Of a stretch of 64,000 bases of DNA, positions 1 through 64,000 are shown piece after piece. Below the pieces are notes generated by a model that was not told the DNA's origin, did no database searches, and saw only the letters and a program-made list of their open reading frames with translations. The stretch is from positions 3,981,501 through 4,045,500 of the forward strand of contig NZ_CP066783.1 in the NCBI RefSeq assembly GCF_019186805.1, in the 5' to 3' direction. The stretch's first letter is position 1. Each line of letters begins with the position of its first letter. The stretch comes from Comamonas fluminis. Its GTDB lineage: Bacteria > Pseudomonadota > Gammaproteobacteria > Burkholderiales > Burkholderiaceae_C. Made by a program: the position numbers and the translations under genes.

Positions 1-510
1 CAGCTTGACCAGACGCTCCACCTCCTGATCGTAATTGGTGCGCACCCAGAATACGTTCTTGGCCCCGCTCTTGTGCAGCGCCGTCGCGCCCGTGTTGGGG
101 CCGATGATGGGCAGATCGCGTACCGCCTTCATGATCTCCGCCGTCTGGCGTGTGCCTTGCGGATGGATCAGTGCCAGCACACTCGGGTCAGCCGCAAAAC
201 GCAGGGCGTTGTCCTTGGCCTTGCCCGCGTTGAATTCATCGTCGGCCTTGATCAGCTCAATCTGCCGCCCCTGAATGCCACCGGCGCGATTGACGGCGTC
301 GAAATACGCCTTGGCGCCATTCAGCAGGCCCTGGCCATTGAAGCGCTCAACACCCGTATCGGCAATCGTGGCGGCGATGCGCAAGGTAGAGGACTGGGCT
401 TTGGCCACCCACGGAGTACCTAGCAAAGAAGCTCCGGCTGCTGCCAGCAGGGTGCGGCGGCGGGACGAGGAAAGGGATGTATTGGATAGCTGACTCTCTG
501 ACACGCTCAC
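1..510 (-). CDS. ABC transporter periplasmic binding protein, LivK type (N-terminal part, cut by window edge)
   Basis: Reading the minus strand from a GTG at 510 gives 170 codons without a stop before the window ends. Residues about 15-38 hold a basic stretch with consecutive arginines (SSRRRTLLAAAG) followed by a hydrophobic run ending near VAKAQ, so a Tat- or Sec-type export signal is likely. After it comes LRIAATIADTGVERFNGQGLLNGAKAYFD, then AGGIQGRQIEL and the GPNTGA region, the pattern of the type I periplasmic binding fold used for branched-chain amino acids and related ligands. The ligand cannot be told from this part. A TTG four codons upstream is an alternative start, and neither start has a strong ribosome site. 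Confidence 0.75.
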   Translation of the reverse strand, partial: MSVSESQLSNTSLSSSRRRTLLAAAGASLLGTPWVAKAQSSTLRIAATIADTGVERFNGQGLLNGAKAYFDAVNRAGGIQGRQIELIKADDEFNAGKAKDNALRFAADPSVLALIHPQGTRQTAEIMKAVRDLPIIGPNTGATALHKSGAKNVFWVRTNYDQEVERLVKL

Positions 511-703
511 GACTCGCTTCAAGATTTCGGAATCGCAAACTATTGTTAGACGCTTGGTTTGTGTCAACAGTACCGTCACCTATACGACATTCGACTCCTA
601 TCAAACCTTGACCGGCTGCTGATCAAGCGCAACAGGCAGACAAAAATTCGCTGCTGCGCCTACACAAAAATTCTCATCTGTTTTTTAGCGGCAGGTTTTT
701 TCT

Positions 704-720
704 GTATATAATCGCTATCT
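704..720 (+). promoter_or_regulatory. Probable tRNA promoter (-10 TATAAT)
   Basis: A perfect TATAAT lies at 707-712, about 10 nt before the first mature tRNA base. Upstream is T-rich sequence, and no clean -35 hexamer can be picked. The rest of the 511-722 gap shows no gene. Confidence 0.55.
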
Positions 721-722
721 CT

Positions 723-799
723 GGTCGTGTAGCTCAGTTGGTTAGAGCGCAGCATTCATAATGCTGATGTCGCAGGTTCAAGTCCCGCCTCGACCACCA
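723..799 (+). tRNA. tRNA-Met (CAT), first copy
   Basis: The 77-nt cloverleaf includes an encoded CCA. The anticodon stem CAGCA/TGCTG encloses TTCATAA, giving anticodon CAT. The D arm (GCTCAGTTGGTTAGAGC) and T arm (GGTTCAAGTCCC) are canonical. The body resembles elongator tRNA-Met rather than initiator. The acceptor stem carries a T6-T67 mismatch (GGTCGTG against CTCGACC) that the second copy lacks. Confidence 0.93.
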
Positions 800-804
800 G
801 ACAT

Positions 805-842
805 AAAACCGCAGTGTTTGCAAAAGCACTGCGGTTTTTTCT
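805..842 (+). terminator. Rho-independent terminator after first tRNA-Met
   Basis: ACCGCAGTG (808-816) pairs perfectly with CACTGCGGT (827-835), extended by flanking A/T pairs and followed by a T run. It separates the two tRNA genes into distinct transcripts. Confidence 0.85.
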
Positions 843-920
843 TTCCCCAGTGCTTTCTGCACAAAATTTTCCCCAGTTCGCCCGAAGGCCACTTTTTTGG
901 CCATAGAATTGCGGTCTGTC

Positions 921-997
921 GGTCGTATAGCTCAGTTGGTTAGAGCGCAGCATTCATAATGCTGATGTCGCAGGTTCGAGTCCCGCTACGACCACCA
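921..997 (+). tRNA. tRNA-Met (CAT), second copy
   Basis: This 77-nt tRNA with encoded CCA has the same anticodon arm and CAT anticodon as the copy at 723. Its acceptor stem GGTCGTA/TACGACC is fully paired. It differs from the first copy at a handful of positions in the acceptor stem and T loop. A TAGAAT at 904-909 may be its -10 element, giving it its own promoter after the intervening terminator. Confidence 0.94.
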
Positions 998-1002
998 AAT
1001 AC

Positions 1003-1036
1003 AAGCCCTAGTTGCTCACGCAGCTGGGGCTTTTCG
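1003..1036 (+). terminator. Terminator-like hairpin after second tRNA-Met
   Basis: AAGCCCTAGTTG (1003-1014) pairs over 12 positions, with a few G-T pairs, with CAGCTGGGGCTT (1021-1032), and TTTTCGCTTTTT follows. The T tract is interrupted, so strength is uncertain. Confidence 0.65.
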
Positions 1037-1147
1037 CTTTTTACAGAGGCGACATTGTTTTGCGCTGCCCTTTCTGCCCTGCAGAAAGCCATGCAGTCCG
1101 CAATCGCAATGCTCCAGCCGACCCACACTCCCCTCAAGGACTTTTCC

Positions 1148-1288
1148 GTGCCCGTTGCACCTCAAGGATGCTGCACGCACGCTGCGTGCCCGCGCGCTGG
1201 TCTTTCGCCCAGCGAGGGCTTGCTGTTTTCTGCAAGAACAGCCCCTCGGGTACTAAAAGTTCGTTTTCGCTCAAGGACTCTCCCGTGA
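1148..1288 (+). CDS. Possible short upstream ORF overlapping the MFS start
   Basis: A GTG at 1148 preceded by CAAGGACT opens a 46-codon frame whose TGA (1286-1288) overlaps the GTG start of the MFS gene as GTGA. The ribosome site plus start, CTCAAGGACT..CCGTG (1133-1150), is nearly repeated at 1270-1287, where the MFS gene begins. The predicted peptide has no recognisable domain. It may be a translated leader coupled to the transporter, or a by-product of a local duplication. Confidence 0.25.
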   Translation: MPVAPQGCCTHAACPRAGLSPSEGLLFSARTAPRVLKVRFRSRTLP

Positions 1289-2541
1289 CCACACAAACCA
1301 CAGGCGCCGTGGCAGGCACAGCCACGCCCGCCGCTCCAACAGAAGTCAACGGATACAGCTGGAAAGCACTCATGGGCTCGGCCGTCGGCTACGCCATGGA
1401 CGGCTTTGACCTGCTGATTCTGGGCTTCATGCTCTCCGCCATCTCCAAAGACCTGAACCTGACGCCCGGCCAGGCTGGCTCGCTGGTGACCTGGACCCTG
1501 ATCGGCGCCGTCTTTGGCGGCATCGTCTTCGGCATGCTCAGCGACCGCTTTGGCCGCATTCGTGTGCTGACCTGGACCATCGTGCTGTTTGCCGTCTTCA
1601 CCGGCCTGTGCGCCTTTGCCCAGGGCTACTGGGACCTGCTGGCCTACCGCACCATTGCAGGCATTGGCCTGGGCGGCGAGTTCGGCATTGGCATGGCCCT
1701 GGCCGCCGAGGCCTGGCCTGCCCGCCACCGCGCCCGCGTCTCCTCCTATGTGGCGCTGGGCTGGCAGCTGGGCGTTCTGGGTGCAGCGCTGCTGACCCCG
1801 CTGCTGCTGCCACTGATTGGCTGGCGCGGCATGTTCCTCGTGGGCGTGATTCCCGCTGTCGTAGCCTGGGTCATCCGCCACCAGTTGCACGAGCCTGAGG
1901 TGTTTGTGGCCAAAAGCAAGCAGCAGCGCCCCTCTGCCATGCACTGCCTCAAGCAGCTGATGAAGGACAAGACCACAGCCAAGATCAGCCTGGGCGTGAT
2001 CGTTCTGACCTCGGTACAGAACTTTGGCTACTACGGCATCATGATCTGGATGCCCAGCTTTCTGTCCAAGCAGATGGGCTTCAGCCTGACCAAGTCCTCC
2101 ATGTGGACAGCCGTCACCATTGTTGGCATGTCGATTGGCATCTGGGTGTTCGGCCAGCTGGCTGACCGCATTGGCCGCAAGCCCACCTTCCTGATCTTCC
2201 AGGTCGGTTCCGTCATCTCCGTGCTGGCCTATTCCCAGCTCACCGATGCCACGGCCATGCTGTGGGTGGGCGCCATCATGGGCTTGTGCGTGAACGGCAT
2301 GATGGGCGGCTATGGCGCTGTCATCAGCGAAGCCTATCCCACCGAAGCCCGCGCCACTGCGCAGAACGTGCTGTTCAACATCGGCCGCGCTGTCGGCGGT
2401 TTTGGCCCAGTCGTCATCGGCGCGCTGGCCATGGCCTATTCCTTCCAGGTCGCCATCGCCCTGCTGGCCGCCATCTATGTGCTGGACATGCTGGCCACGG
2501 CCTTTCTGATTCCCGAACTCAAGGGCAAAGAACTTCAATAA
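1285..2541 (+). CDS. MFS transporter, aromatic acid:H+ symporter (AAHS) type
   Basis: This 418-residue polytopic membrane protein has the family-typical DGFD in the first membrane segment (about residues 39-42), SDRFGR in the loop after segment 2 (about 86-91) and a second copy, ADRIGRK, in the second half. Twelve hydrophobic segments are apparent. AAHS proteins import aromatic or related organic acids with protons. The substrate cannot be deduced, since no catabolic genes flank it. The GTG start at 1285 is chosen because AAGGA lies 7-8 nt upstream and the protein then begins just before the first membrane segment. The frame stays open far upstream but that part is not protein-like. Confidence 0.85.
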   Translation: MTTQTTGAVAGTATPAAPTEVNGYSWKALMGSAVGYAMDGFDLLILGFMLSAISKDLNLTPGQAGSLVTWTLIGAVFGGIVFGMLSDRFGRIRVLTWTIVLFAVFTGLCAFAQGYWDLLAYRTIAGIGLGGEFGIGMALAAEAWPARHRARVSSYVALGWQLGVLGAALLTPLLLPLIGWRGMFLVGVIPAVVAWVIRHQLHEPEVFVAKSKQQRPSAMHCLKQLMKDKTTAKISLGVIVLTSVQNFGYYGIMIWMPSFLSKQMGFSLTKSSMWTAVTIVGMSIGIWVFGQLADRIGRKPTFLIFQVGSVISVLAYSQLTDATAMLWVGAIMGLCVNGMMGGYGAVISEAYPTEARATAQNVLFNIGRAVGGFGPVVIGALAMAYSFQVAIALLAAIYVLDMLATAFLIPELKGKELQ

Positions 2542-2563
2542 AGATAGCAGCTACCGCATATAG

Positions 2564-2600
2564 AAAAAGCGCCAGAGCCTAAAAAGCCTGGCGCTTTTTT
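2564..2600. terminator. Bidirectional terminator between the MFS gene and modE
   Basis: AAAAAGCGCCAG (2564-2575) pairs with CTGGCGCTTTTTT (2588-2600), with A and T tracts on opposite flanks, so it can end transcripts arriving from both convergent genes. Confidence 0.85.
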
Positions 2601-2620
2601 ATGTATTGAGTAAGAGGTCT

Positions 2621-4397
<1,777 letters not shown>

Positions 4398-4512
4398 CGC
4401 TTTATTGACAATGGCTTGAGGCCGTTTTGCCTATAAGCCTCTGACGCCACCCTCCGCTCTGCCCTTGGTGCCTCTCGGCTAAGCTGGGACAACAAGGGCC
4501 TTTTTTGACCTT

Positions 4513-5181
4513 ATGCAACTGAACGCCGAAGACTACGCGGCCATCTGGCTCACTCTCAAGCTTGCGGGGGTGACCACGGTACTGCTGATGCTGCTGTGCA
4601 CACCGCTGGCCTGGTGGCTGGCACATACGCGCTCGCGCTGGGCCGGGCCGATTGCCGCCGTCGTGACCTTGCCACTGGTGCTGCCGCCCACCGTCATCGG
4701 CTTTTATTTGCTCATCGTCATGGGCCCCAATGGGCCGGTGGGCCAGTTCACCGAATGGCTGGGCCTGGGCCGTTTGCCATTTACCTTTGCCGGCCTGGTC
4801 GTCGGCTCGCTGATCTATTCCATGCCCTTTACCGTGCAGCCGCTGCAGCGCGCTTTTGAAGCGCTGGGGCCGCGCCCCATGGAAGCCGCTGCCAGCCTGG
4901 GCGCCAGCCCCATCGACCGCTTTCTCACCGTAGCCCTGCCGCTGGCCCGCCCCGGCTTTATCACCGCTGCCGTGCTGACCTTTGCCCACACCGTGGGCGA
5001 ATTTGGCGTGGTGCTGATGCTGGGCGGCAATATCTCGGGCGAGACGCGCGTGGTCTCGGTACAGATCTACGACCATGTGGAAGCCATGGAGTACGGCCAT
5101 GCCCACCTGCTGGCCGCTGGCATGGTGGCGTTTTCCTTCCTTGTTTTGCTGGCACTCAACTGGCTCCAGCCAAAAAAATGA
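4513..5181 (+). CDS. modB: Molybdate ABC transporter permease ModB
   Basis: The 222-residue inner-membrane protein has about five hydrophobic segments and the permease EAA-type loop ([25 protein letters not shown], about residues 125-150) that docks on the ATPase. The [26 protein letters not shown] segment is characteristic of ModB. It follows modA by 115 bp and precedes modC on the same strand. An AAGGGCC sequence shortly before the ATG may serve as ribosome site. Confidence 0.93.
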
Positions 5182-5209
5182 CCCCCACGCTTGCTTCACT
5201 GACGTGTAA

Positions 5210-5265
5210 CCGCTGCCCCCCAAGGGGGCCCCGACCGGCTACGCCGATTTTTGCCTTGGGGCGGC
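5210..5265. repeat. GC-rich inverted repeat between modB and modC
   Basis: CCGCTGCCCCCCAAGG (5210-5225) and CCTTGGGGCGGC (5254-5265) can pair as an imperfect long hairpin. It occupies the 109-bp modB-modC gap. Only one copy is present in the window, but the sequence style matches dispersed Comamonadaceae repeats (inference). It could uncouple modC expression from modAB. Confidence 0.55.
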
Positions 5266-5290
5266 CCGGCGGCAAAAACACCTGGCTGTT

Positions 5291-6376
5291 ATGAGCAGTT
5301 CAAATTTCATACAAGCCCGCCTGCAACTGCAGCGCGCTGACTTCTCTCTCGATGTGAATCTGCAGTTGCCTGGCCACGGCGTCACCGCACTGTTCGGCCC
5401 GTCCGGCTGCGGCAAGACCACCTGTCTGCGCAGCCTGGCAGGCCTTGAGCGTGCGCAGGGCCGCGTCACCGTCAATCAGCAAATCTGGCAAGACGACGCC
5501 CTCAAGCAATGGCTGCCCACACATCAACGTGCGCTCGGCTATGTGTTTCAGGAAGCCAGCCTGTTCACCCACCTGTCGGTACAGAAAAATATCGACTATG
5601 GCTTGAAGCGCACCCCCGTCGAGCGGCGCAAAGTCTCCAAAAAACAGGCCGTAGAACTGCTGGGCATAGGCCATCTGATGGAGCGCATGCCCGCCACACT
5701 CTCTGGCGGCGAACGCCAGCGCGTAGCCATTGCCCGGGCGCTGGCCACCAGCCCCGAAGTGCTGCTGATGGACGAGCCTCTGGCCGCGCTGGATGCCCAG
5801 CGCAAAGCCGAAGTTCTGCCCTATCTGGAGCAATTGCAGCGCCACCTGCAGATACCGGTGATCTACGTCAGCCACTCCATGGACGAAGTGGCCAGACTGG
5901 CACAGCACATGGTGCTGCTGAATGCAGGCCGGGTGCTTGCTGCGGGTGCAGTTGCCGAGCTGCTGTCCAGCCTTGATCTGCCACTGGCGCAAGGCGATCT
6001 GGCATCCAGCGTGGTTCATGCCACCGTGCAAGACCACGATGCAGCCAACCACCTGAGCACGCTGCACTTTGACGGCGGCCAGCTGCAACTGGTCATGGCA
6101 CGCCCACGCGAAATCGGCAGCCAGGTTCAGCTGCGCGTGCAGGCCCGCGATGTGAGCCTGAGCCTGACGCGCCCCGAAGCCAGCAGCATTCTCAACATCC
6201 TTCCCGTGCAACTGCTGGGCCTGCGCGAAGACGGACCGGGTCAGGTCATGGTGTCGCTGCAAGCCGGCCAGACCCGGCTGCTGGCGCGCATCACCCGGCA
6301 CTCGGCCACCGCCCTCGGGCTGCAGGCTGGCATGCAGCTGTTTGCGCAGATCAAGGGTATGGCACTTTTGGACTGA
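5291..6376 (+). CDS. modC: Molybdate ABC transporter ATP-binding protein ModC
   Basis: The 361-residue ATPase has Walker A GPSGCGKTT (about residues 35-43), Q-loop FQEAS, signature LSGGERQRVA (about 137-146), Walker B VLLMDEPLAALD and the H-loop VSHSMDE. A C-terminal Mop-like domain (about 290-360) senses or binds molybdate. It energises ModB. No clear Shine-Dalgarno sequence precedes the ATG, and the gene is separated from modB by an inverted repeat. Length is normal for ModC. Confidence 0.93.
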   Translation: MSSSNFIQARLQLQRADFSLDVNLQLPGHGVTALFGPSGCGKTTCLRSLAGLERAQGRVTVNQQIWQDDALKQWLPTHQRALGYVFQEASLFTHLSVQKNIDYGLKRTPVERRKVSKKQAVELLGIGHLMERMPATLSGGERQRVAIARALATSPEVLLMDEPLAALDAQRKAEVLPYLEQLQRHLQIPVIYVSHSMDEVARLAQHMVLLNAGRVLAAGAVAELLSSLDLPLAQGDLASSVVHATVQDHDAANHLSTLHFDGGQLQLVMARPREIGSQVQLRVQARDVSLSLTRPEASSILNILPVQLLGLREDGPGQVMVSLQAGQTRLLARITRHSATALGLQAGMQLFAQIKGMALLD

Positions 6377-6397
6377 AGCGCTTATCTGAAAAGCGCT
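6376..6397. repeat. AGCGCTT hairpin between modC and the P450 gene
   Basis: AGCGCTT (6377-6383) pairs with AAGCGCT (6391-6397) across a 7-nt loop. It starts at the modC stop codon and ends 2 bp before the convergent P450 stop. It belongs to a small AGCGCTT-type element seen elsewhere in the window and may act as a weak bidirectional transcript end. There is no T tract. Confidence 0.5.
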
Positions 6398-6398
6398 A

Positions 6399-7640
6399 TC
6401 AGCTCTTGAATCTATAGCACACAGGCAGGCTCTTGAGCGTACCCACGAAATTGCTTTGCGCCTGCACGGCTTCGCCCGCCAGTTCGATATGCTCCACGCG
6501 CTGCAGCAGCTGCTTGAAGAAGGACTTGATCTCGTTGAGCGCCAGCAACCGACCCAAGCAGAAGTGCACGCCAAAACCAAAGGCCAGATGGCGTGAATTC
6601 GTGCGCTGCACATCGAAGCGGAAGGGATCGACAAACGCCTCTTCATCGCGGTTGGCAGACAGGTACAGCATCGCCAAACTGTCGCCCGCCTTGATCTGCT
6701 TGCCACGCAGCACATAGTCCTGCGTGGCGGTGCGCATCATGTGGCGTATGGGCGTAACCCAGCGTACCACCTCGTCGGCTGCGCCTTCATTCCACAGCTC
6801 GGGGCGATCGCGCAGCAGTTGCAGCTGATCGGGGTTTTGCAGCATGGCCAGCAGGCCACCAGCCAGAGCCGAGGCTGTGGTCTCATGCCCTGCGGTGCTG
6901 GTAACCAGCAGATAGGACAAGGTCTCCAGCATGGCCATGGGCGCGCCGTCGATGACGCCGTTGGCAATCACGCTGGCCAGATCGTCAGTGGGCTCGCGCC
7001 TGCGCCGCTCCACCAGCTCACCCAGATAGCCCATCAGCTGCATGAACACGGTGCGACCATAGTCGCCGCTGTCGTCCTGCATATCAGGGTCGCTGGCACC
7101 AAACAGCTGCTGGGTGCTGCGCAGCACAAACTGCATATCCGATTCGGGCAGGCCCAGAATTGTCATGATCACAGACAGCGGCACAAAGTTGGCAATGTCG
7201 GCCGCAAAGTCGCACTGGCCGCCTTGCTCCTGCATGCGGTCAATCCAGTTGCTGCACACGGTATCGACGCGCGACTGAAAGCGCGCCACGCCCGGCCCCA
7301 TAAACCAGCTTTGCGCCACGGCGCGGTATTTGCGGTGATCAGGTTCATCCATATCCAGCAGGCTGCGCACCATGGCCGTGCGCTTGCCCAGGGCCGCCGT
7401 GGTCTGATCCTCCACCTCTCGCGGCACCAGGGTCACACGCGGCTCGTTGATAAAGATCTGGTGCTGGCGCTCCACTTCCATAATGTCGGCGTGGCGAGTC
7501 ACGGCCCAGAAGGGGCGGTATGGCTCCTGATCAATCCAGGCCACAGGTTCTTCACGGCGGTAGCGTGCATAGCGGGCATGCAGCAGTTCGGGGTTGGCAT
7601 AAACACCGGGGCTGACAATATCGTTCACAGGGGCAAGCAT
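6399..7640 (-). CDS. Cytochrome P450
   Basis: The 413-residue soluble bacterial P450 shows the I-helix oxygen-activation motif AGHETT (about residues 248-253), the ExxR pair in DEVVRW (about 287) and the heme loop FGFGVHFCLG with the thiolate cysteine near 360. It also has LLDMDEPDHRKYR near residue 95. P450s insert oxygen into C-H bonds using electrons from a ferredoxin. No redox partner gene is adjacent, so partners must be encoded elsewhere. The substrate is unknown. The ATG at 7640 is chosen for the AGGAGA site just upstream. It is divergent from a winged-helix gene. Confidence 0.92.
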   Translation of the reverse strand: MLAPVNDIVSPGVYANPELLHARYARYRREEPVAWIDQEPYRPFWAVTRHADIMEVERQHQIFINEPRVTLVPREVEDQTTAALGKRTAMVRSLLDMDEPDHRKYRAVAQSWFMGPGVARFQSRVDTVCSNWIDRMQEQGGQCDFAADIANFVPLSVIMTILGLPESDMQFVLRSTQQLFGASDPDMQDDSGDYGRTVFMQLMGYLGELVERRRREPTDDLASVIANGVIDGAPMAMLETLSYLLVTSTAGHETTASALAGGLLAMLQNPDQLQLLRDRPELWNEGAADEVVRWVTPIRHMMRTATQDYVLRGKQIKAGDSLAMLYLSANRDEEAFVDPFRFDVQRTNSRHLAFGFGVHFCLGRLLALNEIKSFFKQLLQRVEHIELAGEAVQAQSNFVGTLKSLPVCYRFKS

Positions 7641-7738
7641 GCTGAGGTCTCCTTTTTTATGACGAAACTCTGCAGCGCACTCCCACTGCAAAGCCTGGGA
7701 AAACTCTAGCCGTCAAAGCCTCCGATGGGACAGCCAGC

Positions 7739-7755
7739 CTACCCATAATGGGTAG
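7739..7755. promoter_or_regulatory. Perfect palindrome abutting the winged-helix gene start
   Basis: CTACCCAT-A-ATGGGTAG is an exact 17-bp palindrome whose last base is next to the ATG at 7756. It includes CATAAT (7744-7749), a possible -10 element for a leaderless transcript. It also lies upstream of a TTGACG on the minus strand that could be the P450 -35 element. It is a likely operator for the adjacent DNA-binding protein. Confidence 0.5.
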
Positions 7756-8232
7756 ATGCAAGACAGCCATCCACTGACGCAAAGCCCGCAGTTTCAGGCG
7801 CAGAAGCATCGCATCTCCATCACCATGTCGGGCTTCACATTGCCGCTGCTGCGCGGCGTGTACCAGGCTTTTGGCGGCGACATTCTGCTGTGCATTGTTC
7901 TGGGGGAAATTGCGGTGCACAACGCGGGGCGCTGGCTGGCGCAGGAGGACAACGACCCGCAGGTGCTGGAAGACCTGCAGCGCCATCCCGAAGTGCTGCG
8001 CCCGTGCAATGCGCTGTCGATTGCCGAAGCCACCGGCATTCCGCGCGAGACTGTGCGCCGCAAGGTGCTGACGCTGATTGAGCGCGGCATGGTTTACCGC
8101 GCCGACAACGGCCAGTTGTTTGTTCACCCGTCCGTGCCGGAGCAGACAGAAGCCGTCACCCACTCCATGGTTCCCGCCCTGCTGGAAGCGGCCCAGCGCA
8201 TACAAAATCTGCTGAAGCCTGCGGAAACCTGA
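7756..8232 (+). CDS. Winged helix-turn-helix DNA-binding protein, probable regulator
   Basis: The 158-residue protein has a C-terminal-half helix-turn-helix, LSIAEATGIPRETVRRKVLTLIERGMVYR (about residues 85-115), of the GntR/MarR-like winged type. The N-terminal half is helical and hydrophobic (LPLLRGVYQAFGGDILLCIVLGEIAVHN) and may dimerise or bind a ligand. I do not recognise a named family. It is divergent from the P450 gene and starts directly at a perfect palindrome, so autoregulation and control of the P450 are reasonable inferences. No Shine-Dalgarno sequence is visible. Confidence 0.65.
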   Translation: MQDSHPLTQSPQFQAQKHRISITMSGFTLPLLRGVYQAFGGDILLCIVLGEIAVHNAGRWLAQEDNDPQVLEDLQRHPEVLRPCNALSIAEATGIPRETVRRKVLTLIERGMVYRADNGQLFVHPSVPEQTEAVTHSMVPALLEAAQRIQNLLKPAET

Positions 8233-8292
8233 GGGCAGAACCGCATAACAAAGGGCGCTGCAAGTCCATGCGGTGCTGACTATCATCAGCCC

Positions 8293-9174
8293 ATGACTGA
8301 ATCTGCCTGCCCTCTACCCTCGCTCGAACCTCTGGCGGCGCTGCAAAGTCATGCCGTACAGTTTCACAACGCCGGGCAGACCGAGGTGCAGCAGCGCGTG
8401 CTGGCCGCCGAGGTGCCGATTGCACTGGTCTTCAACGGCATATCGCACGCGGTGATGATGGGCTCGCCCGGCGACGTGCAGGACTTTGCACTGGGCTTTG
8501 CGCTGACCGAAGGCATCATCGACAGCTCTGCCGATTGCTATGGCATCGAAGCCCGCCCGGTTGCTGCCGCAGCCGCTGGCTTGCCCGAAGGCATGGACGG
8601 CATGGAGGTGCAGCTGGACATTGCCTCGCGCTGCTTTGCACGGCTGAAAGACAAGCGCCGCCGCATGACGGGGCGCACCGGCTGCGGTGTTTGCGGCGTG
8701 GAAAGTTTTGCCGCACTGGATTTGTCTTTTGACGCCCTGCCGGCGCATGACTGGCTTGAGCGCATTGATTCCGCCACCGTCTGCAAAGCCATTGATGCCT
8801 TGCCGCCCCACCAGATTCTGAATGCCGAGGCCGGAGCCATTCACGCCGCAGGCTGGGCCACGCTGGACGGTGAAATTACCGATGTACTGGAAGACGTGGG
8901 CCGCCACAACGCGCTGGACAAGCTGATAGGCCGACTGGCGCGCACCGGCAGGCTGGGCGAGCCTGGCTTTGTGGTGCTCTCCAGCCGCGGCAGCCATGAG
9001 CTGGTGCGCAAATGCGCCAAGGTGGGCATTGCGGCGCTGGCCACCATCTCGGCCCCCACGGCCATGGGCGTGCGCATGGCAGAGCTGACAGGTCTGCGCT
9101 TCTGGGGCCTGTGCCGCCCGCCCAAGGCAGTGCTTTATGTTGCAGGCTCATCCACCCCATCGACAAACGCCTGA
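8293..9174 (+). CDS. fdhD: Formate dehydrogenase accessory sulfurtransferase FdhD
   Basis: The 293-residue protein has the diagnostic GRTGCGVCGVES segment with the CxxC-type cysteines (about residues 130-136) that carry sulfur from IscS to the molybdenum cofactor, plus DVGRHNALDKLIG, SSRGSHELVRK and the ISAPTAMGVRMAE C-terminal signature. FdhD is needed for active formate dehydrogenase, which fits the nearby molybdate uptake genes. TATCAT at 8281-8286 lies 6 nt before the ATG with no ribosome site, so the message may be leaderless. Confidence 0.93.
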   Translation: MTESACPLPSLEPLAALQSHAVQFHNAGQTEVQQRVLAAEVPIALVFNGISHAVMMGSPGDVQDFALGFALTEGIIDSSADCYGIEARPVAAAAAGLPEGMDGMEVQLDIASRCFARLKDKRRRMTGRTGCGVCGVESFAALDLSFDALPAHDWLERIDSATVCKAIDALPPHQILNAEAGAIHAAGWATLDGEITDVLEDVGRHNALDKLIGRLARTGRLGEPGFVVLSSRGSHELVRKCAKVGIAALATISAPTAMGVRMAELTGLRFWGLCRPPKAVLYVAGSSTPSTNA

Positions 9175-9180
9175 ATTCCT

Positions 9181-10188
9181 ATGAACCTCCACCTGCATGG
9201 GAACCCATGGCTGGCGCTGCGTAAATTCTTCTACGACTATCTTCACGACGAGAAGAATGAAACCCGCCTCAGCAAGACCTTCAACTATCTGCTGATTGCC
9301 TTGATCATTGGCAATGTGGTGGCGGTTTTGCTGGAGTCCGTCAACGATATCTACAAAGCCAATCAGCGGTTTTTTGATATTTTTGAAAATATCTCCATCG
9401 TCATTTTTTCGGCGGAATACATACTGCGCTTCTGGTGCGTGGTTGAAGAAAAGCCGCAGCAAGCAGCCTGGAAGACACGCTGGCAGTGGGTTACCAGCGG
9501 CGGCGCCATCATTGATCTGCTGGCCATATTGCCCGCTTACATCAACTTCTTTGTCCACATCGACCTGAGATTCCTGCGCATTCTGCGGCTGCTGCGCCTG
9601 CTCAAGCTCACGCGGTATTTCACCTCGCTGCAAATGCTGCTGCGCGTGATTGAAAGAGAAAAAGGCTCGTTTCAGGCCGTAATCTTCATTCTGAGCATCT
9701 TGATCGTCATGGCCGCCGCTGGCGTCTATGTGGTGGAGAACCAGGCCCAGCCCGACGTTTACAGCTCCATTCCCGCCTCCATGTGGTGGGCTGTGGTGAC
9801 ATTGACCACCGTGGGCTATGGCGATGTCACGCCGATCACGCCGCTGGGCCGGGCGCTGGGCGCGGTCATCACCATTCTGGGCCTGGGCCTAGCAGCGCTG
9901 CCAGCCGGTATTCTGGCCACCGGCATTGCCAATGAGCTGGAAGCGCGCAAGCAGGAAATTGCACTGAAGTTTCAGGAGCTGCTGCAAAGCCAGCAGATCG
10001 ATCTGCTCAAGGATCAGGCCAAGATTGAAGAAATTCGCCTGCAAGTGGGGCTGACACCCGAGCAGACGCATGACATCGTGCTCAAGCTGATTCGCGAGCA
10101 GCAGGAAAAAGCGCTGGCCGACAAGCACTACCAGTATTGCTTTTGCCCACATTGCGGCAACCGACTGCCACAAGACCGGCCGGACTGA
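9181..10188 (+). CDS. Voltage-gated-type potassium channel
   Basis: The 335-residue inner-membrane protein has S1-S6 topology. The S4 segment RFLRILRLLRLLKLTR (about residues 130-146) has regularly spaced arginines for voltage sensing, the pore helix precedes the selectivity filter TTVGYGDV (about 208-215), and the S6 segment is glycine rich. The cytosolic tail (about 245-310) is a likely coiled coil that ends with CFCPHCGNRLP, a possible single zinc knuckle half-site. It lies 6 bp after fdhD and is probably co-transcribed with it. Confidence 0.88.
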   Translation: MNLHLHGNPWLALRKFFYDYLHDEKNETRLSKTFNYLLIALIIGNVVAVLLESVNDIYKANQRFFDIFENISIVIFSAEYILRFWCVVEEKPQQAAWKTRWQWVTSGGAIIDLLAILPAYINFFVHIDLRFLRILRLLRLLKLTRYFTSLQMLLRVIEREKGSFQAVIFILSILIVMAAAGVYVVENQAQPDVYSSIPASMWWAVVTLTTVGYGDVTPITPLGRALGAVITILGLGLAALPAGILATGIANELEARKQEIALKFQELLQSQQIDLLKDQAKIEEIRLQVGLTPEQTHDIVLKLIREQQEKALADKHYQYCFCPHCGNRLPQDRPD

Positions 10189-10278
10189 GCGCGGCCCAGT
10201 CACCCTCGAATGGCCGACTAGAGAGGTCGCAGCGGCAGAACTTCGTAGAATCCCGGCTCCAGCCCCTGGATATACACC

Positions 10279-10704
10279 ATGAATCGCTGCACCATTTCTT
10301 CTCTGCGCCCCTCTCCCAGCCGCCGCCTTTTCAGCTCTGCCCTGCTGGCTGCGGCGGCCACCGGCTGCCTGCTGACGCAGGTGACACTGGCCCAGGGCCT
10401 GCCGTCCAACGACACGCGCAACTTTCCGCCCACGGCGCAGTTTGGCGAACTGACGATTACCAACTTCCCCGAAGTTGCCATCAACGGCACGGCCATTCGC
10501 ACCACACCGGGCTTTCGCCTGTTCAGCCAGGAGCGCACCCTCGTCTTTGCCAGCAATTACGCAGGCCAGAAGATGCTGGTGGGCTATGTGATTGAGCCAC
10601 AGACCGAAGGCCTGCACACGGCCTGGATTCTGACGCCCGCCGAAATCGAAAAATACAAGCCCATTCAGCCGCGCAGCCTGCTGCAGCGCGTCTTTGGCAG
10701 CTGA
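10279..10704 (+). CDS. Exported protein of unknown function
   Basis: The 141-residue protein has an N-terminal signal of Tat type: SRRLFSS followed by a hydrophobic stretch and a likely cut after TLAQG. The mature part (about 105 residues) is beta-rich with FGELTITNFPEVAINGTAIRTTPGFRLFSQERTLVF and VGYVIEPQTEGLHTAWILTPAEIEKY. I do not recognise the family. It sits alone between the K+ channel and miaB. A TAGAAT at 10246-10251 may be its -10 element. Confidence 0.7.
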   Translation: MNRCTISSLRPSPSRRLFSSALLAAAATGCLLTQVTLAQGLPSNDTRNFPPTAQFGELTITNFPEVAINGTAIRTTPGFRLFSQERTLVFASNYAGQKMLVGYVIEPQTEGLHTAWILTPAEIEKYKPIQPRSLLQRVFGS

Positions 10705-10713
10705 TTCGGCGCA

Positions 10714-10785
10714 TAGCACCTGCTATTGATTTCAAAGCTGCTTGCGCTTGCAGTGCAAGCACTTCAATGATTTTTCTATTTCAAA
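10714..10785. repeat. AGCGCTT-type dispersed element upstream of miaB
   Basis: The stretch contains GCTATTGATTTCAAAGCTGC then GCTTGCGCTTGCAGTGCAAGC, a hairpin-forming core related to the elements at 17306, 48010 and 53760. It lies just after the exported-protein gene and shows no coding potential. Confidence 0.45.
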
Positions 10786-10828
10786 CCAAAGTCTGACCAG
10801 CGCTAGCCGCTATGACTTTGTGCTTGGC

Positions 10829-10856
10829 TTGCTGCAAGCCATACACCCCATATAAG
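10829..10856 (+). promoter_or_regulatory. Putative miaB promoter
   Basis: TTGCTG (10829-10834) and TATAAG (10851-10856) are 16 bp apart. The -10 element ends 8 nt before the miaB ATG at 10865, so transcription would start at or near the start codon. Confidence 0.5.
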
Positions 10857-10864
10857 AGCGCCCC

Positions 10865-12193
10865 ATGAGCAAAAAAGTCTTTATCAAAACCTTTGGCTGC
10901 CAGATGAACGAGTACGACTCGGACAAGATGGCCGACGTGCTGGGCGCAGCCCAGGGCTACGAGCCCACGCAGGATGTGGAAGAAGCCGACCTGATTCTGT
11001 TCAACACCTGCTCGGTGCGCGAAAAGGCACAGGAAAAAGTGTTCAGCGATCTGGGCCGCATCCGCCACCTCAAGGAAAAAGGCGTGCTGATTGGCGTGGG
11101 CGGCTGCGTGGCCAGCCAGGAAGGCGCTGAAATCATCAAGCGCGCACCGTTTGTGGACGTGGTCTTCGGCCCCCAGACTCTGCACCGCCTGCCCGAGCTG
11201 CTGAACGCCCGCGCCGCCAAGGCCAAGCCGCAGGTGGATATCTCCTTCCCTGAAATCGAGAAGTTCGACCACCTGCCCCCCGCCCGTGTGGAAGGTGCCT
11301 CGGCCTTTGTCTCGATCATGGAAGGCTGCTCCAAGTACTGCAGCTACTGCGTGGTGCCCTATACCCGTGGTGAAGAAGTCAGCCGTCCGTTTGAAGACGT
11401 GCTGGTGGAAGTGGCAGGGCTCGCCGACCAGGGCGTCAAGGAAATCACGCTGCTGGGCCAGAACGTCAACGCCTATCTGGGCAAGATGGGCGACACCACC
11501 GAGATGGCCGACTTCGCGCTGCTGCTGGAATATGTGGCCGAAATTCCCGGCATTGAGCGCATTCGCTACACCACCAGCCACCCCAACGAGTTCACGCCGC
11601 GCCTGATCGAAGCCTACGCCAAGATTCCCAAGCTGGTCAGCCACCTGCACCTGCCTGTGCAGCACGGCAGCGACAAGATTCTGATGGCCATGAAGCGCGG
11701 CTACACGGCTATGGAATACAAGAGCACGATCCGCAAGCTGCGCGCCATCCGCCCCGATCTGGCCATGAGCAGCGACTTCATCGTGGGCTTCCCCGGCGAG
11801 ACCGAGGAAGACTTCCAGAAGATGATGAAGCTGATTCACGATGTGCGCTTTGACAACAGCTTCAGCTTTATCTTCAGCCCCCGCCCCGGCACGCCTGCGG
11901 CCAATCTGCCTGACGACACACCGCACGAAGTCAAGCTGCGCCGCCTGCAGGAGCTGCAAGCCGTCATCAACCAGAACATCAAGGAAATCAGCGAAGAGCG
12001 CGTGGGCACCGTCCAGCGCCTGCTGGTCGAAGGCGTGAGCAAGCGCGACGGCAGCGAGCTGATGGGCCGCACCTTCTGCAACCGCGTGGTCAACTTCCCC
12101 GGTAACGAACGCCTGATTGGCCAGTTGGTGGACGTGAAGATCACCGAGGCCAAGGCCTACACCCTGCGCGGCGAAGTGCTGCTCAAGGACTGA
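10865..12193 (+). CDS. miaB: tRNA-2-methylthio-N6-dimethylallyladenosine synthase MiaB
   Basis: The 442-residue radical-SAM methylthiotransferase modifies A37 of tRNAs reading UNN codons. Cysteines of the auxiliary 4Fe-4S cluster lie in FGCQMN, NTCSVR and GGCVAS (about residues 12, 49, 83). The radical-SAM triad is CSKYCSYC (about 156, 160, 163), followed by VVPYTRG. A TRAM domain ends the protein (about 375-442). Length is normal. It appears to be a single-gene transcript with its own promoter and terminator and no ribosome site. Confidence 0.96.
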
Positions 12194-12218
12194 CCCACGG
12201 CCACAAGCTCTGCCCAGA

Positions 12219-12242
12219 AGCCAGCCTTGTGCTGGCTTTTTT
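12219..12242 (+). terminator. Rho-independent terminator after miaB
   Basis: AAGCCAGC (12219-12226) pairs with GCTGGCTT (12231-12238) and is followed by TTTT. Confidence 0.88.
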
Positions 12243-12365
12243 GTGCCTTCCCTCGGGCAGTAACAGGAGGTGACAAGCGCTGAACGATTGACGTGGGCGT
12301 CAAATCAACCGCTAGGATGGAAGACTGTTGGGGGCCACGCTGCCTCGGATTGATATCTGGACACC

Positions 12366-14678
12366 ATGAACCAAACTGCTGCACTTCAAGGCGATGCGCT
12401 GTATGCGCTTCTCGATCAAGCGAAAGAACTGGTCTATGACGACAACGGCCCGGGCGATGTCGCCATCAGCCGCGAAGAGCGCATGGCCGCTGCCGCCGAG
12501 CTGCTGGAGCAGCAAACCTATGCCCCCACCAGCGTGGATGAGCTGGAACGCCTGCACGACTTTCTGGCCTATCTGGGCCGCAACCAGACCGCCAGCCAGT
12601 TGCTGCAAACGCACCGTGAACGCGTGCTGGCAGCCGAAACCGATCCCTCCCGCCACGCCCATGGCGATATCCGGCTGGCGCTGAGCGATATTCAAAGCCG
12701 CACCGAATTTGACAAGCCCGCAGCCATTGCGCTGCTCATGCCCACGCTCCAGAAGATCGAGGCCCTGCCCGATCAGGACGAGAGCAACTACTGGGACTTC
12801 TGGCAGAACCAGGCTTACAAGCTGCAGGCCTGGGAGATGAACGCCATCGCCATCGACATGCGCCGCGCCCGCGAGCGCCGCGACCCCGATCTGGCCGATG
12901 ACGCCGCGTTTCGTGATGCCCTGGCCTGCGTTCGCAAGGCAGAGCTGGCGCAGCGCGCAGGCAAGCCCTCAGAAGTCGGCCCCCTGGTGCAGACCGCCAT
13001 CAACACGCTGCGCGATGCGCCTGCCGATCAGCATGTGGAGTTCGACCAGTGGATGCAGCTGGCAGACCAGTCGCTGCCACTGGCCGCGCAAAGCCTGCCA
13101 TCGCTGCTGATGGCCTGCGAGCAGCAACTAGCCCAGCGAGAGCAGCCCGCCCCATCGCAAGCCATCAAAGCCCACCGCAAGGTGCGCATCGTTCGCCTGC
13201 AGGCACAGGCCTGCGCGCAAGCTGGCCAGCTGGAAGCCGCGCTGCAGCTGGCTCCGCAAGGGCACTTCGGCCTGACCGATGATGCTGGCGACCCCTTTAC
13301 CGCTCTGCACCTGGAATGGCTGGTGCAGGCAGGCCACATGGACGAGGCTGCCAATCTGGCGATGGAGTCCGTGCTGCACGCCCGCCCGGTTTCAGCCGTT
13401 ACCGCCTACCATCTGGCGCGCCAGCGCTTTGATACCGACCCGACACGCTCCATCACCTGGGCCTTGATTCTGGCCATGGGCGGCATCGACGAAGACATGC
13501 GCCAGTTGCTGGCGCAAGAAGACATGGCCGCCCACCCGCCCGAGTTCTATATGAATATGGTGCGTGCCGCACAGCCGCAGCACCCGGTGCTGGCCGTCAT
13601 CGAAGGCATGAAATGGGCCTCAAAGCGCAAGATGGAGCAAGCCCTGCCGCTGCTGGAGCAATCGGTCGGTCTGCACCCCGAGTTTGCCGACACCGACAAG
13701 CTGCCAGCCCTGTGGGCCGCCCGCTTTGCCGTGCTGCCCCTGGAAGAAGCGCTGGCCCGCCCCTTCCCTGAATCCCATGGTGGCCACTGGTGCTATGCCG
13801 CTGGTGTGGTGCTCGATGATGAGGACGACCTGGCCCCGCTGATGGGTGGTAAAAAGAATGTACCGTCCGAAGAAGTACGCGAGCCGCTGGTGGTTCGTTA
13901 CTACGAGATGGGTCTGGCACGCTTTGAGCATTTCTGGGCCACGAATCAGGGCGCGTTCAAGGATGCCGACCTGCATGTGTACTCCATGCTGTGCAACAAC
14001 CTGGCCATCAAATACCGCTTTGCCGAACGCTATGACGATGCTGCTGCCCTGCACCGCAAGGGTTTGGAAAGCAGCCCGTTTGCCGAGCATCAGGATGGGC
14101 TGATGTGGTCCGCCATCCTCAAGGACGACGACGCCGAGATCGTGGCCGAAGCCGAGCGCTTGTGGCACTTTGTGCAGGACCACGGCTATGGCCGCCATGA
14201 CCCGACCAACTACTTCTCCACCGTTGCCATGTCGCTGTACAAGCTGGACCGCGACGATGAAATCAGCATCTGGCTGGAACGTCTGGACCAGTGGTTTGAA
14301 GAGCTGGACGAGGAAGAGCAGCAATCCGAGCGCCGCGACTATCTGGCTACGCTGATGAGCATGCTGGATTTCCAGTCCAGCACCCGGCCCGAGCTGGTGC
14401 TGCCCCGCCTGCGCGCCCATCAGGCCGAAGTCACCGCCCTGCGCGACTGCTACCCGCTGCGCCGCCTGGCCTGCGCGCTGGAAGCCTATCCCGAGCACCT
14501 GGAAGAATCGCTGGCGCTGCACAAGCAGGCCAGCACCTTCCTTGACAAGGACGACGACGAGGACGAGCGCCGCATGAGCCGCGAAGGCATTGCCCGCGCA
14601 GAGCGCAAGATTGGCGAGCGCGATGCCGAGGCCGGTGGCCAGTCCAGCGGTCGCAAGCCCTGGTGGAAATTCTGGTGA
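12366..14678 (+). CDS. Large helical-repeat (TPR-like) protein of unknown function
   Basis: The 770-residue predicted cytosolic protein has no signal or membrane segment. It is almost all helical, with repeated Ala/Leu-rich helix pairs of TPR style, for example KVRIVRLQAQACAQAGQLEAALQLA, LHLEWLVQAGHMDEAANLAME and YSMLCNNLAIKYRFAERYDDAAALHRKGLES. Acidic clusters appear near residues 475-485 and 635-655, and the C-terminus is basic/aromatic (SSGRKPWWKFW). I do not recognise a named family. It is the first gene of a three-gene operon with a PcfJ-like and a DUF1266-like protein, and its stop overlaps the next start (GTGA). It probably scaffolds protein contacts (inference). Confidence 0.6.
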   Translation: MNQTAALQGDALYALLDQAKELVYDDNGPGDVAISREERMAAAAELLEQQTYAPTSVDELERLHDFLAYLGRNQTASQLLQTHRERVLAAETDPSRHAHGDIRLALSDIQSRTEFDKPAAIALLMPTLQKIEALPDQDESNYWDFWQNQAYKLQAWEMNAIAIDMRRARERRDPDLADDAAFRDALACVRKAELAQRAGKPSEVGPLVQTAINTLRDAPADQHVEFDQWMQLADQSLPLAAQSLPSLLMACEQQLAQREQPAPSQAIKAHRKVRIVRLQAQACAQAGQLEAALQLAPQGHFGLTDDAGDPFTALHLEWLVQAGHMDEAANLAMESVLHARPVSAVTAYHLARQRFDTDPTRSITWALILAMGGIDEDMRQLLAQEDMAAHPPEFYMNMVRAAQPQHPVLAVIEGMKWASKRKMEQALPLLEQSVGLHPEFADTDKLPALWAARFAVLPLEEALARPFPESHGGHWCYAAGVVLDDEDDLAPLMGGKKNVPSEEVREPLVVRYYEMGLARFEHFWATNQGAFKDADLHVYSMLCNNLAIKYRFAERYDDAAALHRKGLESSPFAEHQDGLMWSAILKDDDAEIVAEAERLWHFVQDHGYGRHDPTNYFSTVAMSLYKLDRDDEISIWLERLDQWFEELDEEEQQSERRDYLATLMSMLDFQSSTRPELVLPRLRAHQAEVTALRDCYPLRRLACALEAYPEHLEESLALHKQASTFLDKDDDEDERRMSREGIARAERKIGERDAEAGGQSSGRKPWWKFW

Positions 14679-15859
14679 GCGAGGCAAAATCCGCAGGCGC
14701 AGCCAGCGCCTATCAGGCCCGCGACGTGGTCAACGCCCCCGCCATCAAGGAGGCCATCGCCGCGCGCAGCGCCGCACGCGGCGATGCCCCTGATGTCGCG
14801 GCCTGGCTGGCCAACCACTTTTGCCGCCATGTGATTGGCAATCTGCAGGCCGATGCGCCCGTGGTGCAGATGATTGCCGATGGGCACGCACTGCAGGAGC
14901 TGCTGGGCCGCAAACCAGCCCCCGCCTGGGCACTGGAGCGCCTGAGCAAGAAAGCCAGCGGCTTTCCCCTGCCCAATCTGTACTGGATTGTTCCCGACGC
15001 CCCCGCCGTGCTGGCGCTGGAAAACCGCCTGGTGGAGTTTCTCTCCACCCGCAAAGGCACATCGCTGGAAGGCAAGCTGCAGCGCGTGAATGCGCCGCAG
15101 GCACTGGCCCGCTGGACGCTGGAGCATCTGTCCTTCCAGCAAAAGCAAAACAGCGGCTGGATTGAGCACTCCAAGGACGCCGTGCGCGGCCTGCTGCCCG
15201 GCCAGCAAGGCATTTTCTTTGAATTTGATAGCAAGAGTGCCAATCTGCGCAAAGAGATGGCTTATGAAAGCCAGATGATGGGCCACTGTGTGGGCCAGTT
15301 TGCCGACCGCAAGCAATTCCAGGGCGGCTATGGTGAGCACTACGCTGAGGGCCTGCTGTCCGGCAAGATGCGGCTGTTCAGCTACCGCACCGGCTCGGCC
15401 CAGCCGCGCATCACCGTCAACGCCTTTGTGCAAAAAGACGGCACGCTGCAAATCGAGCAGATCAAGGGCAAGCAAAACCGCCCGCCCATCGCCCGCTACG
15501 TGCCCGATGTGGTGGCCCTGCTCAACCACCAGCCGCTCAATGACGAGGTGCCCGACGACGCCCTGGCCATGGGCGTGCTGCGCCGCCCGGCCCATTTTCT
15601 GCAAGCCAACCCGCAACTGGCGCCCTGGTGCGCCGTGCAGGATCTGACCAGTGACGCCGAACAGCTGTGGCTGATGCAACAGCACCCCGAGCTGCTGAGC
15701 AGGCTGGATCTGCAGTCCCCGCTGATGCAGTGGATGGTGGCTGCGCGCAAGGACTCTGTGGATAACGAGGTGCTGGAGAAGATGCCCAAATCCGCCGCGC
15801 TGCAAACCACGCTGCAACTGGCCCGCAAGCGCCCTGCCCGCAGCGGAGGCCGGATATGA
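14675..15859 (+). CDS. PcfJ-like domain protein
   Basis: The 394-residue protein starts at GTG 14675, overlapping the upstream TGA by 4 nt, with GGTGGA before it. A start 12 nt upstream (GTG 14663) is also open. The second half contains MGHCVGQF (about residues 202-209), then GEHYAEGLLSGKMRLFSYR and TVNAFVQKDGTLQIEQIKGKQNRPP (about 245-272), matching the HCVG ... FSxR ... IxQIxGKxN arrangement of PcfJ-like proteins, whose biochemical role is unknown. The N-terminal 150 residues are helical with WLANHFCRHVIGN. PcfJ relatives occur on mobile elements, but this gene has host-like composition. Translational coupling in the operon is likely. Confidence 0.6.
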   Translation: MSEAKSAGAASAYQARDVVNAPAIKEAIAARSAARGDAPDVAAWLANHFCRHVIGNLQADAPVVQMIADGHALQELLGRKPAPAWALERLSKKASGFPLPNLYWIVPDAPAVLALENRLVEFLSTRKGTSLEGKLQRVNAPQALARWTLEHLSFQQKQNSGWIEHSKDAVRGLLPGQQGIFFEFDSKSANLRKEMAYESQMMGHCVGQFADRKQFQGGYGEHYAEGLLSGKMRLFSYRTGSAQPRITVNAFVQKDGTLQIEQIKGKQNRPPIARYVPDVVALLNHQPLNDEVPDDALAMGVLRRPAHFLQANPQLAPWCAVQDLTSDAEQLWLMQQHPELLSRLDLQSPLMQWMVAARKDSVDNEVLEKMPKSAALQTTLQLARKRPARSGGRI

Positions 15860-16572
15860 GCGGCTGGACGATTTTTGCGCTGGTCATTGCACTGATTTAC
15901 TGGGTACTGCGCGGTGGCTTCAAGCGCCTCAAAGCAGCCAAGGCCCGTGGCGACATGATCAGCTACAGCGCTGGCAGCCCCGAGCGCAACTGGGCGCTGG
16001 CCCTGGCCCACCCCACGGCCTACCACGCCATGCAGGGCGGCTTTGCCAGCGACCTCTATGGCGCGGACGATGCCCTGGCCAAACAGCTGCGCCCCATGAT
16101 CCTGCACCACCTGGGCCTGCGCACTGACTTGAGCGACGAGCAGGTGCGCCTGCAACTGCCTGACGCCCTGCGCCAGCGCTGGTTCATGCTGGATCTGCAA
16201 CGCCCGTCACGCAGCGACGAGCCACGCGCTGCCATGGCGTTTGCCTGTGCACGCGTCACCTTTTTTGTGCGCTGCGCCCACCTGCTGGGCTGGGTGGATG
16301 AAGATGCGCAGTGGCAGGTGCTGATGCTCAACGCCCAGCGCGCCCAGCAATGCTTTGGCAGCTGGCTGGACTTTGGTCAGGCCTATGCCCAGGGCCGTGC
16401 CCAATGGGTGGGCACTGGCCGCAGCGACGTGCTGGGCAAAGTCGTAACGCCCGAAGAAGTGGCCCAGTGGGTGACCGAAGAGCAGCACCCCTGGCATGTG
16501 ATGGACTGGAATCTGGTGCTGGAGCCTGCTGTTGATGCAGCGCCAGAGGCTGCGATGGCTCAAGCTGCATAG
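15856..16572 (+). CDS. DUF1266-like protein with N-terminal membrane anchor
   Basis: The 238-residue protein starts in an ATGA overlap with the previous stop. Residues about 3-20 (WTIFALVIALIYWVLRGG) form one membrane helix, and the rest is cytosolic. The segment QQCFGSWLDFGQAYAQGRAQW (about 163-183) and the preceding CARVTFFVRCAHLLGWVDE match the DUF1266 pattern seen in E. coli YbeU/YbeR-type proteins (family recalled, not searched). Function is unknown. The fused gene borders suggest that the helical-repeat, PcfJ-like and DUF1266-like proteins act together, perhaps at the inner membrane. Confidence 0.6.
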   Translation: MSGWTIFALVIALIYWVLRGGFKRLKAAKARGDMISYSAGSPERNWALALAHPTAYHAMQGGFASDLYGADDALAKQLRPMILHHLGLRTDLSDEQVRLQLPDALRQRWFMLDLQRPSRSDEPRAAMAFACARVTFFVRCAHLLGWVDEDAQWQVLMLNAQRAQQCFGSWLDFGQAYAQGRAQWVGTGRSDVLGKVVTPEEVAQWVTEEQHPWHVMDWNLVLEPAVDAAPEAAMAQAA

Positions 16573-16621
16573 ACAAAACAGGCTCAACCCCTTACCTATG
16601 AAGCGCTGGTAGCTATCAAAA

Positions 16622-16648
16622 ACAAAGGACTGCCAGGCAGTCCTTTGT
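16622..16648. terminator. Perfect hairpin between convergent DUF1266-like and NlpC genes
   Basis: ACAAAGGACTGCC (16622-16634) and GGCAGTCCTTTGT (16636-16648) are exact complements around one base, followed by ACTTTTC. It is a symmetric transcript end for both strands. A GAAGCGCTGGTAGCTATCAA fragment of the AGCGCTT family lies just upstream (about 16600). Confidence 0.7.
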
Positions 16649-16668
16649 ACTTTTCACAGCACACTCAC

Positions 16669-17256
16669 TCAGGCAAAAATACTTCTTGCCTCGGTAAATC
16701 GCTTGGCGAAATACACGTTATCCATGCGCACTCGCTGCACCGTCCCGCCGGTGGATGGCGCATGCACAAACTGCCCGTTGCCCACAAAAATACCCATGTG
16801 CGAATAGCGCCCGCCCAGCGTATTGAAAAAGACAAAGTCGCCGCGCAGCAGATCACGCCCCGAGACCGGGTTGCTGGACTGCGCCCACTGCGATGTGGTG
16901 CGCGGCAGCCTGCGCTCGGTCACGCCGCCTACCGCCCACTGAATCAGCCCACTGCAGTCAAAGCCGCCTTCGGGTGAATTACCGCCATAGGTATAAGGCG
17001 TGTTCACCACCAGCATGGTGCGTGCCAGCATGCCTTCGCGCAGATCGTCGGACAGATTCAGCGAATTGACCGCCCTGGCACCGCCGCCGCTGCTGCTTTG
17101 CGCGGCCTGTGTCGGTCTTGCGGGTGGCTTGGACGAACAGCCCGCCAGCAAAGCCAGCAGCGAACCGGCGCCCGCCATCAGCGCCACGCGCCGCTGTGAA
17201 TCCTGCGGCAAGCCCAAATCCATGGAGGTGCTAGCTTGTACTTTCATAGCGCCCAT
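16669..17256 (-). CDS. NlpC/P60 family cell-wall peptidase, lipoprotein
   Basis: The 195-residue protein has an N-terminal lipobox (LLALLAGCSS, cysteine near residue 39) preceded by arginines, so it is probably a periplasmic lipoprotein. The NlpC/P60 domain (about 75-195) has the catalytic cysteine in GGFDCSGLIQW (about 100) and histidine in YSHMGIFVGNG (about 152), with HAPSTGG after it. Such enzymes cut peptidoglycan stem peptides, usually D-Glu/meso-Dap bonds. The start is chosen at 17256 (GAG upstream); 17247 is nearly as good. Confidence 0.85.
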   Translation of the reverse strand: MGAMKVQASTSMDLGLPQDSQRRVALMAGAGSLLALLAGCSSKPPARPTQAAQSSSGGGARAVNSLNLSDDLREGMLARTMLVVNTPYTYGGNSPEGGFDCSGLIQWAVGGVTERRLPRTTSQWAQSSNPVSGRDLLRGDFVFFNTLGGRYSHMGIFVGNGQFVHAPSTGGTVQRVRMDNVYFAKRFTEARSIFA

Positions 17257-17305
17257 GTTCTCAGAAAGCTGCGCCAGGCTCCAGTCATAACCCTTGAGGC
17301 TTATA

Positions 17306-17398
17306 AAAAAGTGAGCTGCTTGCGCCAACCAGATCATGAAAAAAACGATGAAAACCATCGAAATTCAAGAACCAGCAAGCGCAAGCAGCTCACTTTTT
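17306..17398. repeat. Perfect 20-bp inverted repeat upstream of the NlpC gene
   Basis: AAAAAGTGAGCTGCTTGCGC (17306-17325) is exactly complementary to GCGCAAGCAGCTCACTTTTT (17379-17398). The 53-bp spacer holds a smaller hairpin, CGATG/CATCG (17346-17360). The arms resemble the AGCTGCTTGCGCTT element family, here as a head-to-head pair. No transposase is present. It lies between ffh and the NlpC start, in the likely leader of the latter. Confidence 0.8.
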
Positions 17399-17440
17399 AG
17401 AATCAAACAATCTCAAATCAAGCATGCCTCCACCCAGAGG

Positions 17441-17540
17441 CGCCGAGCAAGAGCCGCCTCGCGGCGAAGGCGCCGTCCCCCTCCGCGAAGCAGAGAGGGG
17501 CACCCGGCTAGGGGGAAGCGGCAAAGCCGCTCAGGGGGAG
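17441..17540 (-). repeat. Stop-codon-anchored GC-rich repeat, copy after ffh
   Basis: On the minus strand the element begins about 3 nt after the ffh stop with CTCCCCCTGAGCGGC, then GCGGCTTTGCCGC and CCCCCT..GGAGGGGG hairpins and the GGCGCCTTCGCCGCGAGG part. It carries a short insertion (CCTAGCCGGGTG) not seen in the other copies. Same family as 32452, 43263, 53087 and 62738. Confidence 0.85.
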
Positions 17541-17543
17541 CAA

Positions 17544-18932
17544 TCAGAACGGCAGCTTCGGCATGCCACCGCCCATCATCCCCTTCATGGCCTTCATGCC
17601 GCCCATCTTCTTCATCATCTTCATCAGACCGCCGCCCTTGAACTTTTTCATCATGGTCTGCATTTGCTCAAACTCCTTGAGCAGACGGTTGACTTCCTGA
17701 ACCTGCACGCCAGCGCCATCAGCAATGCGCTTTTTGCGCGTGGCCTTGATGAGAGCCGGATGCTTGCGCTCCTTCATGGTCATGGAGCAGATGATGCCTT
17801 CCTTGCGCTTGATCTCGCGCTCGGCCTTGTCCATATCGACCTGACCGGCCTTGCCCGCCAGTTCGCTGGGCAGCTTGTCCATCAGTTGGGACAGGCCGCC
17901 CATCTGCTTCATCTGCTGCAACTGGGCCAGAAAATCGTTCAGATCAAAGCCGTCGCCGCTCTTGAGCTTCTCGGCCATCTTCTGCGCGGCTTCCATGTCC
18001 ACGCCCTTGGTGACCTGCTCGACCAGAGCCACGATGTCGCCCATGCCCAGCACGCGCTGTGCGTGGCGGTCGGCGTCAAAGACTTCCAGACCATCGATCT
18101 TTTCCGAGACACCGGCAAACTTGATGGGCGCACCCGTGATCTGGCGCACGGACAGGGCCGCACCACCACGCGAATCACCGTCGAGCTTGGTGAGCACAAT
18201 ACCGGTCAGCGGCAGCGCTTCCTTGAAGGCCTTGGCGGTGTTGATCGCATCCTGACCCTGCATGGCATCCACCACGAACAGGGTTTCCACAGGCTTCAGA
18301 ATGGCGTGCAGGTCCTTGATTTCCTGCATCAGCAGTTCATCAATGGCCAGACGACCGGCCGTGTCCACCAGCAGCACGTCAAAGAAATGCTTTTTGGCGT
18401 AGTCAAGGGCTGCCAGCGCAATGTCGCGAGGCTTTTGGTCGGGGGTCGAGGGGAACCACTCGGCGCCCGCCTGTGCAGTCACGGTCTTGAGCTGTTCGAT
18501 AGCAGCAGGGCGATACACGTCACCCGAGACAGTGAGTACTTTTTTCTTGCGCTTTTCGATCAGGTGCTTGGCCAGCTTGGCCGTGGTCGTGGTTTTACCT
18601 GCACCCTGCAGGCCGGCCATCAAAATGATGGCGGGAGGCTGGGCGTTGAGGTTGATATCCGCCACGCCTTCGCCCATGGTGGCAGCCAGCTCTTTGTTGA
18701 CGATGGACACCAGCACCTGGCCGGGCTGCAAAGAGCTGATGACTTCCTGGCCCAGCGCTTTTTCTTTGACGCGAGCAATGAAATCACGCACCACGGGCAA
18801 GGCCACGTCGGCTTCCAGCAGGGCCATGCGCACTTCGCGCAGCATGTCCTGAACGTTGGATTCCGTGATGCGGGCCTGGCCGCGCATCTCTTTGACAAGG
18901 CGCGAAAGTTTATCGGTCAGTGCGGAGGCCAT
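17544..18932 (-). CDS. ffh: Signal recognition particle protein Ffh
   Basis: The 462-residue GTPase binds 4.5S RNA and directs nascent membrane proteins to FtsY. The N domain begins MASALTDKLSRLVKEMRGQARITESNV. The G domain has GLQGAGKTTTTAKLA (about residues 104-118), DTAGRLAIDE and TKLDGDSRGGAALS. The methionine-rich M domain (about 325-462) ends in MKKMGGMKAMKGMMGGGMPKLPF. The frame stays open upstream of ATG 18932, but the family N-terminus fixes this start. Confidence 0.97.
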   Translation of the reverse strand: MASALTDKLSRLVKEMRGQARITESNVQDMLREVRMALLEADVALPVVRDFIARVKEKALGQEVISSLQPGQVLVSIVNKELAATMGEGVADINLNAQPPAIILMAGLQGAGKTTTTAKLAKHLIEKRKKKVLTVSGDVYRPAAIEQLKTVTAQAGAEWFPSTPDQKPRDIALAALDYAKKHFFDVLLVDTAGRLAIDELLMQEIKDLHAILKPVETLFVVDAMQGQDAINTAKAFKEALPLTGIVLTKLDGDSRGGAALSVRQITGAPIKFAGVSEKIDGLEVFDADRHAQRVLGMGDIVALVEQVTKGVDMEAAQKMAEKLKSGDGFDLNDFLAQLQQMKQMGGLSQLMDKLPSELAGKAGQVDMDKAEREIKRKEGIICSMTMKERKHPALIKATRKKRIADGAGVQVQEVNRLLKEFEQMQTMMKKFKGGGLMKMMKKMGGMKAMKGMMGGGMPKLPF

Positions 18933-19186
18933 AAGCAAAAAGCATTCGAAAGAGGTAGACAGACAAGGGGCTGCGACGATGGTGAGCACCAGCATCAGAC
19001 TGCCCGCTGCAAGAAGCCACAAGGCTATGTATATAGAGCATTTTACCCGCTCCCCTCTGCCAGGCATCGGGCTGCCATCTGGACTCCGAACCACACAGGG
19101 GACTTGGCACAGACGGCATCGCAGGTAACATTTGTATAAATCCAAGCAATAAGCCGCCCCGCTGTGGGCTGCAATCGAGGTATCCG
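18933..19186. promoter_or_regulatory. Divergent promoter region of ffh and the hybrid kinase
   Basis: The 254-bp gap holds AT-rich patches on both sides: TAAAAT/TATATA on the minus strand near 19025-19050 for ffh, and TATAAA at 19135-19140 for the kinase, whose ATG is preceded by GAGG. No convincing -35 elements or operator were found. Confidence 0.4.
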
Positions 19187-22100
19187 ATGCTCAATGTGCT
19201 GTATCGCCAGTTTCTAGAAAGCTATGCCGATGCGTTTTTCCTGCAAAACAGCGAAGGCCGCTTTCTGGATGTCAATGAGCAGGCTTGCATCAGCCTGGGC
19301 TACCGCCGTGAAGAGCTGCTGCAAATGCGGGTTCACGAAATCGCTGCGGACTACAACGATGCCGATCTGCAGCGCATGTGGGACGATACCGCCCCTGGCG
19401 CCAACTATGTGATTCAGGATCACCACTACCGCAAGGATGGCAGCGTGCTTCCGGTGGAAGTCACCATCAGCTGCCAGCTGGTCGATGGCGAAAAACACTA
19501 TTTCACGCTGGCGCGCGACATGACGGAGACCAACCGCCAGGTTGACGAGATCAACAAGCTCAATGCCGAACTGCAGCAGCAGATTCAGGAGCGCACCCGC
19601 CAGTGGCAGGATTCGACCCGGCTGCTCAATTCGGTGATGCGCGGAACCTCAGACATTGTCTTCGTCAAAGACCTGCAGGGGCGTTATCTGTTCGCCAACC
19701 CTGCATCGGACAAGGTGGCCCGCGTGCCCGAAGGCGGCACCATCGGCAAGACGGACGAAGAGCTGCTGGGCGGCAAGAACAGCTTTGCCGATGATGATGC
19801 CCAGGCGCTGGCCAGCCCGGAGCCTGTGGTCTCTCTGGCCTATGCCGTTGTGGATGGACAAAAGCATGTTTTCCAGTCCATCAAGAGCCAGTACCTGGAC
19901 GAGCAGGGCCGGGTCATAGGCCTGCTGGGCATCTCGCGCGACATCACGCAAATTCACGCCGCCGAGCAGCAGTTGCGCATGAGCTATGACTCGCTGCGCC
20001 GGGCCGAGCGCCTGTCGCGCATCGGCAGCTGGACGCTGGACATTGCCACAGGCGAATTTCTGGCCTCGGACATGATGTACGAGATGAATGGCGTGGACCC
20101 CAAAGGCCCGCGCCTGACTCCCGAAGATTTGCAAGGTTTGATGAGCCCGGCCGACCACGCCAAGGTTGTGGAAGCCATCAACCTGTGCGCACAGACGGGC
20201 CAGTCATACACACTGGATGTAATCCACACCACCGCCGACCGCGGCAGCTTTCCGGCCTGCATTCTGGGCCAGGCCGATCGCGATGAGCAGGACAACATCA
20301 TCAGCATCAGCGGCACGGTGCAGGATCTGTCTGAGCGCGAAGATGCCAAGCTGCGCCTGGAGGCGCTGGCCGACAACCTGCCCAGCGGCGCCATCTTCCG
20401 TCTGGAAAAAGATGGCCCCGGGCTGCGACTGAGCTATATCAGCGCCGGTGTGGAGCGCTTGATCGGTATCTCTGCCGCGTCCATCATGGCGGACCGGCAA
20501 AACTACCTGAACTCCATCCACCCCGATGATCTGGAGGAATACAACCAGCTGATGAATTTGTCGTTTCAGCAGCTCACGCTGTTTGATCACAGTTTTCGCA
20601 TCATCAGCCCCGGTGGTACAGAGCGCTGGCTGCGCTGCCGATCGGCCCCCAGACGCATGGAAAGCGGCGTGGTCTGGGATGGCATCCTGCTGGACATCAC
20701 CCGCGAGCGCGAGGCCGAACTGGCACTCAAGCAGGCCAAGGAAACGGCAGAAAGCGCGGAACGCGCCAAGTCTGACTTTCTGGCCACCATGAGCCACGAA
20801 ATCCGCACGCCGATGAATACCGTCATCGGCATGACCCGGCTGGTGCAGCAGACGCCGCTGTCGCCCAAGCAGCGCAACTATCTGGAGAAGGTGGAACTGT
20901 CGGCCAACGCGCTGCTGTCCATCATCAACGACATCCTGGACTATTCCAAGATCGAAGCGGGCATGCTGGCGCTGGAGGCCGTGGAGTTCGCGCTGGACGA
21001 TATTCTGGAAACGGTCTCGGCTGTCACCACCTTGCGTGCCGAGGAAAAAGGCATTGAAGTCGTCTATTCGATTGCACCGGAAGTGCCGCGCCATCTGCGG
21101 GGCGACCCGCTGCGGCTGAGCCAGGTACTCAACAACCTGGTGAGCAATGCCATCAAGTTCACCCACCATGGGGAAGTCGTTGTCGCTATCGAGCTGGAGC
21201 GCCCGGCACTGCTGTCCACTCGCGCGCCGGAGACCCATATTCTTCGCATCAGCGTGCGCGACACTGGCATAGGCATGAATGCGGGGCAGATTTCCCAGCT
21301 CTTCCGCCCGTTCTCTCAGGCCGATAGCCAGACCACGCGCCGCTATGGCGGCACCGGTCTGGGCCTTGCCATCTGTCACAGGCTGGTTCAGCTCATGGGC
21401 GGCCAGTTCGATGTGCAAAGCCAGATCGGCGTGGGCAGCATCTTTGTATTCACGGTGCAGATGCAGGCCACCGCCACGCCCAATATCCGCCCCCAGCTCT
21501 ACCGTGTGGGCGCTGCCGATCGGGTGCTGATCGTGGATGACAATGCCAGCGCACGCGACATTCTCAGCACCATGGTGCGCGGCTTTGGCATGCGCACCGA
21601 CACGGTGGAAAGCGGCGACAAGGCGCTGGCTGCGCTGCACATGGCCTCACGCAGTGGCTCGCCCTACTGTCTGGTGCTGATGGACTGGCGCATGCCAGGC
21701 ATGGATGGCCTGGAAGTGGCGCGCCGCATTCGCGAGGAGGAGCGCCTGTCCACCACCCCGGCCGTGTTGATGGTGACGGCATACGGGCGCGAGGAAGTTC
21801 TGCGTCAGGCGGATCGTCTGGGTCTTCAGGGTCTGCTCGTCAAGCCGGTGACGGAGTCCGTGCTCTTCAATTCCATTCTGGAAATTCTGCAGTCCTACGG
21901 CCCGAACCATACCCCTGCGCCCTCCCTCTCTGCGCCGCCATCCATGTCCGGCATGCCTGCGCTGCAACGTTATCCACAGCTCAAGGGGCTTCGCGTGCTG
22001 GTGGTGGATGACAACGCACTGAACCGCGAAGTGGCAGCCGACTTTCTGGAACTGGTCGGCGTGAGCGTGGAGACCGCCAACGATGGCCTGTGCGCACTGC

Positions 22101-23080
22101 AGGCACTGGAAGCCAAGACCTTCGATATCGTGCTCATGGACGTTCATATGCCCAATATGGACGGCCTGCAAGCCACCCGGGCCATTCGCAACACGCCAGC
22201 ACTGAGTCATCTGCCCGTGATTGCCCTGACAGCCCAGGCCCGCCTGGAAGACAAGGACGCCATCGAAGCCGCCGGCATGAATGCGCATCTGAGCAAGCCC
22301 ATTGATGAGTTTCAGCTCTATGAAACGCTGTGCCAGTGGCTGCCTTCTGCCCAGGCATCTGCCCCCGGCCCGGAAGCTGCCTTCATCAGCGCTGATGCAG
22401 CGCCCGAAAACCTGCAGAGCCAGCAATACCGGGTGGACATGCAGCAGGTGCAGCAACGCTTTCGCGGCAACACCAATCTGATTGGGCGTGTGCTCAACGG
22501 CTTTTTCCGGGACTTCAGCAATGCGCCCGCACAGATGCAGGAAATGCTGCAGCAAAGCCAGTGGCAAGACCTTGGCATGCTGGCCCACACCCTTAAAGGC
22601 TCGCTGGGCTATCTGGGTGCAGATGCATTGATGCAGGAAGCTGCCGAAATCGAAGCGCTGACGCGGCAATCTCCGCACAGCGAAATTCCCCAGCCCATGG
22701 AAGTTCAGCAGCAACTGCGCCAGCGCGTTCCCTTATTTGGCCAGCATCTCGAACTGCTGCTGGCCAGCCTGCCGGGAGCGCAAAGCCCGCAACCGGCCAG
22801 CAGCGCCAGCACCGCAGGCCACAGCGCATCGCCCGAAGTCAAGGAAGCTGTGGAACGACTGCGGCAGTTCATTGTGGACGGCGACTACGCGGCGCTGGAA
22901 GAATTTGAAAGACTTCAGCGCCTGCTGGACATGCGCCGCCATGGGGTGCTGCTGCAGAAAATCCGCAAAAATGTCGAAGACTTGGAAGCCGAGGCCGCTC
23001 TGCAAGAGCTCTCGCACCTTGAGCAACAACTGCGAATGACCTCGCCATCGCAGCCAAACTCCTCCTATCCACAAGAATAA
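19187..23080 (+). CDS. Soluble hybrid sensor histidine kinase (four PAS, two receivers, Hpt)
   Basis: The 1297-residue kinase has no membrane segment. It carries four PAS-like sensor modules (about residues 1-115, 145-260, 265-385, 390-515) and a HisKA with phospho-accepting His in SHEIRTPMN (about 537). The HATPase has an N-box near 647, DTGIGM near 691 and GGTGLGLAI near 721. Two receivers follow, with Asp in LMDWRMPGMDG (about 832) and LMDVHMPNMDG (about 984), then an Hpt domain with His in AHTLKGSLG (about 1133) and a helical tail. It is followed after 9 bp by a REC-GGDEF gene and probably feeds phosphate to it. The internal PAS sensors suggest an intracellular signal such as redox or a small ligand. 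Confidence 0.9.
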   Translation: MLNVLYRQFLESYADAFFLQNSEGRFLDVNEQACISLGYRREELLQMRVHEIAADYNDADLQRMWDDTAPGANYVIQDHHYRKDGSVLPVEVTISCQLVDGEKHYFTLARDMTETNRQVDEINKLNAELQQQIQERTRQWQDSTRLLNSVMRGTSDIVFVKDLQGRYLFANPASDKVARVPEGGTIGKTDEELLGGKNSFADDDAQALASPEPVVSLAYAVVDGQKHVFQSIKSQYLDEQGRVIGLLGISRDITQIHAAEQQLRMSYDSLRRAERLSRIGSWTLDIATGEFLASDMMYEMNGVDPKGPRLTPEDLQGLMSPADHAKVVEAINLCAQTGQSYTLDVIHTTADRGSFPACILGQADRDEQDNIISISGTVQDLSEREDAKLRLEALADNLPSGAIFRLEKDGPGLRLSYISAGVERLIGISAASIMADRQNYLNSIHPDDLEEYNQLMNLSFQQLTLFDHSFRIISPGGTERWLRCRSAPRRMESGVVWDGILLDITREREAELALKQAKETAESAERAKSDFLATMSHEIRTPMNTVIGMTRLVQQTPLSPKQRNYLEKVELSANALLSIINDILDYSKIEAGMLALEAVEFALDDILETVSAVTTLRAEEKGIEVVYSIAPEVPRHLRGDPLRLSQVLNNLVSNAIKFTHHGEVVVAIELERPALLSTRAPETHILRISVRDTGIGMNAGQISQLFRPFSQADSQTTRRYGGTGLGLAICHRLVQLMGGQFDVQSQIGVGSIFVFTVQMQATATPNIRPQLYRVGAADRVLIVDDNASARDILSTMVRGFGMRTDTVESGDKALAALHMASRSGSPYCLVLMDWRMPGMDGLEVARRIREEERLSTTPAVLMVTAYGREEVLRQADRLGLQGLLVKPVTESVLFNSILEILQSYGPNHTPAPSLSAPPSMSGMPALQRYPQLKGLRVLVVDDNALNREVAADFLELVGVSVETANDGLCALQALEAKTFDIVLMDVHMPNMDGLQATRAIRNTPALSHLPVIALTAQARLEDKDAIEAAGMNAHLSKPIDEFQLYETLCQWLPSAQASAPGPEAAFISADAAPENLQSQQYRVDMQQVQQRFRGNTNLIGRVLNGFFRDFSNAPAQMQEMLQQSQWQDLGMLAHTLKGSLGYLGADALMQEAAEIEALTRQSPHSEIPQPMEVQQQLRQRVPLFGQHLELLLASLPGAQSPQPASSASTAGHSASPEVKEAVERLRQFIVDGDYAALEEFERLQRLLDMRRHGVLLQKIRKNVEDLEAEAALQELSHLEQQLRMTSPSQPNSSYPQE

Positions 23081-23089
23081 GCACGGTCT

Positions 23090-24019
23090 ATGCTGGAAGA
23101 ACTGGAACAAGAGCAACCCACCATCCTCATCGTTGATGATGAGCGCGTCAATCGCACCATGCTGGCCGAGTTGCTGGGCCAGCAATACCGGGTTCTGCTG
23201 GCCAAAGATGGCCCTGGTGCACTGACTATTGCGAACCGTGAAGCCCACCGCCTGATGCTGATCCTGCTGGACGTCAGCATGCCGGGCATGGATGGCTACG
23301 AAGTGCTGGCTCAGTTGCGAGGCAATGAAGCCACGGCCAATATTCCCATCATCTTCATTACCGGCCAGAGCGATGCCGCTGCCGAGGAATACGGCCTGCG
23401 TCTGGGCGCAGCCGACTATGTCTCCAAGCCCATACGCCCTGCCGTGGTCAGCGTGCGCGTGCGCAACCAGATCGAAATGGCCTTGCAGCGCCGCACGCTG
23501 GAGCGTCTGGCCCATGTGGATGGGCTGACCAGTCTTTCCAACCGCCGCCACTTTGACGACATGCTGCAGCGCACCAGCCGCCGCTGCCTGCGCACCGGCG
23601 AGCCCCTCGGTCTGGCCCTGATCGATATTGACCATTTCAAGCAATACAACGATCACTACGGCCACATTCAAGGGGATGAAGCTCTCAAATCAGTAGCACA
23701 CACCCTGATGCAGCATGCCAGACGGCCATTTGACATTGCCGCCCGCTTCGGTGGTGAAGAATTTGCCCTCATCCTGCCTGGCCATACCGAGCCACAAACC
23801 CTGGTGGAACAATTCCGCCAGGATGTGGCCGGAATGGGCATCAGCCATGCGGCATCGCAAACTGCATCGCATCTGACCGTCAGTTGCGGCGTGCTGACCA
23901 TTGCGCACCCGGGTGACGAAACCATTGAAGAGTGGCTGCAAAAAGTGGACAGCCTGCTCTACGAAGCCAAAACCCACGGTCGCAACCGTGTGCAAGCCGC
24001 CACCTACCAGCTGGATTGA
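23090..24019 (+). CDS. Response regulator with diguanylate cyclase (REC-GGDEF)
   Basis: The 309-residue protein has a receiver domain (about residues 10-125) with acidic DD near 16 and phospho-Asp in LLDVSMPGMDG (about 61). The GGDEF domain carries an intact GGEEF active site (about 221-225), and RPFD just upstream gives the RxxD product-inhibition site. It should make cyclic-di-GMP when phosphorylated. It is 9 bp downstream of the hybrid kinase, a likely cognate pair controlling surface or biofilm behaviour. Confidence 0.92.
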   Translation: MLEELEQEQPTILIVDDERVNRTMLAELLGQQYRVLLAKDGPGALTIANREAHRLMLILLDVSMPGMDGYEVLAQLRGNEATANIPIIFITGQSDAAAEEYGLRLGAADYVSKPIRPAVVSVRVRNQIEMALQRRTLERLAHVDGLTSLSNRRHFDDMLQRTSRRCLRTGEPLGLALIDIDHFKQYNDHYGHIQGDEALKSVAHTLMQHARRPFDIAARFGGEEFALILPGHTEPQTLVEQFRQDVAGMGISHAASQTASHLTVSCGVLTIAHPGDETIEEWLQKVDSLLYEAKTHGRNRVQAATYQLD

Positions 24020-24065
24020 TGTCAACAAAAGGCGAGTGGCGGCCCACGGCACTATCATAGAAAGC

Positions 24066-24872
24066 ATGCTCTCCCACCCGCTTACCGCTGCCAGCACCAC
24101 CAGCTGGATTTTGGCCATTGCGGCAGCCATTGCCTATGCTCTGCCCGCTCTTGCAACACAAAAAATGCAGGAAAAGAGCGCGCGCCTCGTTCTTGGCCTG
24201 GCCTGGGCCCTGCATGCACTGAGTCTGGGCGTGGGCCTGCTCGGTGAGCAGCCCCGTTTTGGCTTTGCACCGGCGCTGTCCATCACCGCCTGGCTGGTTC
24301 TGACGGTTTATGTGGTCGAGCAGCAGCTGTTTCCCCAGCTGCGCTCGCGCTGGCCTCTGGCCACGCTGGGCAGTGTGGCCGTTCTTCTGGCCGTCATCTT
24401 TCCCGGCACACCGCTGCATGTGAATGCATCGGCCTGGCTGCCGCTGCACCTGGCACTGGGCATTGCCTCCTACGGCCTGTTCGCTGCGGCCGTGGTTCAC
24501 GCCGCGCTGATGAGCCATGCAGAAAAGCAGATGCGCCTGGGCGCCGACCATGACGGCGGCCTACCCCTGCTGACGCTGGAGCGCCTGACTTTCCGCTTTG
24601 TGGGCGCAGGCTTCTTACTGCTGACCGCCACCCTAGCCGCTGGCTGGCTGTTTGGCGAGCAACTCTATGGCCGCGCATGGGTCTGGAATCACAAATCCGT
24701 GTTCTCCTTGCTGTCCTGGATCACTTTTGCCGTGCTGCTGTTCGGGCGCAAACGCTTTGGCTGGCGCGGCCAGAGCGCTGTTCGCGTGCTCTATATCGGT
24801 GCCGCTTTGCTGCTGCTGGCCTATGTGGGCTCGCGCTTTGTCATTGAAGTCCTGCTGGGGCGCATGGCATGA
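24066..24872 (+). CDS. ypjD: Inner membrane protein of the YpjD/HemX (CcsA-like cytochrome c assembly) family
   Basis: The 268-residue protein has about eight membrane segments and the C-terminal CcsA-type region (ASAWLPLHLALGIASYGLFAAAVVHAAL and WNHKSVFSLLSWITFAVLLFGRKRFGWRG) with conserved histidines. In many Burkholderiales it lies next to ffh; here the kinase-cyclase pair separates them. The exact role is unproven; cytochrome c or heme-related assembly is assumed from the family. TATCAT (24053-24058) lies 7 nt before the ATG, and AGAAAG could also be a weak ribosome site. Confidence 0.82.
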   Translation: MLSHPLTAASTTSWILAIAAAIAYALPALATQKMQEKSARLVLGLAWALHALSLGVGLLGEQPRFGFAPALSITAWLVLTVYVVEQQLFPQLRSRWPLATLGSVAVLLAVIFPGTPLHVNASAWLPLHLALGIASYGLFAAAVVHAALMSHAEKQMRLGADHDGGLPLLTLERLTFRFVGAGFLLLTATLAAGWLFGEQLYGRAWVWNHKSVFSLLSWITFAVLLFGRKRFGWRGQSAVRVLYIGAALLLLAYVGSRFVIEVLLGRMA

Positions 24873-25120
24873 AATATCTGCTGGTACTCATTGTTGTGGC
24901 TATTGCCATTGGCATCTGGCGCAGCAAGCGCCGTGTTGCAGATTCAAGCCGCCCATCCGCACGCCCAGCCACGGCACTCAGCAAACCTCAGGCCATGGTG
25001 GAATGCGCGCACTGTGGCCTGCACTTGCCAAAGGCTGATGCTGTCAGCAACGCACAGGGCCAGCTTTTCTGCAGCGCAGAGCACCGCCGACTGGCGGCGC
25101 GCTCTCCATCCGATCGGTAA
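24869..25120 (+). CDS. PP0621-like small membrane-anchored protein
   Basis: The 83-residue protein overlaps the ypjD stop by ATGA. It has an N-terminal membrane helix (KYLLVLIVVAIAIGIWR), a basic/Ser-Pro linker and a C-terminal MVECAHCGLHLPKADAV...LFCSAEHRRLA, where CxxC plus C...H suggest a small zinc-binding knuckle. The arrangement matches the PP0621-type proteins often found between ypjD and pilS. Function is unknown. Confidence 0.75.
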   Translation: MKYLLVLIVVAIAIGIWRSKRRVADSSRPSARPATALSKPQAMVECAHCGLHLPKADAVSNAQGQLFCSAEHRRLAARSPSDR

Positions 25121-25123
25121 AGC

Positions 25124-26914
25124 ATGGCGGCACCCCAATCTGACTGGCAGCACACGCTGATTCCGCTGGAGTCCGCCATCAGCCGCCAGGCCGATGTCAA
25201 CCTGAAAGCACCGTTTGTTCGCCTCTGGCAGGCTTTTCTCAGTGGCCGTGTGCTGCTGGCTGTGGCTCTGATACTGCTGCAGACGCTGAACTGGCAGCTG
25301 CAAAACATCAGCTCGCCCCTGGTCTGGCTGATCTGCAGCACCTATCTGGCGCTGACGCTTGTCATGCGGCTGGCCGCCGCCAGCCATGTGCCGGCACCAC
25401 AGGCAGGCATGCAGTGGCTGCCTGTGATTGGTGTGGATATTGCCGTGATTTTCCTGCTGCAGCTGCTGCAGGCAGGTTCTCTGAACTACACCGCGCTGCT
25501 GGCCATTCCCATTCTGATTTCATCAGCGCTGGGCGGCCTGCTGCTGGCCTTTGGCACCACTGCCGCCATCACGTTGCTGATGCTGGGCTACACCGCGTGG
25601 CAGTACTCCCACGGCCTGAGCGACGCTGCACAGACTTACTATCAGACGGCTTTTTCCTGCGCAGGCTATTTCTGCGTGGCCTACCTGACGCATGAACTGG
25701 CCAGGCGCTTGCGCGGAGAGCGGGCTGCCGCCATGTACAACCAGCTGCGCACGCAGACCCAGGAGCAGGTCAATGCGCTGGTGATCAACCACCTCTCGGA
25801 TGGTGTGCTGGTGGTGGATTCCAGTCAACAAGTCTTGCAGGCCAATCCTGCGGCACTGCGTCTTCTGGGCCTTCCTGAGCACCACTCACAGCATTTTTCG
25901 CTGCAAACGCAAGCCTGGTGGCACCCTTTGACGGAAGTGGTGCAGGCCACGTTTACCCACGCCCGCCCCCTGTCCGTCACCGTGCATCTGCAAAGCAGTG
26001 CGCAAAGCGGCGTCACAGGTCTGGATGTCCGGGCACGCGTGACAGAGATGACGGCGTCTTTCATCGACAGCAACTCCAGCATCGATGCCGCCCATTCGCT
26101 GTGCGTGATGTTTCTGCACGACCTTCGGGAAATGGAAGCACAGCTGCGCACCGAAAAGCTGGCCTCCATGGGCCGCATGTCGGCTGCGGTGGCCCACGAA
26201 ATTCGCAACCCATTGGCCGCCATTACCCAGGCCAATGCCTTGCTGGCTGAGGATCTGGGCAGTCAGCCCACCCATCAGCAGCTATGCCGCATCGTGGGCC
26301 AGAATGCCGACCGGCTGGCCCGCATCGCGGAAGAGATTCTCAACATTGCCCGCGTTCAGCAAAGCGGTGATGCCAGCCCCCCTCAAACCTTGAATCTGGA
26401 CACCCACCTGGCGCTGAGTGTGCAGGAGTGGCAAAGTCAGACTTCGCCGCCCCGCCTGCTGACGCTGCAGCTCAATGCACCAGCTCGCCACATCGTCTTT
26501 GATGAAGAGCATCTGCGCCGCGTGCTCATCAACCTGCTGGACAATGCCCAGCGCCACCGCAGCAGCGCCCAGGACATTGCCAGCCTGCAGCTAATCAGCG
26601 GCTACGGCTGCGAAGAGCTGCGTGACAGCCATGCATCCCAGCAGGACAGCAGCTGGTTCATGGTCTGGAGCGATGGCGCGCCGCTGGAAAGCAGTGTGCA
26701 GCGCCATCTGTTCGAGCCTTTTTTCTCGTCGCAAAGCCGCTCCAGCGGCCTGGGTCTGTATATCTGCCGTGAGCTGTGCCAGCGCTATGGCGCCAGCATC
26801 AGCTACCAGCGTATGAAACGCGATGGCGTCGATGGCAATGCCTTCATCGTCAGCCTGCACACCAGCCCCGCGGCATCCTCAGACCGTTCCCTGTTTGACT
26901 CGATCATGGTGTAA
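25124..26914 (+). CDS. pilS: Sensor histidine kinase PilS (type IV pilus regulation)
   Basis: The 596-residue protein has an N-terminal membrane domain of about six segments (residues 35-200), a PAS-like region with VLVVDSSQQVLQANPAALRLLG (about 220-250), a HisKA with His in AVAHEIRNPLAAI (about 357) and a HATPase with DEEHLRRVLINLLDNAQRH and SSGLGLYI. The G1 box is weak (SDGAP instead of DxGxG). It is followed by a sigma-54 regulator, as in pilS-pilR. PilS tunes pilin transcription. Confidence 0.88.
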   Translation: MAAPQSDWQHTLIPLESAISRQADVNLKAPFVRLWQAFLSGRVLLAVALILLQTLNWQLQNISSPLVWLICSTYLALTLVMRLAAASHVPAPQAGMQWLPVIGVDIAVIFLLQLLQAGSLNYTALLAIPILISSALGGLLLAFGTTAAITLLMLGYTAWQYSHGLSDAAQTYYQTAFSCAGYFCVAYLTHELARRLRGERAAAMYNQLRTQTQEQVNALVINHLSDGVLVVDSSQQVLQANPAALRLLGLPEHHSQHFSLQTQAWWHPLTEVVQATFTHARPLSVTVHLQSSAQSGVTGLDVRARVTEMTASFIDSNSSIDAAHSLCVMFLHDLREMEAQLRTEKLASMGRMSAAVAHEIRNPLAAITQANALLAEDLGSQPTHQQLCRIVGQNADRLARIAEEILNIARVQQSGDASPPQTLNLDTHLALSVQEWQSQTSPPRLLTLQLNAPARHIVFDEEHLRRVLINLLDNAQRHRSSAQDIASLQLISGYGCEELRDSHASQQDSSWFMVWSDGAPLESSVQRHLFEPFFSSQSRSSGLGLYICRELCQRYGASISYQRMKRDGVDGNAFIVSLHTSPAASSDRSLFDSIMV

Positions 26915-26919
26915 GCCTA

Positions 26920-28404
26920 GTGACTTCCTTGCCCACAACACCCACCTCTGCCAGCATTCTGGTCGTGGACGATGAGCCCGATCTGCGCACGCTTTATGAA
27001 CTGACCTTGCTGCGCGAAGGCTATCGTGTGGAGACCGCTGGCTCGGTCCAGGAAGCAAGAGAGCAACTGCAGGGCAAGCGCTTTGACGTGATGATCAGCG
27101 ATATGCGCCTGCCAGACGGCACTGGCATGGAGCTGCTGCTGCAACTTCGCGAGCAGAACCGGACGGAGCGCTGCATTGTCATGACGGCCTATGGCTCGGC
27201 AGAAAATGCGGTCAACGCCTTACGCGCCGGGGCTTTTGACTACCTGACCAAACCCGTGGACCTGCGCCAGTTTCGCCAGGTGGTGGCCTCTGCCATTCAA
27301 GGCATTGGTGCAGTTCCCACGCCCGGCATCAGCCCCAATACAGCCAGCGATGCAGATGGCTGCAACCCCGCACAAGGCGACTCCGCCCTGCAGGCACTGG
27401 TGGGCAGCTCTGCCGCCATGCAAAGCGTCAAGCAGCGCGTTGCCAAGGTGGCCAAAGGCATGGCTCCCGTGCTTGTGCATGGCGAATCAGGCACGGGCAA
27501 GGAGCTGGTAGCACGCGCTTTGCATGCCTGCAGCCAGAGATCCGACGGACCCCTGATCGCCGTGAACTGTGGCGCCATTCCCGAAAACCTGCTCGAAGCC
27601 GAATTCTTTGGCGCACGCAAAGGCTCCTATACCGGCGCCACGCAGGACAGGCCGGGCTACTTCCAGGCAGCCCAGGGCGGCACCTTGTTCCTGGACGAAA
27701 TCGGCGACCTGCCGCTGGCCATGCAAGCCAAGCTGCTGCGCGCCATTCAGGAGCGCAAGATTCGCCCACTGGGCAGCACGCAGGAAGAGTCCGTCGATGT
27801 GCGCATCGTCAGTGCCACCCACCGAGATCTGGCGGCGCAGGTGCAGACAGGACAGTTCCGCCAGGATCTGTTCTATCGCCTGAATGTGATTGAAATCACC
27901 CTGCCCGCGCTGCGTGAGCGCCGTGAAGACCTGCCCGAGCTGTGCAATGCCCTGCTGCACAAACTGGCCCATGAATCCGGCCTGCACACCCCAGAGCTTG
28001 ACACCATCAGCCTGACCCAGATCGCTCAGCTGGAGCTGCCCGGCAATGTGCGCGAGCTAGAAAACGTGCTGCACCGCGCTATTGCGCTGGGTGATGAAGG
28101 CCCGCTGCGCCTGCCCGAACCGAGCAGTTCAGGAGACTCTTCATCGCTACCCCAAGCTCTTTCACCAGCCGCGTCGCCAGAAACCGGTACAGCCTTGCCT
28201 GCGGCTCTACCTCAAGACCTGCAAGCCTGGCTGGACGAGCAAGAGCGCAGCATTCTGGTTCAGGCCCTGCAGGACAACGGCTTTAACCGCACGGCCACCG
28301 CAGCACGCCTGGGCATCAGCCTGCGCCAGATTCGCTATCGCATTGAGAGACTGGGCATTGACCTGCCCTCCGAAGGAAACAAGCACCATGGCGACCACAG
28401 CTAA
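26920..28404 (+). CDS. pilR: Sigma-54-dependent response regulator PilR
   Basis: The 494-residue NtrC-type regulator has a receiver (about residues 8-125, phospho-Asp near 61), an AAA+ domain with Walker A GESGTGKE (about 188) and a sigma-54 contact loop that reads GSYTGA rather than the usual GAFTGA (about 236). LFLDEIGDLPL and a C-terminal Fis-type helix-turn-helix (NRTATAARLGISLRQIRYRIERLGI) follow. It activates pilA transcription. Start codon is GTG, 5 bp after pilS. Confidence 0.9.
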   Translation: MTSLPTTPTSASILVVDDEPDLRTLYELTLLREGYRVETAGSVQEAREQLQGKRFDVMISDMRLPDGTGMELLLQLREQNRTERCIVMTAYGSAENAVNALRAGAFDYLTKPVDLRQFRQVVASAIQGIGAVPTPGISPNTASDADGCNPAQGDSALQALVGSSAAMQSVKQRVAKVAKGMAPVLVHGESGTGKELVARALHACSQRSDGPLIAVNCGAIPENLLEAEFFGARKGSYTGATQDRPGYFQAAQGGTLFLDEIGDLPLAMQAKLLRAIQERKIRPLGSTQEESVDVRIVSATHRDLAAQVQTGQFRQDLFYRLNVIEITLPALRERREDLPELCNALLHKLAHESGLHTPELDTISLTQIAQLELPGNVRELENVLHRAIALGDEGPLRLPEPSSSGDSSSLPQALSPAASPETGTALPAALPQDLQAWLDEQERSILVQALQDNGFNRTATAARLGISLRQIRYRIERLGIDLPSEGNKHHGDHS

Positions 28405-28996
28405 GCCAGCAGACCATCGCTCCACCTGGGAGTCCGGCTGGTGGCAGGCTGCGCACAAGCTAGCCTCTCCCAACTTCGGCCCGCGCCCCGCAGATGCCAG
28501 CATTGACCTGGTTGTTGTTCATTCCATCAGCCTGCCGCCGGGCCAGTACGGCACCGGCGCTGTGCAGCAGCTGTTCACCAACCAGCTAGACTGGGATGCA
28601 CACCCCTACTATCAAGGCATTCGCGGGCTGGAAGTTTCCTCGCACTTCTTCATTACGCGCCAGGGCGAGGTCTGGCAGTTTGTGAGCTGTGACGACAGAG
28701 CCTGGCATGCAGGCGTCAGCCACTGGCGCGGTCGCGATCGCTGCAATGATGACTCCATCGGCATAGAGCTCGAGGGCCTGGAGGGCCTGCACTTCGAATC
28801 TGCGCAATATCTGGCGCTGCAGAATCTGTGCCAGGCCATTGGCGATCACTACGCCATTGCCTATATCGCTGGCCACGAACATATTGCCCCCGGCCGCAAG
28901 CATGACCCCGGCGCCGGCTTTGACTGGAAAGCGCTCACTGCACAGCTCAAAGCCCAAAGCAGCACCAGCCACTGGCAACTGCCCCCGCAAGTTTGA
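28388..28996 (+). CDS. ampD: 1,6-anhydro-N-acetylmuramyl-L-alanine amidase AmpD
   Basis: The 202-residue cytosolic zinc amidase recycles muropeptides. Zinc ligands are visible in DLVVVHSISLPPG and HEHIAPGRKHDPG, with VSSHFFITRQGEVWQFV and DRAWHAGVSHWRGRDRCNDDSIGIELEG typical of AmpD. It starts within the last codons of pilR (ATG 28388, preceded by GAAGGAAAC), overlapping by 17 nt. Length is near normal. Confidence 0.94.
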   Translation: MATTAKPADHRSTWESGWWQAAHKLASPNFGPRPADASIDLVVVHSISLPPGQYGTGAVQQLFTNQLDWDAHPYYQGIRGLEVSSHFFITRQGEVWQFVSCDDRAWHAGVSHWRGRDRCNDDSIGIELEGLEGLHFESAQYLALQNLCQAIGDHYAIAYIAGHEHIAPGRKHDPGAGFDWKALTAQLKAQSSTSHWQLPPQV

Positions 28997-29368
28997 GCTT
29001 GCACACCCGCAAGCCGTTGAGCACTCTCAAATTCAGAGCGTCACACGCTTGCCATTCATGGCATTCATAGTTGCCTGAATGAAGAACCCTGTCGAGCTGT
29101 GCGACAGACGCTAGCTTTTCATGAGCAGCATCCACAGAGCCCGACCGTTCAACCCCGGTCACTGTGCTGTCAAGCAGCTTTTGCGCGCTGATGTCGCTTC
29201 TGCCAAACACACATATTTTTTACAAATTTGCGCGGCTTGGCAGCAGCACCGTGCAACGCCCAGAGGGCCTTGTGTGGCGGGGCTTTGGAGCGCATTGCGC
29301 GTCTGTCAAGTGACCTATGAAATGTCCGCTTCAGTAGTTTCATCAGGTCAGCCAGATTGAACAGCGAT

Positions 29369-29384
29369 ACACTACCGGTAGTGT
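29369..29384. promoter_or_regulatory. NrdR box 1
   Basis: ACACTACCGGTAGTGT is a perfect 16-bp palindrome with the ACAC...GTGT ends of NrdR boxes. It overlaps the possible -10 element and would allow NrdR to repress nrdA when dATP is plentiful. Confidence 0.8.
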
Positions 29385-29399
29385 TTCAGGGCGCTTCAG

Positions 29400-29415
29400 A
29401 CCCTACATCTAGTGT
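29400..29415. promoter_or_regulatory. NrdR box 2
   Basis: ACCCTACATCTAGTGT lies exactly 31 bp from box 1 (start to start), the three-turn spacing known for paired NrdR sites. Its left half is degenerate. Confidence 0.75.
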
Positions 29416-29423
29416 TTACAAGT

Positions 29424-29451
29424 TGTGCACACCCTGTGCAAACCATGTGCA
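29424..29451 (+). repeat. Three TGTGCA direct repeats with 11-bp period
   Basis: TGTGCA occurs at 29424, 29435 and 29446, one helical turn apart, between the NrdR boxes and nrdA. The binding factor is unknown; loosely DnaA-like (TTGTGCACA at the first). Confidence 0.6.
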
Positions 29452-29537
29452 GACACTAGCGCCCGAATTCGTTTTTGATGGCCTGCCCAGAGTGCAGGCC
29501 TTTGTCTGCCTATCCACATATTGACCCTGAGGAACTT

Positions 29538-32450
29538 ATGCAAGAAGCGTTGAACTCACTGCCTTCTGCCGCGCCCGACAGCGCAGCCAATTCTTCCTCC
29601 CCCAACGACAACTACCAGATCATCCGCCGCAGCGGTGATGTGGTGGCCTTCGCCCCCCAGAAGATTGCCGTGGCACTGACCAAGGCATTTCTGGCCGTGC
29701 GTGGTGCACAAGGCGCAGCTTCGGCCAGCGTGCGCGATACCGTCAACGAATTGACCGAAGGCGTGGTGCGCGCCCTGCTGCGCTCGCGTCCCGAAGGCGG
29801 AACGTTCCACATCGAAGACGTGCAAGACCAGGTTGAGCTGGGCCTGATGCGCGGCGGTCACCAGGACGTGGCTCGCGCTTACGTGCTGTACCGTGAAGCC
29901 CGCAACCAGGAACGCGCCGAGCAGAAGAAAGCCGCCGAAGCTGCGGCCAGCGCCGCCAAGGCCAGCAAGCCCGCCCTGCAAGTGACCGACAACGGCCAGC
30001 GCGTGCCGCTGAACCAGGAGCGTCTGGAAGCCCTGATTGCCGCATCCTGCCGCAACCTGAACGCCGACATTCAGGCTGCCCCCATCGTGGCCGAGACGCT
30101 GCGCAATCTGTATGACGGTGTGCCACTGACCGAAGTGTTCAAGGCCTCCATCCTGGCTGCCCGTACGCTGATCGAAAAAGACCCCGACTACACCTATGTC
30201 ACCGCCCGCCTGCTGCTGCACACCATCGTGCGCGAAGTCATGGGCCGTGATGTGCAGCCTGCCGAAATGCAGGCCGCCTATGTGGACTACTTCCCCGGCT
30301 TTGTGCAAAAAGGCGTGGACAACGAGCTGCTCAACCCCGAGCTGCTGAACTACGACCTGCCCCGTCTGGCCCAGGCCCTGAAGGCCGAGCGCGACGAGCA
30401 GTTCGACTACCTGGGTCTGCAGACACTGTACGACCGCTACTTCCTGCACGTACGCAAGACCCGCATCGAGCTGCCCCAGTCCTTCTTCATGCGCGTGGCC
30501 ATGGGCCTGGCGCTGAACGAGCCTGACCGCAATGCCCGTGCCATTGAGTTCTACGAGCTGCTGTCCTCATTTGACTTCATGTCGTCCACCCCCACGCTGT
30601 TCAACAGCGGCACACTGCGCTCGCAGCTGTCGTCCTGCTACCTGACCACCGTGCCCGACGACCTGGACGGCATCTATGAATCCATCAAGGAAAACGCGCT
30701 GCTGTCCAAGTTCGCAGGCGGTCTGGGCAATGACTGGACCCGTGTGCGTGCTCTGGGCTCCCGCATCAAGGGCACCAACGGCGAATCGCAAGGTGTGGTT
30801 CCCTTCCTGAAGGTGGTCAACGACACGGCCGTGGCTGTGAATCAGGGCGGCAAGCGCAAGGGCGCGGTCTGCACGTATCTGGAATCCTGGCACCTGGACA
30901 TCGAAGAATTCCTGGAACTGCGCAAGAACACCGGCGACGACCGCCGCCGCACCCACGACATGAACACGGCGAACTGGATTCCCGACCTGTTCATGAAGCG
31001 CGTGATGGAAAAAGGCCAGTGGACGCTGTTCTCGCCTGCCGACACGCCTGACCTGCACGACCTGTACGGCGAAGCCTTTGAGAAGGCCTACACCGCTTAC
31101 GAAGCCAAGGTGGACAGCGGCGAGCTGAAGCTGGCCAAGCGCATTCCTGCTGTGGACCTGTGGCGCAAGATGCTCTCGATGCTGTTCGAGACCGGTCACC
31201 CCTGGATCACCTTCAAGGACCCTTGCAACATCCGCTCGCCCCAGCAGCACGTAGGTGTGGTGCACTCGTCCAATCTGTGCACCGAGATCACGCTCAACAC
31301 CAGCGACACCGAAACCGCTGTCTGCAACCTGGGCTCGGTGAACTTGGTCCAGCACATCAAGGACGGCAAGATCGACCATGACAAGCTGCGCAAGACCGTG
31401 AACACGGCCATGCGCATGCTGGACAACGTGATCGACATCAACTACTACGCCGTGCAAAAGGCCAAGGATTCCAATCTGCGCCACCGCCCCGTGGGCATGG
31501 GCCTGATGGGTTTCCAGGATGCGCTGTATGAAATGCGCACCGCCTACGCCAGCCAGGGCGCCGTCGAATTTGCCGACGAAGCCATGGAAGCCATCTGCTA
31601 CTACGCTTACTGGGCCTCGACCGAGCTGTCCAAGGAACGCGGTACCTACTCCACCTTCAAGGGCTCGCTGTGGGATCAGGGCATTCTGCCTCCCGACACC
31701 CTGAAGCTGCTGGAAAAGGCCCGTGGTGGCTATGTGGAAGTGGACCGTTCGGCCAAGCTGGACTGGGACGCTCTGCGCGCCAAGATCGCCAAGGATGGCA
31801 TGCGCAACAGCAACTGCGTGGCCATTGCCCCCACCGCCACCATCTCCAACATCGTGGGCGTGGATGCTTCGATCGAGCCTTCGTTCGGCAACCTGTCCGT
31901 GAAGTCCAATCTGTCGGGCGAGTTCACCGTCATCAACCAGTACCTGGTGCGTGACCTGAAGCGCCTGGGCCTGTGGGACGACGTGATGGTCATGGACCTC
32001 AAGCATTTCGACGGCTCGCTGCGCGCCATCGATCGTGTGCCGCAAGAGATCAAGAACCTCTACGCCACAGCGTTCGAAGTCTCGCCCGAATGGCTGGTGG
32101 AAGCCGCCTCGCGTCGCCAGAAGTGGATTGATCAGGCCCAGAGCCTGAACATCTACATGGCCGGTGCATCGGGCAAGAAGCTGCACGACACCTATATGCT
32201 GGCCTGGCTGCGTGGTCTGAAGACCACCTACTACCTGCGCACCACCAGCGCGACGCAGATTGAAAAATCTACCGTGCAAAGCCGTACGCTCAATGCCGTG
32301 TCTTCCGCTGCGCCTGCGGCCTCGGCACCTGCCGCCAAGCCTGCGGTGAGCGCACTGGAGGCAGCTGCCGCTGCAGCGCGTGCCCAGGCACCGGCTACGG
32401 ACATCAAGTTCTGCGCGATTGACGATCCAGGCTGCGAAGCATGTCAATAA
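29538..32450 (+). CDS. nrdA: Ribonucleoside-diphosphate reductase class Ia, alpha subunit
   Basis: The 970-residue enzyme reduces NDPs to dNDPs with NrdB. It has an N-terminal ATP-cone (about residues 22-115) and a second, cone-like segment (about 145-235), an arrangement like Pseudomonas NrdA. The catalytic core has LSSCYLTT, NQGGKRKGAVCTYLESWHLD, the SSNLCTEI active-site cysteine and glutamate, and CNLGSVNL. The C-terminal redox tail ends DPGCEACQ. ATG 29538 is chosen for the CTGAGGAA ribosome site; an ATG about 60 nt upstream lacks one. NrdR boxes control it. Confidence 0.95.
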   Translation: MQEALNSLPSAAPDSAANSSSPNDNYQIIRRSGDVVAFAPQKIAVALTKAFLAVRGAQGAASASVRDTVNELTEGVVRALLRSRPEGGTFHIEDVQDQVELGLMRGGHQDVARAYVLYREARNQERAEQKKAAEAAASAAKASKPALQVTDNGQRVPLNQERLEALIAASCRNLNADIQAAPIVAETLRNLYDGVPLTEVFKASILAARTLIEKDPDYTYVTARLLLHTIVREVMGRDVQPAEMQAAYVDYFPGFVQKGVDNELLNPELLNYDLPRLAQALKAERDEQFDYLGLQTLYDRYFLHVRKTRIELPQSFFMRVAMGLALNEPDRNARAIEFYELLSSFDFMSSTPTLFNSGTLRSQLSSCYLTTVPDDLDGIYESIKENALLSKFAGGLGNDWTRVRALGSRIKGTNGESQGVVPFLKVVNDTAVAVNQGGKRKGAVCTYLESWHLDIEEFLELRKNTGDDRRRTHDMNTANWIPDLFMKRVMEKGQWTLFSPADTPDLHDLYGEAFEKAYTAYEAKVDSGELKLAKRIPAVDLWRKMLSMLFETGHPWITFKDPCNIRSPQQHVGVVHSSNLCTEITLNTSDTETAVCNLGSVNLVQHIKDGKIDHDKLRKTVNTAMRMLDNVIDINYYAVQKAKDSNLRHRPVGMGLMGFQDALYEMRTAYASQGAVEFADEAMEAICYYAYWASTELSKERGTYSTFKGSLWDQGILPPDTLKLLEKARGGYVEVDRSAKLDWDALRAKIAKDGMRNSNCVAIAPTATISNIVGVDASIEPSFGNLSVKSNLSGEFTVINQYLVRDLKRLGLWDDVMVMDLKHFDGSLRAIDRVPQEIKNLYATAFEVSPEWLVEAASRRQKWIDQAQSLNIYMAGASGKKLHDTYMLAWLRGLKTTYYLRTTSATQIEKSTVQSRTLNAVSSAAPAASAPAAKPAVSALEAAAAAARAQAPATDIKFCAIDDPGCEACQ

Positions 32451-32451
32451 A

Positions 32452-32584
32452 CACCCCCTGAGGCGCTACACGCCTTCCCCCTCTCTCTACGCGCTGCGCG
32501 CTACGGGAGGGGGACGACACCTTCGCTGCGGGGCGGCCCTTGCTCGGTGTCTCTGGGTTGGATTGCGCCAGTTTTTAGTGGCGC
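32452..32584 (+). repeat. Stop-codon-anchored GC-rich repeat, copy after nrdA
   Basis: The element starts 2 nt after the nrdA TAA with ACCCCCTGAGGCGC and contains CCCCCTC..GGGAGGGGG, TTCGCTGCGGGGCGGCCCTTGCTCGG parts and a closing GCGCCA/TGGCGC hairpin (32565-32570, 32579-32584). It separates nrdA from nrdB. Confidence 0.85.
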
Positions 32585-32654
32585 TTATTAAATAGATAAA
32601 TCAGAAGGCTGGATGTCGATCTCGCACCCAGCTTTTCCCTTCAAGGAATAACTC

Positions 32655-33746
32655 ATGCTGAGCTTTGACGACGACACCTTTGCCTCTTCCGCGACCAGCG
32701 CAGAAGCCGGTGCATCCACCAGCACCCACAAGCGCGTGAATGCTGCTGACAAGCGCATCATCAACGCCAAGACCGACGTGAACCAGCTGGTTCCGTTCAA
32801 GTACAAATGGGCCTGGGAAAAGTATCTGGCCACCTGCGCCAACCACTGGATGCCGCAGGAAGTGAACATGACCCGCGACATCGCGCTGTGGAAGGACCCT
32901 AACGGTCTGACCGAAGACGAGCGCCGCATCGTCAAGCGCAATCTGGGCTTCTTTGTGACCGCCGATTCGCTGGCCGCCAACAACATCGTGCTGGGCACCT
33001 ACCGCCACATCACAGCGCCCGAGTGCCGTCAGTTCCTGCTGCGCCAGGCGTTTGAAGAAGCCATCCACACCCACGCCTACCAGTACATCGTGGAATCTCT
33101 GGGCCTGGATGAATCGGAAATTTTCAACGCCTATAACGAAGTCCAGTCCATCCGCGACAAGGACGAGTTCCTGATCCCCTTCATCGAAGCGATCATGGAC
33201 CCCAACTTCCACACCGGCACCCCCGAAACCGACCAGACGCTGCTGAAATCGCTGATCGTTTTTGCCTGCCTGATGGAAGGTCTTTTCTTCTACGTGGGCT
33301 TCACGCAGATTCTGGCGCTGGGCCGCCAGAACAAGATGACGGGCGCTGCCGAGCAGTACCAGTACATCCTGCGCGACGAGTCCATGCACTGCAACTTCGG
33401 CATCGATCTGATCAATCAGCTCAAGCTCGAAAATCCACATCTGTGGACCGCCGAATTCAAGCAGGAAATCACAGAGCTTTTCCAGAAAGCCGTTGAACTC
33501 GAATACCGCTATGCCGAAGACACCATGCCACGCGGCGTGCTGGGTATGAACGCTTCGATGTTCAAGGGCTATCTGCGCTATATCGCCAACCGCCGCGCCA
33601 CCCAGATTGGCCTCGAAGAACTTTTCCCTGGTGAAGAAAATCCCTTCCCATGGATGAGCGAAATGATCGATTTGAAGAAAGAACGTAACTTCTTTGAGAC
33701 ACGAGTGATCGAGTATCAGACCGGAGGCGCACTTTCTTGGGATTAA
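32655..33746 (+). CDS. nrdB: Ribonucleoside-diphosphate reductase class Ia, beta subunit
   Basis: The 363-residue di-iron protein supplies the tyrosyl radical. Metal ligands appear in [11 protein letters not shown] (with the radical tyrosine), [12 protein letters not shown] and [12 protein letters not shown]. The C-terminal tail ends in [13 protein letters not shown], which docks on NrdA. It lies 204 bp after nrdA with AAGGAA before the ATG. The intervening repeat may set subunit ratios. Confidence 0.95.
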
Positions 33747-33870
33747 TTGCTTCTAAGCAGGCACAATGCGAGTCATGACTTGCTTCACTTCATTGCTACA
33801 AAAAACTGAGATTTTTGGCGTGAAGCAAATTTGTGTTCCTAGCGATGCGTAACTCCACATCGCTTTGAAT

Positions 33871-33894
33871 CGCCCGGCCACAAAAAGCCGGGCG
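33871..33894 (+). terminator. Hairpin upstream of the histone-like gene
   Basis: CGCCCGGC (33871-33878) pairs with GCCGGGCG (33887-33894), followed by CTTTAT. It may end the nrd transcript or lie in the leader of the next gene. The 174-bp gap holds no other gene. Confidence 0.55.
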
Positions 33895-33920
33895 CTTTAT
33901 GCAAATCAACGAAGGAGAAA

Positions 33921-34850
33921 ATGATGGCAACTGCGAAGAAGACGGCCGCCAAGGCCACAACCGAGAAAAAGACACCTGCCAAAAAGGCGGCCGCACCTAA
34001 GGCTGAAGCCGTGAAGAAGGCAGCAACAACCAAGGCAGCGGCCCCCAAGGCTGCTGCAAAGACAGCGACCAAGGCTGCTCCCGCCAAGAAGGCTGCAGCT
34101 CCCAAGGCCGCTGCAAAGACAACAGCCAAGGCTGCTGCGCCTGCCAAGAAGGCTGCTGCAACCAAGGCAACAACTGCCAAGGCTGCTGCGCCCAAGAAGG
34201 CTGCAACTGCTGCCAAGGCCGCTCCTGCCAAGAAGGCTGCAACAACCGCCAAGGCTGCAGCTCCCAAGAAGGCTGCAACTGCGGCCAAGGCCGCCCCCGC
34301 CAAGAAGGCTGCTGCAACCAAGGCAACAACTGCCAAGGCCGCTGCACCCAAGAAGGCTGCAACTGCTGCCAAGGCCGCTCCTGCCAAGAAGGCTGCTGCA
34401 CCTAAGAAGGCTGCAACAACCGCCAAGGCTGCCGCTCCTAAGAAGGCTGCAACTGCTGCCAAGGCCGCTCCCGCCAAGAAGGCTGCAGCACCTAGGAAGG
34501 CCGCAACAACTGCCAAGGCTGCCGCGCCCAAGAAGGCTGCAACTGCTGCCAAGGCTGCTCCTGCCAAGAAGGCTGCTGCACCTAAGGCAACAACTGCCAA
34601 GGCTGCTGCACCCAAGAAGGCTGCAACTGCTGCCAAGGCTGCTCCCGCCAAGAAAGCTGCTGCACCCAAGGCCGCTGCTCCCAAGGCTGCTGCGCCTGCC
34701 AAGAAGGCTGCAGCTCCCAAGAAGACTGCTGCGAAAAAGGCTGCCGCTCCTGCACCTGCACCAGCTGCTGCTGAAGCCGCTGCACCCGTGGCACAAACTC
34801 GCCTGGCACCTCAAGCCGCGTGGCCCTTCCCTACTGGCAACAAGCCCTGA
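33921..34850 (+). CDS. Histone H1-like Ala/Lys-rich DNA-binding protein
   Basis: The 309-residue low-complexity protein is made of Ala, Lys, Pro and Thr in repeats such as AAPKKAATAAKAAPAKKAA, resembling AlgP, BpH1 and the C-terminal tail of eukaryotic histone H1. The only non-repetitive part is the end, APVAQTRLAPQAAWPFPTGNKP. It probably binds and condenses DNA and shapes nucleoid structure. Near-identical 30-70 bp DNA repeats run through the gene, so its length is expected to vary between strains. AAGGAGA precedes the ATGATG start. Confidence 0.88.
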   Translation: MMATAKKTAAKATTEKKTPAKKAAAPKAEAVKKAATTKAAAPKAAAKTATKAAPAKKAAAPKAAAKTTAKAAAPAKKAAATKATTAKAAAPKKAATAAKAAPAKKAATTAKAAAPKKAATAAKAAPAKKAAATKATTAKAAAPKKAATAAKAAPAKKAAAPKKAATTAKAAAPKKAATAAKAAPAKKAAAPRKAATTAKAAAPKKAATAAKAAPAKKAAAPKATTAKAAAPKKAATAAKAAPAKKAAAPKAAAPKAAAPAKKAAAPKKTAAKKAAAPAPAPAAAEAAAPVAQTRLAPQAAWPFPTGNKP

Positions 34851-34874
34851 TCAGTTCGCTGACCAGCAAGCCAT

Positions 34875-34914
34875 AAAAAAGCCCGGCCTCTTGAAAAAGA
34901 GGTCGGGCTTTTTT
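34875..34914. terminator. Strong bidirectional terminator after the histone-like gene
   Basis: AAAAAAGCCCGGCCTCTT pairs with AAGAGGTCGGGCTTTTTT (one G-T pair), with A and T tracts on opposite sides. It serves the convergent histone-like and pfkB genes. Confidence 0.92.
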
Positions 34915-34952
34915 CATCTGCACCACATCAGCGGCGCAGGCATTTCAGGCAA

Positions 34953-35852
34953 TCAGGGCTGAAAGTTCAGCGCATAGTTTTGCGGGCCACGATGAGCGAT
35001 TTTGAGCGCGCCCATGCGATTGCCCAGCTCGGCGCAGCGCACCAGATCCCAGCCACGCTCCAGACCAAACAGGAACGCGCCGCGCCATGCGTCGCCACAG
35101 CCTGTGGGGTCCACCACGGCAGCAGGCTTTACGGGTGCAACCAGCGTCTTCTCGCCTTGTTGCCAGACTTCGCAGCCCTCAGCCCCCAGCGTCACGATCA
35201 AGCCCTTCACCTGCTGCGAGATCTGCGCAAAGCTCAGGCCTGTGCGCTCGCTGAGCATCTTGCCTTCATAGTCGTTCACCGCAACCCAGTCGGCTTGCTC
35301 AATGAATGCCTTGAGTTCCTCGCCGTTGAACATGGGCAGGCCTTGACCCGGGTCAAAAACAAAGGGAATGCCAGCAGCCTTGAATTGCGCCGCATGCTCA
35401 ATCATGGCCTGACGACCATCGGGCGCCACAATGCCCACCTTGATTTCGCCAGCCATATCGGCCGTGATCTGGTTCTCATGCGCCTGCATCATGGCGCCAG
35501 GGTGGAAGGCCGTGATCTGGTTGTTATCACGGTCCGTCATGATCATGCACTGGGCCGTGTGCGTGCTCTGCAGCTGACCCACATGGCGAGTCTCAATACC
35601 CAGATCCTTGAAGCGCTGCACATAGTCAGCACCATCGCTGCCCACCATGGCCATGGGCTGTGCATCACCACCCAGCAGCTTCAGGCTGTAGGCAATATTG
35701 CCAGCGCAGCCGCCAAAATCGCGGCGCAGCGTGGGCACCAGAAATGACACATTGAGGATGTGCAGCTGGTCAGGAAGAATCTGGTCCGAAAAACGACCTT
35801 CAAAGGTCATGATGTTGTCGAACGCCAGCGATCCGCAGATCAAAGCAGCCAT
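34953..35852 (-). CDS. PfkB-family carbohydrate or nucleoside kinase (adenosine kinase-like)
   Basis: The 299-residue ribokinase-fold kinase has the N-terminal GGCAGNIAYSLKLLGG signature (about residues 46-62) and the C-terminal VDPTGCGDAWRGAFLFGL (about 250-268) with the catalytic Asp. This second motif has Cys where most relatives have Ala (GAGD). Relatives in betaproteobacteria are often annotated as adenosine kinase, but the substrate is not shown here. ATG 35852 is used, with AGAGAAC upstream. It is the last gene of the prmA operon. Confidence 0.82.
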   Translation of the reverse strand: MAALICGSLAFDNIMTFEGRFSDQILPDQLHILNVSFLVPTLRRDFGGCAGNIAYSLKLLGGDAQPMAMVGSDGADYVQRFKDLGIETRHVGQLQSTHTAQCMIMTDRDNNQITAFHPGAMMQAHENQITADMAGEIKVGIVAPDGRQAMIEHAAQFKAAGIPFVFDPGQGLPMFNGEELKAFIEQADWVAVNDYEGKMLSERTGLSFAQISQQVKGLIVTLGAEGCEVWQQGEKTLVAPVKPAAVVDPTGCGDAWRGAFLFGLERGWDLVRCAELGNRMGALKIAHRGPQNYALNFQP

Positions 35853-35877
35853 GATGTTGTTCTCTTTCTGTGAGGGA

Positions 35878-37176
35878 TTAAGGGTAGAAGACCAGCGCGC
35901 GGTAACCCGCAACAGGCGCAGACAACTCCTGCACCTGCACTGGCACATTCACACTCCACTCCTGACGGGGCTGCAACTGCTCGGGCGCACCCAGAGGCTT
36001 GAGGTCCACAACGCGCCGCAGCAGCGGCTTGTCCTGTGCATCCGTCAGCGTCAGCTCGGCCACGGGGGTGGCCACCGGCGCATCGGAGCGGTTTTCCAGT
36101 GTCAGGCTCCACTGATATTCATGGGCATCGGCCAGTTGCTTGAAACCCGAGCCGCTGATCACCACATCGGCAATCTCACGGCGGGGCTGCAATTCACAGC
36201 CAACGGCCTTGCAAGCCTTGGTCAGCGCGGGAGCCAGGGCCGGGTATTCGGCTGCCAGCGTATCGCGCTGCTGCCATGCATGCTGAGCCAGCAGCCCGCC
36301 CGCAGCAACCACTGAACCCAGCACCAGTGCCACGCGCACGCCTGTGGATTGCCAGAAAGCCTGCCGGCGCGCCTGACGCACAAAGCCCGGCTCATCGGCA
36401 ACTGGCAGTGGCTCATGCAACTCAGCACGTTCTTCATCAACAGGCTGGGCCGCATTGACCTCACTGCGAACGGCATCCACATCGGTGGAAAGCAAATGCT
36501 GGTCAGAGACGATTTCCACATCGCCGATTTCCGGCGGCTCAGAATCTGTAGTGCCCGGCTCTGCCGCTGCAGGTTCCGCGGCGACTTTATCCACCGCGTC
36601 CTCTGCACTGCTTTCAGCCTGCGGCAGCTCTTCGCTCACCTCATCCACCGCCGCTGCAGACGATGCAGACTGAACCTCGGCCTCAGCCACCAGCGGCTTG
36701 GCCTGATCAACGAACGATGGCTCAGGCGATTCTGCGTGAGCAGGCGTCTCAGCGCTCGCATCTTCAGCGACTGACTCCACAGGTTCAGGTACAGACTCAG
36801 GTGCAAGCTCTGGCTCAGGTGCCGCTTCAACCTCCGTCACAGGAGGTGAAACAGCGTCGGATTCATGCACAGCCGGCGTCACCGATTCATCATCAAATTG
36901 GCTTCCAGCGCTTTTTAAATCAGCGTCTGCAGCTTCTGAATCAGGAGCATCCGCGCGTTCAGGCTCAGCCAGCTCGGCAGGTTTGACCGGTTCATCGGTC
37001 TGGGCCTGCTCCATCGCAGACTGCAGCAAATCGTCGGATACGGTCTGCAAATCTTCAGAAGCGTCGAACACGCTCTGGCACATCCCGCAGCGCACCCAGC
37101 CCTGCGAAATACGCAGCTGGTCGGCAACCACTTTGAAGCGGGTTCCACAGGAAGGACAACGGGTGACTTGGCTCAT
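35878..37176 (-). CDS. Zinc-ribbon, DUF3426-type single-pass membrane protein
   Basis: The 432-residue protein starts with a zinc ribbon (TRCPSCGTRFKV...RCGMCQSVF, residues about 6-37). A long acidic Glu/Ala/Pro/Val-rich linker (about 50-270) and one membrane helix (VALVLGSVVAAGGLLAQ, about 285-300) follow. The C-terminal periplasmic DUF3426 domain ends LSAPVAGYRALVFYP. Function is unknown. It lies between prmA and the pfkB gene with short gaps, suggesting one transcript. Confidence 0.85.
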   Translation of the reverse strand: MSQVTRCPSCGTRFKVVADQLRISQGWVRCGMCQSVFDASEDLQTVSDDLLQSAMEQAQTDEPVKPAELAEPERADAPDSEAADADLKSAGSQFDDESVTPAVHESDAVSPPVTEVEAAPEPELAPESVPEPVESVAEDASAETPAHAESPEPSFVDQAKPLVAEAEVQSASSAAAVDEVSEELPQAESSAEDAVDKVAAEPAAAEPGTTDSEPPEIGDVEIVSDQHLLSTDVDAVRSEVNAAQPVDEERAELHEPLPVADEPGFVRQARRQAFWQSTGVRVALVLGSVVAAGGLLAQHAWQQRDTLAAEYPALAPALTKACKAVGCELQPRREIADVVISGSGFKQLADAHEYQWSLTLENRSDAPVATPVAELTLTDAQDKPLLRRVVDLKPLGAPEQLQPRQEWSVNVPVQVQELSAPVAGYRALVFYP

Positions 37177-37228
37177 CGGTTTGCAATTGTAGGCAGGCGC
37201 CGGGCTGATGTGCCTGCCAGTGTGACGA

Positions 37229-38119
37229 TCAGGCTGCGCGCTGGGCAGTCATCAGAATCCAGCCGTCTTCGCTATCGGCCACTTCCAGCTTCACGTAGGG
37301 CGCATAAGCCTCTTTCAGCTCATCGGCCTGACGCTCCAGAATACCGGCCAGCACCAGATTGCCGCCCGCCTGCACATGGCCGCACAGCAGCGGGGCCAGT
37401 ACCTTCAAAGGCGTGGCCAGGATGTTGGCCAGCACGGTCTGATATGCGCCAGTAGCCGCTTCGGGCAGGCCCGCGTTGACTTCCACATGGTTGGCGCTGG
37501 TGTTGTAGTTGGTGGACTCCACCGCTGCCGGGTCAATATCCACGGCATCAATCTGGGGCGCGCCGAACTTGGCGGCACCGATGGCCAGAATGCCCGAGCC
37601 GCAACCGTAGTCCAGCGTGCGGCCCAGTGCACCCTTGGACTGGCGTGCAATCCAGCGCAGGCACATGCGGGTTGTGGGGTGGGTGCCGGTGCCAAAGGCC
37701 AGACCCGGGTCCAGGCGGATGCTGACCTTGGCCTGCTCGGGCAGTTCATGCCAGGTAGGCACAATCCAGAATTCGGGGGTGATGTCCACAGGCTCGAACT
37801 GCGACTGCGTCAGGCGCACCCAGTCCTGCTCGGGCACGGGTTTGACGGCCAGAATCTTGCAGCCTTCAAAGAATTCCTGAGGTTGCAGCAAGTCACGCGC
37901 TTCGGTCGCAGCCGCTTCGCTGGGGAACAGCGCGATCACGCGGCTGCGGTTCCAGCCTTCCTTGGGAGCGGGCATACCTGGCTCGCCAAACAGCGCCTGC
38001 TCGGCATCGGTCTGGGCATCGGCATCTTCGACGGACACGCTCAGTGCATCCAGTGCATCCAGCGCATCGCTCATGGTTTCGACCCGATCTTCGGGGCACA
38101 TCAGGCTCAGCTCAAACAT
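37229..38119 (-). CDS. prmA: Ribosomal protein L11 methyltransferase PrmA
   Basis: The 296-residue enzyme uses SAM to trimethylate L11. The N-terminal substrate-binding part ends near the linker PGLAFGTGTHPTTR (about residues 135-148). The class I methyltransferase fold has LDYGCGSGILAIGAAKFG and DIDPAAVE, with the NILATPL motif (NPPF-like). An ~20-residue insertion (DADAQTDAEQALFGEPG) sits in the N-terminal part. AAGGATG precedes the start. Confidence 0.95.
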   Translation of the reverse strand: MFELSLMCPEDRVETMSDALDALDALSVSVEDADAQTDAEQALFGEPGMPAPKEGWNRSRVIALFPSEAAATEARDLLQPQEFFEGCKILAVKPVPEQDWVRLTQSQFEPVDITPEFWIVPTWHELPEQAKVSIRLDPGLAFGTGTHPTTRMCLRWIARQSKGALGRTLDYGCGSGILAIGAAKFGAPQIDAVDIDPAAVESTNYNTSANHVEVNAGLPEAATGAYQTVLANILATPLKVLAPLLCGHVQAGGNLVLAGILERQADELKEAYAPYVKLEVADSEDGWILMTAQRAA

Positions 38120-38269
38120 GGCCCATCCTTTCTATCACCGCTCTGCGCTCGATCGTCATGCTCTGGCATGGCAAAAAACACAGAGAAGTTGTACTTTCCT
38201 GAAAAACGAAAATGCTGGCCTCCGTTTCCAGAGGCCAGCATGGAGCTCAGAGCAGCAAGGCTCCTGATC

Positions 38270-39628
38270 TCATCGCTTGTTGGTGTTGCGATGCGTCAGC
38301 CACTCTTCCAGATAGTGGATGTTGGTGCCGCCTTCCATGAACTTGGAATCGACCATCAAATCCTGGTGCAGAGGGATATTGGTGTTGATGCCTTCCACCA
38401 CCGTCTCCAGCAGGGCGGTACGCATGCGGGCCATGGCCTGCTCACGGGTGTCGCCGTACGTGATGATCTTGCCGATCATGGAGTCGTAGTTGGGGGGCAC
38501 AAAGTAGTTGTTGTACACATGGGTATCCACGCGCACGCCTGGACCACCTGGCGCATGCCACATGGAGATGCGGCCTGGCGAGGGGATGAACTTGTACGGA
38601 TCTTCCGCGTTCACACGGCACTCGATGGCGTGACCCTTGAACTCAATCTGGCGCTGCGTGAACGGCAGCTTTTCGCCAGAGGCGATCATGATCTGGGTGC
38701 GCACGATGTCGATGCCCGTGATCAGCTCGGTGATGGGGTGCTCCACCTGCACGCGGGTGTTCATTTCAATGAAATAGAACTCGCCGTTTTCGTACAGAAA
38801 CTCGAAAGTACCCGCACCGCGATAACCGATCTTCTTGCAGGCAGCAGCGCAGCGATCGCCGATCTTCTCGATCAGGCGGCGTGGAATGCCAGGAGCCGGA
38901 GCTTCCTCGATCACCTTCTGGTGGCGGCGCTGCATGGAGCAGTCACGCTCACCCAGATACACGGCGTTCTTGTGCGTATCGGCCAGGATCTGAATTTCCA
39001 CGTGACGTGGGTTTTGCAGATACTTTTCCATGTACACAGCAGGATTGCCAAAGGCAGCTGCCGCTTCGGCCTTGGTCATCTGCACCGCATTGACCAGTGC
39101 AGCCTCGGTGTGCACCACACGCATGCCACGACCACCGCCGCCGCCCGATGCCTTGATGATCACCGGGTAGCCAATCGTCTTGGCAATGCGCTTGATGAGT
39201 GCGGGATCGTCAGGCAACTCGCCGTCCGAGCCAGGCACGCAAGGCACGCCCGCCTTGATCATGGCTTGCTTGGCCGAAACCTTGTCACCCATGGTGCGGA
39301 TGTTCTCGGGAGTCGGGCCGATGAAGGTGAAACCGCTCTTTTCCACGCGCTCGGCGAAGTCGGCGTTCTCAGACAGAAAGCCGTAACCGGGGTGAATCGC
39401 CTCTGCGTCCGTCACTTCTGCAGCCGAGATGATGGCTGGCATATTGAGGTAGGACAGAGGAGAAGGAGCCGGGCCAATACACACGGCCTCGTCGGCCAGC
39501 TTGACGTACTTGGCATCACGGTCGGCTTCGGAATACACCATCACCGCCTTGATACCCAGCTCACGGCAAGCGCGCTGGATGCGCAGGGCGATTTCGCCCC
39601 GATTGGCAACCAAAATTTTCTTAAACAT
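38270..39628 (-). CDS. accC: Acetyl-CoA carboxylase, biotin carboxylase subunit
   Basis: The 452-residue ATP-grasp enzyme carboxylates biotin on AccB. It begins [17 protein letters not shown], has the glycine-rich ATP loop [12 protein letters not shown] (about residues 159-170), the MQRRHQK segment, [11 protein letters not shown] and the biotin-site R/E residues. The ATG at 39628 is preceded by GAGGAAC. It follows accB by 124 bp and leads into prmA. Confidence 0.97.
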
Positions 39629-39752
39629 GAAGTTCCTCGCAGCTTGGTGCCTGTGCCGCAGCACAGACCACTGCCAATGACTCAGTCGCGCAGCCAGTGG
39701 CTGACGCACCTCGGCGTTGCACTGCAAAAGGCAAGCAACGCCTCATGACCTG

Positions 39753-40217
39753 TTACTCGATCACGAACAGAGGCTGGCCGTATTCCACAGCCTGGCCGTT
39801 TTCGCCCAGAACGCGAACAATGGTGCCGCTCTTGTCGGCTTCGATCTCGTTGAGGATCTTCATGGCTTCAACGATGCAGATGGTGTCGCCTTCCTTGACC
39901 TGGCTGCCCACATCCACGAAAGCCTTGGCGCCGGGGCTGGAAGCACGGTAGAAAGTGCCAACCATTGGCGACTTGACCACATGGCCTTCGATCGCGGCAG
40001 CAGCAGGTGCGGCGGCGGGCACTGCGGCGGCCGCAGGTGCGGCAGCCACGGGTGCAGCCATTACAGGGGCAGCCTGAATGGGAGCTGCAACGTACTGCTG
40101 CACCACACCTTCGCTCTTGACAATACGGACCTTGCCCTCTGCTTCGGTGATCTCCAGTTCCGAAACATTCGATTCGGACACGAGATCAATAAGGGTCTTG
40201 AGTTTTCGCAAATCCAT
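39753..40217 (-). CDS. accB: Biotin carboxyl carrier protein of acetyl-CoA carboxylase
   Basis: The 154-residue carrier has an N-terminal helix domain ([23 protein letters not shown]), an Ala/Pro-rich mobile linker (about residues 45-72) and the biotinyl domain with the target lysine in [13 protein letters not shown] (about 120), the usual AMKM motif reading AMKI. GGAGC lies before the start. It initiates fatty acid synthesis with AccC. Confidence 0.96.
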
Positions 40218-40364
40218 GGGAGCTCCAGCGACGTATTTCTAAACAGGGCGCGAATTTACCTCAAATTCGGCCTTCTGCGTGCATTGGCGCATATTTTTCA
40301 ATAACGTCGCCATGGAATTTGCTTACCTACACTTTTCTTACAGCAAGAGCAAGGCTCATTCGCT

Positions 40365-40919
40365 CTATTTGCTCCAACTTGCCAGATCTTCACTGGAAAG
40401 CTCACCTATTTTACGTTGTCGCACTTGACCCTTGGCATCGAAGAGAACGGTGAATGGCAGCCCCCCTTGCAGATTACCCAGGGTGCGTGATAGCACCAAT
40501 CCCCCTTGATTTACAAGGGCAACGGGGAACTGCACAGGCTGACGCTGCAGAAACCGCTGAACCGCTTCCGTCTTGTCCACCGCCAGACCAACCACCTGTA
40601 TACCCTGAGCCCCTTGCCGCGCTGCAAATTCACTGAGCATGGGCAATTCCTTGATACAGGGCGGGCACCAGGTTGCCCAGAAATTCACCAGCAATGGCCT
40701 ACCCTTTAAGTCCGCCATTGCGAAGGATTTGCCATCTGGCGTTTCAAAGACTTGTGACCACAACTGTGTCTCTGTGTCCGGCCCCATCGCCTTGGGCTGG
40801 CTGCGCCACCAGGCCACACCTGCGCCAGCAGCAACTGCCGCAACAGCCACCCCGCCCGTAAGCCAGGCGCGGCGAGAGCTACCCTGACGTTTTGCTTGCG
40901 AGTTTGGAATTTCAGTCAT
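40365..40919 (-). CDS. TlpA-like thioredoxin-family protein, membrane anchored
   Basis: The 184-residue protein has an N-terminal basic segment with twin arginines and a hydrophobic helix (SSRRAWLTGGVAVAAVAAG), then a periplasmic thioredoxin fold with active site ATWCPPCIKELP (cysteines about residue 88 and 91) and the cis-proline region GLPFTVLFD. Such proteins reduce periplasmic disulfides, for example during cytochrome c maturation. Start ATG 40919 overlaps the upstream gene by 8 nt and has GGAGGAGC before it. Confidence 0.88.
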   Translation of the reverse strand: MTEIPNSQAKRQGSSRRAWLTGGVAVAAVAAGAGVAWWRSQPKAMGPDTETQLWSQVFETPDGKSFAMADLKGRPLLVNFWATWCPPCIKELPMLSEFAARQGAQGIQVVGLAVDKTEAVQRFLQRQPVQFPVALVNQGGLVLSRTLGNLQGGLPFTVLFDAKGQVRQRKIGELSSEDLASWSK

Positions 40920-41514
40920 CGCCGCGCTCCTCCAGCAACTTGCGCAGTGCCTTGGCGTCGCCACGCGGGCTGCGCCCCTGGCTGTCAGGCTTCATGGCGC
41001 CGCGCATATCGTCATGGTAGTAAATCATCAAATGCACACCCACGGTTTCATTGAGGGGCTTGCACAGGGAGTGAATGGACAGCGCCTCTACCGGCTTGCC
41101 CTGAAAACCCGTCACCGTACTGGGTTCGTACTGCACCTGGTTATTGATAAGCGCAATTTCTGCGGATTTGGGGTCATCGCAAAACAGCTGCAGATAGATA
41201 TCCGAGAGCCGGGTGGCTGTGCCGCGCCAGACGGCACCCGCCAGATACGGGCGAAACTCCTGCAGCCTGTCCATCCAGACCAGTGCCAGCTCGCGCAGGG
41301 CCTGCAGCTCCTGCGGCTGGGTATCTGCGCAGAACAGCTCTATATATTCACGAATCGCCTCTTCCAGCTGATCGTTGTCTGGCAGCGCAGTACGGCCGGG
41401 CAGGCCCAGCTGGCGCACAGCCCGCTGCTTGGCCGGGCCCCATTCCAGCCCTTCTTCCACCACGATGCGAGCTGCCGTCTGAGCGATTTCTGCAGTCACG
41501 TTATCAAAACTCAT
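40912..41514 (-). CDS. Conserved protein of unknown function
   Basis: The 200-residue cytosolic protein begins MSFDNVTAEIAQTAARIVVEEGLEWGPAKQRAVRQLGL, a helical start, and continues with a segment containing RPYLAGAVWRGTATRLSDIYLQLFCDDPKSAEIALIN and KPVEALSIHSLCKPLNETVGVHLMIYYHDD. The latter alternates strands and helices and has conserved-looking charged residues. I do not recognise a family; a nucleotidyltransferase-like fold is only a guess. It is translationally coupled to the TlpA-like gene. Confidence 0.65.
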   Translation of the reverse strand: MSFDNVTAEIAQTAARIVVEEGLEWGPAKQRAVRQLGLPGRTALPDNDQLEEAIREYIELFCADTQPQELQALRELALVWMDRLQEFRPYLAGAVWRGTATRLSDIYLQLFCDDPKSAEIALINNQVQYEPSTVTGFQGKPVEALSIHSLCKPLNETVGVHLMIYYHDDMRGAMKPDSQGRSPRGDAKALRKLLEERGDD

Positions 41515-41797
41515 AGCGCACTTCCATTGGGCCGGCGCAGTGTGCGCCAGGAGCCATGCGGTCATTGTGACCCAGATGACCGCAAGACCTTTTCCTATTC
41601 CTCACAAGCCAAGCAGTCTGCCCGCAAATTTCATAGCAGTCAGCGCACTATTGGCATCAGACCTCCATAAATTTCACATCAATCCGATGCGTAACAAGCG
41701 CAAACAGCTATCAATTTGATAAGAAATGTGACGCCCCATGCACCTGCAGCGCATACCTCGCTCCCAGGTCATGCCTGCAACCGTAGAATCCCGAGCC

Positions 41798-43204
41798 ATG
41801 CACATACATATCCTGGGCATTTGCGGCACCTTCATGGGAGGTCTGGCCGCCTTGGCACGTGAAGCGGGGCACAAAGTCACCGGCTGCGACGCAGGCGTCT
41901 ATCCGCCAATGAGCGATCAGCTGCGCCAGCTCGGCATCGAGCTGATTGAGGGCTACGGCGCCGACCAGATCGCGCTGCAGCCTGATATGTATGTGATCGG
42001 CAATGTGGTCAGCCGCAAGCGCCTGCCCGATGGAACGCCCAAGTTCCCGCTGATGGAAGCCATTCTGGACACCGGCGCGGCTTACACCAGCGGCCCACAG
42101 TGGCTGGCCGAGCATGTTTTACGCGGCCGCCATGTACTGGCCGTAGCGGGTACCCACGGCAAGACCACCACCACATCCATGCTGACCTGGGTGCTGGAAT
42201 GCGCCGGCCTGCAGCCGGGTTTCCTGGTGGGCGGCGTGCCGCTGGACTTTGGCGTCTCTGCCCGCCTGGGCGCTGCCAAGCGCCCCACCCGTGGCCCCGG
42301 CCCCGTGGGCGATGAGCCTGTGTTTGTGATCGAAGCCGATGAATACGACACGGCTTTCTTCGACAAGCGCAGCAAATTCGTGCACTACCGCCCCCGTACG
42401 GCCGTGCTCAACAACCTCGAATTCGATCACGCCGATATCTTTGATGATCTGGCCGCTATCGAGCGCCAATTCCATCACCTGATTCGCACCGTGCCATCCA
42501 CCGGCCGCGTGGTCAGCAATGGCCTGGAAGAAAGTCTGACCCGCGTGCTGGGCCAGGGCTGCTGGAGCGAAGTGCGCAATTTCGGCTCTGCAGTCAGTGA
42601 TTTCAGCGCAGAAGGTGACCCCAGCGACTTTGCCGTGCTGCACTATGGCAAAAAAGTGGGCCAGCTCACATGGTCGCTGACGGGCGTGCACAACCAGCTC
42701 AACGCCCTGGCGGCCATTGCCGCCGCCGACCACCTGGGCGTCAGCGCCGAAGTGGCCTGCGAAGCCCTGTCGCGCTTTCAGAACGTGAAGCGCCGCATGG
42801 AACTGCGCGGCACCGTGAACGGCATCGATGTCTATGACGACTTTGCCCACCACCCCACAGCCATCCGCACCACGCTGGACGGCCTGCGCCGCAAAATCGG
42901 CCCCGAAGCCCGCATCCTGGCGGTCTTCGAGCCGCGCAGCAACACCATGAAGCTTGGCACCATGAAAAGCCAGCTGCCCTGGTCGCTGGAAAGCGCCGAC
43001 CTCGCCTTCTGCCACACCGCAGGCCTGGACTGGGACGCCGCAGAAGCCCTGCAGCCCATGGCCGAGCATGCCAAAGTGGCTGACAACATCGACACCCTGA
43101 TCCAGCAAGTCACCGCCGCCGCCCGCCCCGGCGACACCATCGTCTGCATGAGCAACGGCGGCTTTGGCGGCATACACGCCAAGCTGCTCGAAGCGCTGAA
43201 ATAA
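41798..43204 (+). CDS. mpl: UDP-N-acetylmuramate:L-alanyl-gamma-D-glutamyl-meso-diaminopimelate ligase Mpl
   Basis: The 468-residue Mur-ligase-family enzyme recycles murein tripeptide. It starts MHIHILGICGTFMGGLAALAREAGHKVTGCD, has the ATP loop AVAGTHGKTTTTSML (about residues 116-130), EADEYDTAFFDKRSKFVHYRP and DDFAHHPTAI typical of Mpl. ATG 41798 is chosen because the nucleotide-binding start follows at once. TAGAAT (41784-41789) lies 8 nt before it. It fits with ampD in cell-wall recycling. Confidence 0.95.
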   Translation: MHIHILGICGTFMGGLAALAREAGHKVTGCDAGVYPPMSDQLRQLGIELIEGYGADQIALQPDMYVIGNVVSRKRLPDGTPKFPLMEAILDTGAAYTSGPQWLAEHVLRGRHVLAVAGTHGKTTTTSMLTWVLECAGLQPGFLVGGVPLDFGVSARLGAAKRPTRGPGPVGDEPVFVIEADEYDTAFFDKRSKFVHYRPRTAVLNNLEFDHADIFDDLAAIERQFHHLIRTVPSTGRVVSNGLEESLTRVLGQGCWSEVRNFGSAVSDFSAEGDPSDFAVLHYGKKVGQLTWSLTGVHNQLNALAAIAAADHLGVSAEVACEALSRFQNVKRRMELRGTVNGIDVYDDFAHHPTAIRTTLDGLRRKIGPEARILAVFEPRSNTMKLGTMKSQLPWSLESADLAFCHTAGLDWDAAEALQPMAEHAKVADNIDTLIQQVTAAARPGDTIVCMSNGGFGGIHAKLLEALK

Positions 43205-43226
43205 AGCCAGAGCCCACACCAGAAAC

Positions 43227-43256
43227 AAAAAATGCCCGCTAAAAGCGGGCATTTTT
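43227..43256 (+). terminator. Rho-independent terminator after mpl
   Basis: AAAATGCCCGCT pairs with AGCGGGCATTTTT around AAA; perfect stem and T tract. Confidence 0.92.
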
Positions 43257-43262
43257 CTGAAA

Positions 43263-43372
43263 CCTGGCGCACTCCATGCGAGAGGTGCCAAGCAAGAGCC
43301 GCCTCACGGCGAAGGCACCGTCCCCCTCCGCGAAGCAGAGAGGGGGAAGCCGCAAAGCGGCTCAGGGGGTGC
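43263..43372 (-). repeat. Stop-codon-anchored GC-rich repeat, copy after the 43373 gene
   Basis: On the minus strand it begins 2 nt after the TGA with ACCCCCTGAGCCGC, with the same hairpin order as the other copies and a final TGCGCCAGG end (43263-43271). Confidence 0.85.
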
Positions 43373-43690
43373 TCAATAACTTATCGACATCGCCGGCACA
43401 TCCACCCGAATCAAGGGCTTGGACAGCACAGCCTGCGCTGCCACCGCATAGGTGTTGCGCCAGTCTTCGTTATCAAACAGCTTGGTGCGGTTCTGCGCTT
43501 CACGCGCCACCACCACCAGCTTGTCGGCCAGCAGCACCTTGCCAGTAGCACGCAGGGGCTCGCAGTCCAGCGATACAAACTGCTGATCCAGCCAGCGGCG
43601 CCCTTCATCCGAGCTAACAGGTGTCAGCGCCTGGGTGTCCACTCGGTACTCACGATCGCCATCCAACACGACGATTACTTCATTACGCAT
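43373..43690 (-). CDS. Small protein of unknown function
   Basis: The 105-residue protein begins MRNEVIVVLDGDREYRVDTQALTPVSSDEGRRWLDQQF and is mixed alpha/beta with no signal or membrane segment. It has no recognised domain. A good ribosome site (GAGAGGAGA) lies just before ATG 43690. Downstream it is closed by the GC-rich repeat; no operon partner is visible. Confidence 0.65.
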   Translation of the reverse strand: MRNEVIVVLDGDREYRVDTQALTPVSSDEGRRWLDQQFVSLDCEPLRATGKVLLADKLVVVAREAQNRTKLFDNEDWRNTYAVAAQAVLSKPLIRVDVPAMSISY

Positions 43691-44059
43691 AGATCTCCTC
43701 TCACTTCCCGGCGCTTGTGCCGCCAGTCGTTGTCATAGCCACAGCTTAAACGCGGCTGCGGGAGCTGAAAACGCAGCAAGCTGACTGCATGCAAGCGACC
43801 TGGGTCGCAATCGTGCGCATCATTGGCTCGCTAGACATCACAGCGGTTACAAAGAAACAGTCTGCTGCGCTCTCAATAAAATTCAAAACTGATAGCTAAG
43901 ACCACTTATATATCACTGACATGGGGATGAAACAGCATATTTCAAGAACGTGATAACAAGCCGTAACTCCATGGTTACCCTTGAAATACCCCTGACTGAA
44001 CTTATCTGACTGTTAATGCATATGCGCCTGACACCGTCAGGCTACCGGAGCCCATCAAC
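43691..44059. other. Gap between divergent small genes
   Basis: No gene is seen in 369 bp. A CTGATAGCTAAG fragment of the AGCGCTT family lies near 43890. A palindrome CCTGAC-ACC-GTCAGG (44027-44041) sits 18 bp before the YqcC start and could be an operator or a leader hairpin. AT-rich patches at about 43905-43990 may hold promoters. Confidence 0.4.
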
Positions 44060-44431
44060 ATGACCGCCAACCCCATTCACCTAGAACTGCGTGACCATCT
44101 GCAGCAACTGGAGGCTGAACTACAAGTGCAAAAACTGTGGTCTGCCACTGCCCCGGACCCCAAGGCGCTGGAATCCACCATCCCATTCATGTTTGACACG
44201 CTCAAGATCCATGAATGGCTGCAGTGGGTTTACATCCCGCGCCTGCACGCGGTGATTGATGCCAATGGAGTGCTGCCTCACCAAAGCCACGTCTTCCCAT
44301 TGGCCGAGCATGAATGGGAAAAGCGCACCGACTTTGACAAGCGCCATCTGCTGCGCCTTATCAACCGTATTGACGCCACGCTCAACGGCTGCGCAATGAC
44401 GCCCGATACGCCGCCAGAAGAAAAGCACTGA
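44060..44431 (+). CDS. yqcC: YqcC (DUF446) family protein
   Basis: The 123-residue protein has the family pattern: an amphipathic start (LELRDHLQQLEAELQVQKLW), then PFMFDTLKIHEWLQWVYIPRLHAVIDANGVLP and a C-terminal LLRLINRIDATLNG. YqcC is a small helical protein of unclear function, often near pseudouridine synthase genes; here it stands alone with its own terminator. Confidence 0.85.
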   Translation: MTANPIHLELRDHLQQLEAELQVQKLWSATAPDPKALESTIPFMFDTLKIHEWLQWVYIPRLHAVIDANGVLPHQSHVFPLAEHEWEKRTDFDKRHLLRLINRIDATLNGCAMTPDTPPEEKH

Positions 44432-44453
44432 ACACGCTTTTGCCCCGTTCAGC

Positions 44454-44490
44454 AAAAAAGCCACGAGACGCAAGTTTCGTGGCCTTTTTT
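44454..44490. terminator. Bidirectional terminator between yqcC and aroG
   Basis: AAAAAAGCCACGA and TCGTGGCCTTTTTT form the stem, with tracts suited to both convergent genes. Confidence 0.85.
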
Positions 44491-44528
44491 ATCAGCGCTT
44501 ATGCAGCTTGTGCCGTGGCACTTTGCAT

Positions 44529-45689
44529 TCAGGCAGTGACTTCTGCTTCTTTTTTAGTAGCAGCTGCTGCTTCACGGCGCTTGAGAACAGCCTGCGACAG
44601 CTCTTCCAGCGTGGTCAGGGAATCATCCCAGCCCAGGCAGGCATCGGTAATGCTCTGGCCATAGGTCAGGTTGCAGACTTCGTCCTTGCCGGGGGTGAAC
44701 TTCTGGGCACCGCCGACCAGGTGGCCTTCGATCATCACGCCGAACACGCTGTTGGAGCCACCGGCGATCTGGCCTGCGATGTCGCGTGCCACATCCTTCT
44801 GGCGCTCATGCTGCTTGCTGCTGTTGGCGTGGCTGCAGTCCACCATCAGGGTCGGCGTCAGGCCTGCGGCTTCCAGGTCCTTGCAGGCGGCAGCCACATG
44901 GTCGGCATCATAGTTAGGGGTCTTGCCGCCGCGCAGAATCACGTGGCAGTCCTGGTTACCGCCGGTGTGCACGATGGCGACCTGGCCGTTCTTGTGCACC
45001 GACAGGAAGTGGTGACCACGGCTGGCCGACTGGATCGCGTCGGTGGCAATGCGGATATTGCCGTCTGTACCGTTCTTGAAGCCGATGGGCGCCGAGATGC
45101 CCGAAGCCAGCTCGCGGTGCACCTGGCTCTCTGTCGTGCGGGCGCCAATCGCGCCCCAGCTGATCAGGTCGCCGATGTACTGGGGCGAGATAACGTCCAG
45201 GAACTCGCTGGCAGCAGGCACGCCCATGCGGTTGATGTCGATCAGCAACTGGCGTGCAATGCGCAGGCCTTCGTCAATGCGGTAGCTCTGGTCCAGGTAG
45301 GGGTCGTTGATCAGCCCCTTCCAGCCCACCGTGGTGCGAGGCTTTTCGAAGTACACGCGCATCACCACTTCCAGCGTGTCCTTGTACTGCTCACGCACTG
45401 CGGCCAGGCGGCGGGCGTAGTCCAGCGCTGCTGCAGGATCGTGAATCGAGCAAGGGCCGACGATAACCAGCAGACGATCATCCTGCGCACGCATGATGTT
45501 GTGAATGCTGCGGCGGGTATCGCTGATCAAGGTCTCCACAGCGGTGCCGCGGATGGGGAAGAAGCGAATGAGATGCTCTGGAGGGGGTAACACTGTGATT
45601 TCCTTGATACGTGCGTCGTCGGTCTGGCCTGTCTTGGGAGAACCGGGGCGATACCAGGAATCGGTGGAGGAAGTGTTCAGAGCAGTCAT
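44529..45689 (-). CDS. aroG: 3-deoxy-7-phosphoheptulonate (DAHP) synthase, AroG/AroF class
   Basis: The 386-residue class I DAHP synthase condenses PEP and erythrose-4-phosphate, the first step to aromatic amino acids. Typical segments are LLVIVGPCSIHD (about residues 73-84), MRVYFEKPRTTVGWKGLINDP, GFKNGTDGN and DCSHANSSK. Which aromatic amino acid inhibits it cannot be decided from sequence by eye. It lies 60 bp downstream of an attenuator with an aromatic-rich leader peptide, so transcription should respond to charged aromatic tRNAs. Confidence 0.94.
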   Translation of the reverse strand: MTALNTSSTDSWYRPGSPKTGQTDDARIKEITVLPPPEHLIRFFPIRGTAVETLISDTRRSIHNIMRAQDDRLLVIVGPCSIHDPAAALDYARRLAAVREQYKDTLEVVMRVYFEKPRTTVGWKGLINDPYLDQSYRIDEGLRIARQLLIDINRMGVPAASEFLDVISPQYIGDLISWGAIGARTTESQVHRELASGISAPIGFKNGTDGNIRIATDAIQSASRGHHFLSVHKNGQVAIVHTGGNQDCHVILRGGKTPNYDADHVAAACKDLEAAGLTPTLMVDCSHANSSKQHERQKDVARDIAGQIAGGSNSVFGVMIEGHLVGGAQKFTPGKDEVCNLTYGQSITDACLGWDDSLTTLEELSQAVLKRREAAAATKKEAEVTA

Positions 45690-45749
45690 GGCAATCTTTC
45701 GTGAGAGTCGTTGATCGTTGGAAACCGGGGGTGCTGAAACGTCAGGGCC

Positions 45750-45786
45750 AAAAAAAAAACCGCCGGGCTTTGCAGCTTCGGCGGTT
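45750..45786 (-). terminator. Attenuator terminator upstream of aroG
   Basis: On the minus strand AACCGCCG (45786-45779) pairs with CGGCGGTT (45765-45758), and ten Ts follow. A competing antiterminator can form because CGGCGGC inside the leader ORF (45833-45827) is complementary to the CCGCCG of the first arm. Stalling at the aromatic codons would leave that segment free, and ribosome release at the stop would hide it. Confidence 0.85.
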
Positions 45787-45816
45787 CTTTGGGAGGTGTT
45801 TGCAGGGTGCGCGCTA

Positions 45817-45879
45817 TTACCTCTCAGCCGCCGGGGGCGAGAACCAAAAGTAAAAGAAATAGGCGCGTTGCGTTTGCAT
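45817..45879 (-). CDS. aroG leader peptide (20 residues)
   Basis: ATG at 45879 opens MQTQRAYFFYFWFSPPAAER followed by TAA. Seven consecutive residues are aromatic (YFFYFWF: two Tyr, four Phe, one Trp), the hallmark of an attenuation leader, and a terminator with T run follows 31 nt later. TACATT (45892-45887) with an ATGCAA-complement -35 (TTGCAT) 16 bp away suggests transcription starts almost at the ATG; GAAAG could be a weak ribosome site. Confidence 0.85.
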   Translation of the reverse strand: MQTQRAYFFYFWFSPPAAER

Positions 45880-46157
45880 GTCTTTCAATGTAGCACAGCT
45901 CTTTTGCAATGCAACATCAACCACTGGCACAGCAGTCTTACCCTCCAGCCCCTTTCCCTCTGAAACAGGCTCATTTTTCAAAAAACCAATCACGCAATAT
46001 TTATGCAAATTTCTTGTTTTTTTAGAATTTTATTGATTTAAACAAGTTTCAAGCAAGACTTAGTGCAATTTTCAATCAACTCCGCCGATTTCAAGGCAAA
46101 CGCCCAAAAAGGCTTCAAAAACCCTTTCCAGATGCCTCTCCAGCGCAATGAGCCGAC
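45880..46157 (-). promoter_or_regulatory. Promoter region of the aroG leader transcript
   Basis: Apart from the TTGCAT/TACATT pair at 45887-45914, the stretch 45960-46090 is unusually AT-rich for this genome, with several possible -10/-35 pairs on the minus strand. No gene or clear operator is seen; no TyrR-type TGTAAA-N6-TTTACA was found. Confidence 0.4.
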
Positions 46158-46199
46158 CCAAAAATGACAAAACCCCGGTCTGCCATGCAGAGCGGGGTT
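46158..46199 (-). terminator. Terminator after tldD
   Basis: On the minus strand AACCCCG...CGGGGTT (46199-46193 with 46177-46171) closes over an inner TCTGC/GCAGA stem, followed by TTTGTCATTTTT. Confidence 0.8.
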
Positions 46200-46248
46200 G
46201 AGGGTGGGGTTGAGAGTGACAGCGGGCAAACCCACTGAAACCGCTAAA

Positions 46249-47709
46249 TCAGGCAGTACCGCCCACGGTCAGGCCGTCGATACGCAATGTGGGCTGACCC
46301 ACGCCGACCGGCACGCTCTGGCCTTCCTTGCCGCAGGTGCCTACGCCCGAGTCCAGACGCATGTCGTTGCCGATCATGCTGATGTGCTTGAGCGATTCCG
46401 GGCCGCTGCCAATGATAGTCGCGCCCTTGACGGGGTACTGAATCTTGCCGTTTTCCACCCAGTAGGCTTCGCTGGCAGAGAACACAAACTTGCCGCTGGT
46501 GATATCCACCTGACCACCACCGAAGTTGGTGGCATACAGGCCCTTCTTGATGGAGCCGATGATTTCCTGCGGGTCCTTGTCGCCACCCAGCATGTAGGTG
46601 TTAGTCATGCGCGGCATGGGGATGTGCGCATAGCTTTCGCGGCGACCATTGCCCGTGGGCTTGACGCCCATGAGGCGGGCATTCATCGAATCCTGGATGT
46701 AGCCCTTGAGAATACCGTCCTCAATCAGCACATTGCTCTGGCTGGCATGGCCTTCGTCGTCCACGTTCAAGGAACCACGGCGGTCGGCAATCGTGCCGTC
46801 ATCCAGCACGGTGACGCCCTTGGCAGCCACGCGCTGGCCGATGCGGCCGCTGAAGGCGCTGGAGCCCTTGCGATTGAAGTCACCTTCCAGACCGTGGCCC
46901 ACGGCTTCGTGGAACAGCACGCCGGGCCAGCCCGAACCCAGCACCACGGTCATCACGCCAGCAGGTGCAGGACGCGATTCGAGGTTGACCAGGGCGGCGT
47001 GCACAGCTTCGTCCACATACTGAGTGATCTGCTCGTCACTGAAATAAGCCAGTCCGAAACGGCCACCACCACCAGAGGAGCCCACTTCGCGGCGGCCCTT
47101 TTGCTCGGCAATCACCGTCACCGACAGGCGCACCAGCGGGCGCACGTCGGCGGCCAGCGTGCCGTCGGCACGGGCGACCAGCACCACGTCGTATTCGCTG
47201 GCAAGGCCTGCCATGACCTGCACCACGCGCGGGTCCTTGGCGCGGGCCAGCTTTTCAACCTTGCCCAGCAGCTCAACCTTGGCGGTGCTGTCCAATGTGC
47301 TGATGGGGTCCAGACCGGGGTACAGAGAGCGGCTGGCGGCAATCTTGGGCGCACCAGCCTTGACTTTGCGTGTCTGCGATGCGGCCGAGATGGAGCGCAC
47401 AGTGCGAGCGGCATCCAGCAGTGACGCTTCGGAAATATCGTCGGAATAGGCAAAAGCCGTTTTCTCGCCGCTGACGGCGCGCACGCCGACGCCCTGGTCG
47501 ATGGAAAAGGAGCCGGTTTTGACAATGCCCTCTTCCAGGCTCCAGCCTTCGGCGCGGGTGTACTGGAAGTAGAGATCGGCGTCATCCACCTGGTGCGAGC
47601 GAATTTCCGCCAGTGCACGGGTCAGATGGGACTCGTCCAGGCCAAAAGGCTCAAGCAGCAATTGACGGGCCGTGGCCAGACGTTCGATGGTGGGTTCGCG
47701 GGAGATCAT
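46249..47709 (-). CDS. tldD: Metalloprotease subunit TldD
   Basis: The 486-residue protein works with TldE/PmbA to process modified peptides such as microcins and degrade CcdA-like substrates. The zinc motif [13 protein letters not shown] (about residues 262-274) is intact, and [26 protein letters not shown] and [21 protein letters not shown] are typical. ATG 47709 is chosen: TACAAT ends 7 nt upstream and no ribosome site is present, so the message may be leaderless. ATG 47718 is the alternative but lies inside that hexamer. Confidence 0.93.
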
Positions 47710-47763
47710 GGAATGCATTGTAGGCAGGCTTGCATGTCCTCGCGGATGGCAGGATGCCCTGAC

Positions 47764-47814
47764 AAAAAAGAAAGAGCGGAATGCCACCCCACCAGGCTGG
47801 ACAACATTCCGCTC
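47764..47814 (-). terminator. Rho-independent terminator between rodA and tldD
   Basis: GAGCGGAATG/CATTCCGCTC form a perfect 10-bp stem (47774-47783, 47805-47814) with a 21-nt loop, followed on the minus strand by TTTCTTTTTT. It should stop transcripts coming from the rodA side. The 47710-48084 gap has no gene. Confidence 0.8.
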
Positions 47815-47924
47815 CATTCACTCGCTTCACTGACCCGGTTTCTGCACCGCCCGCATGCCGTGCAGAAGCCGCCTTGGGTCTTGCCGCTCCCGCTTGATCG
47901 GTCTTGTGACCCACCCAGAGCCGT

Positions 47925-47943
47925 TTGTAAACCCTGTTTACAA
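47925..47943. promoter_or_regulatory. Perfect palindrome in the rodA-tldD gap
   Basis: TTGTAAAC-CCT-GTTTACAA is an exact 8-3-8 inverted repeat. It is one base short of a TyrR-type spacing. The role is unknown; it lies just upstream of the terminator at 47764-47814 on the minus strand. Confidence 0.5.
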
Positions 47944-48009
47944 GAGTGGCAAGAGGCCGCGCCAGGGGCTGACAATTTTCCATGATCGACCCGGGCGCAG
48001 ACTTTAAGG

Positions 48010-48062
48010 AAAAAAGGCTTCAAGCGCTTATGCATCAAGTGCTTGCAGCTTCTTTATCAATA
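48010..48062. repeat. AGCGCTT-type element downstream of rodA
   Basis: CTTCAAGCGCTTATGCATCA..AGTGCTTGCAGCTTC..TTTATCAATAGC matches the dispersed element seen near 10714 and 17306 in the opposite orientation. It is 20 bp after the rodA stop. Confidence 0.5.
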
Positions 48063-48084
48063 GCATCGCATATTTTGCGGGTCT

Positions 48085-49266
48085 TCACCCATGGGGTATG
48101 TGCCCATCCCCGCCCGGTAATTGCCGCTGCGCCTTGGAAACAGACATCAGCACACCCAGTGACAGGCCCAGCGTCACCATGGCCGTGCCGCCATAGCTGA
48201 TGAAGGGCAAGGGCACGCCGACCACGGGCAGGATGCCGCTGACCATGCCCATGTTCACAAAGGCATAGGTGAAGAAAATCATGGAGACCGCTGCGGCCAT
48301 CAAGCGGCCAAACAGCGAGTTGGCATGCATGGCAATGGCCAGACCGCGCCAGACCAGAAACAGGAAGCAGACGATGATGAAGAGGTTGCCCACCAGGCCG
48401 AACTCTTCGGAATAGGCGGCAAAGATGAAGTCGGTCGTGCGCTCTGGGATGAATTCCAGATGGGTTTGCGTACCTGCCATGAAGCCCTTGCCCCAGACGC
48501 CGCCCGAGCCAATGGCGATCATGCCCTGAATGATGTGAAAGCCCTTGCCCAGGGGGTCACGGGTGGGGTCCAGCAGCGTGCAGACCCGGGTGCGCTGGTA
48601 GTCGTGCAAAAAGTACCAGCTCACGCCATCGGCACACAGCTGCGGCTCATACCAGATGATGAGAAACACACCAATCACACCCAGCACCACGGGTGGCACG
48701 ATGAGCTTCCAGGGCAGGCCCGCAAAGAAGATGACGGACAGCCCTGCAGCCATCACCAGCAGCGAGGTGCCAAGGTCAGGCTGCTTCATGATGAGCCCCA
48801 CGGGCAGCATGAGCAGCACAAAGGCAATGACAAAATCCGAAGCGCGCAAATTGCCTTCACGGCGCTGGAACCACCAGGCCAGCATCAGCGGCGTAGCGAT
48901 CTTGAGCAACTCGGACGGCTGAATCACCACCCCCACATTCACCCAGCGCGTGGCCCCCTTCTTGGTGATGCCGAACAGCGCCACCGCCACCAGCAAGGCC
49001 ACGCCCAGCGTGTAAAGCGGCACAGCCACCTTCATCAGCTGCTGGGGGTGAATCTGGGCAATCACAAACAGCAGCCCCGCCGCAATCAGCATGTTCCGGG
49101 CATGGTCCGTAAAGCGGGTGCCGTGGTCAAAACCCGAGGAATACATGGCCAGCAGCCCCGCACTGGCCAGCAGCAGGACAAACAGGAGCAGCAGGAAATC
49201 AAAGCCGCGAAACAGCGGAACAATGCGCTGCAGCAGCGATGGCTTGTCGAATTCGGTGGTGGACAT
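48085..49266 (-). CDS. rodA: Rod-shape peptidoglycan glycosyltransferase RodA (SEDS family)
   Basis: The 393-residue polytopic protein has about ten membrane segments and SEDS motifs: GITKKGATRWVNVGVVIQPSELLKIATPL, KQPDLGTSLLV, IGSGGVWGKGFMAGTQTHLEFIPERTTDFIFAAYSEEFGLVG and GVPLPFISYGGTAM. It polymerises lipid II for lateral wall growth. GATAAT (49280-49275) is 8 nt before ATG 49266, with no ribosome site. The usual mre genes and PBP2 gene are not in the 3-kb neighbourhood. Confidence 0.94.
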   Translation of the reverse strand: MSTTEFDKPSLLQRIVPLFRGFDFLLLLFVLLLASAGLLAMYSSGFDHGTRFTDHARNMLIAAGLLFVIAQIHPQQLMKVAVPLYTLGVALLVAVALFGITKKGATRWVNVGVVIQPSELLKIATPLMLAWWFQRREGNLRASDFVIAFVLLMLPVGLIMKQPDLGTSLLVMAAGLSVIFFAGLPWKLIVPPVVLGVIGVFLIIWYEPQLCADGVSWYFLHDYQRTRVCTLLDPTRDPLGKGFHIIQGMIAIGSGGVWGKGFMAGTQTHLEFIPERTTDFIFAAYSEEFGLVGNLFIIVCFLFLVWRGLAIAMHANSLFGRLMAAAVSMIFFTYAFVNMGMVSGILPVVGVPLPFISYGGTAMVTLGLSLGVLMSVSKAQRQLPGGDGHIPHG

Positions 49267-49474
49267 GGGCCGCAATTATCGTGGGAGCGCGCCACCGTGC
49301 GCATTACAGGGTTGAGCTTTGCTGACGGCGCACAGCCGTTACACCCTGGGCAAGCCTTCATAGGTCTTCTACGCTGCTAGGCTAGGCCTTGTCAGCCGCA
49401 CAATGGGCTGCACATCCCCCGAAGGGCTTTCCCAAGGGCTGAAGACTGCTAACTAGATAGAGGAGATTGCCGCC

Positions 49475-50059
49475 ATGACAACCACCCACCTGCTGTATCT
49501 GCACGGTTTTCGCTCCTCCCCGCAGTCCAACAAGGCCCGCATTCTGGGTGACCATATTGCCGCCACTCACCCCCGCGTGCGCTGGTGGTGCCCGCAACTG
49601 CCGCCATCGCCCCGCGAAGCCACGGCCCTGATTGCCGAAGGCATTGCCAGCTGGCCACGCCAGACCATGGCCGTGGTGGGCTCCTCGCTGGGCGGCTATT
49701 ACGCCAGCTGGGTGGCGCAACTGGCCCGCTGCAAGAGCGTGATGATCAACCCGGCCGTGAACCCCGCCCGAGACCTGGAGCGTCATATCGGCGAGCAAAG
49801 CAACTGGCACGACCCGGAAGACGTCTTTTTCTTTCGCCCCGAATACATCGACGAGCTGCGCCTGCTGGACACCCGAAGCCTGACGGCAGCGGCGCCAGAG
49901 ATGGTCCTGATTGCACAGGGCGATGAAGTGCTGGACTGGCAGGAAATGAGTGACCGCTACCCCCACGCGCTGCAGCTGCTGCAGGAAGGCGGCGACCACG
50001 CCCTGTCGAATTTCCCAGAATATCTGGACCGAATCGACGAATTTCTGGCCCTGGCTTGA
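49475..50059 (+). CDS. yqiA: YqiA/YcfP-type alpha/beta-hydrolase
   Basis: The 194-residue small esterase-like protein begins LLYLHGFRSSPQSNKA, has the nucleophile elbow GSSLGGYYAS (Ser about residue 70), the acid in IAQGDEVLDW and the His in GGDHALSNF. The E. coli relative hydrolyses short acyl esters; the physiological substrate is unknown. GAGGAG precedes the start. It is divergent from rodA. Confidence 0.88.
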   Translation: MTTTHLLYLHGFRSSPQSNKARILGDHIAATHPRVRWWCPQLPPSPREATALIAEGIASWPRQTMAVVGSSLGGYYASWVAQLARCKSVMINPAVNPARDLERHIGEQSNWHDPEDVFFFRPEYIDELRLLDTRSLTAAAPEMVLIAQGDEVLDWQEMSDRYPHALQLLQEGGDHALSNFPEYLDRIDEFLALA

Positions 50060-50116
50060 GCTGCACCATGAACTCTGTCGGCGACGGATTGCCCTCTCGT
50101 GGGAAAATGCGCGGTT

Positions 50117-52192
50117 ATGCACGCACTGTTTGAAGAAGCCGGCAAATTTCTGGCCGGTCGCATCCTCTCTGAAGCCGAATCCTCGGCACAGGTCGAACTG
50201 GACTCCGGCAAACGAGTCAAGGTCAAGGCCGCCAATATCCTGCTCAAGTTCGAGAAACCTGCCCCTGCCGAGCTGATGGCTCAGGCACAGGCGCAGGCCG
50301 CCGAGATCGAGCTGGACCTGGCCTGGGAATTTGCGCCTGATGAGGAATTCGGCTTTGCCGACCTGGCGCGTGACTATTTTTCTGAATCGGCCACGCTGGC
50401 TCAGCAGGCCGGTGCGCTGTTTTGCCTGTATGACGCACCGCACTACTTCCGCCGTGCGGGCAAGGGTCGCTTCAAAAAGGCACCTGCAGAAATCCTGCAG
50501 CAAGCCCTGGCCGCGATTGAAAAGAAAAAGCTGATTCAGGCACAGATCGACGGCTGGGCCGAAGAGCTGGGCCGCGGCGAATGCCCGCAGGCCATTCGCG
50601 AACAGCTCTACAAGATTCTGTTCAAGCCCGACAAGAACGCGCCCGAATACAAGGCCGTGGTCGAGGCCAGCCGCGCCACCAAAATGGCCCCGCTGGAGCT
50701 GCTGCACCGCGCAGGCGCCATCGACTCGGCCTACCAGTTCCACTGGAAGCGCTTTCTGTTCGACAACTTCCCCAAGGGCACGGGCTTCCCGGCCCTGCAG
50801 GCACCCCAGCCCCCGGCAGACCTGCCGCTGGCCGATGTGCAAGCCTTCTCTATCGACGATTCGGCCACGACCGAAATCGACGATGCGCTGTCTGTGACCG
50901 GACTGGGCACGGGCACCGTCACCGTGGGCATCCACATTGCCGCCCCCGGCCTGGCCATCACGCCCGGTGGCGAGCTGGACAAGCTGGGCCGCGCCCGCCT
51001 GTCCACGGTTTACATGCCGGGCTACAAGATCACCATGCTGCCCGACGATGTGGTGCACATCTACACGCTGGACGAAGGCCGCGCCAACCCCGCCGTGTCG
51101 CTGTATGTGCAGATCAACGAGGAGACGCTGGAGACCATCTCCAGCGAAACCCGTCTGGAGCGCGTGCCTGTGGAAGTCAACTTCCGCTACGACAAGCTCG
51201 ACCACATCGTGACCGAAGAATGGCTGGCCGACCCCGCAATTGAGGTTGAAAACACGCCAGAGTCCTTGCTGAATAAGCGCAAGGAGCTCACCTTTTTGCA
51301 GCGCTGGTCCAAGTTCCTCAAGGCCAACCGCGAAGTGGTGCGTGGCAAGCCCGAGAACTTCAACCGCCCGGACTACAACTTCCGCCTTGTTGGCAACGAC
51401 GGCGCCGAGCCCAATGGCAGCGAACAGGTGCAGATCACCGTGCGCAAGCGCGGCGCGCCACTGGATCTGATCGTGGCCGAGGCCGCCATTGTGGCCAACA
51501 GCACCTGGGGCCTGATGCTGGCCGAGCACGGCGTGCCCGGCATTTACCGCAGCCAGGCCAGCCTGGCGCCGGGCGTCAAGGTGCGCATGTCCACTAAGGC
51601 CCTGCCCCACGCCGGCATTGGCGTCAAAGCCTATTCCTGGGCCACCTCGCCACTGCGCCGCTATGTGGACCTGGTCAACCAGTGGCAGATCATTGCCTGC
51701 GCCCGCCATGGCAAGACCGCAGCCCTGGCTGCCCCGTTCAAGCCCAAGGATGCCGAGCTGTTCGGCATCATCAGCAGCTTTGACGGTGCCTACAGCGCCT
51801 ACAACGGTTATCAGGCCGGCATGGAGCGCTTCTGGACGCTGAAGTACCTGGAGCAGAACGGCATTACCGAGCTGACAGCGAGCGTATTCAAGGAAGGCCC
51901 CAATGGCTCCTTCCTCGTGCGCGCCGACAATCTGCCGCTGGTGCTGCCGGTGCTGGGTGCGCAGAATCTGCCACGCGGCGCGCATGTGCGCATCAAGCTG
52001 GGCGAGATTGACGAAATCTCGCTGGATATCTCGGGCACGCTGATTGAGCGACTGGATACCGAAGCCCAAGCGCAGGTCGAAGGCGACGACAGCGGCGAAG
52101 ACGATGATGACGACGCCGTGGCCGGCCCCATCTCCATTGCCGTGGACATGAATGACGCCGAAGCCCCTGCCGCCGACAAAGCACAGTCCTGA
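50117..52192 (+). CDS. rnb: RNB-domain exoribonuclease (RNase II family)
   Basis: The 691-residue 3'-5' exoribonuclease has the RNB catalytic core starting FSIDDSATTEIDDALSV (about residues 243-259) with the metal-binding aspartates, and later SQASLAPGVKVRMSTKALPHAGIGVKAYSWATSPLRRYVDLVNQ. A C-terminal S1-like region (about 575-645) is followed by a very acidic tail (EGDDSGEDDDDDAVAG). The N-terminus MHALFEEAGKFLAGRILSEAESSAQVEL differs from E. coli RNase II. Start 50117 is preceded by GAAAAT 8 nt upstream; an in-frame GTG at 50099 is possible. Confidence 0.88.
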   Translation: MHALFEEAGKFLAGRILSEAESSAQVELDSGKRVKVKAANILLKFEKPAPAELMAQAQAQAAEIELDLAWEFAPDEEFGFADLARDYFSESATLAQQAGALFCLYDAPHYFRRAGKGRFKKAPAEILQQALAAIEKKKLIQAQIDGWAEELGRGECPQAIREQLYKILFKPDKNAPEYKAVVEASRATKMAPLELLHRAGAIDSAYQFHWKRFLFDNFPKGTGFPALQAPQPPADLPLADVQAFSIDDSATTEIDDALSVTGLGTGTVTVGIHIAAPGLAITPGGELDKLGRARLSTVYMPGYKITMLPDDVVHIYTLDEGRANPAVSLYVQINEETLETISSETRLERVPVEVNFRYDKLDHIVTEEWLADPAIEVENTPESLLNKRKELTFLQRWSKFLKANREVVRGKPENFNRPDYNFRLVGNDGAEPNGSEQVQITVRKRGAPLDLIVAEAAIVANSTWGLMLAEHGVPGIYRSQASLAPGVKVRMSTKALPHAGIGVKAYSWATSPLRRYVDLVNQWQIIACARHGKTAALAAPFKPKDAELFGIISSFDGAYSAYNGYQAGMERFWTLKYLEQNGITELTASVFKEGPNGSFLVRADNLPLVLPVLGAQNLPRGAHVRIKLGEIDEISLDISGTLIERLDTEAQAQVEGDDSGEDDDDDAVAGPISIAVDMNDAEAPAADKAQS

Positions 52193-52219
52193 TTCACATA
52201 GTTCCGTTCAAGCGCTGCC

Positions 52220-53080
52220 GTGAAACTGCCATCCTCACTTCAACGACTGAGCACGCTGCAACTGGCGCTGGGCGTCTCCATCGCCGTCCACGCCGTGCTG
52301 CTGACCGTCAAGTTCGTGGACCCGGAGCGCTTTGAGCGCGTGTTCCAGGACACGCCGCTGGAGGTCATCCTCGTCAACGCCCGCGCCAACGAAACGCCGG
52401 ACAAGGCCCAGGCCATTGCCCAGACGGCGCTGGCCGGTGGCGGTGATGCCGACAAGGGCCGGGCGACCAGCCCCATGCCCTACTCGGCCCTTACCGCCGT
52501 GGGTGACGACTTCGAGGAAAAACAGCGCCAGATTGACGCCATGCAGCAGCAGCAGACGCAGTTGCTGACCCAGCTGCGCCAGCAGGTTGCAGCGCTGCCG
52601 CCGCTGGACCCGCGCCTGTCTTCAGATGCACAGGCCAAGGAGGCGCAGGAAGAAAAGCGCTTGCAGCTCATCAAGCTGCTGGCCGAGATTGAAAAGCGCA
52701 TCAACGAAGAAAATGCTCGCCCCAAAAAACGCTACATCAGCCCCGCCACCAAGGAGGCGGTGTATGCCGTTTACTACGATGCGCTGCGGCGCAAAGTGGA
52801 AGACAAGGGCACGGAAAACTTCCCCGAAAACAAGGGCAAGAAGCTGTACGGCGAGCTGGTCATGATCCTGACCGTGAACCACGATGGCCGCGTGCTCTCC
52901 ACCGAAATCGTGCAAGGCTCGGGCAACCGCATGCTGGACACCCGCGCCGAAGCCATTGCCCGCTCCGCCGGCCCCTACGGCCACTTTGGCCCGGCCATGC
53001 GCGCCAAGGCCGACCAGATTGCCGTGGTCTCGCGCTTCCGGTTTACGCGGGAGCAGACTTTGGAAACGGATGTGAGGTGA
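52220..53080 (+). CDS. TonB C-terminal domain protein
   Basis: The 286-residue protein has an N-terminal membrane anchor (LQLALGVSIAVHAVLLTVKFV, about residues 13-33), a long charged coiled-coil-like middle (QRQIDAMQQQQTQLLTQLRQQ, EEKRLQLIKLLAEIEKRI) and a C-terminal TonB-like domain (about 190-286) with GELVMILTVNHDGRVLSTEIVQGSGN. ExbB/ExbD genes are not adjacent, so it may serve as a TonB paralog or link envelope proteins. Start is GTG. It is probably transcribed with the upstream RNase. Confidence 0.82.
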   Translation: MKLPSSLQRLSTLQLALGVSIAVHAVLLTVKFVDPERFERVFQDTPLEVILVNARANETPDKAQAIAQTALAGGGDADKGRATSPMPYSALTAVGDDFEEKQRQIDAMQQQQTQLLTQLRQQVAALPPLDPRLSSDAQAKEAQEEKRLQLIKLLAEIEKRINEENARPKKRYISPATKEAVYAVYYDALRRKVEDKGTENFPENKGKKLYGELVMILTVNHDGRVLSTEIVQGSGNRMLDTRAEAIARSAGPYGHFGPAMRAKADQIAVVSRFRFTREQTLETDVR

Positions 53081-53086
53081 TGGCGT

Positions 53087-53217
53087 GCACCCCCTGAGCG
53101 GCTGCGCCGCTTCCCCCTCTCTGGCTTTGCTTCGCAATGCCGGAGGGGGACAACACCATCGCTGCGGGGCGGCCCTTGCTCGGTGTTTCTTTGTTGGGTC
53201 GCGCCAGTTTTAGGGGC
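53087..53217 (+). repeat. Stop-codon-anchored GC-rich repeat, copy after the TonB-C gene
   Basis: It begins 8 nt after the TGA with ACCCCCTGAGCGGCTGCGCC and runs through CCCCCTCTC..CGGAGGGGG and GCTGCGGGGCGGCCCTTGCT to a closing GCGCCAG. This is the most complete copy. Confidence 0.85.
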
Positions 53218-53240
53218 GCGGCCTGCCCAAGCTTTTCAAT

Positions 53241-54107
53241 ATGACAACGACTCTTGATTCCTACTGCGTTACAGGCAACCCTGTGGCCCATAGCCGATCG
53301 CCCTGGATTCATGCGCGCTTTGCCGAGCTGACGGGTCAGCCAGTGCAATATGACCGTGCGCTGGTGCCGCTGGACGGCTTTGCCGACTTTGTGCGCGACT
53401 TTGCGGCGCAAGGTGGCAAGGGCTGCAATGTGACCGTGCCTTTCAAGCTGCAGGCCGCCGAGCTGGCCACCAGCGCCAGCGAGCGTGTGCGACTGGCCGG
53501 TGCGGCCAACACCCTGGTCTTCAGCGACAGCGGCATTCATGCCGACAACACCGACGGTCTGGGCATCGTGGCCGATATCACCCGCAATGCTGGTGTGACG
53601 ATTACCGGGCGCGATGTGCTGCTGCTGGGTGCGGGTGGCGCTGCTTCGGGCGCACTGGGTTCGCTGCTGGAGCAAAAGCCACGCCGTTTGGTCGTTACCA
53701 ACCGCACGCATGCCAAAGCACAAGCGCTGGTGGAGCAACATGCCAGCATTGCCGCGCTACATAAAGTAGAGCTGATAGCGCTTGAAAGACAAGCACTGGA
53801 GGCCGATTTAACCCAGTGTTTCGACATCGTCATCAACGCCACGGCCAGCAGCCTGGCAGGCGCGGATGTGCCTGCCCCCGCCAGTGTGCTGCACGCACGC
53901 AGTCTGGCCTACGACATGATGTACGGCCCTGCCGCCCAAGCCTTTCTGGACTGGGCCAGCAGCCATGGCGCACTGGCGCGTGATGGGCTGGGCATGCTGG
54001 TTGAGCAGGCCGCAGAATCCTTTGCCCTGTGGCGCGGTGTGCGTCCGCCGTCCGCACAGGTTCTGGCCGAACTGCGCGAAGTGCTGAAAACCGAATCCGC
54101 CCACTGA
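53241..54107 (+). CDS. aroE: Shikimate dehydrogenase AroE
   Basis: The 288-residue enzyme reduces 3-dehydroshikimate with NADPH. The substrate part has NPVAHSRSPWIHARFAE and GCNVTVPFK with the catalytic Lys. The nucleotide part has LLLGAGGAASGAL and NRTHAKA, and the end has DGLGMLVEQAAESFALWRGV. Residues about 174-190 (HKVELIALERQALEADL) are encoded by a dispersed repeat that makes this loop longer than in E. coli AroE by about eight residues. Reading frame and active-site residues are kept. Confidence 0.94.
   Translation: MTTTLDSYCVTGNPVAHSRSPWIHARFAELTGQPVQYDRALVPLDGFADFVRDFAAQGGKGCNVTVPFKLQAAELATSASERVRLAGAANTLVFSDSGIHADNTDGLGIVADITRNAGVTITGRDVLLLGAGGAASGALGSLLEQKPRRLVVTNRTHAKAQALVEQHASIAALHKVELIALERQALEADLTQCFDIVINATASSLAGADVPAPASVLHARSLAYDMMYGPAAQAFLDWASSHGALARDGLGMLVEQAAESFALWRGVRPPSAQVLAELREVLKTESAH
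53760..53810 (+). repeat. AGCGCTT-type dispersed element inside aroE
   Basis: GTAGAGCTGATAGCGCTTG then a short loop and CAAGCACTGGAGGCC match the intergenic AGCGCTT element. Here it is read in frame. It brings a cluster of codons rare in the neighbourhood (CTA, GTA, ATA, AGA, TTA). Confidence 0.65.
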
Positions 54108-54122
54108 ACGCCGACCACCACC

Positions 54123-54839
54123 ATGAAAGCTTTTGGCCGTCTGTTGCTGCTGGTGCTCTGTGCCGGGCTGCTGCTGCAACTATTTTTTGTAGCACGCATC
54201 GCAGTCATGGTGTGGGCTAACCCTGAATCCACCACTTATCAGCGCTCCGAAGCCTGGCAGCTTGCGCATAGCGAAGACGGCCTGCGCTGGCGCCAGCAGT
54301 GGGTGGACTACGGACAGATCTCCAGCAACCTTCCGCGCGCAGTGATTGCCTCAGAGGACGCTGGCTTCATGGAACACCACGGTGTGCAGTGGGATGCCAT
54401 CCAGAAGGCTTACCAGCGCAACGCCAAGGCTGAAGCCAAAGCTGAGCAGAGCGACAACGGAAAGCCTGCCAAGGTCTATGGCGGCTCCACCATCACCCAG
54501 CAACTGGCCAAGAACCTGCTGCTTTCGGGCGAGCGCAATTTCCTGCGCAAGGGTCAGGAACTGGTACTGGCCCAGTTGCTGGAGCTGATGCTGGACAAGC
54601 GGCGCATTCTGGAAATCTATCTGAACAACGTGGAATGGGGCCAAGGCGTTTTTGGCGCCGAGGCTGCGGCCCAGCATTACTTTCGCAAAAGCGCCGCACA
54701 ACTCAATGCCAGCGAAGCCGCCCGGCTAGCCGCCATGCTGCCCGCCCCCAAGCGCTTTGAAAAAATGACCCAGTCGCGCTACCTGGCTGCACGCACACGC
54801 ACCATCACGCGCTATATCCCGATGATTACGCCCCCCTGA
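54123..54839 (+). CDS. mtgA: Monofunctional biosynthetic peptidoglycan transglycosylase MtgA
   Basis: The 238-residue protein has an N-terminal membrane helix (LLLLVLCAGLLLQLFFVARI) and a GT51 domain with catalytic Glu in ASEDAGFMEHHGVQW (about residue 77), GGSTITQQLAKNLLLSGER, KGQELVLAQLLELMLDKRRILEIYLNNVEWG and the AARLAAMLPAP signature. It polymerises lipid II glycan strands. It follows aroE by 15 bp, likely one transcript, as in many betaproteobacteria. Confidence 0.94.
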   Translation: MKAFGRLLLLVLCAGLLLQLFFVARIAVMVWANPESTTYQRSEAWQLAHSEDGLRWRQQWVDYGQISSNLPRAVIASEDAGFMEHHGVQWDAIQKAYQRNAKAEAKAEQSDNGKPAKVYGGSTITQQLAKNLLLSGERNFLRKGQELVLAQLLELMLDKRRILEIYLNNVEWGQGVFGAEAAAQHYFRKSAAQLNASEAARLAAMLPAPKRFEKMTQSRYLAARTRTITRYIPMITPP

Positions 54840-54943
54840 GGCATTTCAGGCGCCTTGCGTCTTTTCCCCAGGCCAGTCACCTTCGCCAAGCCAGCCATGA
54901 CCGGCTGGCCTAGGGTCTGCCTAGACATGGATAATCCACAGCC

Positions 54944-55492
54944 ATGCGTATTCTCGGAATCGACCCCGGCCTGCAGACCACGGGCTTTGGCGTCATCGAC
55001 ATGGACGGTCAACGGCTGTCCTATGTGGCCAGCGGCACCATCCGCACCAACAAGATGGAACTGGGCGACCTGCCAGGCCGCCTCAAAGTGCTGTTTGACG
55101 GCATCTCCGAAGTCGCAGCCCGCTACCAGCCCGAGGTGGCCTCGGTGGAAATCGTCTTCGTCAACGTCAACCCGCAATCCACCCTGCTGCTGGGCCAGGC
55201 CCGCGGCGCAGCGCTGACCGCACTGGTCAACGCCAATCTGAGCGTTTCGGAATACACCGCCCTGCAGATGAAAAAAGCCGTGGTTGGCCATGGCCGTGCG
55301 GCCAAGAGCCAGATTCAGGAAATGGTCAAGCGCCTGCTGCAGCTGCCCGGCCTGCCCGGCCCCGATGCCGCCGATGCACTGGGCCTGGCCATCACCCACG
55401 CCCATGCATCCGCCGCCATGAACCTGATGGCCAAATCCACCGAACTGCACCGCAAGCAACACGCCATGTACCGGGGCGGACGGGTGTATTGA
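54944..55492 (+). CDS. ruvC: Crossover junction endodeoxyribonuclease RuvC
   Basis: The 182-residue Holliday junction resolvase has the first catalytic Asp in [16 protein letters not shown] (residue 7), glutamate in ASVEIVFVN, and C-terminal acidic residues in [20 protein letters not shown] (54930-54935) lies 8 nt before the ATG and no ribosome site is visible, so the transcript may be leaderless. ruvA/ruvB are not next to it. Confidence 0.95.
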
Positions 55493-55519
55493 GCTGCAAC
55501 CGCTTCAACGGCACCGATA

Positions 55520-55558
55520 TGTATGATGAATCAAGCATTCATTCATATGATGATTGAA
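55520..55558. promoter_or_regulatory. Putative DgoR operators at the regulator's own start
   Basis: TGTATGATGAATCAA (55520-55534) and CATATGATGATTGAA (55544-55558) are related repeats, and ATGAAT-CAAGC-ATTCAT (55526-55542) is a palindrome between them. The same TGTATGATGATTAAA recurs before dgoK (56306). Confidence 0.6.
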
Positions 55559-56275
55559 CCCAAAAACACCGCCATGCCCCCACCCAGCACCAGCAGCAAC
55601 AAGGTTCACAACCAGACCGTTGACGCCATTGGCCAACTGATTGTTGCCCCACCCTTCGGCCCCAACAGCACCCTGCCCAACGAGGAAGAACTCTGCGCCC
55701 GCTTCGCCGTCAGCCGCACCGCCATCCGCGAAGCCATCAAGGTACTGGGCGCCAAGGGTCTGCTTGAAGCTCGCCCCAGAGCCGGCACCAAAGTTCGCCC
55801 CTTTGAGCAGTGGAGCCTGTTTGACCCCGATGTGCTGCGCTGGATCAACCAGAACAACCTGGGGCAGAGCCTTATCCCCCACCTCACCACCATGCGCGAG
55901 ATCGTGGAACCCGCTGCCGCAGCCATTGCCGCCAGAATCCACACCCCCGAGCAGCTCAAGCAAATTGCACAAGCCTTTGCACACATGGAGCAAGCCACCA
56001 ACCTGCAGCAATGGGTGGAAGCAGACCTGCAATTTCACGAAAGCATCCTCAACGCCACCGGCAACCCGCTGATTGCCTCCCTAGGTGGAATGATCGCTTC
56101 CGCACTGGAAACACTACTGGCCATCAATGCCCAGCAAGCGCGCAAATTCAACGAAGCCCTGCCGCAACACCGCAAGGTGTTTGAAGCCATTCAAGCTGGA
56201 AACAGCGACGACGCCCAGCTATGGATGCGCGCCCTTCTTGCCGACACTCGCGCCCTGCTTCCCCACAAAACCTAG
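55523..56275 (+). CDS. dgoR: GntR/FadR-subfamily regulator, DgoR-like
   Basis: The protein of up to 250 residues has an N-terminal winged helix (LPNEEELCARFAVSRTAIREAIKVLGAKGLLEARPRAGTKVRP, about residues 50-92) and a C-terminal FCD ligand-binding domain with EIVEPAAAAIAAR, DLQFHESILNATGNP and EHR-like QHRKVFEAIQAG. The join WSLFDPDVLRWI matches DgoR (WNYLDTDVLQWV in E. coli). It heads the dgo operon and should repress it until galactonate or a derivative binds. Start is uncertain: ATGs at 55523, 55547, 55550 and 55574 are in frame and the operator covers the first three. Confidence 0.85.
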   Translation: MMNQAFIHMMIEPKNTAMPPPSTSSNKVHNQTVDAIGQLIVAPPFGPNSTLPNEEELCARFAVSRTAIREAIKVLGAKGLLEARPRAGTKVRPFEQWSLFDPDVLRWINQNNLGQSLIPHLTTMREIVEPAAAAIAARIHTPEQLKQIAQAFAHMEQATNLQQWVEADLQFHESILNATGNPLIASLGGMIASALETLLAINAQQARKFNEALPQHRKVFEAIQAGNSDDAQLWMRALLADTRALLPHKT

Positions 56276-56305
56276 AGTTAACCCCTAGTTTCAAGCAAGC
56301 CAATT

Positions 56306-56332
56306 TGTATGATGATTAAAGAAAGCGCTTTC
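56306..56332. promoter_or_regulatory. DgoR-like site and GAAAGCGCTTTC palindrome before dgoK
   Basis: TGTATGATGATTAAA (56306-56320) repeats the motif at dgoR. Directly after it GAAAGCGCTTTC (56321-56332) is a perfect 12-bp palindrome of the kind bound by LacI-family regulators. TAAGAA (56355-56360) could be the -10 element of dgoK. Confidence 0.55.
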
Positions 56333-56375
56333 CTATGGAAGCGCTTATTCACTTTAAGAATCTCTGGCTTGCTTT

Positions 56376-57398
56376 ATGACTTCGCCTCTTGCTTCGGATG
56401 CACACCTGATTGGCCTCGACTGGGGCACCACATCCCTGCGCGCTTTTCTATTTGATGCAGCAGGCCGGGTTGTAGATCAGCGCCAGTCCCCCCACGGCAT
56501 CACTCACCTGCCCTCAGAAGGCCCCGCAGGTTTTGCCCAGGCACTGGCGGATATTGCCCAGGACTGGCTGATTGCGAACCCGCAGGCCCCGCTGATCGCT
56601 TGCGGCATGGTTGGCAGCGCTCAGGGCTGGAAAGAGGCCCCCTATGTGCAGGTGCCCGCAGAGCCCACACAGCTCACCCAGCTGATGGCCCGCATTCATG
56701 TGGATGAAAACGCCAGCCATATGAGCGAGTCTCAGCAGGCTGCACTGCGTGGCAGAACCCTGCATATCCTGCCCGGTTTGATTGAGCGCGGCGAGTTTCC
56801 CGCTCTGCCCAATGTGATGCGCGGCGAAGAAACGCAGATTTTTGGTGCGCTGCTGGACAACACCCCGCCAGATCAGTTGCTGGTGCTGCTGCCCGGCACC
56901 CACAGCAAGTGGGTACAGGTGCAGCACCAGAAAATCACCCATTTCGACACCTTCATGACCGGCGAAGTGTTTGCCGCATTGCGCTCCAGCACCATCCTCG
57001 GGCGAACCATGGAGCCTGCTGCAGACTTTCAGGCTGCGGCCTTTGCCCAAGGCCTGCAAGTCGCACGCTCGCCCAGCGGCAAACGCGGCGTTCTGAGCAC
57101 CATTTTCAGCACTCGCACTCTGGGGCTTGAAAAGCAGTTGCAGCCCACCGAGCAGGCCGATTATTTGTCTGGCCTGCTGATCGGGCACGAGGTGGAGGCC
57201 GCGCAGCAGATACAGCGCCAGTCAGACATGGCGCACGCCCCCATCTGGCTGATTGGCGAGCCCCATCTGTGCAAACGCTACACCCTGGCCCTTGAGGCCT
57301 TTGGTGTCACGAACTACCGCATTCTTGAACAGGCCACACAGCAAGGCCTGTGGCATCTGGCAATCGCCCAGCGCTTGATCCAGCACCCCGCCCATTGA
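56376..57398 (+). CDS. dgoK: 2-dehydro-3-deoxygalactonokinase DgoK
   Basis: The 340-residue kinase phosphorylates 2-keto-3-deoxygalactonate at C6. It begins LIGLDWGTTSLRAFLFD (phosphate-loop of the DgoK fold) and has ACGMVGSAQGWKEAPYV, ILPGL, MRGEETQIFGAL, LLPGTHSKWVQV and TFMTGEVFAALR, all typical of DgoK. It precedes dgoA by 23 bp. An operator pair lies upstream. Confidence 0.95.
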   Translation: MTSPLASDAHLIGLDWGTTSLRAFLFDAAGRVVDQRQSPHGITHLPSEGPAGFAQALADIAQDWLIANPQAPLIACGMVGSAQGWKEAPYVQVPAEPTQLTQLMARIHVDENASHMSESQQAALRGRTLHILPGLIERGEFPALPNVMRGEETQIFGALLDNTPPDQLLVLLPGTHSKWVQVQHQKITHFDTFMTGEVFAALRSSTILGRTMEPAADFQAAAFAQGLQVARSPSGKRGVLSTIFSTRTLGLEKQLQPTEQADYLSGLLIGHEVEAAQQIQRQSDMAHAPIWLIGEPHLCKRYTLALEAFGVTNYRILEQATQQGLWHLAIAQRLIQHPAH

Positions 57399-57421
57399 AC
57401 CGACTTCCAAGGACTACCCTC

Positions 57422-58057
57422 ATGACCGAAAGCCAAGCCTCCAACCGCCTCAAGGGCATGATTGCCATCCTGCGCGGCCTGGGTCCGCAGGAATGCCTCG
57501 GCGTCACACAGGCTCTGTATGACGAGGGGTTTCGCCTGATCGAGATTCCGCTGAACTCGCCCGAGCCTCTCAAGAGCATTGAGATGGTGCGCAAGAGCCT
57601 GCCTGCCGACTGCCTGATTGGTGCGGGCACCGTGCTGACGCCCAAGGCGGCAGAGCAAGTCAAGGCCGCCGGCGGCGAGCTGATTGTGATGCCCCATGGC
57701 GACACCGCAGTGATCCGCCGCGCCAAAGAATTGGGCATGCTCTGCGCCCCCGGCGTAGCCACACCAACCGAGGCGTTCGCGGCGCTGGATGCCGGAGCTG
57801 ACGCACTCAAGCTGTTCCCCGCCGAGCAACTGGGCCCCAAGGTACTCAAAGCATGGCGTGCCGTGCTGCCGCGAGAGTTGGGCCTGCTGCCTGTGGGCGG
57901 CATCACTCCAGACAATATGGACATATTCCTCCAGGCAGGAGCCAGTGGTTTCGGTCTGGGGTCTGCACTGTACAAGCCCGGCCAGAGCGCCGACGACACC
58001 CGCGTCAATGCACGCAAGTTCCAGCAGGCCTGGAAGCAATTGACACAAGCCCTCTGA
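57422..58057 (+). CDS. dgoA: 2-dehydro-3-deoxy-6-phosphogalactonate aldolase DgoA
   Basis: The 211-residue class I aldolase cleaves KDPGal to pyruvate and glyceraldehyde-3-phosphate. It has AILRGLGPQE, the catalytic Glu in RLIEIPLNSP, GAGTVLTP, and the Schiff-base Lys in GADALKLFPAEQLGPKVLKA (about residue 128), with LLPVGGI near the end. Start ATG 57422, with CAAGGA upstream. Confidence 0.95.
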   Translation: MTESQASNRLKGMIAILRGLGPQECLGVTQALYDEGFRLIEIPLNSPEPLKSIEMVRKSLPADCLIGAGTVLTPKAAEQVKAAGGELIVMPHGDTAVIRRAKELGMLCAPGVATPTEAFAALDAGADALKLFPAEQLGPKVLKAWRAVLPRELGLLPVGGITPDNMDIFLQAGASGFGLGSALYKPGQSADDTRVNARKFQQAWKQLTQAL

Positions 58058-58170
58058 TTTTTTAGAGCGCCCCCATCCACCCCGTCTTGCTGCACGTTTG
58101 CGTGCAGTAAGGCCCCGCCGTTGCCTGAAAAACGCACAGCCGCTGTTTGCCTTACCAAGGAGCCACCAAT

Positions 58171-59319
58171 ATGAAAATCACCAAGCTCTCTACCTTTATC
58201 GTTCCACCACGCTGGTGCTTTCTGAAAATCGAGACAGACGAAGGCATCGTCGGCTGGGGCGAGCCCGTGGTGGAAGGCCGTGCGCACACCGTCGCTGCGG
58301 CGGTGGATGAGCTGTCTGACTATCTGATTGGTCAGGACCCTCGCAATGTGCAGGACCTGTGGAGCGTGATGTACCGCGCAGGCTTCTACCGCGGCGGCCC
58401 CATCATGATGAGCGCCATTGCTGGTGTCGATCAGGCGCTGTGGGATATCAAGGGCAAGGCTCTGGGCGTGCCCGTTTATGAACTGCTTGGCGGCCCGGTG
58501 CGCAACAAGATTCGCGTCTATTCCTGGATTGGTGGCGACCGCCCTGCCGATACCGCCGCCCAGGCCAAGGCTGCCGTGGCACGCGGCTTCTCTGCCGTGA
58601 AGATGAATGGCACGGAAGAGATGCAGTACATCGACACCCATGCCAAGGTCGCGCAGGCTGTCAGCAATGTAGCCACCATCCGAGAAGCGGTTGGCAACGA
58701 TATCGGCATTGGCGTGGACTTCCATGGCCGCGTGCACAAGCCCATGGCCAAGGTGCTGATGCGCGAGCTGCGCGACATGAACCTGATGTTCATCGAAGAG
58801 CCTGTCCTCAGCGAATACCTGGAAGTCATCCCTGAACTGGCCGCCATTGGCGCAGCCCCCATTGCGCTGGGTGAACGCCTTTATTCGCGCTGGGACTTCA
58901 AGCGCGTGTTCGAGCAAGGCGGTGTGGACATCATCCAGCCCGACCCATCGCACGCGGGCGGCATCACGGAAACCATCAAGATCGCCGCCATGGCGGAAGC
59001 CCACGATGTGGCGCTGGCCCTGCACTGCCCGCTGGGCCCGATTGCGCTGGCCGCCAACCTGCAAATTGATGCCGTTGCCCACAACGCCTTCATTCAGGAG
59101 CAGAGCCTGGGCATTCATTACAACCAGGCCAATGACCTGCTGGACTATGTGCAGAACCGCGAAGCCTTCACCTATCACGAAGGCTTTGTCTCCATGCCCA
59201 AGGGCCCAGGACTGGGCATTGAAGTCAACGAGGCCTATGTGATGGAGCGCGCCAAGGAAGGCCACCGCTGGCGCAACCCCGTGTGGCGCCACGAAGACGG
59301 CAGCGTGGCCGAGTGGTAA
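58171..59319 (+). CDS. dgoD: D-galactonate dehydratase DgoD
   Basis: The 382-residue enolase-superfamily enzyme turns D-galactonate into 2-keto-3-deoxygalactonate. The length equals E. coli DgoD. Metal ligands are seen in [13 protein letters not shown] (Asp plus catalytic His), [10 protein letters not shown] and [10 protein letters not shown], and the second catalytic His in [21 protein letters not shown] good AAGGAG ribosome site precedes ATG 58171. Confidence 0.96.
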
Positions 59320-59369
59320 GACGGCCACCTCTCCAATAGCGCAACAACAAACTGACGGAGACAAATCTC

Positions 59370-60683
59370 ATGACCACCGCCGCACCCACAAGGCCTGCGG
59401 GCCAGCCGCGAGCCACACGCTCTCGCTACCTCATCATGGTGATGCTGTTCATCACCGTGGTCATCAACTACCTGGACCGCAGCAACCTCTCGATTGCACT
59501 GCCCGCACTCAGAGACGAGTTTCAGCTCAGCACCGTGCAGGAAGGCCTGATTCTCTCGGCCTTCGGCTGGACATATGCAGCCATGCAGATTCCCGGCGGC
59601 TGGCTGGTGGACCGCGTGGCTCCGCGCCTGCTGTATGCACTGGCGCTGATCTTCTGGTCTGCCGCCACCTTGCTCATGGGCTTTGGCACCAGCTTTGCCG
59701 TGCTGGTCGGGCTGCGCCTGCTGGTGGGTGCTGTAGAAGCACCGGCCTACCCCATCAACAACCGCGTGGTCACCGCCTGGTTCCCCGAGCGTGAACGCGC
59801 TACGGCCATTGGCTTCTACACCTCCGGCCAGTTTGTGGGTCTGGCGTTTCTTACACCTGTCCTTGCCTGGCTGCAACACAGCTTTGGCTGGCACATGGTG
59901 TTCGTGGTGACAGGCGCAGCAGGCATCATCTGGGGCGTGATCTGGTACCTGGTGTATCGCGAGCCGCGCGACTTCAAGGGCGCCAACGCCGCCGAGATTG
60001 CGCTTATCCAGGAAGGTGGCGGTCTGGTGGATCTGGGCGACCGCAAGCTCACACCCAAGCAGCCTTTTAACTGGGCTGATTTTGGACTGGTGCTGTCCAA
60101 GCGCAAGCTCTGGGGCGTCTATCTCGGCCAGTTCTGCCTGACTTCCACTCTGTGGTTCTTCCTGACCTGGTTCCCTACCTATCTGGTGAAGTACCGTGGC
60201 ATGGATTACATCAAATCCGGCTTTCTGGCCTCGCTGCCCTTCCTCGCTGCTTTCATCGGCGTGCTGTGCTCCGGCTTCCTGTCAGACTGGATGATTCGCC
60301 GCGGTGCCAGCGTGGGAGCTGCCCGCAAGACGCCCATCATCACCGGCCTGCTGATCTCGACTGCCATGATTGGCGCCAACTACGCCGACTCCACCAACTG
60401 GGTGATCTTCTTCCTGGCCTTGGCCTTCTTTGGCAACGGTCTGGCATCCATTACCTGGTCTCTGGTGTCTGCGCTGGCCCCCACCCGGCTTCTGGGCCTG
60501 ACAGGTGGCGTTTTCAACCTGATCGGCAATCTGTCGGCCATCGTGACACCGCTGATCATCGGCTTCCTGGTTCAGGGCGGCAGTTTTGCACCGGCCATCG
60601 CCTACGTCGCAGCACTGGCCTTGCTGGGCGCGCTGTCGTACATCCTGCTGGTTGGCAAGGTAGAACGAGTAACGGAAGACTAA
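59370..60683 (+). CDS. dgoT: D-galactonate transporter DgoT (MFS, anion:cation symporter family)
   Basis: The 437-residue protein has twelve membrane segments. It starts with NYLDRSNLSIALPALRDEF in the first segment and loop, DRVAPRLLYA, and RLLVGAVEAPAYPINNRVVTAWFPERERATAIG typical of the galactonate/glucarate ACS group. It imports galactonate with protons. It closes the dgo operon, 50 bp after dgoD, and is followed by a strong terminator. Confidence 0.92.
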   Translation: MTTAAPTRPAGQPRATRSRYLIMVMLFITVVINYLDRSNLSIALPALRDEFQLSTVQEGLILSAFGWTYAAMQIPGGWLVDRVAPRLLYALALIFWSAATLLMGFGTSFAVLVGLRLLVGAVEAPAYPINNRVVTAWFPERERATAIGFYTSGQFVGLAFLTPVLAWLQHSFGWHMVFVVTGAAGIIWGVIWYLVYREPRDFKGANAAEIALIQEGGGLVDLGDRKLTPKQPFNWADFGLVLSKRKLWGVYLGQFCLTSTLWFFLTWFPTYLVKYRGMDYIKSGFLASLPFLAAFIGVLCSGFLSDWMIRRGASVGAARKTPIITGLLISTAMIGANYADSTNWVIFFLALAFFGNGLASITWSLVSALAPTRLLGLTGGVFNLIGNLSAIVTPLIIGFLVQGGSFAPAIAYVAALALLGALSYILLVGKVERVTED

Positions 60684-60700
60684 AGCCCCCTCGCTCCACG

Positions 60701-60736
60701 AAAAAAGCCCTTGCTATTACGCAAGGGCTTTTTTCT
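60701..60736. terminator. Rho-independent terminator after dgoT
   Basis: AAAAAAGCCCTTGC (60701-60714) pairs perfectly with GCAAGGGCTTTTTT (60721-60734). Confidence 0.93.
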
Positions 60737-60826
60737 TCATCAGCGCTTCAGAGCCAGCAAAGCGATGCCGCTAATACCTTCAGAAGCAGGACTTGCAAGC
60801 GTCGTGTCTGCTACTCTGCACTGGCA

Positions 60827-61285
60827 TCAATACCCGCCACCCAGCACCAGAGAAGTAATCACACCCGTAGCGATAGCCACCAGAAGGTAGTCATTGCCAT
60901 TCTGGATCCAGTGATAGCCCCGTGGAGGCGCTGACAGACGGTGGCCGCGCCAGTCGTTGACCACATAGTTGTACCCACGGTACTGCTGCGGCACGCGCGA
61001 GCCGCGAACCCAGTTATGGTCAGGGCCGGCACCGCGACGACCATCCTGGCGGTCATAGCGTGAGTCCTGCTGACGATCATTCCGGTCATTGCGATGGTTG
61101 TTGCGGTCATTCCGGTCATTGCGATGATCGTTGCGACCGCGATCGTCATGACGGCCTCCTTGGCGCGCATCATTCTGGCCATGGCCCGGAGGCGGTCCAG
61201 GTTGAGCGTAGGCAGCCAGGCTGCCCAGCCCCATACAGGCTGCAATGGATGCGGAAAGAATGCGGGTGCTCCAGCGAGATGTCAT
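60827..61285 (-). CDS. RcnB-like periplasmic protein
   Basis: The 152-residue protein has a signal peptide (about 1-27, ending AAYAQ) and a low-complexity Arg/Asn/Asp/His-rich middle (about 40-85). The conserved RcnB-like end has RGSRVPQQYRGYNYVVNDWRGHRLSAPPRGYHWIQNGNDYLLVAIATGVI. RcnB relatives take part in nickel/cobalt homeostasis in E. coli; here the His-rich segment could bind metal, but no efflux gene is nearby. TCAGGAGGAAAT supplies a ribosome site. Confidence 0.85.
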   Translation of the reverse strand: MTSRWSTRILSASIAACMGLGSLAAYAQPGPPPGHGQNDARQGGRHDDRGRNDHRNDRNDRNNHRNDRNDRQQDSRYDRQDGRRGAGPDHNWVRGSRVPQQYRGYNYVVNDWRGHRLSAPPRGYHWIQNGNDYLLVAIATGVITSLVLGGGY

Positions 61286-61488
61286 GGGATTTCCTCCTGA
61301 TCAGTCCGGCAGGTAAAACACCTGCCTTGAACTGCATGATTACCGATCTGAAGCCCCGGGCAATGCAGGACAGCGCTGCTTTACCTTTGTTTTTCCCTCG
61401 CTTTACAAAGCAGATACATGCTTACAAAGCAACATCATTTTCATAGCAATCACCGCTTATTCTGCAAGCGCAAAAGCCAGTTTTATGG
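61286..61488. other. Gap upstream of the RcnB-like gene
   Basis: I see no gene, strong hairpin or recognisable operator in these 203 bp. The part from 61380 is AT-rich and may hold the RcnB-like gene's promoter. Confidence 0.4.
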
Positions 61489-61665
61489 CTAAATAATGCG
61501 ACCCACGAACATGACCGCAAAAAAGGCCAGGGCTGCAATCACCGTCCACTTGAACAGCAAAAAGCCAAAGCGCTTGTACTGCACCTTTCCGGTTCCCAGA
61601 TAGAAGGCAAAGCTCAAGGCCGATGCCAGTATCAGCAGAGTGGCCAGCCAGCGAAAAATCAGCAT
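61489..61665 (-). CDS. Small two-helix membrane protein
   Basis: The 58-residue protein begins MLIFRWLATLLILASALSFAFYLGTGKVQYKRFGFLLFKWTVIAAL, with two membrane helices joined by a short basic loop. The layout is typical of small proteins encoded after lpxC in betaproteobacteria; function is unknown. ATG 61665 is preceded by GGGATCAGGA and lies 13 bp after the lpxC stop. Confidence 0.75.
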   Translation of the reverse strand: MLIFRWLATLLILASALSFAFYLGTGKVQYKRFGFLLFKWTVIAALAFFAVMFVGRII

Positions 61666-61678
61666 TTTCCTGATCCCG

Positions 61679-62602
61679 TTACCAGGCCTGCGCGGGCCGC
61701 ACAAAGCCCTGAGGCGCCTGGCGCTCGCTTTCAAAAGTCACTTCTTCCCAGGTCTCGGGCTGCTCCAGCATGGCGCGCAGCAGCTTGTTGTTCAGACCAT
61801 GGCCAGAGCGGAAAGCACTGTAGGCGCCCAGAATGGGCTTGCCAATCAGGTACAGGTCGCCAATGGCGTCCAGAATCTTGTGCTTGGCGAACTCGTCGTC
61901 GTAACGCAGCCCGTCACTATTCAAGACTTTGTAGTCGTCCATGACGATGGCGTTATCCAGACCACCGCCCAGCGCCAGACCGTTGTTGCGCAGCATTTCC
62001 ACATCCTTGGTAAAGCCAAAGGTGCGGGCACGGGCAATATCGCGGGTGTAGTTATCCAGACCCATGTCGAACTCCACGCACTGCCCTGTGGAGTCCACAG
62101 CCGGGTGGGCAAAGTCGATCTCAAAGCGCAGCTTGAAGCCGTGATAGGGGTCAAAGCGAGCCCACTTGAGGTTCTGGCCTTCGCCTTCACGCACCTCGAT
62201 CGGGCTCTTGATGCGGATAAAGCGCTTGGGGGCCTTCTGCAGCTCAACACCCGCGCTCTGAAGCAGGAACACGAACGAAGAAGATGAGCCATCCAGAATC
62301 GGCACTTCCTCTGCGGTAATGTCCACATAGAGGTTGTCGATGCCCAAGCCTGCGATGGCGGACATCAGATGCTCAACCGTATGTACCTTGGCACCACCAG
62401 TGCCGATGGTCGAAGCCATGCGCGTATCGGTCACGGCTTCGGCGGAAATAGGAATATCCACAGGCTCAGGCAAATCCACCCGACGAAACACGATGCCGGT
62501 ATCAGGCTGGGCAGGGCGCAGTGTCAACTCGACACGCTGGCCGCTGTGCAGACCCACGCCTACGGCACGGGAAATGGTCTTGATGGTGCGTTGCTGGAGC
62601 AT
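61679..62602 (-). CDS. lpxC: UDP-3-O-acyl-N-acetylglucosamine deacetylase LpxC
   Basis: The 307-residue zinc enzyme commits to lipid A synthesis. It begins [31 protein letters not shown], with zinc ligands in [18 protein letters not shown] and [22 protein letters not shown], and the catalytic His near [14 protein letters not shown]. It follows ftsZ, the usual end of the division/cell-wall cluster. TAAAAT (62614-62609) is 6 nt before the start. Confidence 0.96.
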
Positions 62603-62619
62603 GTCTCTATTTTAAATGG

Positions 62620-62657
62620 GACAACCCCGAGAAGGCATACACCGACTCAGGGTTGTC
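62620..62657 (-). promoter_or_regulatory. Hairpin upstream of lpxC
   Basis: GACAACCC (62620-62627) and GGGTTGTC (62650-62657) form a perfect stem, with a possible inner CGAG/CTC(A) pairing. It lies 18 nt before the lpxC start, without a T tract, so it may be a leader structure or an operator. Confidence 0.45.
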
Positions 62658-62737
62658 TTAATCACTGCGATACAGCGAACTGATGAAGGCCTCAGTGCTT
62701 AACGCGCCAGAGGGCTTTGCGGCTGACTCTCAAATAC

Positions 62738-62852
62738 TGGCGCTGCCAAATATCAGAGATGCCGAGCAAGAGCCGCCTCGCGGCGAAGGCATCGTCCCCC
62801 TCCGGCGCAAAGCGCCAGAGAGGGGGAAGCGGCAAAGCCGCTCAGGGGGTGG
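62738..62852 (-). repeat. Stop-codon-anchored GC-rich repeat, copy after ftsZ
   Basis: On the minus strand it begins about 9 nt after the ftsZ stop with ACCCCCTGAGCGGC and ends with GGCAGCGCCAGTA. Same hairpin order as the other four copies. It lies between ftsZ and lpxC. Confidence 0.85.
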
Positions 62853-62859
62853 CCGACAA

Positions 62860-64000
62860 TCAGTCGGCTTGTTTTCTCAGGAAGGCGGGAATCTCCACAT
62901 CATCCATGCCGCCAGAAGCCAGAGCGCTCACTCGCTCAGAAGCCTGAGTGCGGTTGGTGCGCCAGACGCTAGGCACATTGGTGTTGGCCGTGCCGTAGTC
63001 CACGCCAACGCCCGCGCCCAGAGGAGGCAGGCCGCCAATGGTCATATTGTCAGTACCGGTACGCAGACCACCCTGCACCACCTGGATGTTCTGGCGACGT
63101 GCGTTGGGGCGCGACAGGCCGGTGGCCACCACGGTCACACGGATTTCGTCACCCAGGCTGTCATCGTAGGCTGCGCCGTAGATCACGTGCGCATCAGGAG
63201 AAGCGTAAGCATTGATAGTGGACATGGCCAGACGCGACTCGGACAGCTTGAGGCTGCCCTTGGCGGCGGTCACCAGCACCAGCACGCCCTTGGCGCCGGA
63301 CAGGTCAATACCTTCCAGCAGCGGACAGGCCACCGCTTGCTCGGCAGCGATACGGGCGCGGTCAGGGCCAGCAGCCTTGGCAGTGCCCATCATGGCCTTG
63401 CCGGGCTCGCCCATCACGGTGCGCACGTCTTCAAAGTCGACGTTCACATGGCCGTACTCGTTGATGATTTCGGCAATACCGCCCACGGCGTTCTTCAGAA
63501 CATCGTTGGCATGGGCAAAAGCCTCATCCTGGGAGATATCGTCACCCAGCACGTCGAGCAGCTTTTCGTTGAGCACAACGATCAGCGAGTCCACATTGGC
63601 TTCCAGCTCGGCCAGGCCGTTGTCTGCGTTGGCCATGCGACGACCACCTTCCCACTCGAAAGGCTTGGTCACCACACCCACCGTCAGAATGCCCATCTCC
63701 TTGGCCACACGCGCAATCACAGGAGCTGCGCCAGTGCCGGTACCACCACCCATGCCGGCAGTGATGAAGAGCATGTGAGCTCCTTCAATCGCGGCACGGA
63801 TGTCTTCCACAGCAACTTCAGCAGCTTCGCGCCCTTGATCAGGCTTGCTACCAGCACCCAGGCCGCTTTGACCCAGCTGAATGGTGCGATGCGCACGGCT
63901 GCGCAGCAGAGCTTGCGCGTCCGTATTGGCGGTGATGAACTCAACGCCCTGCACATTGCGTTCAATCATGTGGTCAACGGCATTGCCGCCGCCGCCGCCA
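62860..64000 (-). CDS. ftsZ: Cell division protein FtsZ (N-terminus cut by window edge)
   Basis: About 379 residues of the tubulin-like GTPase are visible, beginning in the glycine-rich nucleotide loop (GGGGGNAVDHMIERNVQGVEFI). The tubulin signature GGGTGTGAAP is intact, with KPFEWEGGRRM and the T7-loop region NVDFEDVRTVM. The C-terminal peptide DDVEIPAFLRKQAD binds FtsA/ZipA. Only about 20 N-terminal residues are missing. It forms the division ring; lpxC follows, as in other dcw clusters. Confidence 0.97.
   Translation of the reverse strand, partial: GGGGGNAVDHMIERNVQGVEFITANTDAQALLRSRAHRTIQLGQSGLGAGSKPDQGREAAEVAVEDIRAAIEGAHMLFITAGMGGGTGTGAAPVIARVAKEMGILTVGVVTKPFEWEGGRRMANADNGLAELEANVDSLIVVLNEKLLDVLGDDISQDEAFAHANDVLKNAVGGIAEIINEYGHVNVDFEDVRTVMGEPGKAMMGTAKAAGPDRARIAAEQAVACPLLEGIDLSGAKGVLVLVTAAKGSLKLSESRLAMSTINAYASPDAHVIYGAAYDDSLGDEIRVTVVATGLSRPNARRQNIQVVQGGLRTGTDNMTIGGLPPLGAGVGVDYGTANTNVPSVWRTNRTQASERVSALASGGMDDVEIPAFLRKQAD

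Follow-up and report, generated by a model that had tools for sequence, protein, structure and literature searches.

Ribosome-mediated attenuation is known in kind, and the E. coli pheA and trp leaders match the locus described here in element order and in the mechanism that we propose for it but precede another gene. Leaders that sense several amino acids exist (ilvGMEDA), and the aro genes of E. coli are under TyrR/TrpR control. The nearest described system is the aroR-aroF attenuator of Corynebacterium glutamicum, for which Neshat et al. 2014 is said to be the original study. There, a Phe-Tyr-Phe leader ORF lies before the DAHP synthase gene; ribosome stalling is reported to raise transcription under Phe limitation, and Tyr availability is reported to have no effect (PMC11802643, PMC4046766). 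Compared by description only, both systems have an aromatic-codon leader before a DAHP synthase gene; C. glutamicum differs in being an actinobacterium and in its Phe-Tyr-Phe codons, with no Trp mentioned. In Sinorhizobium meliloti, the trpL leader transcript is described as beginning at the ATG (leaderless) and carrying a ribosome-dependent attenuator; for its released RNA and peptide, action in trans is reported (PMC7298713). Our locus resembles this trpL type in that it lacks a Shine-Dalgarno sequence and has its -10 box immediately in front of the ATG, whereas trpL senses Trp and controls trpE(G) (PMC7298713). Burkholderia cenocepacia is reported to have leaderless transcripts that are immediately preceded by a TA-rich promoter motif (PMC4603805). 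The uORFC-13-1 motif is a predicted Phe-containing uORF followed by a terminator and aroF (DAHP synthase); it differs in coming from Acholeplasma and environmental sequences only, with a possible RBS and at least one Phe codon (PMC8632094). Putative attenuators upstream of Vibrio aroA-tyrA operons are tabulated in another study (PMC1173090).

The literature search gave no description of an aroG attenuator in Betaproteobacteria among the matches listed; older surveys may list some. As far as we searched, an aroG attenuator conserved in Comamonadaceae and in 11 or more other family-level groups of the order is new, and so are the probable leaderless start, the unequal occurrence of Trp codons and the lack of a leader at the second isozyme in the six loci we examined. 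At the aroG leader, the Rfam family Phe_leader (RF01859) scored 14.2 bits (E 8.3), below its threshold of 55, and no Rfam family matched there at its gathering score. Rfam matches at E up to 10 were weak and were set aside; the best was STnc240 with 27.7 of 55 bits.

We analysed a 64-kb stretch of DNA, called the window below. The arrangement of an aromatic leader peptide and an attenuator before aroG was confirmed in its sequence (Table 1). On the minus strand, the -10 box is followed by seven bases, the leader ORF, a spacer, the hairpin with ten T, 60 nt and aroG. The initial annotation had reported the 20-codon ORF with YFFYFWF and the hairpin with ten T at 60 nt from aroG; we re-derived both from the letters, with their coordinates. 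The arms of the terminator are AACCGCCG (45786-45779) and CGGCGGTT, the ten T occupy 45759-45750, and 60 nt separate them from the aroG ATG at 45689. The leader element reads CGGCGG...GAGAGG in the window. Its CGGCGGC (45833-45827) had also been described as complementary to the first arm of the terminator, and on checking it does match CCGCCG there. In the antiterminator, CGGCGG pairs with this CCGCCG and GAGGT with ACCTC. Three features of trp/phe-type attenuation are present in the sequence: a short aromatic leader ORF, a terminator before aroG and an antiterminator that competes with the terminator for its first arm, so that only one of the two can form. We consider it very probable that the locus is a ribosome-mediated transcription attenuator of aroG. 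Two tRNA genes were also seen in the window, at 723-796 and 921-994 of the plus strand.

Table 1. Parts of the aroG leader region, in window coordinates
Feature	Positions	Strand	Basis or remark
Extended -10 box TGCTACATT	45887..45895	-	predicted transcription start at the leader ATG or beside it
Leader ORF MQTQRAYFFYFWFSPPAAER and stop, 20 codons, without Shine-Dalgarno	45817..45879	-	ATG at 45879, stop end 45817
YFFYFWF, seven aromatic codons, putative stall codons	45841..45861	-	sequence, geometry, chance scan
Region 1, possible partner of region 2 (pause / anti-antiterminator hairpin)	45836..45850	-	MFE fold
Region 2 (CGGCGG + GAGGT), 5' half of the antiterminator, within the ORF	45819..45833	-	pairing, conservation
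Region 3 (ACCTC...AACCGCCG), common to antiterminator and terminator	45779..45797	-	pairing, conservation
Predicted intrinsic terminator, hairpin + T10 tract (end of region 3, plus region 4)	45750..45786	-	sequence, fold, alignment
aroG, type I DAHP synthase (3-deoxy-7-phosphoheptulonate synthase), 386 aa	44529..45689	-	NCBIfam model

The close-relative set consisted of the best 80 of at least 564 aroG relatives in genome contigs, mostly Comamonadaceae. One locus with 31 nt upstream (L036) was left out, which leaves 79. Each of these 79 relatives has a short ORF in which 6 to 8 of 8 codons stand for aromatic residues. An extended -10 box, TG-N-TANNNT, ends 6-8 nt before the leader ATG in 80 of 80 sequences, and hexamer positions 3 and 5 alone vary (in L018, L019, L024 and L028, the start was set at the in-frame ATG two codons further upstream). 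Shuffles give TANNNT at 5-9 nt in a mean of 4.6 of 80. A Shine-Dalgarno-like 4-mer at 3-11 nt before the ATG occurs in none of the 80 (8.4 in shuffles). Order-wide, TANNNT at 5-9 nt is present in 49 of 94 leaders (shuffles 6.6, maximum 12) and a Shine-Dalgarno-like 4-mer in 7 of 94 (shuffles 8.6); some order loci without the near box have a -10-like box further upstream. At three loci with leaders of the MSAKFYFYFF... type (L098, L104, L110), we observed a TATAAA-like box about 35-42 nt upstream and no evident Shine-Dalgarno sequence. A sigma-70 consensus scan reported no promoter at the leader of the window, where the -35 is poor. Because the extended -10 box stands 6-8 nt before the ATG and a Shine-Dalgarno sequence is lacking, the leader is probably translated leaderless, a feature that the initial annotation had missed.

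To estimate the effect of ribosome position, we folded the nascent RNA up to region 3 for every stall position, on the assumption that the ribosome covers 12 nt from the first A-site base. In the window, a ribosome stalled at any of codons 9-12 (F, Y, F, W) gives a predicted antiterminator probability of 1.0; this drops to 0.39 for codon 13 and to 0 from codon 14 to the stop. The fall near GGCGG is largely due to the assumed 12-nt ribosome edge, and the mean of 0 at the stop codon likewise follows from the assumed footprint. For stalls at earlier codons the probability is about 0.7. In the 80 sequences, the codons 12-30 nt before GGCGG are mostly aromatic (61-100% by position). An attenuator driven by failed leaderless initiation or by a general slowing of translation, rather than by the aromatic codons, would agree with the probable leaderless start in 80 of 80 sequences and with an antiterminator probability that is still 0.54 in the window without a ribosome. 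But the aromatic codons lie just where a stall frees region 2: at a distance of 14-15 nt from GGCGG, all 80 sequences have an aromatic codon (Trp in 53), and at 8-9 nt none of the 80 has one. We consider this explanation improbable. Without a ribosome, region 2 of the window pairs upstream with a probability of only 0.43; over the 80 sequences, the 1:2 hairpin forms with a mean probability of 0.44 and the antiterminator with 0.32. The weakness of this upstream pause hairpin makes basal readthrough unpredictable.

The aromatic run is unusual for the window. In its six frames, YFFYFWF is the only run of at least five aromatic residues, and the only short ORFs above 5 aromatics in 8 are the leader and its nested longer forms. 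The initial annotation had proposed that the mix of codons reads all three aromatic tRNAs at once. This holds for the close relatives, where the 8-residue core contains Phe, Tyr and Trp in 79 of 79 (from the best 80 of at least 564), but not across the order: among 94 order-wide cores, Phe occurs in 94, Tyr in 83, Trp in 44 and all three in 39. Trp codons are not general, and their use across the order is uneven. The C-termini of the leader peptides vary within the family (PPAAER, VPGG, PGGREASA and LAEG types), and GGCGG is present in all three reading frames across the leaders. This indicates selection on the RNA and not on the peptide. TnaC represents the nascent-peptide arrest type of leader. 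If the aroG leader were of this type, free aromatic amino acid rather than tRNA charging would be sensed; many relatives do stop directly behind VPGG with W a few codons earlier, but the C-termini differ while the GGCGG nucleotides stay, in three frames, and we regard such arrest as very improbable.

To determine the distribution in the order, we took the best aroG match per genome, which 84 of 110 genomes searched had; some of the 84 share only 37-55% identity and possibly represent other types of DAHP synthase. An aromatic leader (at least 5 aromatics in 8 codons) was found at 24 of the 84 loci compared to 2 of 84 on the opposite strand, and at a score of at least 6 the numbers were 21 and 0. 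The arms GGCGG...CCGCC...GGCGG-TTT accompany 24 of the 24 leaders in this unselected sample and are present at 1 of the 60 loci without a leader. A constitutive terminator of the upstream unit beside a chance aromatic ORF, with no regulation, is highly improbable, since leader and arms occur together in this way and tldD has a separate hairpin and T stretch behind it, even though CCGCC/GGCGG matches are common in GC-rich DNA and tldD lies upstream of the leader on the same strand as aroG. The stretch 3' of tldD, at about 46199-46160 of the minus strand, was found by eye and is unscored; it is likely a terminator. It therefore seems that a separate unit begins with the leader. The reading as an attenuator of aroG also fits the larger set, in which the three arms are kept in 168 of 173 leaders; as 94 of the 173 were found by a model that contains the arms, 24/24 against 1/60 is the fair number. 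The initial annotation had made its reading depend on conserved leader codons and arm complementarity in relatives, and both are conserved.

The 94 order-wide leaders come from 116 loci examined. No aroG was present in 15 of them (L114-L119, L189, L192-L199), four scored under 5 (L177, L184, L185, L186), and we also left out a near-copy and a copy of the window (L084, L085) and a spurious ORF (L164). Stretches cut at the estimated aroG start miss the terminator in 37 of 95 loci; the count of 168 of 173 uses longer stretches. The 24 leader loci of the unselected sample span 12 family-level groups (f1, f3, f4, f8, f10, f11, f12, f13, f20, f23, f40, f44), and in the model-selected set the leader is also present in f30 and f32. 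At class level, 29 loci were examined out of 40 matched genomes other than our own. Outside the order they gave one clear leader (L300, genome G410) and one 10-residue ORF with a score of 5, which we ascribe to chance; a score of 5 also came up once on the opposite strand. When 369 genomes were searched with a model, four from outside the order matched over its full length (E <=2.3e-15), each with aroG behind an aromatic leader, and 33 more matched less well (E >=2e-6). Model R1, built from the close relatives and the window only, matched 121 of 399 genomes in the order at E <=0.01, some by the terminator only. Model R2 matched 163 of 399 at E <=0.001, a count that is not independent because its rows come from such genomes. 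In our own genome R1 gave 24 matches, of which the other 23 were weak (E >=0.008) and mostly covered the terminator end only. One of the matches in the window, at about 2488-2601 (plus strand), looks like an ordinary gene-end hairpin and was rejected; the remaining one is the reverse strand of the aroG leader terminator.

Two further observations concern gene neighbourhoods. At L242, L244, L257 and L262, the ORF before aroG is a TldD-like end with a C-terminal sequence nearly that of the TldD in the window, and an aromatic leader was not found before aroG at these four loci. Thus, tldD-aroG synteny is wider than the attenuator. At L339, L342, L343, L344 and L346 (about 300-560, match strand), a second aromatic leader of the MITFSAVFNAYFYWYRSSRRLQGASLD type stands before a non-aroG ORF; at L339 a GGCGGC/GCCGCC hairpin lies behind the leader, and the 203 aa ORF has no Pfam match over the cut-off.

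We also assessed whether the RNA pairings themselves are supported. The RNA of the leader region folds with a z of -2.22, and 5 of 200 shuffles were as stable. A crude terminator scan of the window gave 2 sites, including a form of the leader hairpin, with 1.1 expected by chance; since this count is near chance, the weight for the terminator rests on conservation. After removal of identical copies, 75 of the 80 sequences remained, window included, and in their alignment GGCG, ACCGCC and GGCGGTTTT are invariant. The outer helix of the antiterminator varies in this set (GAGG/CCTC, CGAGA/TCTCG, GAGTTC/GAATTC), and its mean strength of 11.48 exceeds that of 500 of 500 permutations of the 3' sides (mean 10.84) and 200 of 200 shuffles (mean 9.26, maximum 10.2). 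A second alignment (A2, 67 sequences) held the window and 66 of 91 order loci, hand-chosen for diversity. In it 97.7% of terminator cells are paired (best slid control 54.5%) and 90.0% of those of the antiterminator core (best slid control 52.5%), and covariation scores are above 500 of 500 shuffles. However, doubly changed pairs and pair types in A2 do not exceed the shuffles, with 34 and 266 of 500 as high for the terminator and 257 and 314 for the antiterminator. The GGCGG/CCGCC core is nearly invariant, and covariation is limited.

The position beside GGCGG does vary. Read as leader, first arm and second arm, it is C/G/C in 75 and T/A/T in 32 of 168 leaders; it is paired in the antiterminator in 128 of 168 (unpaired in 40) and in the terminator in 159, counts that kinship among the sequences inflates. 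In the order set, a permutation was never as good at the first and third flanking positions; at the second it was as good (64 observed, 63.9 expected). To allow for kinship, we used an AroG protein tree of 115 of the 168, made up of the order loci and roughly one in three of the named loci. Of six phylogenetically independent pairs, 4 have a leader base that changes with the terminator arm, 0 have one that goes against it and 2 show no difference (p 0.125). The result has the right direction and is short of significance; the test is too small to decide. A shuffled-leader test gave p <=0.05 at only 35 of 58 loci.

The gene behind the leader was assigned with protein models. Its product scores 532.2 bits against NCBIfam TIGR00034 (aroFGH; cut-off 173.2) and 556 against a narrower AroG model, slightly below that model's own cut-off of 568, and the closest solved chains are DAHP synthases. 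The genome belongs to a relative of Comamonas testosteroni; its AroG is 97% identical to the nearest named locus among the matches listed. Its second DAHP synthase (55% identical) has no aromatic leader upstream, and among paralogous DAHP synthase loci 0 of 6 examined have one. Models of the TrpR family and of the TyrR-type helix-turn-helix gave no match in this genome, with positive E. coli controls for both.

The trp/phe-type layout proposed by the initial annotation agrees with the conserved leader, with the joint occurrence of leader and arms and with the geometry of the antiterminator. In the mechanism that we propose, RNA polymerase would start at or beside the leader ATG, and the leader would be translated from its 5' end without a Shine-Dalgarno sequence. 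When charged tRNA-Phe, tRNA-Tyr or (here) tRNA-Trp is low, the ribosome would stall at the aromatic codons, 12-30 nt upstream of GGCGG, and leave region 2 to pair with region 3; the terminator would be blocked, and aroG would be transcribed. A ribosome that reaches the leader end would cover region 2, so that regions 3 and 4 would pair as the terminator and RNA polymerase would release a transcript of about 130 nt.

A wider proposal is far more tentative, and we think it unlikely as a whole: one leaderless ribosome would read the charging of three aromatic tRNAs and, in much of the Burkholderiales, replace TyrR/TrpR control where the shikimate pathway begins, with lineage-dependent Trp sensing, and the released leaderless RNA of ~130 nt and the peptide may act in trans, as reported for rnTrpL/peTrpL. 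The absence of TyrR and TrpR refers to this genome alone. DAHP synthase is a common target when strains are built for aromatic production. Since the leaders occur with and without Trp codons and with region 2 in three frames, they are a natural series for studying how codon position sets amino-acid specificity. The attenuator would place the committed step of aromatic synthesis under transcription-level control in part of a large order, here in a genome without detected TrpR or TyrR, and it names the isozyme that carries this control.
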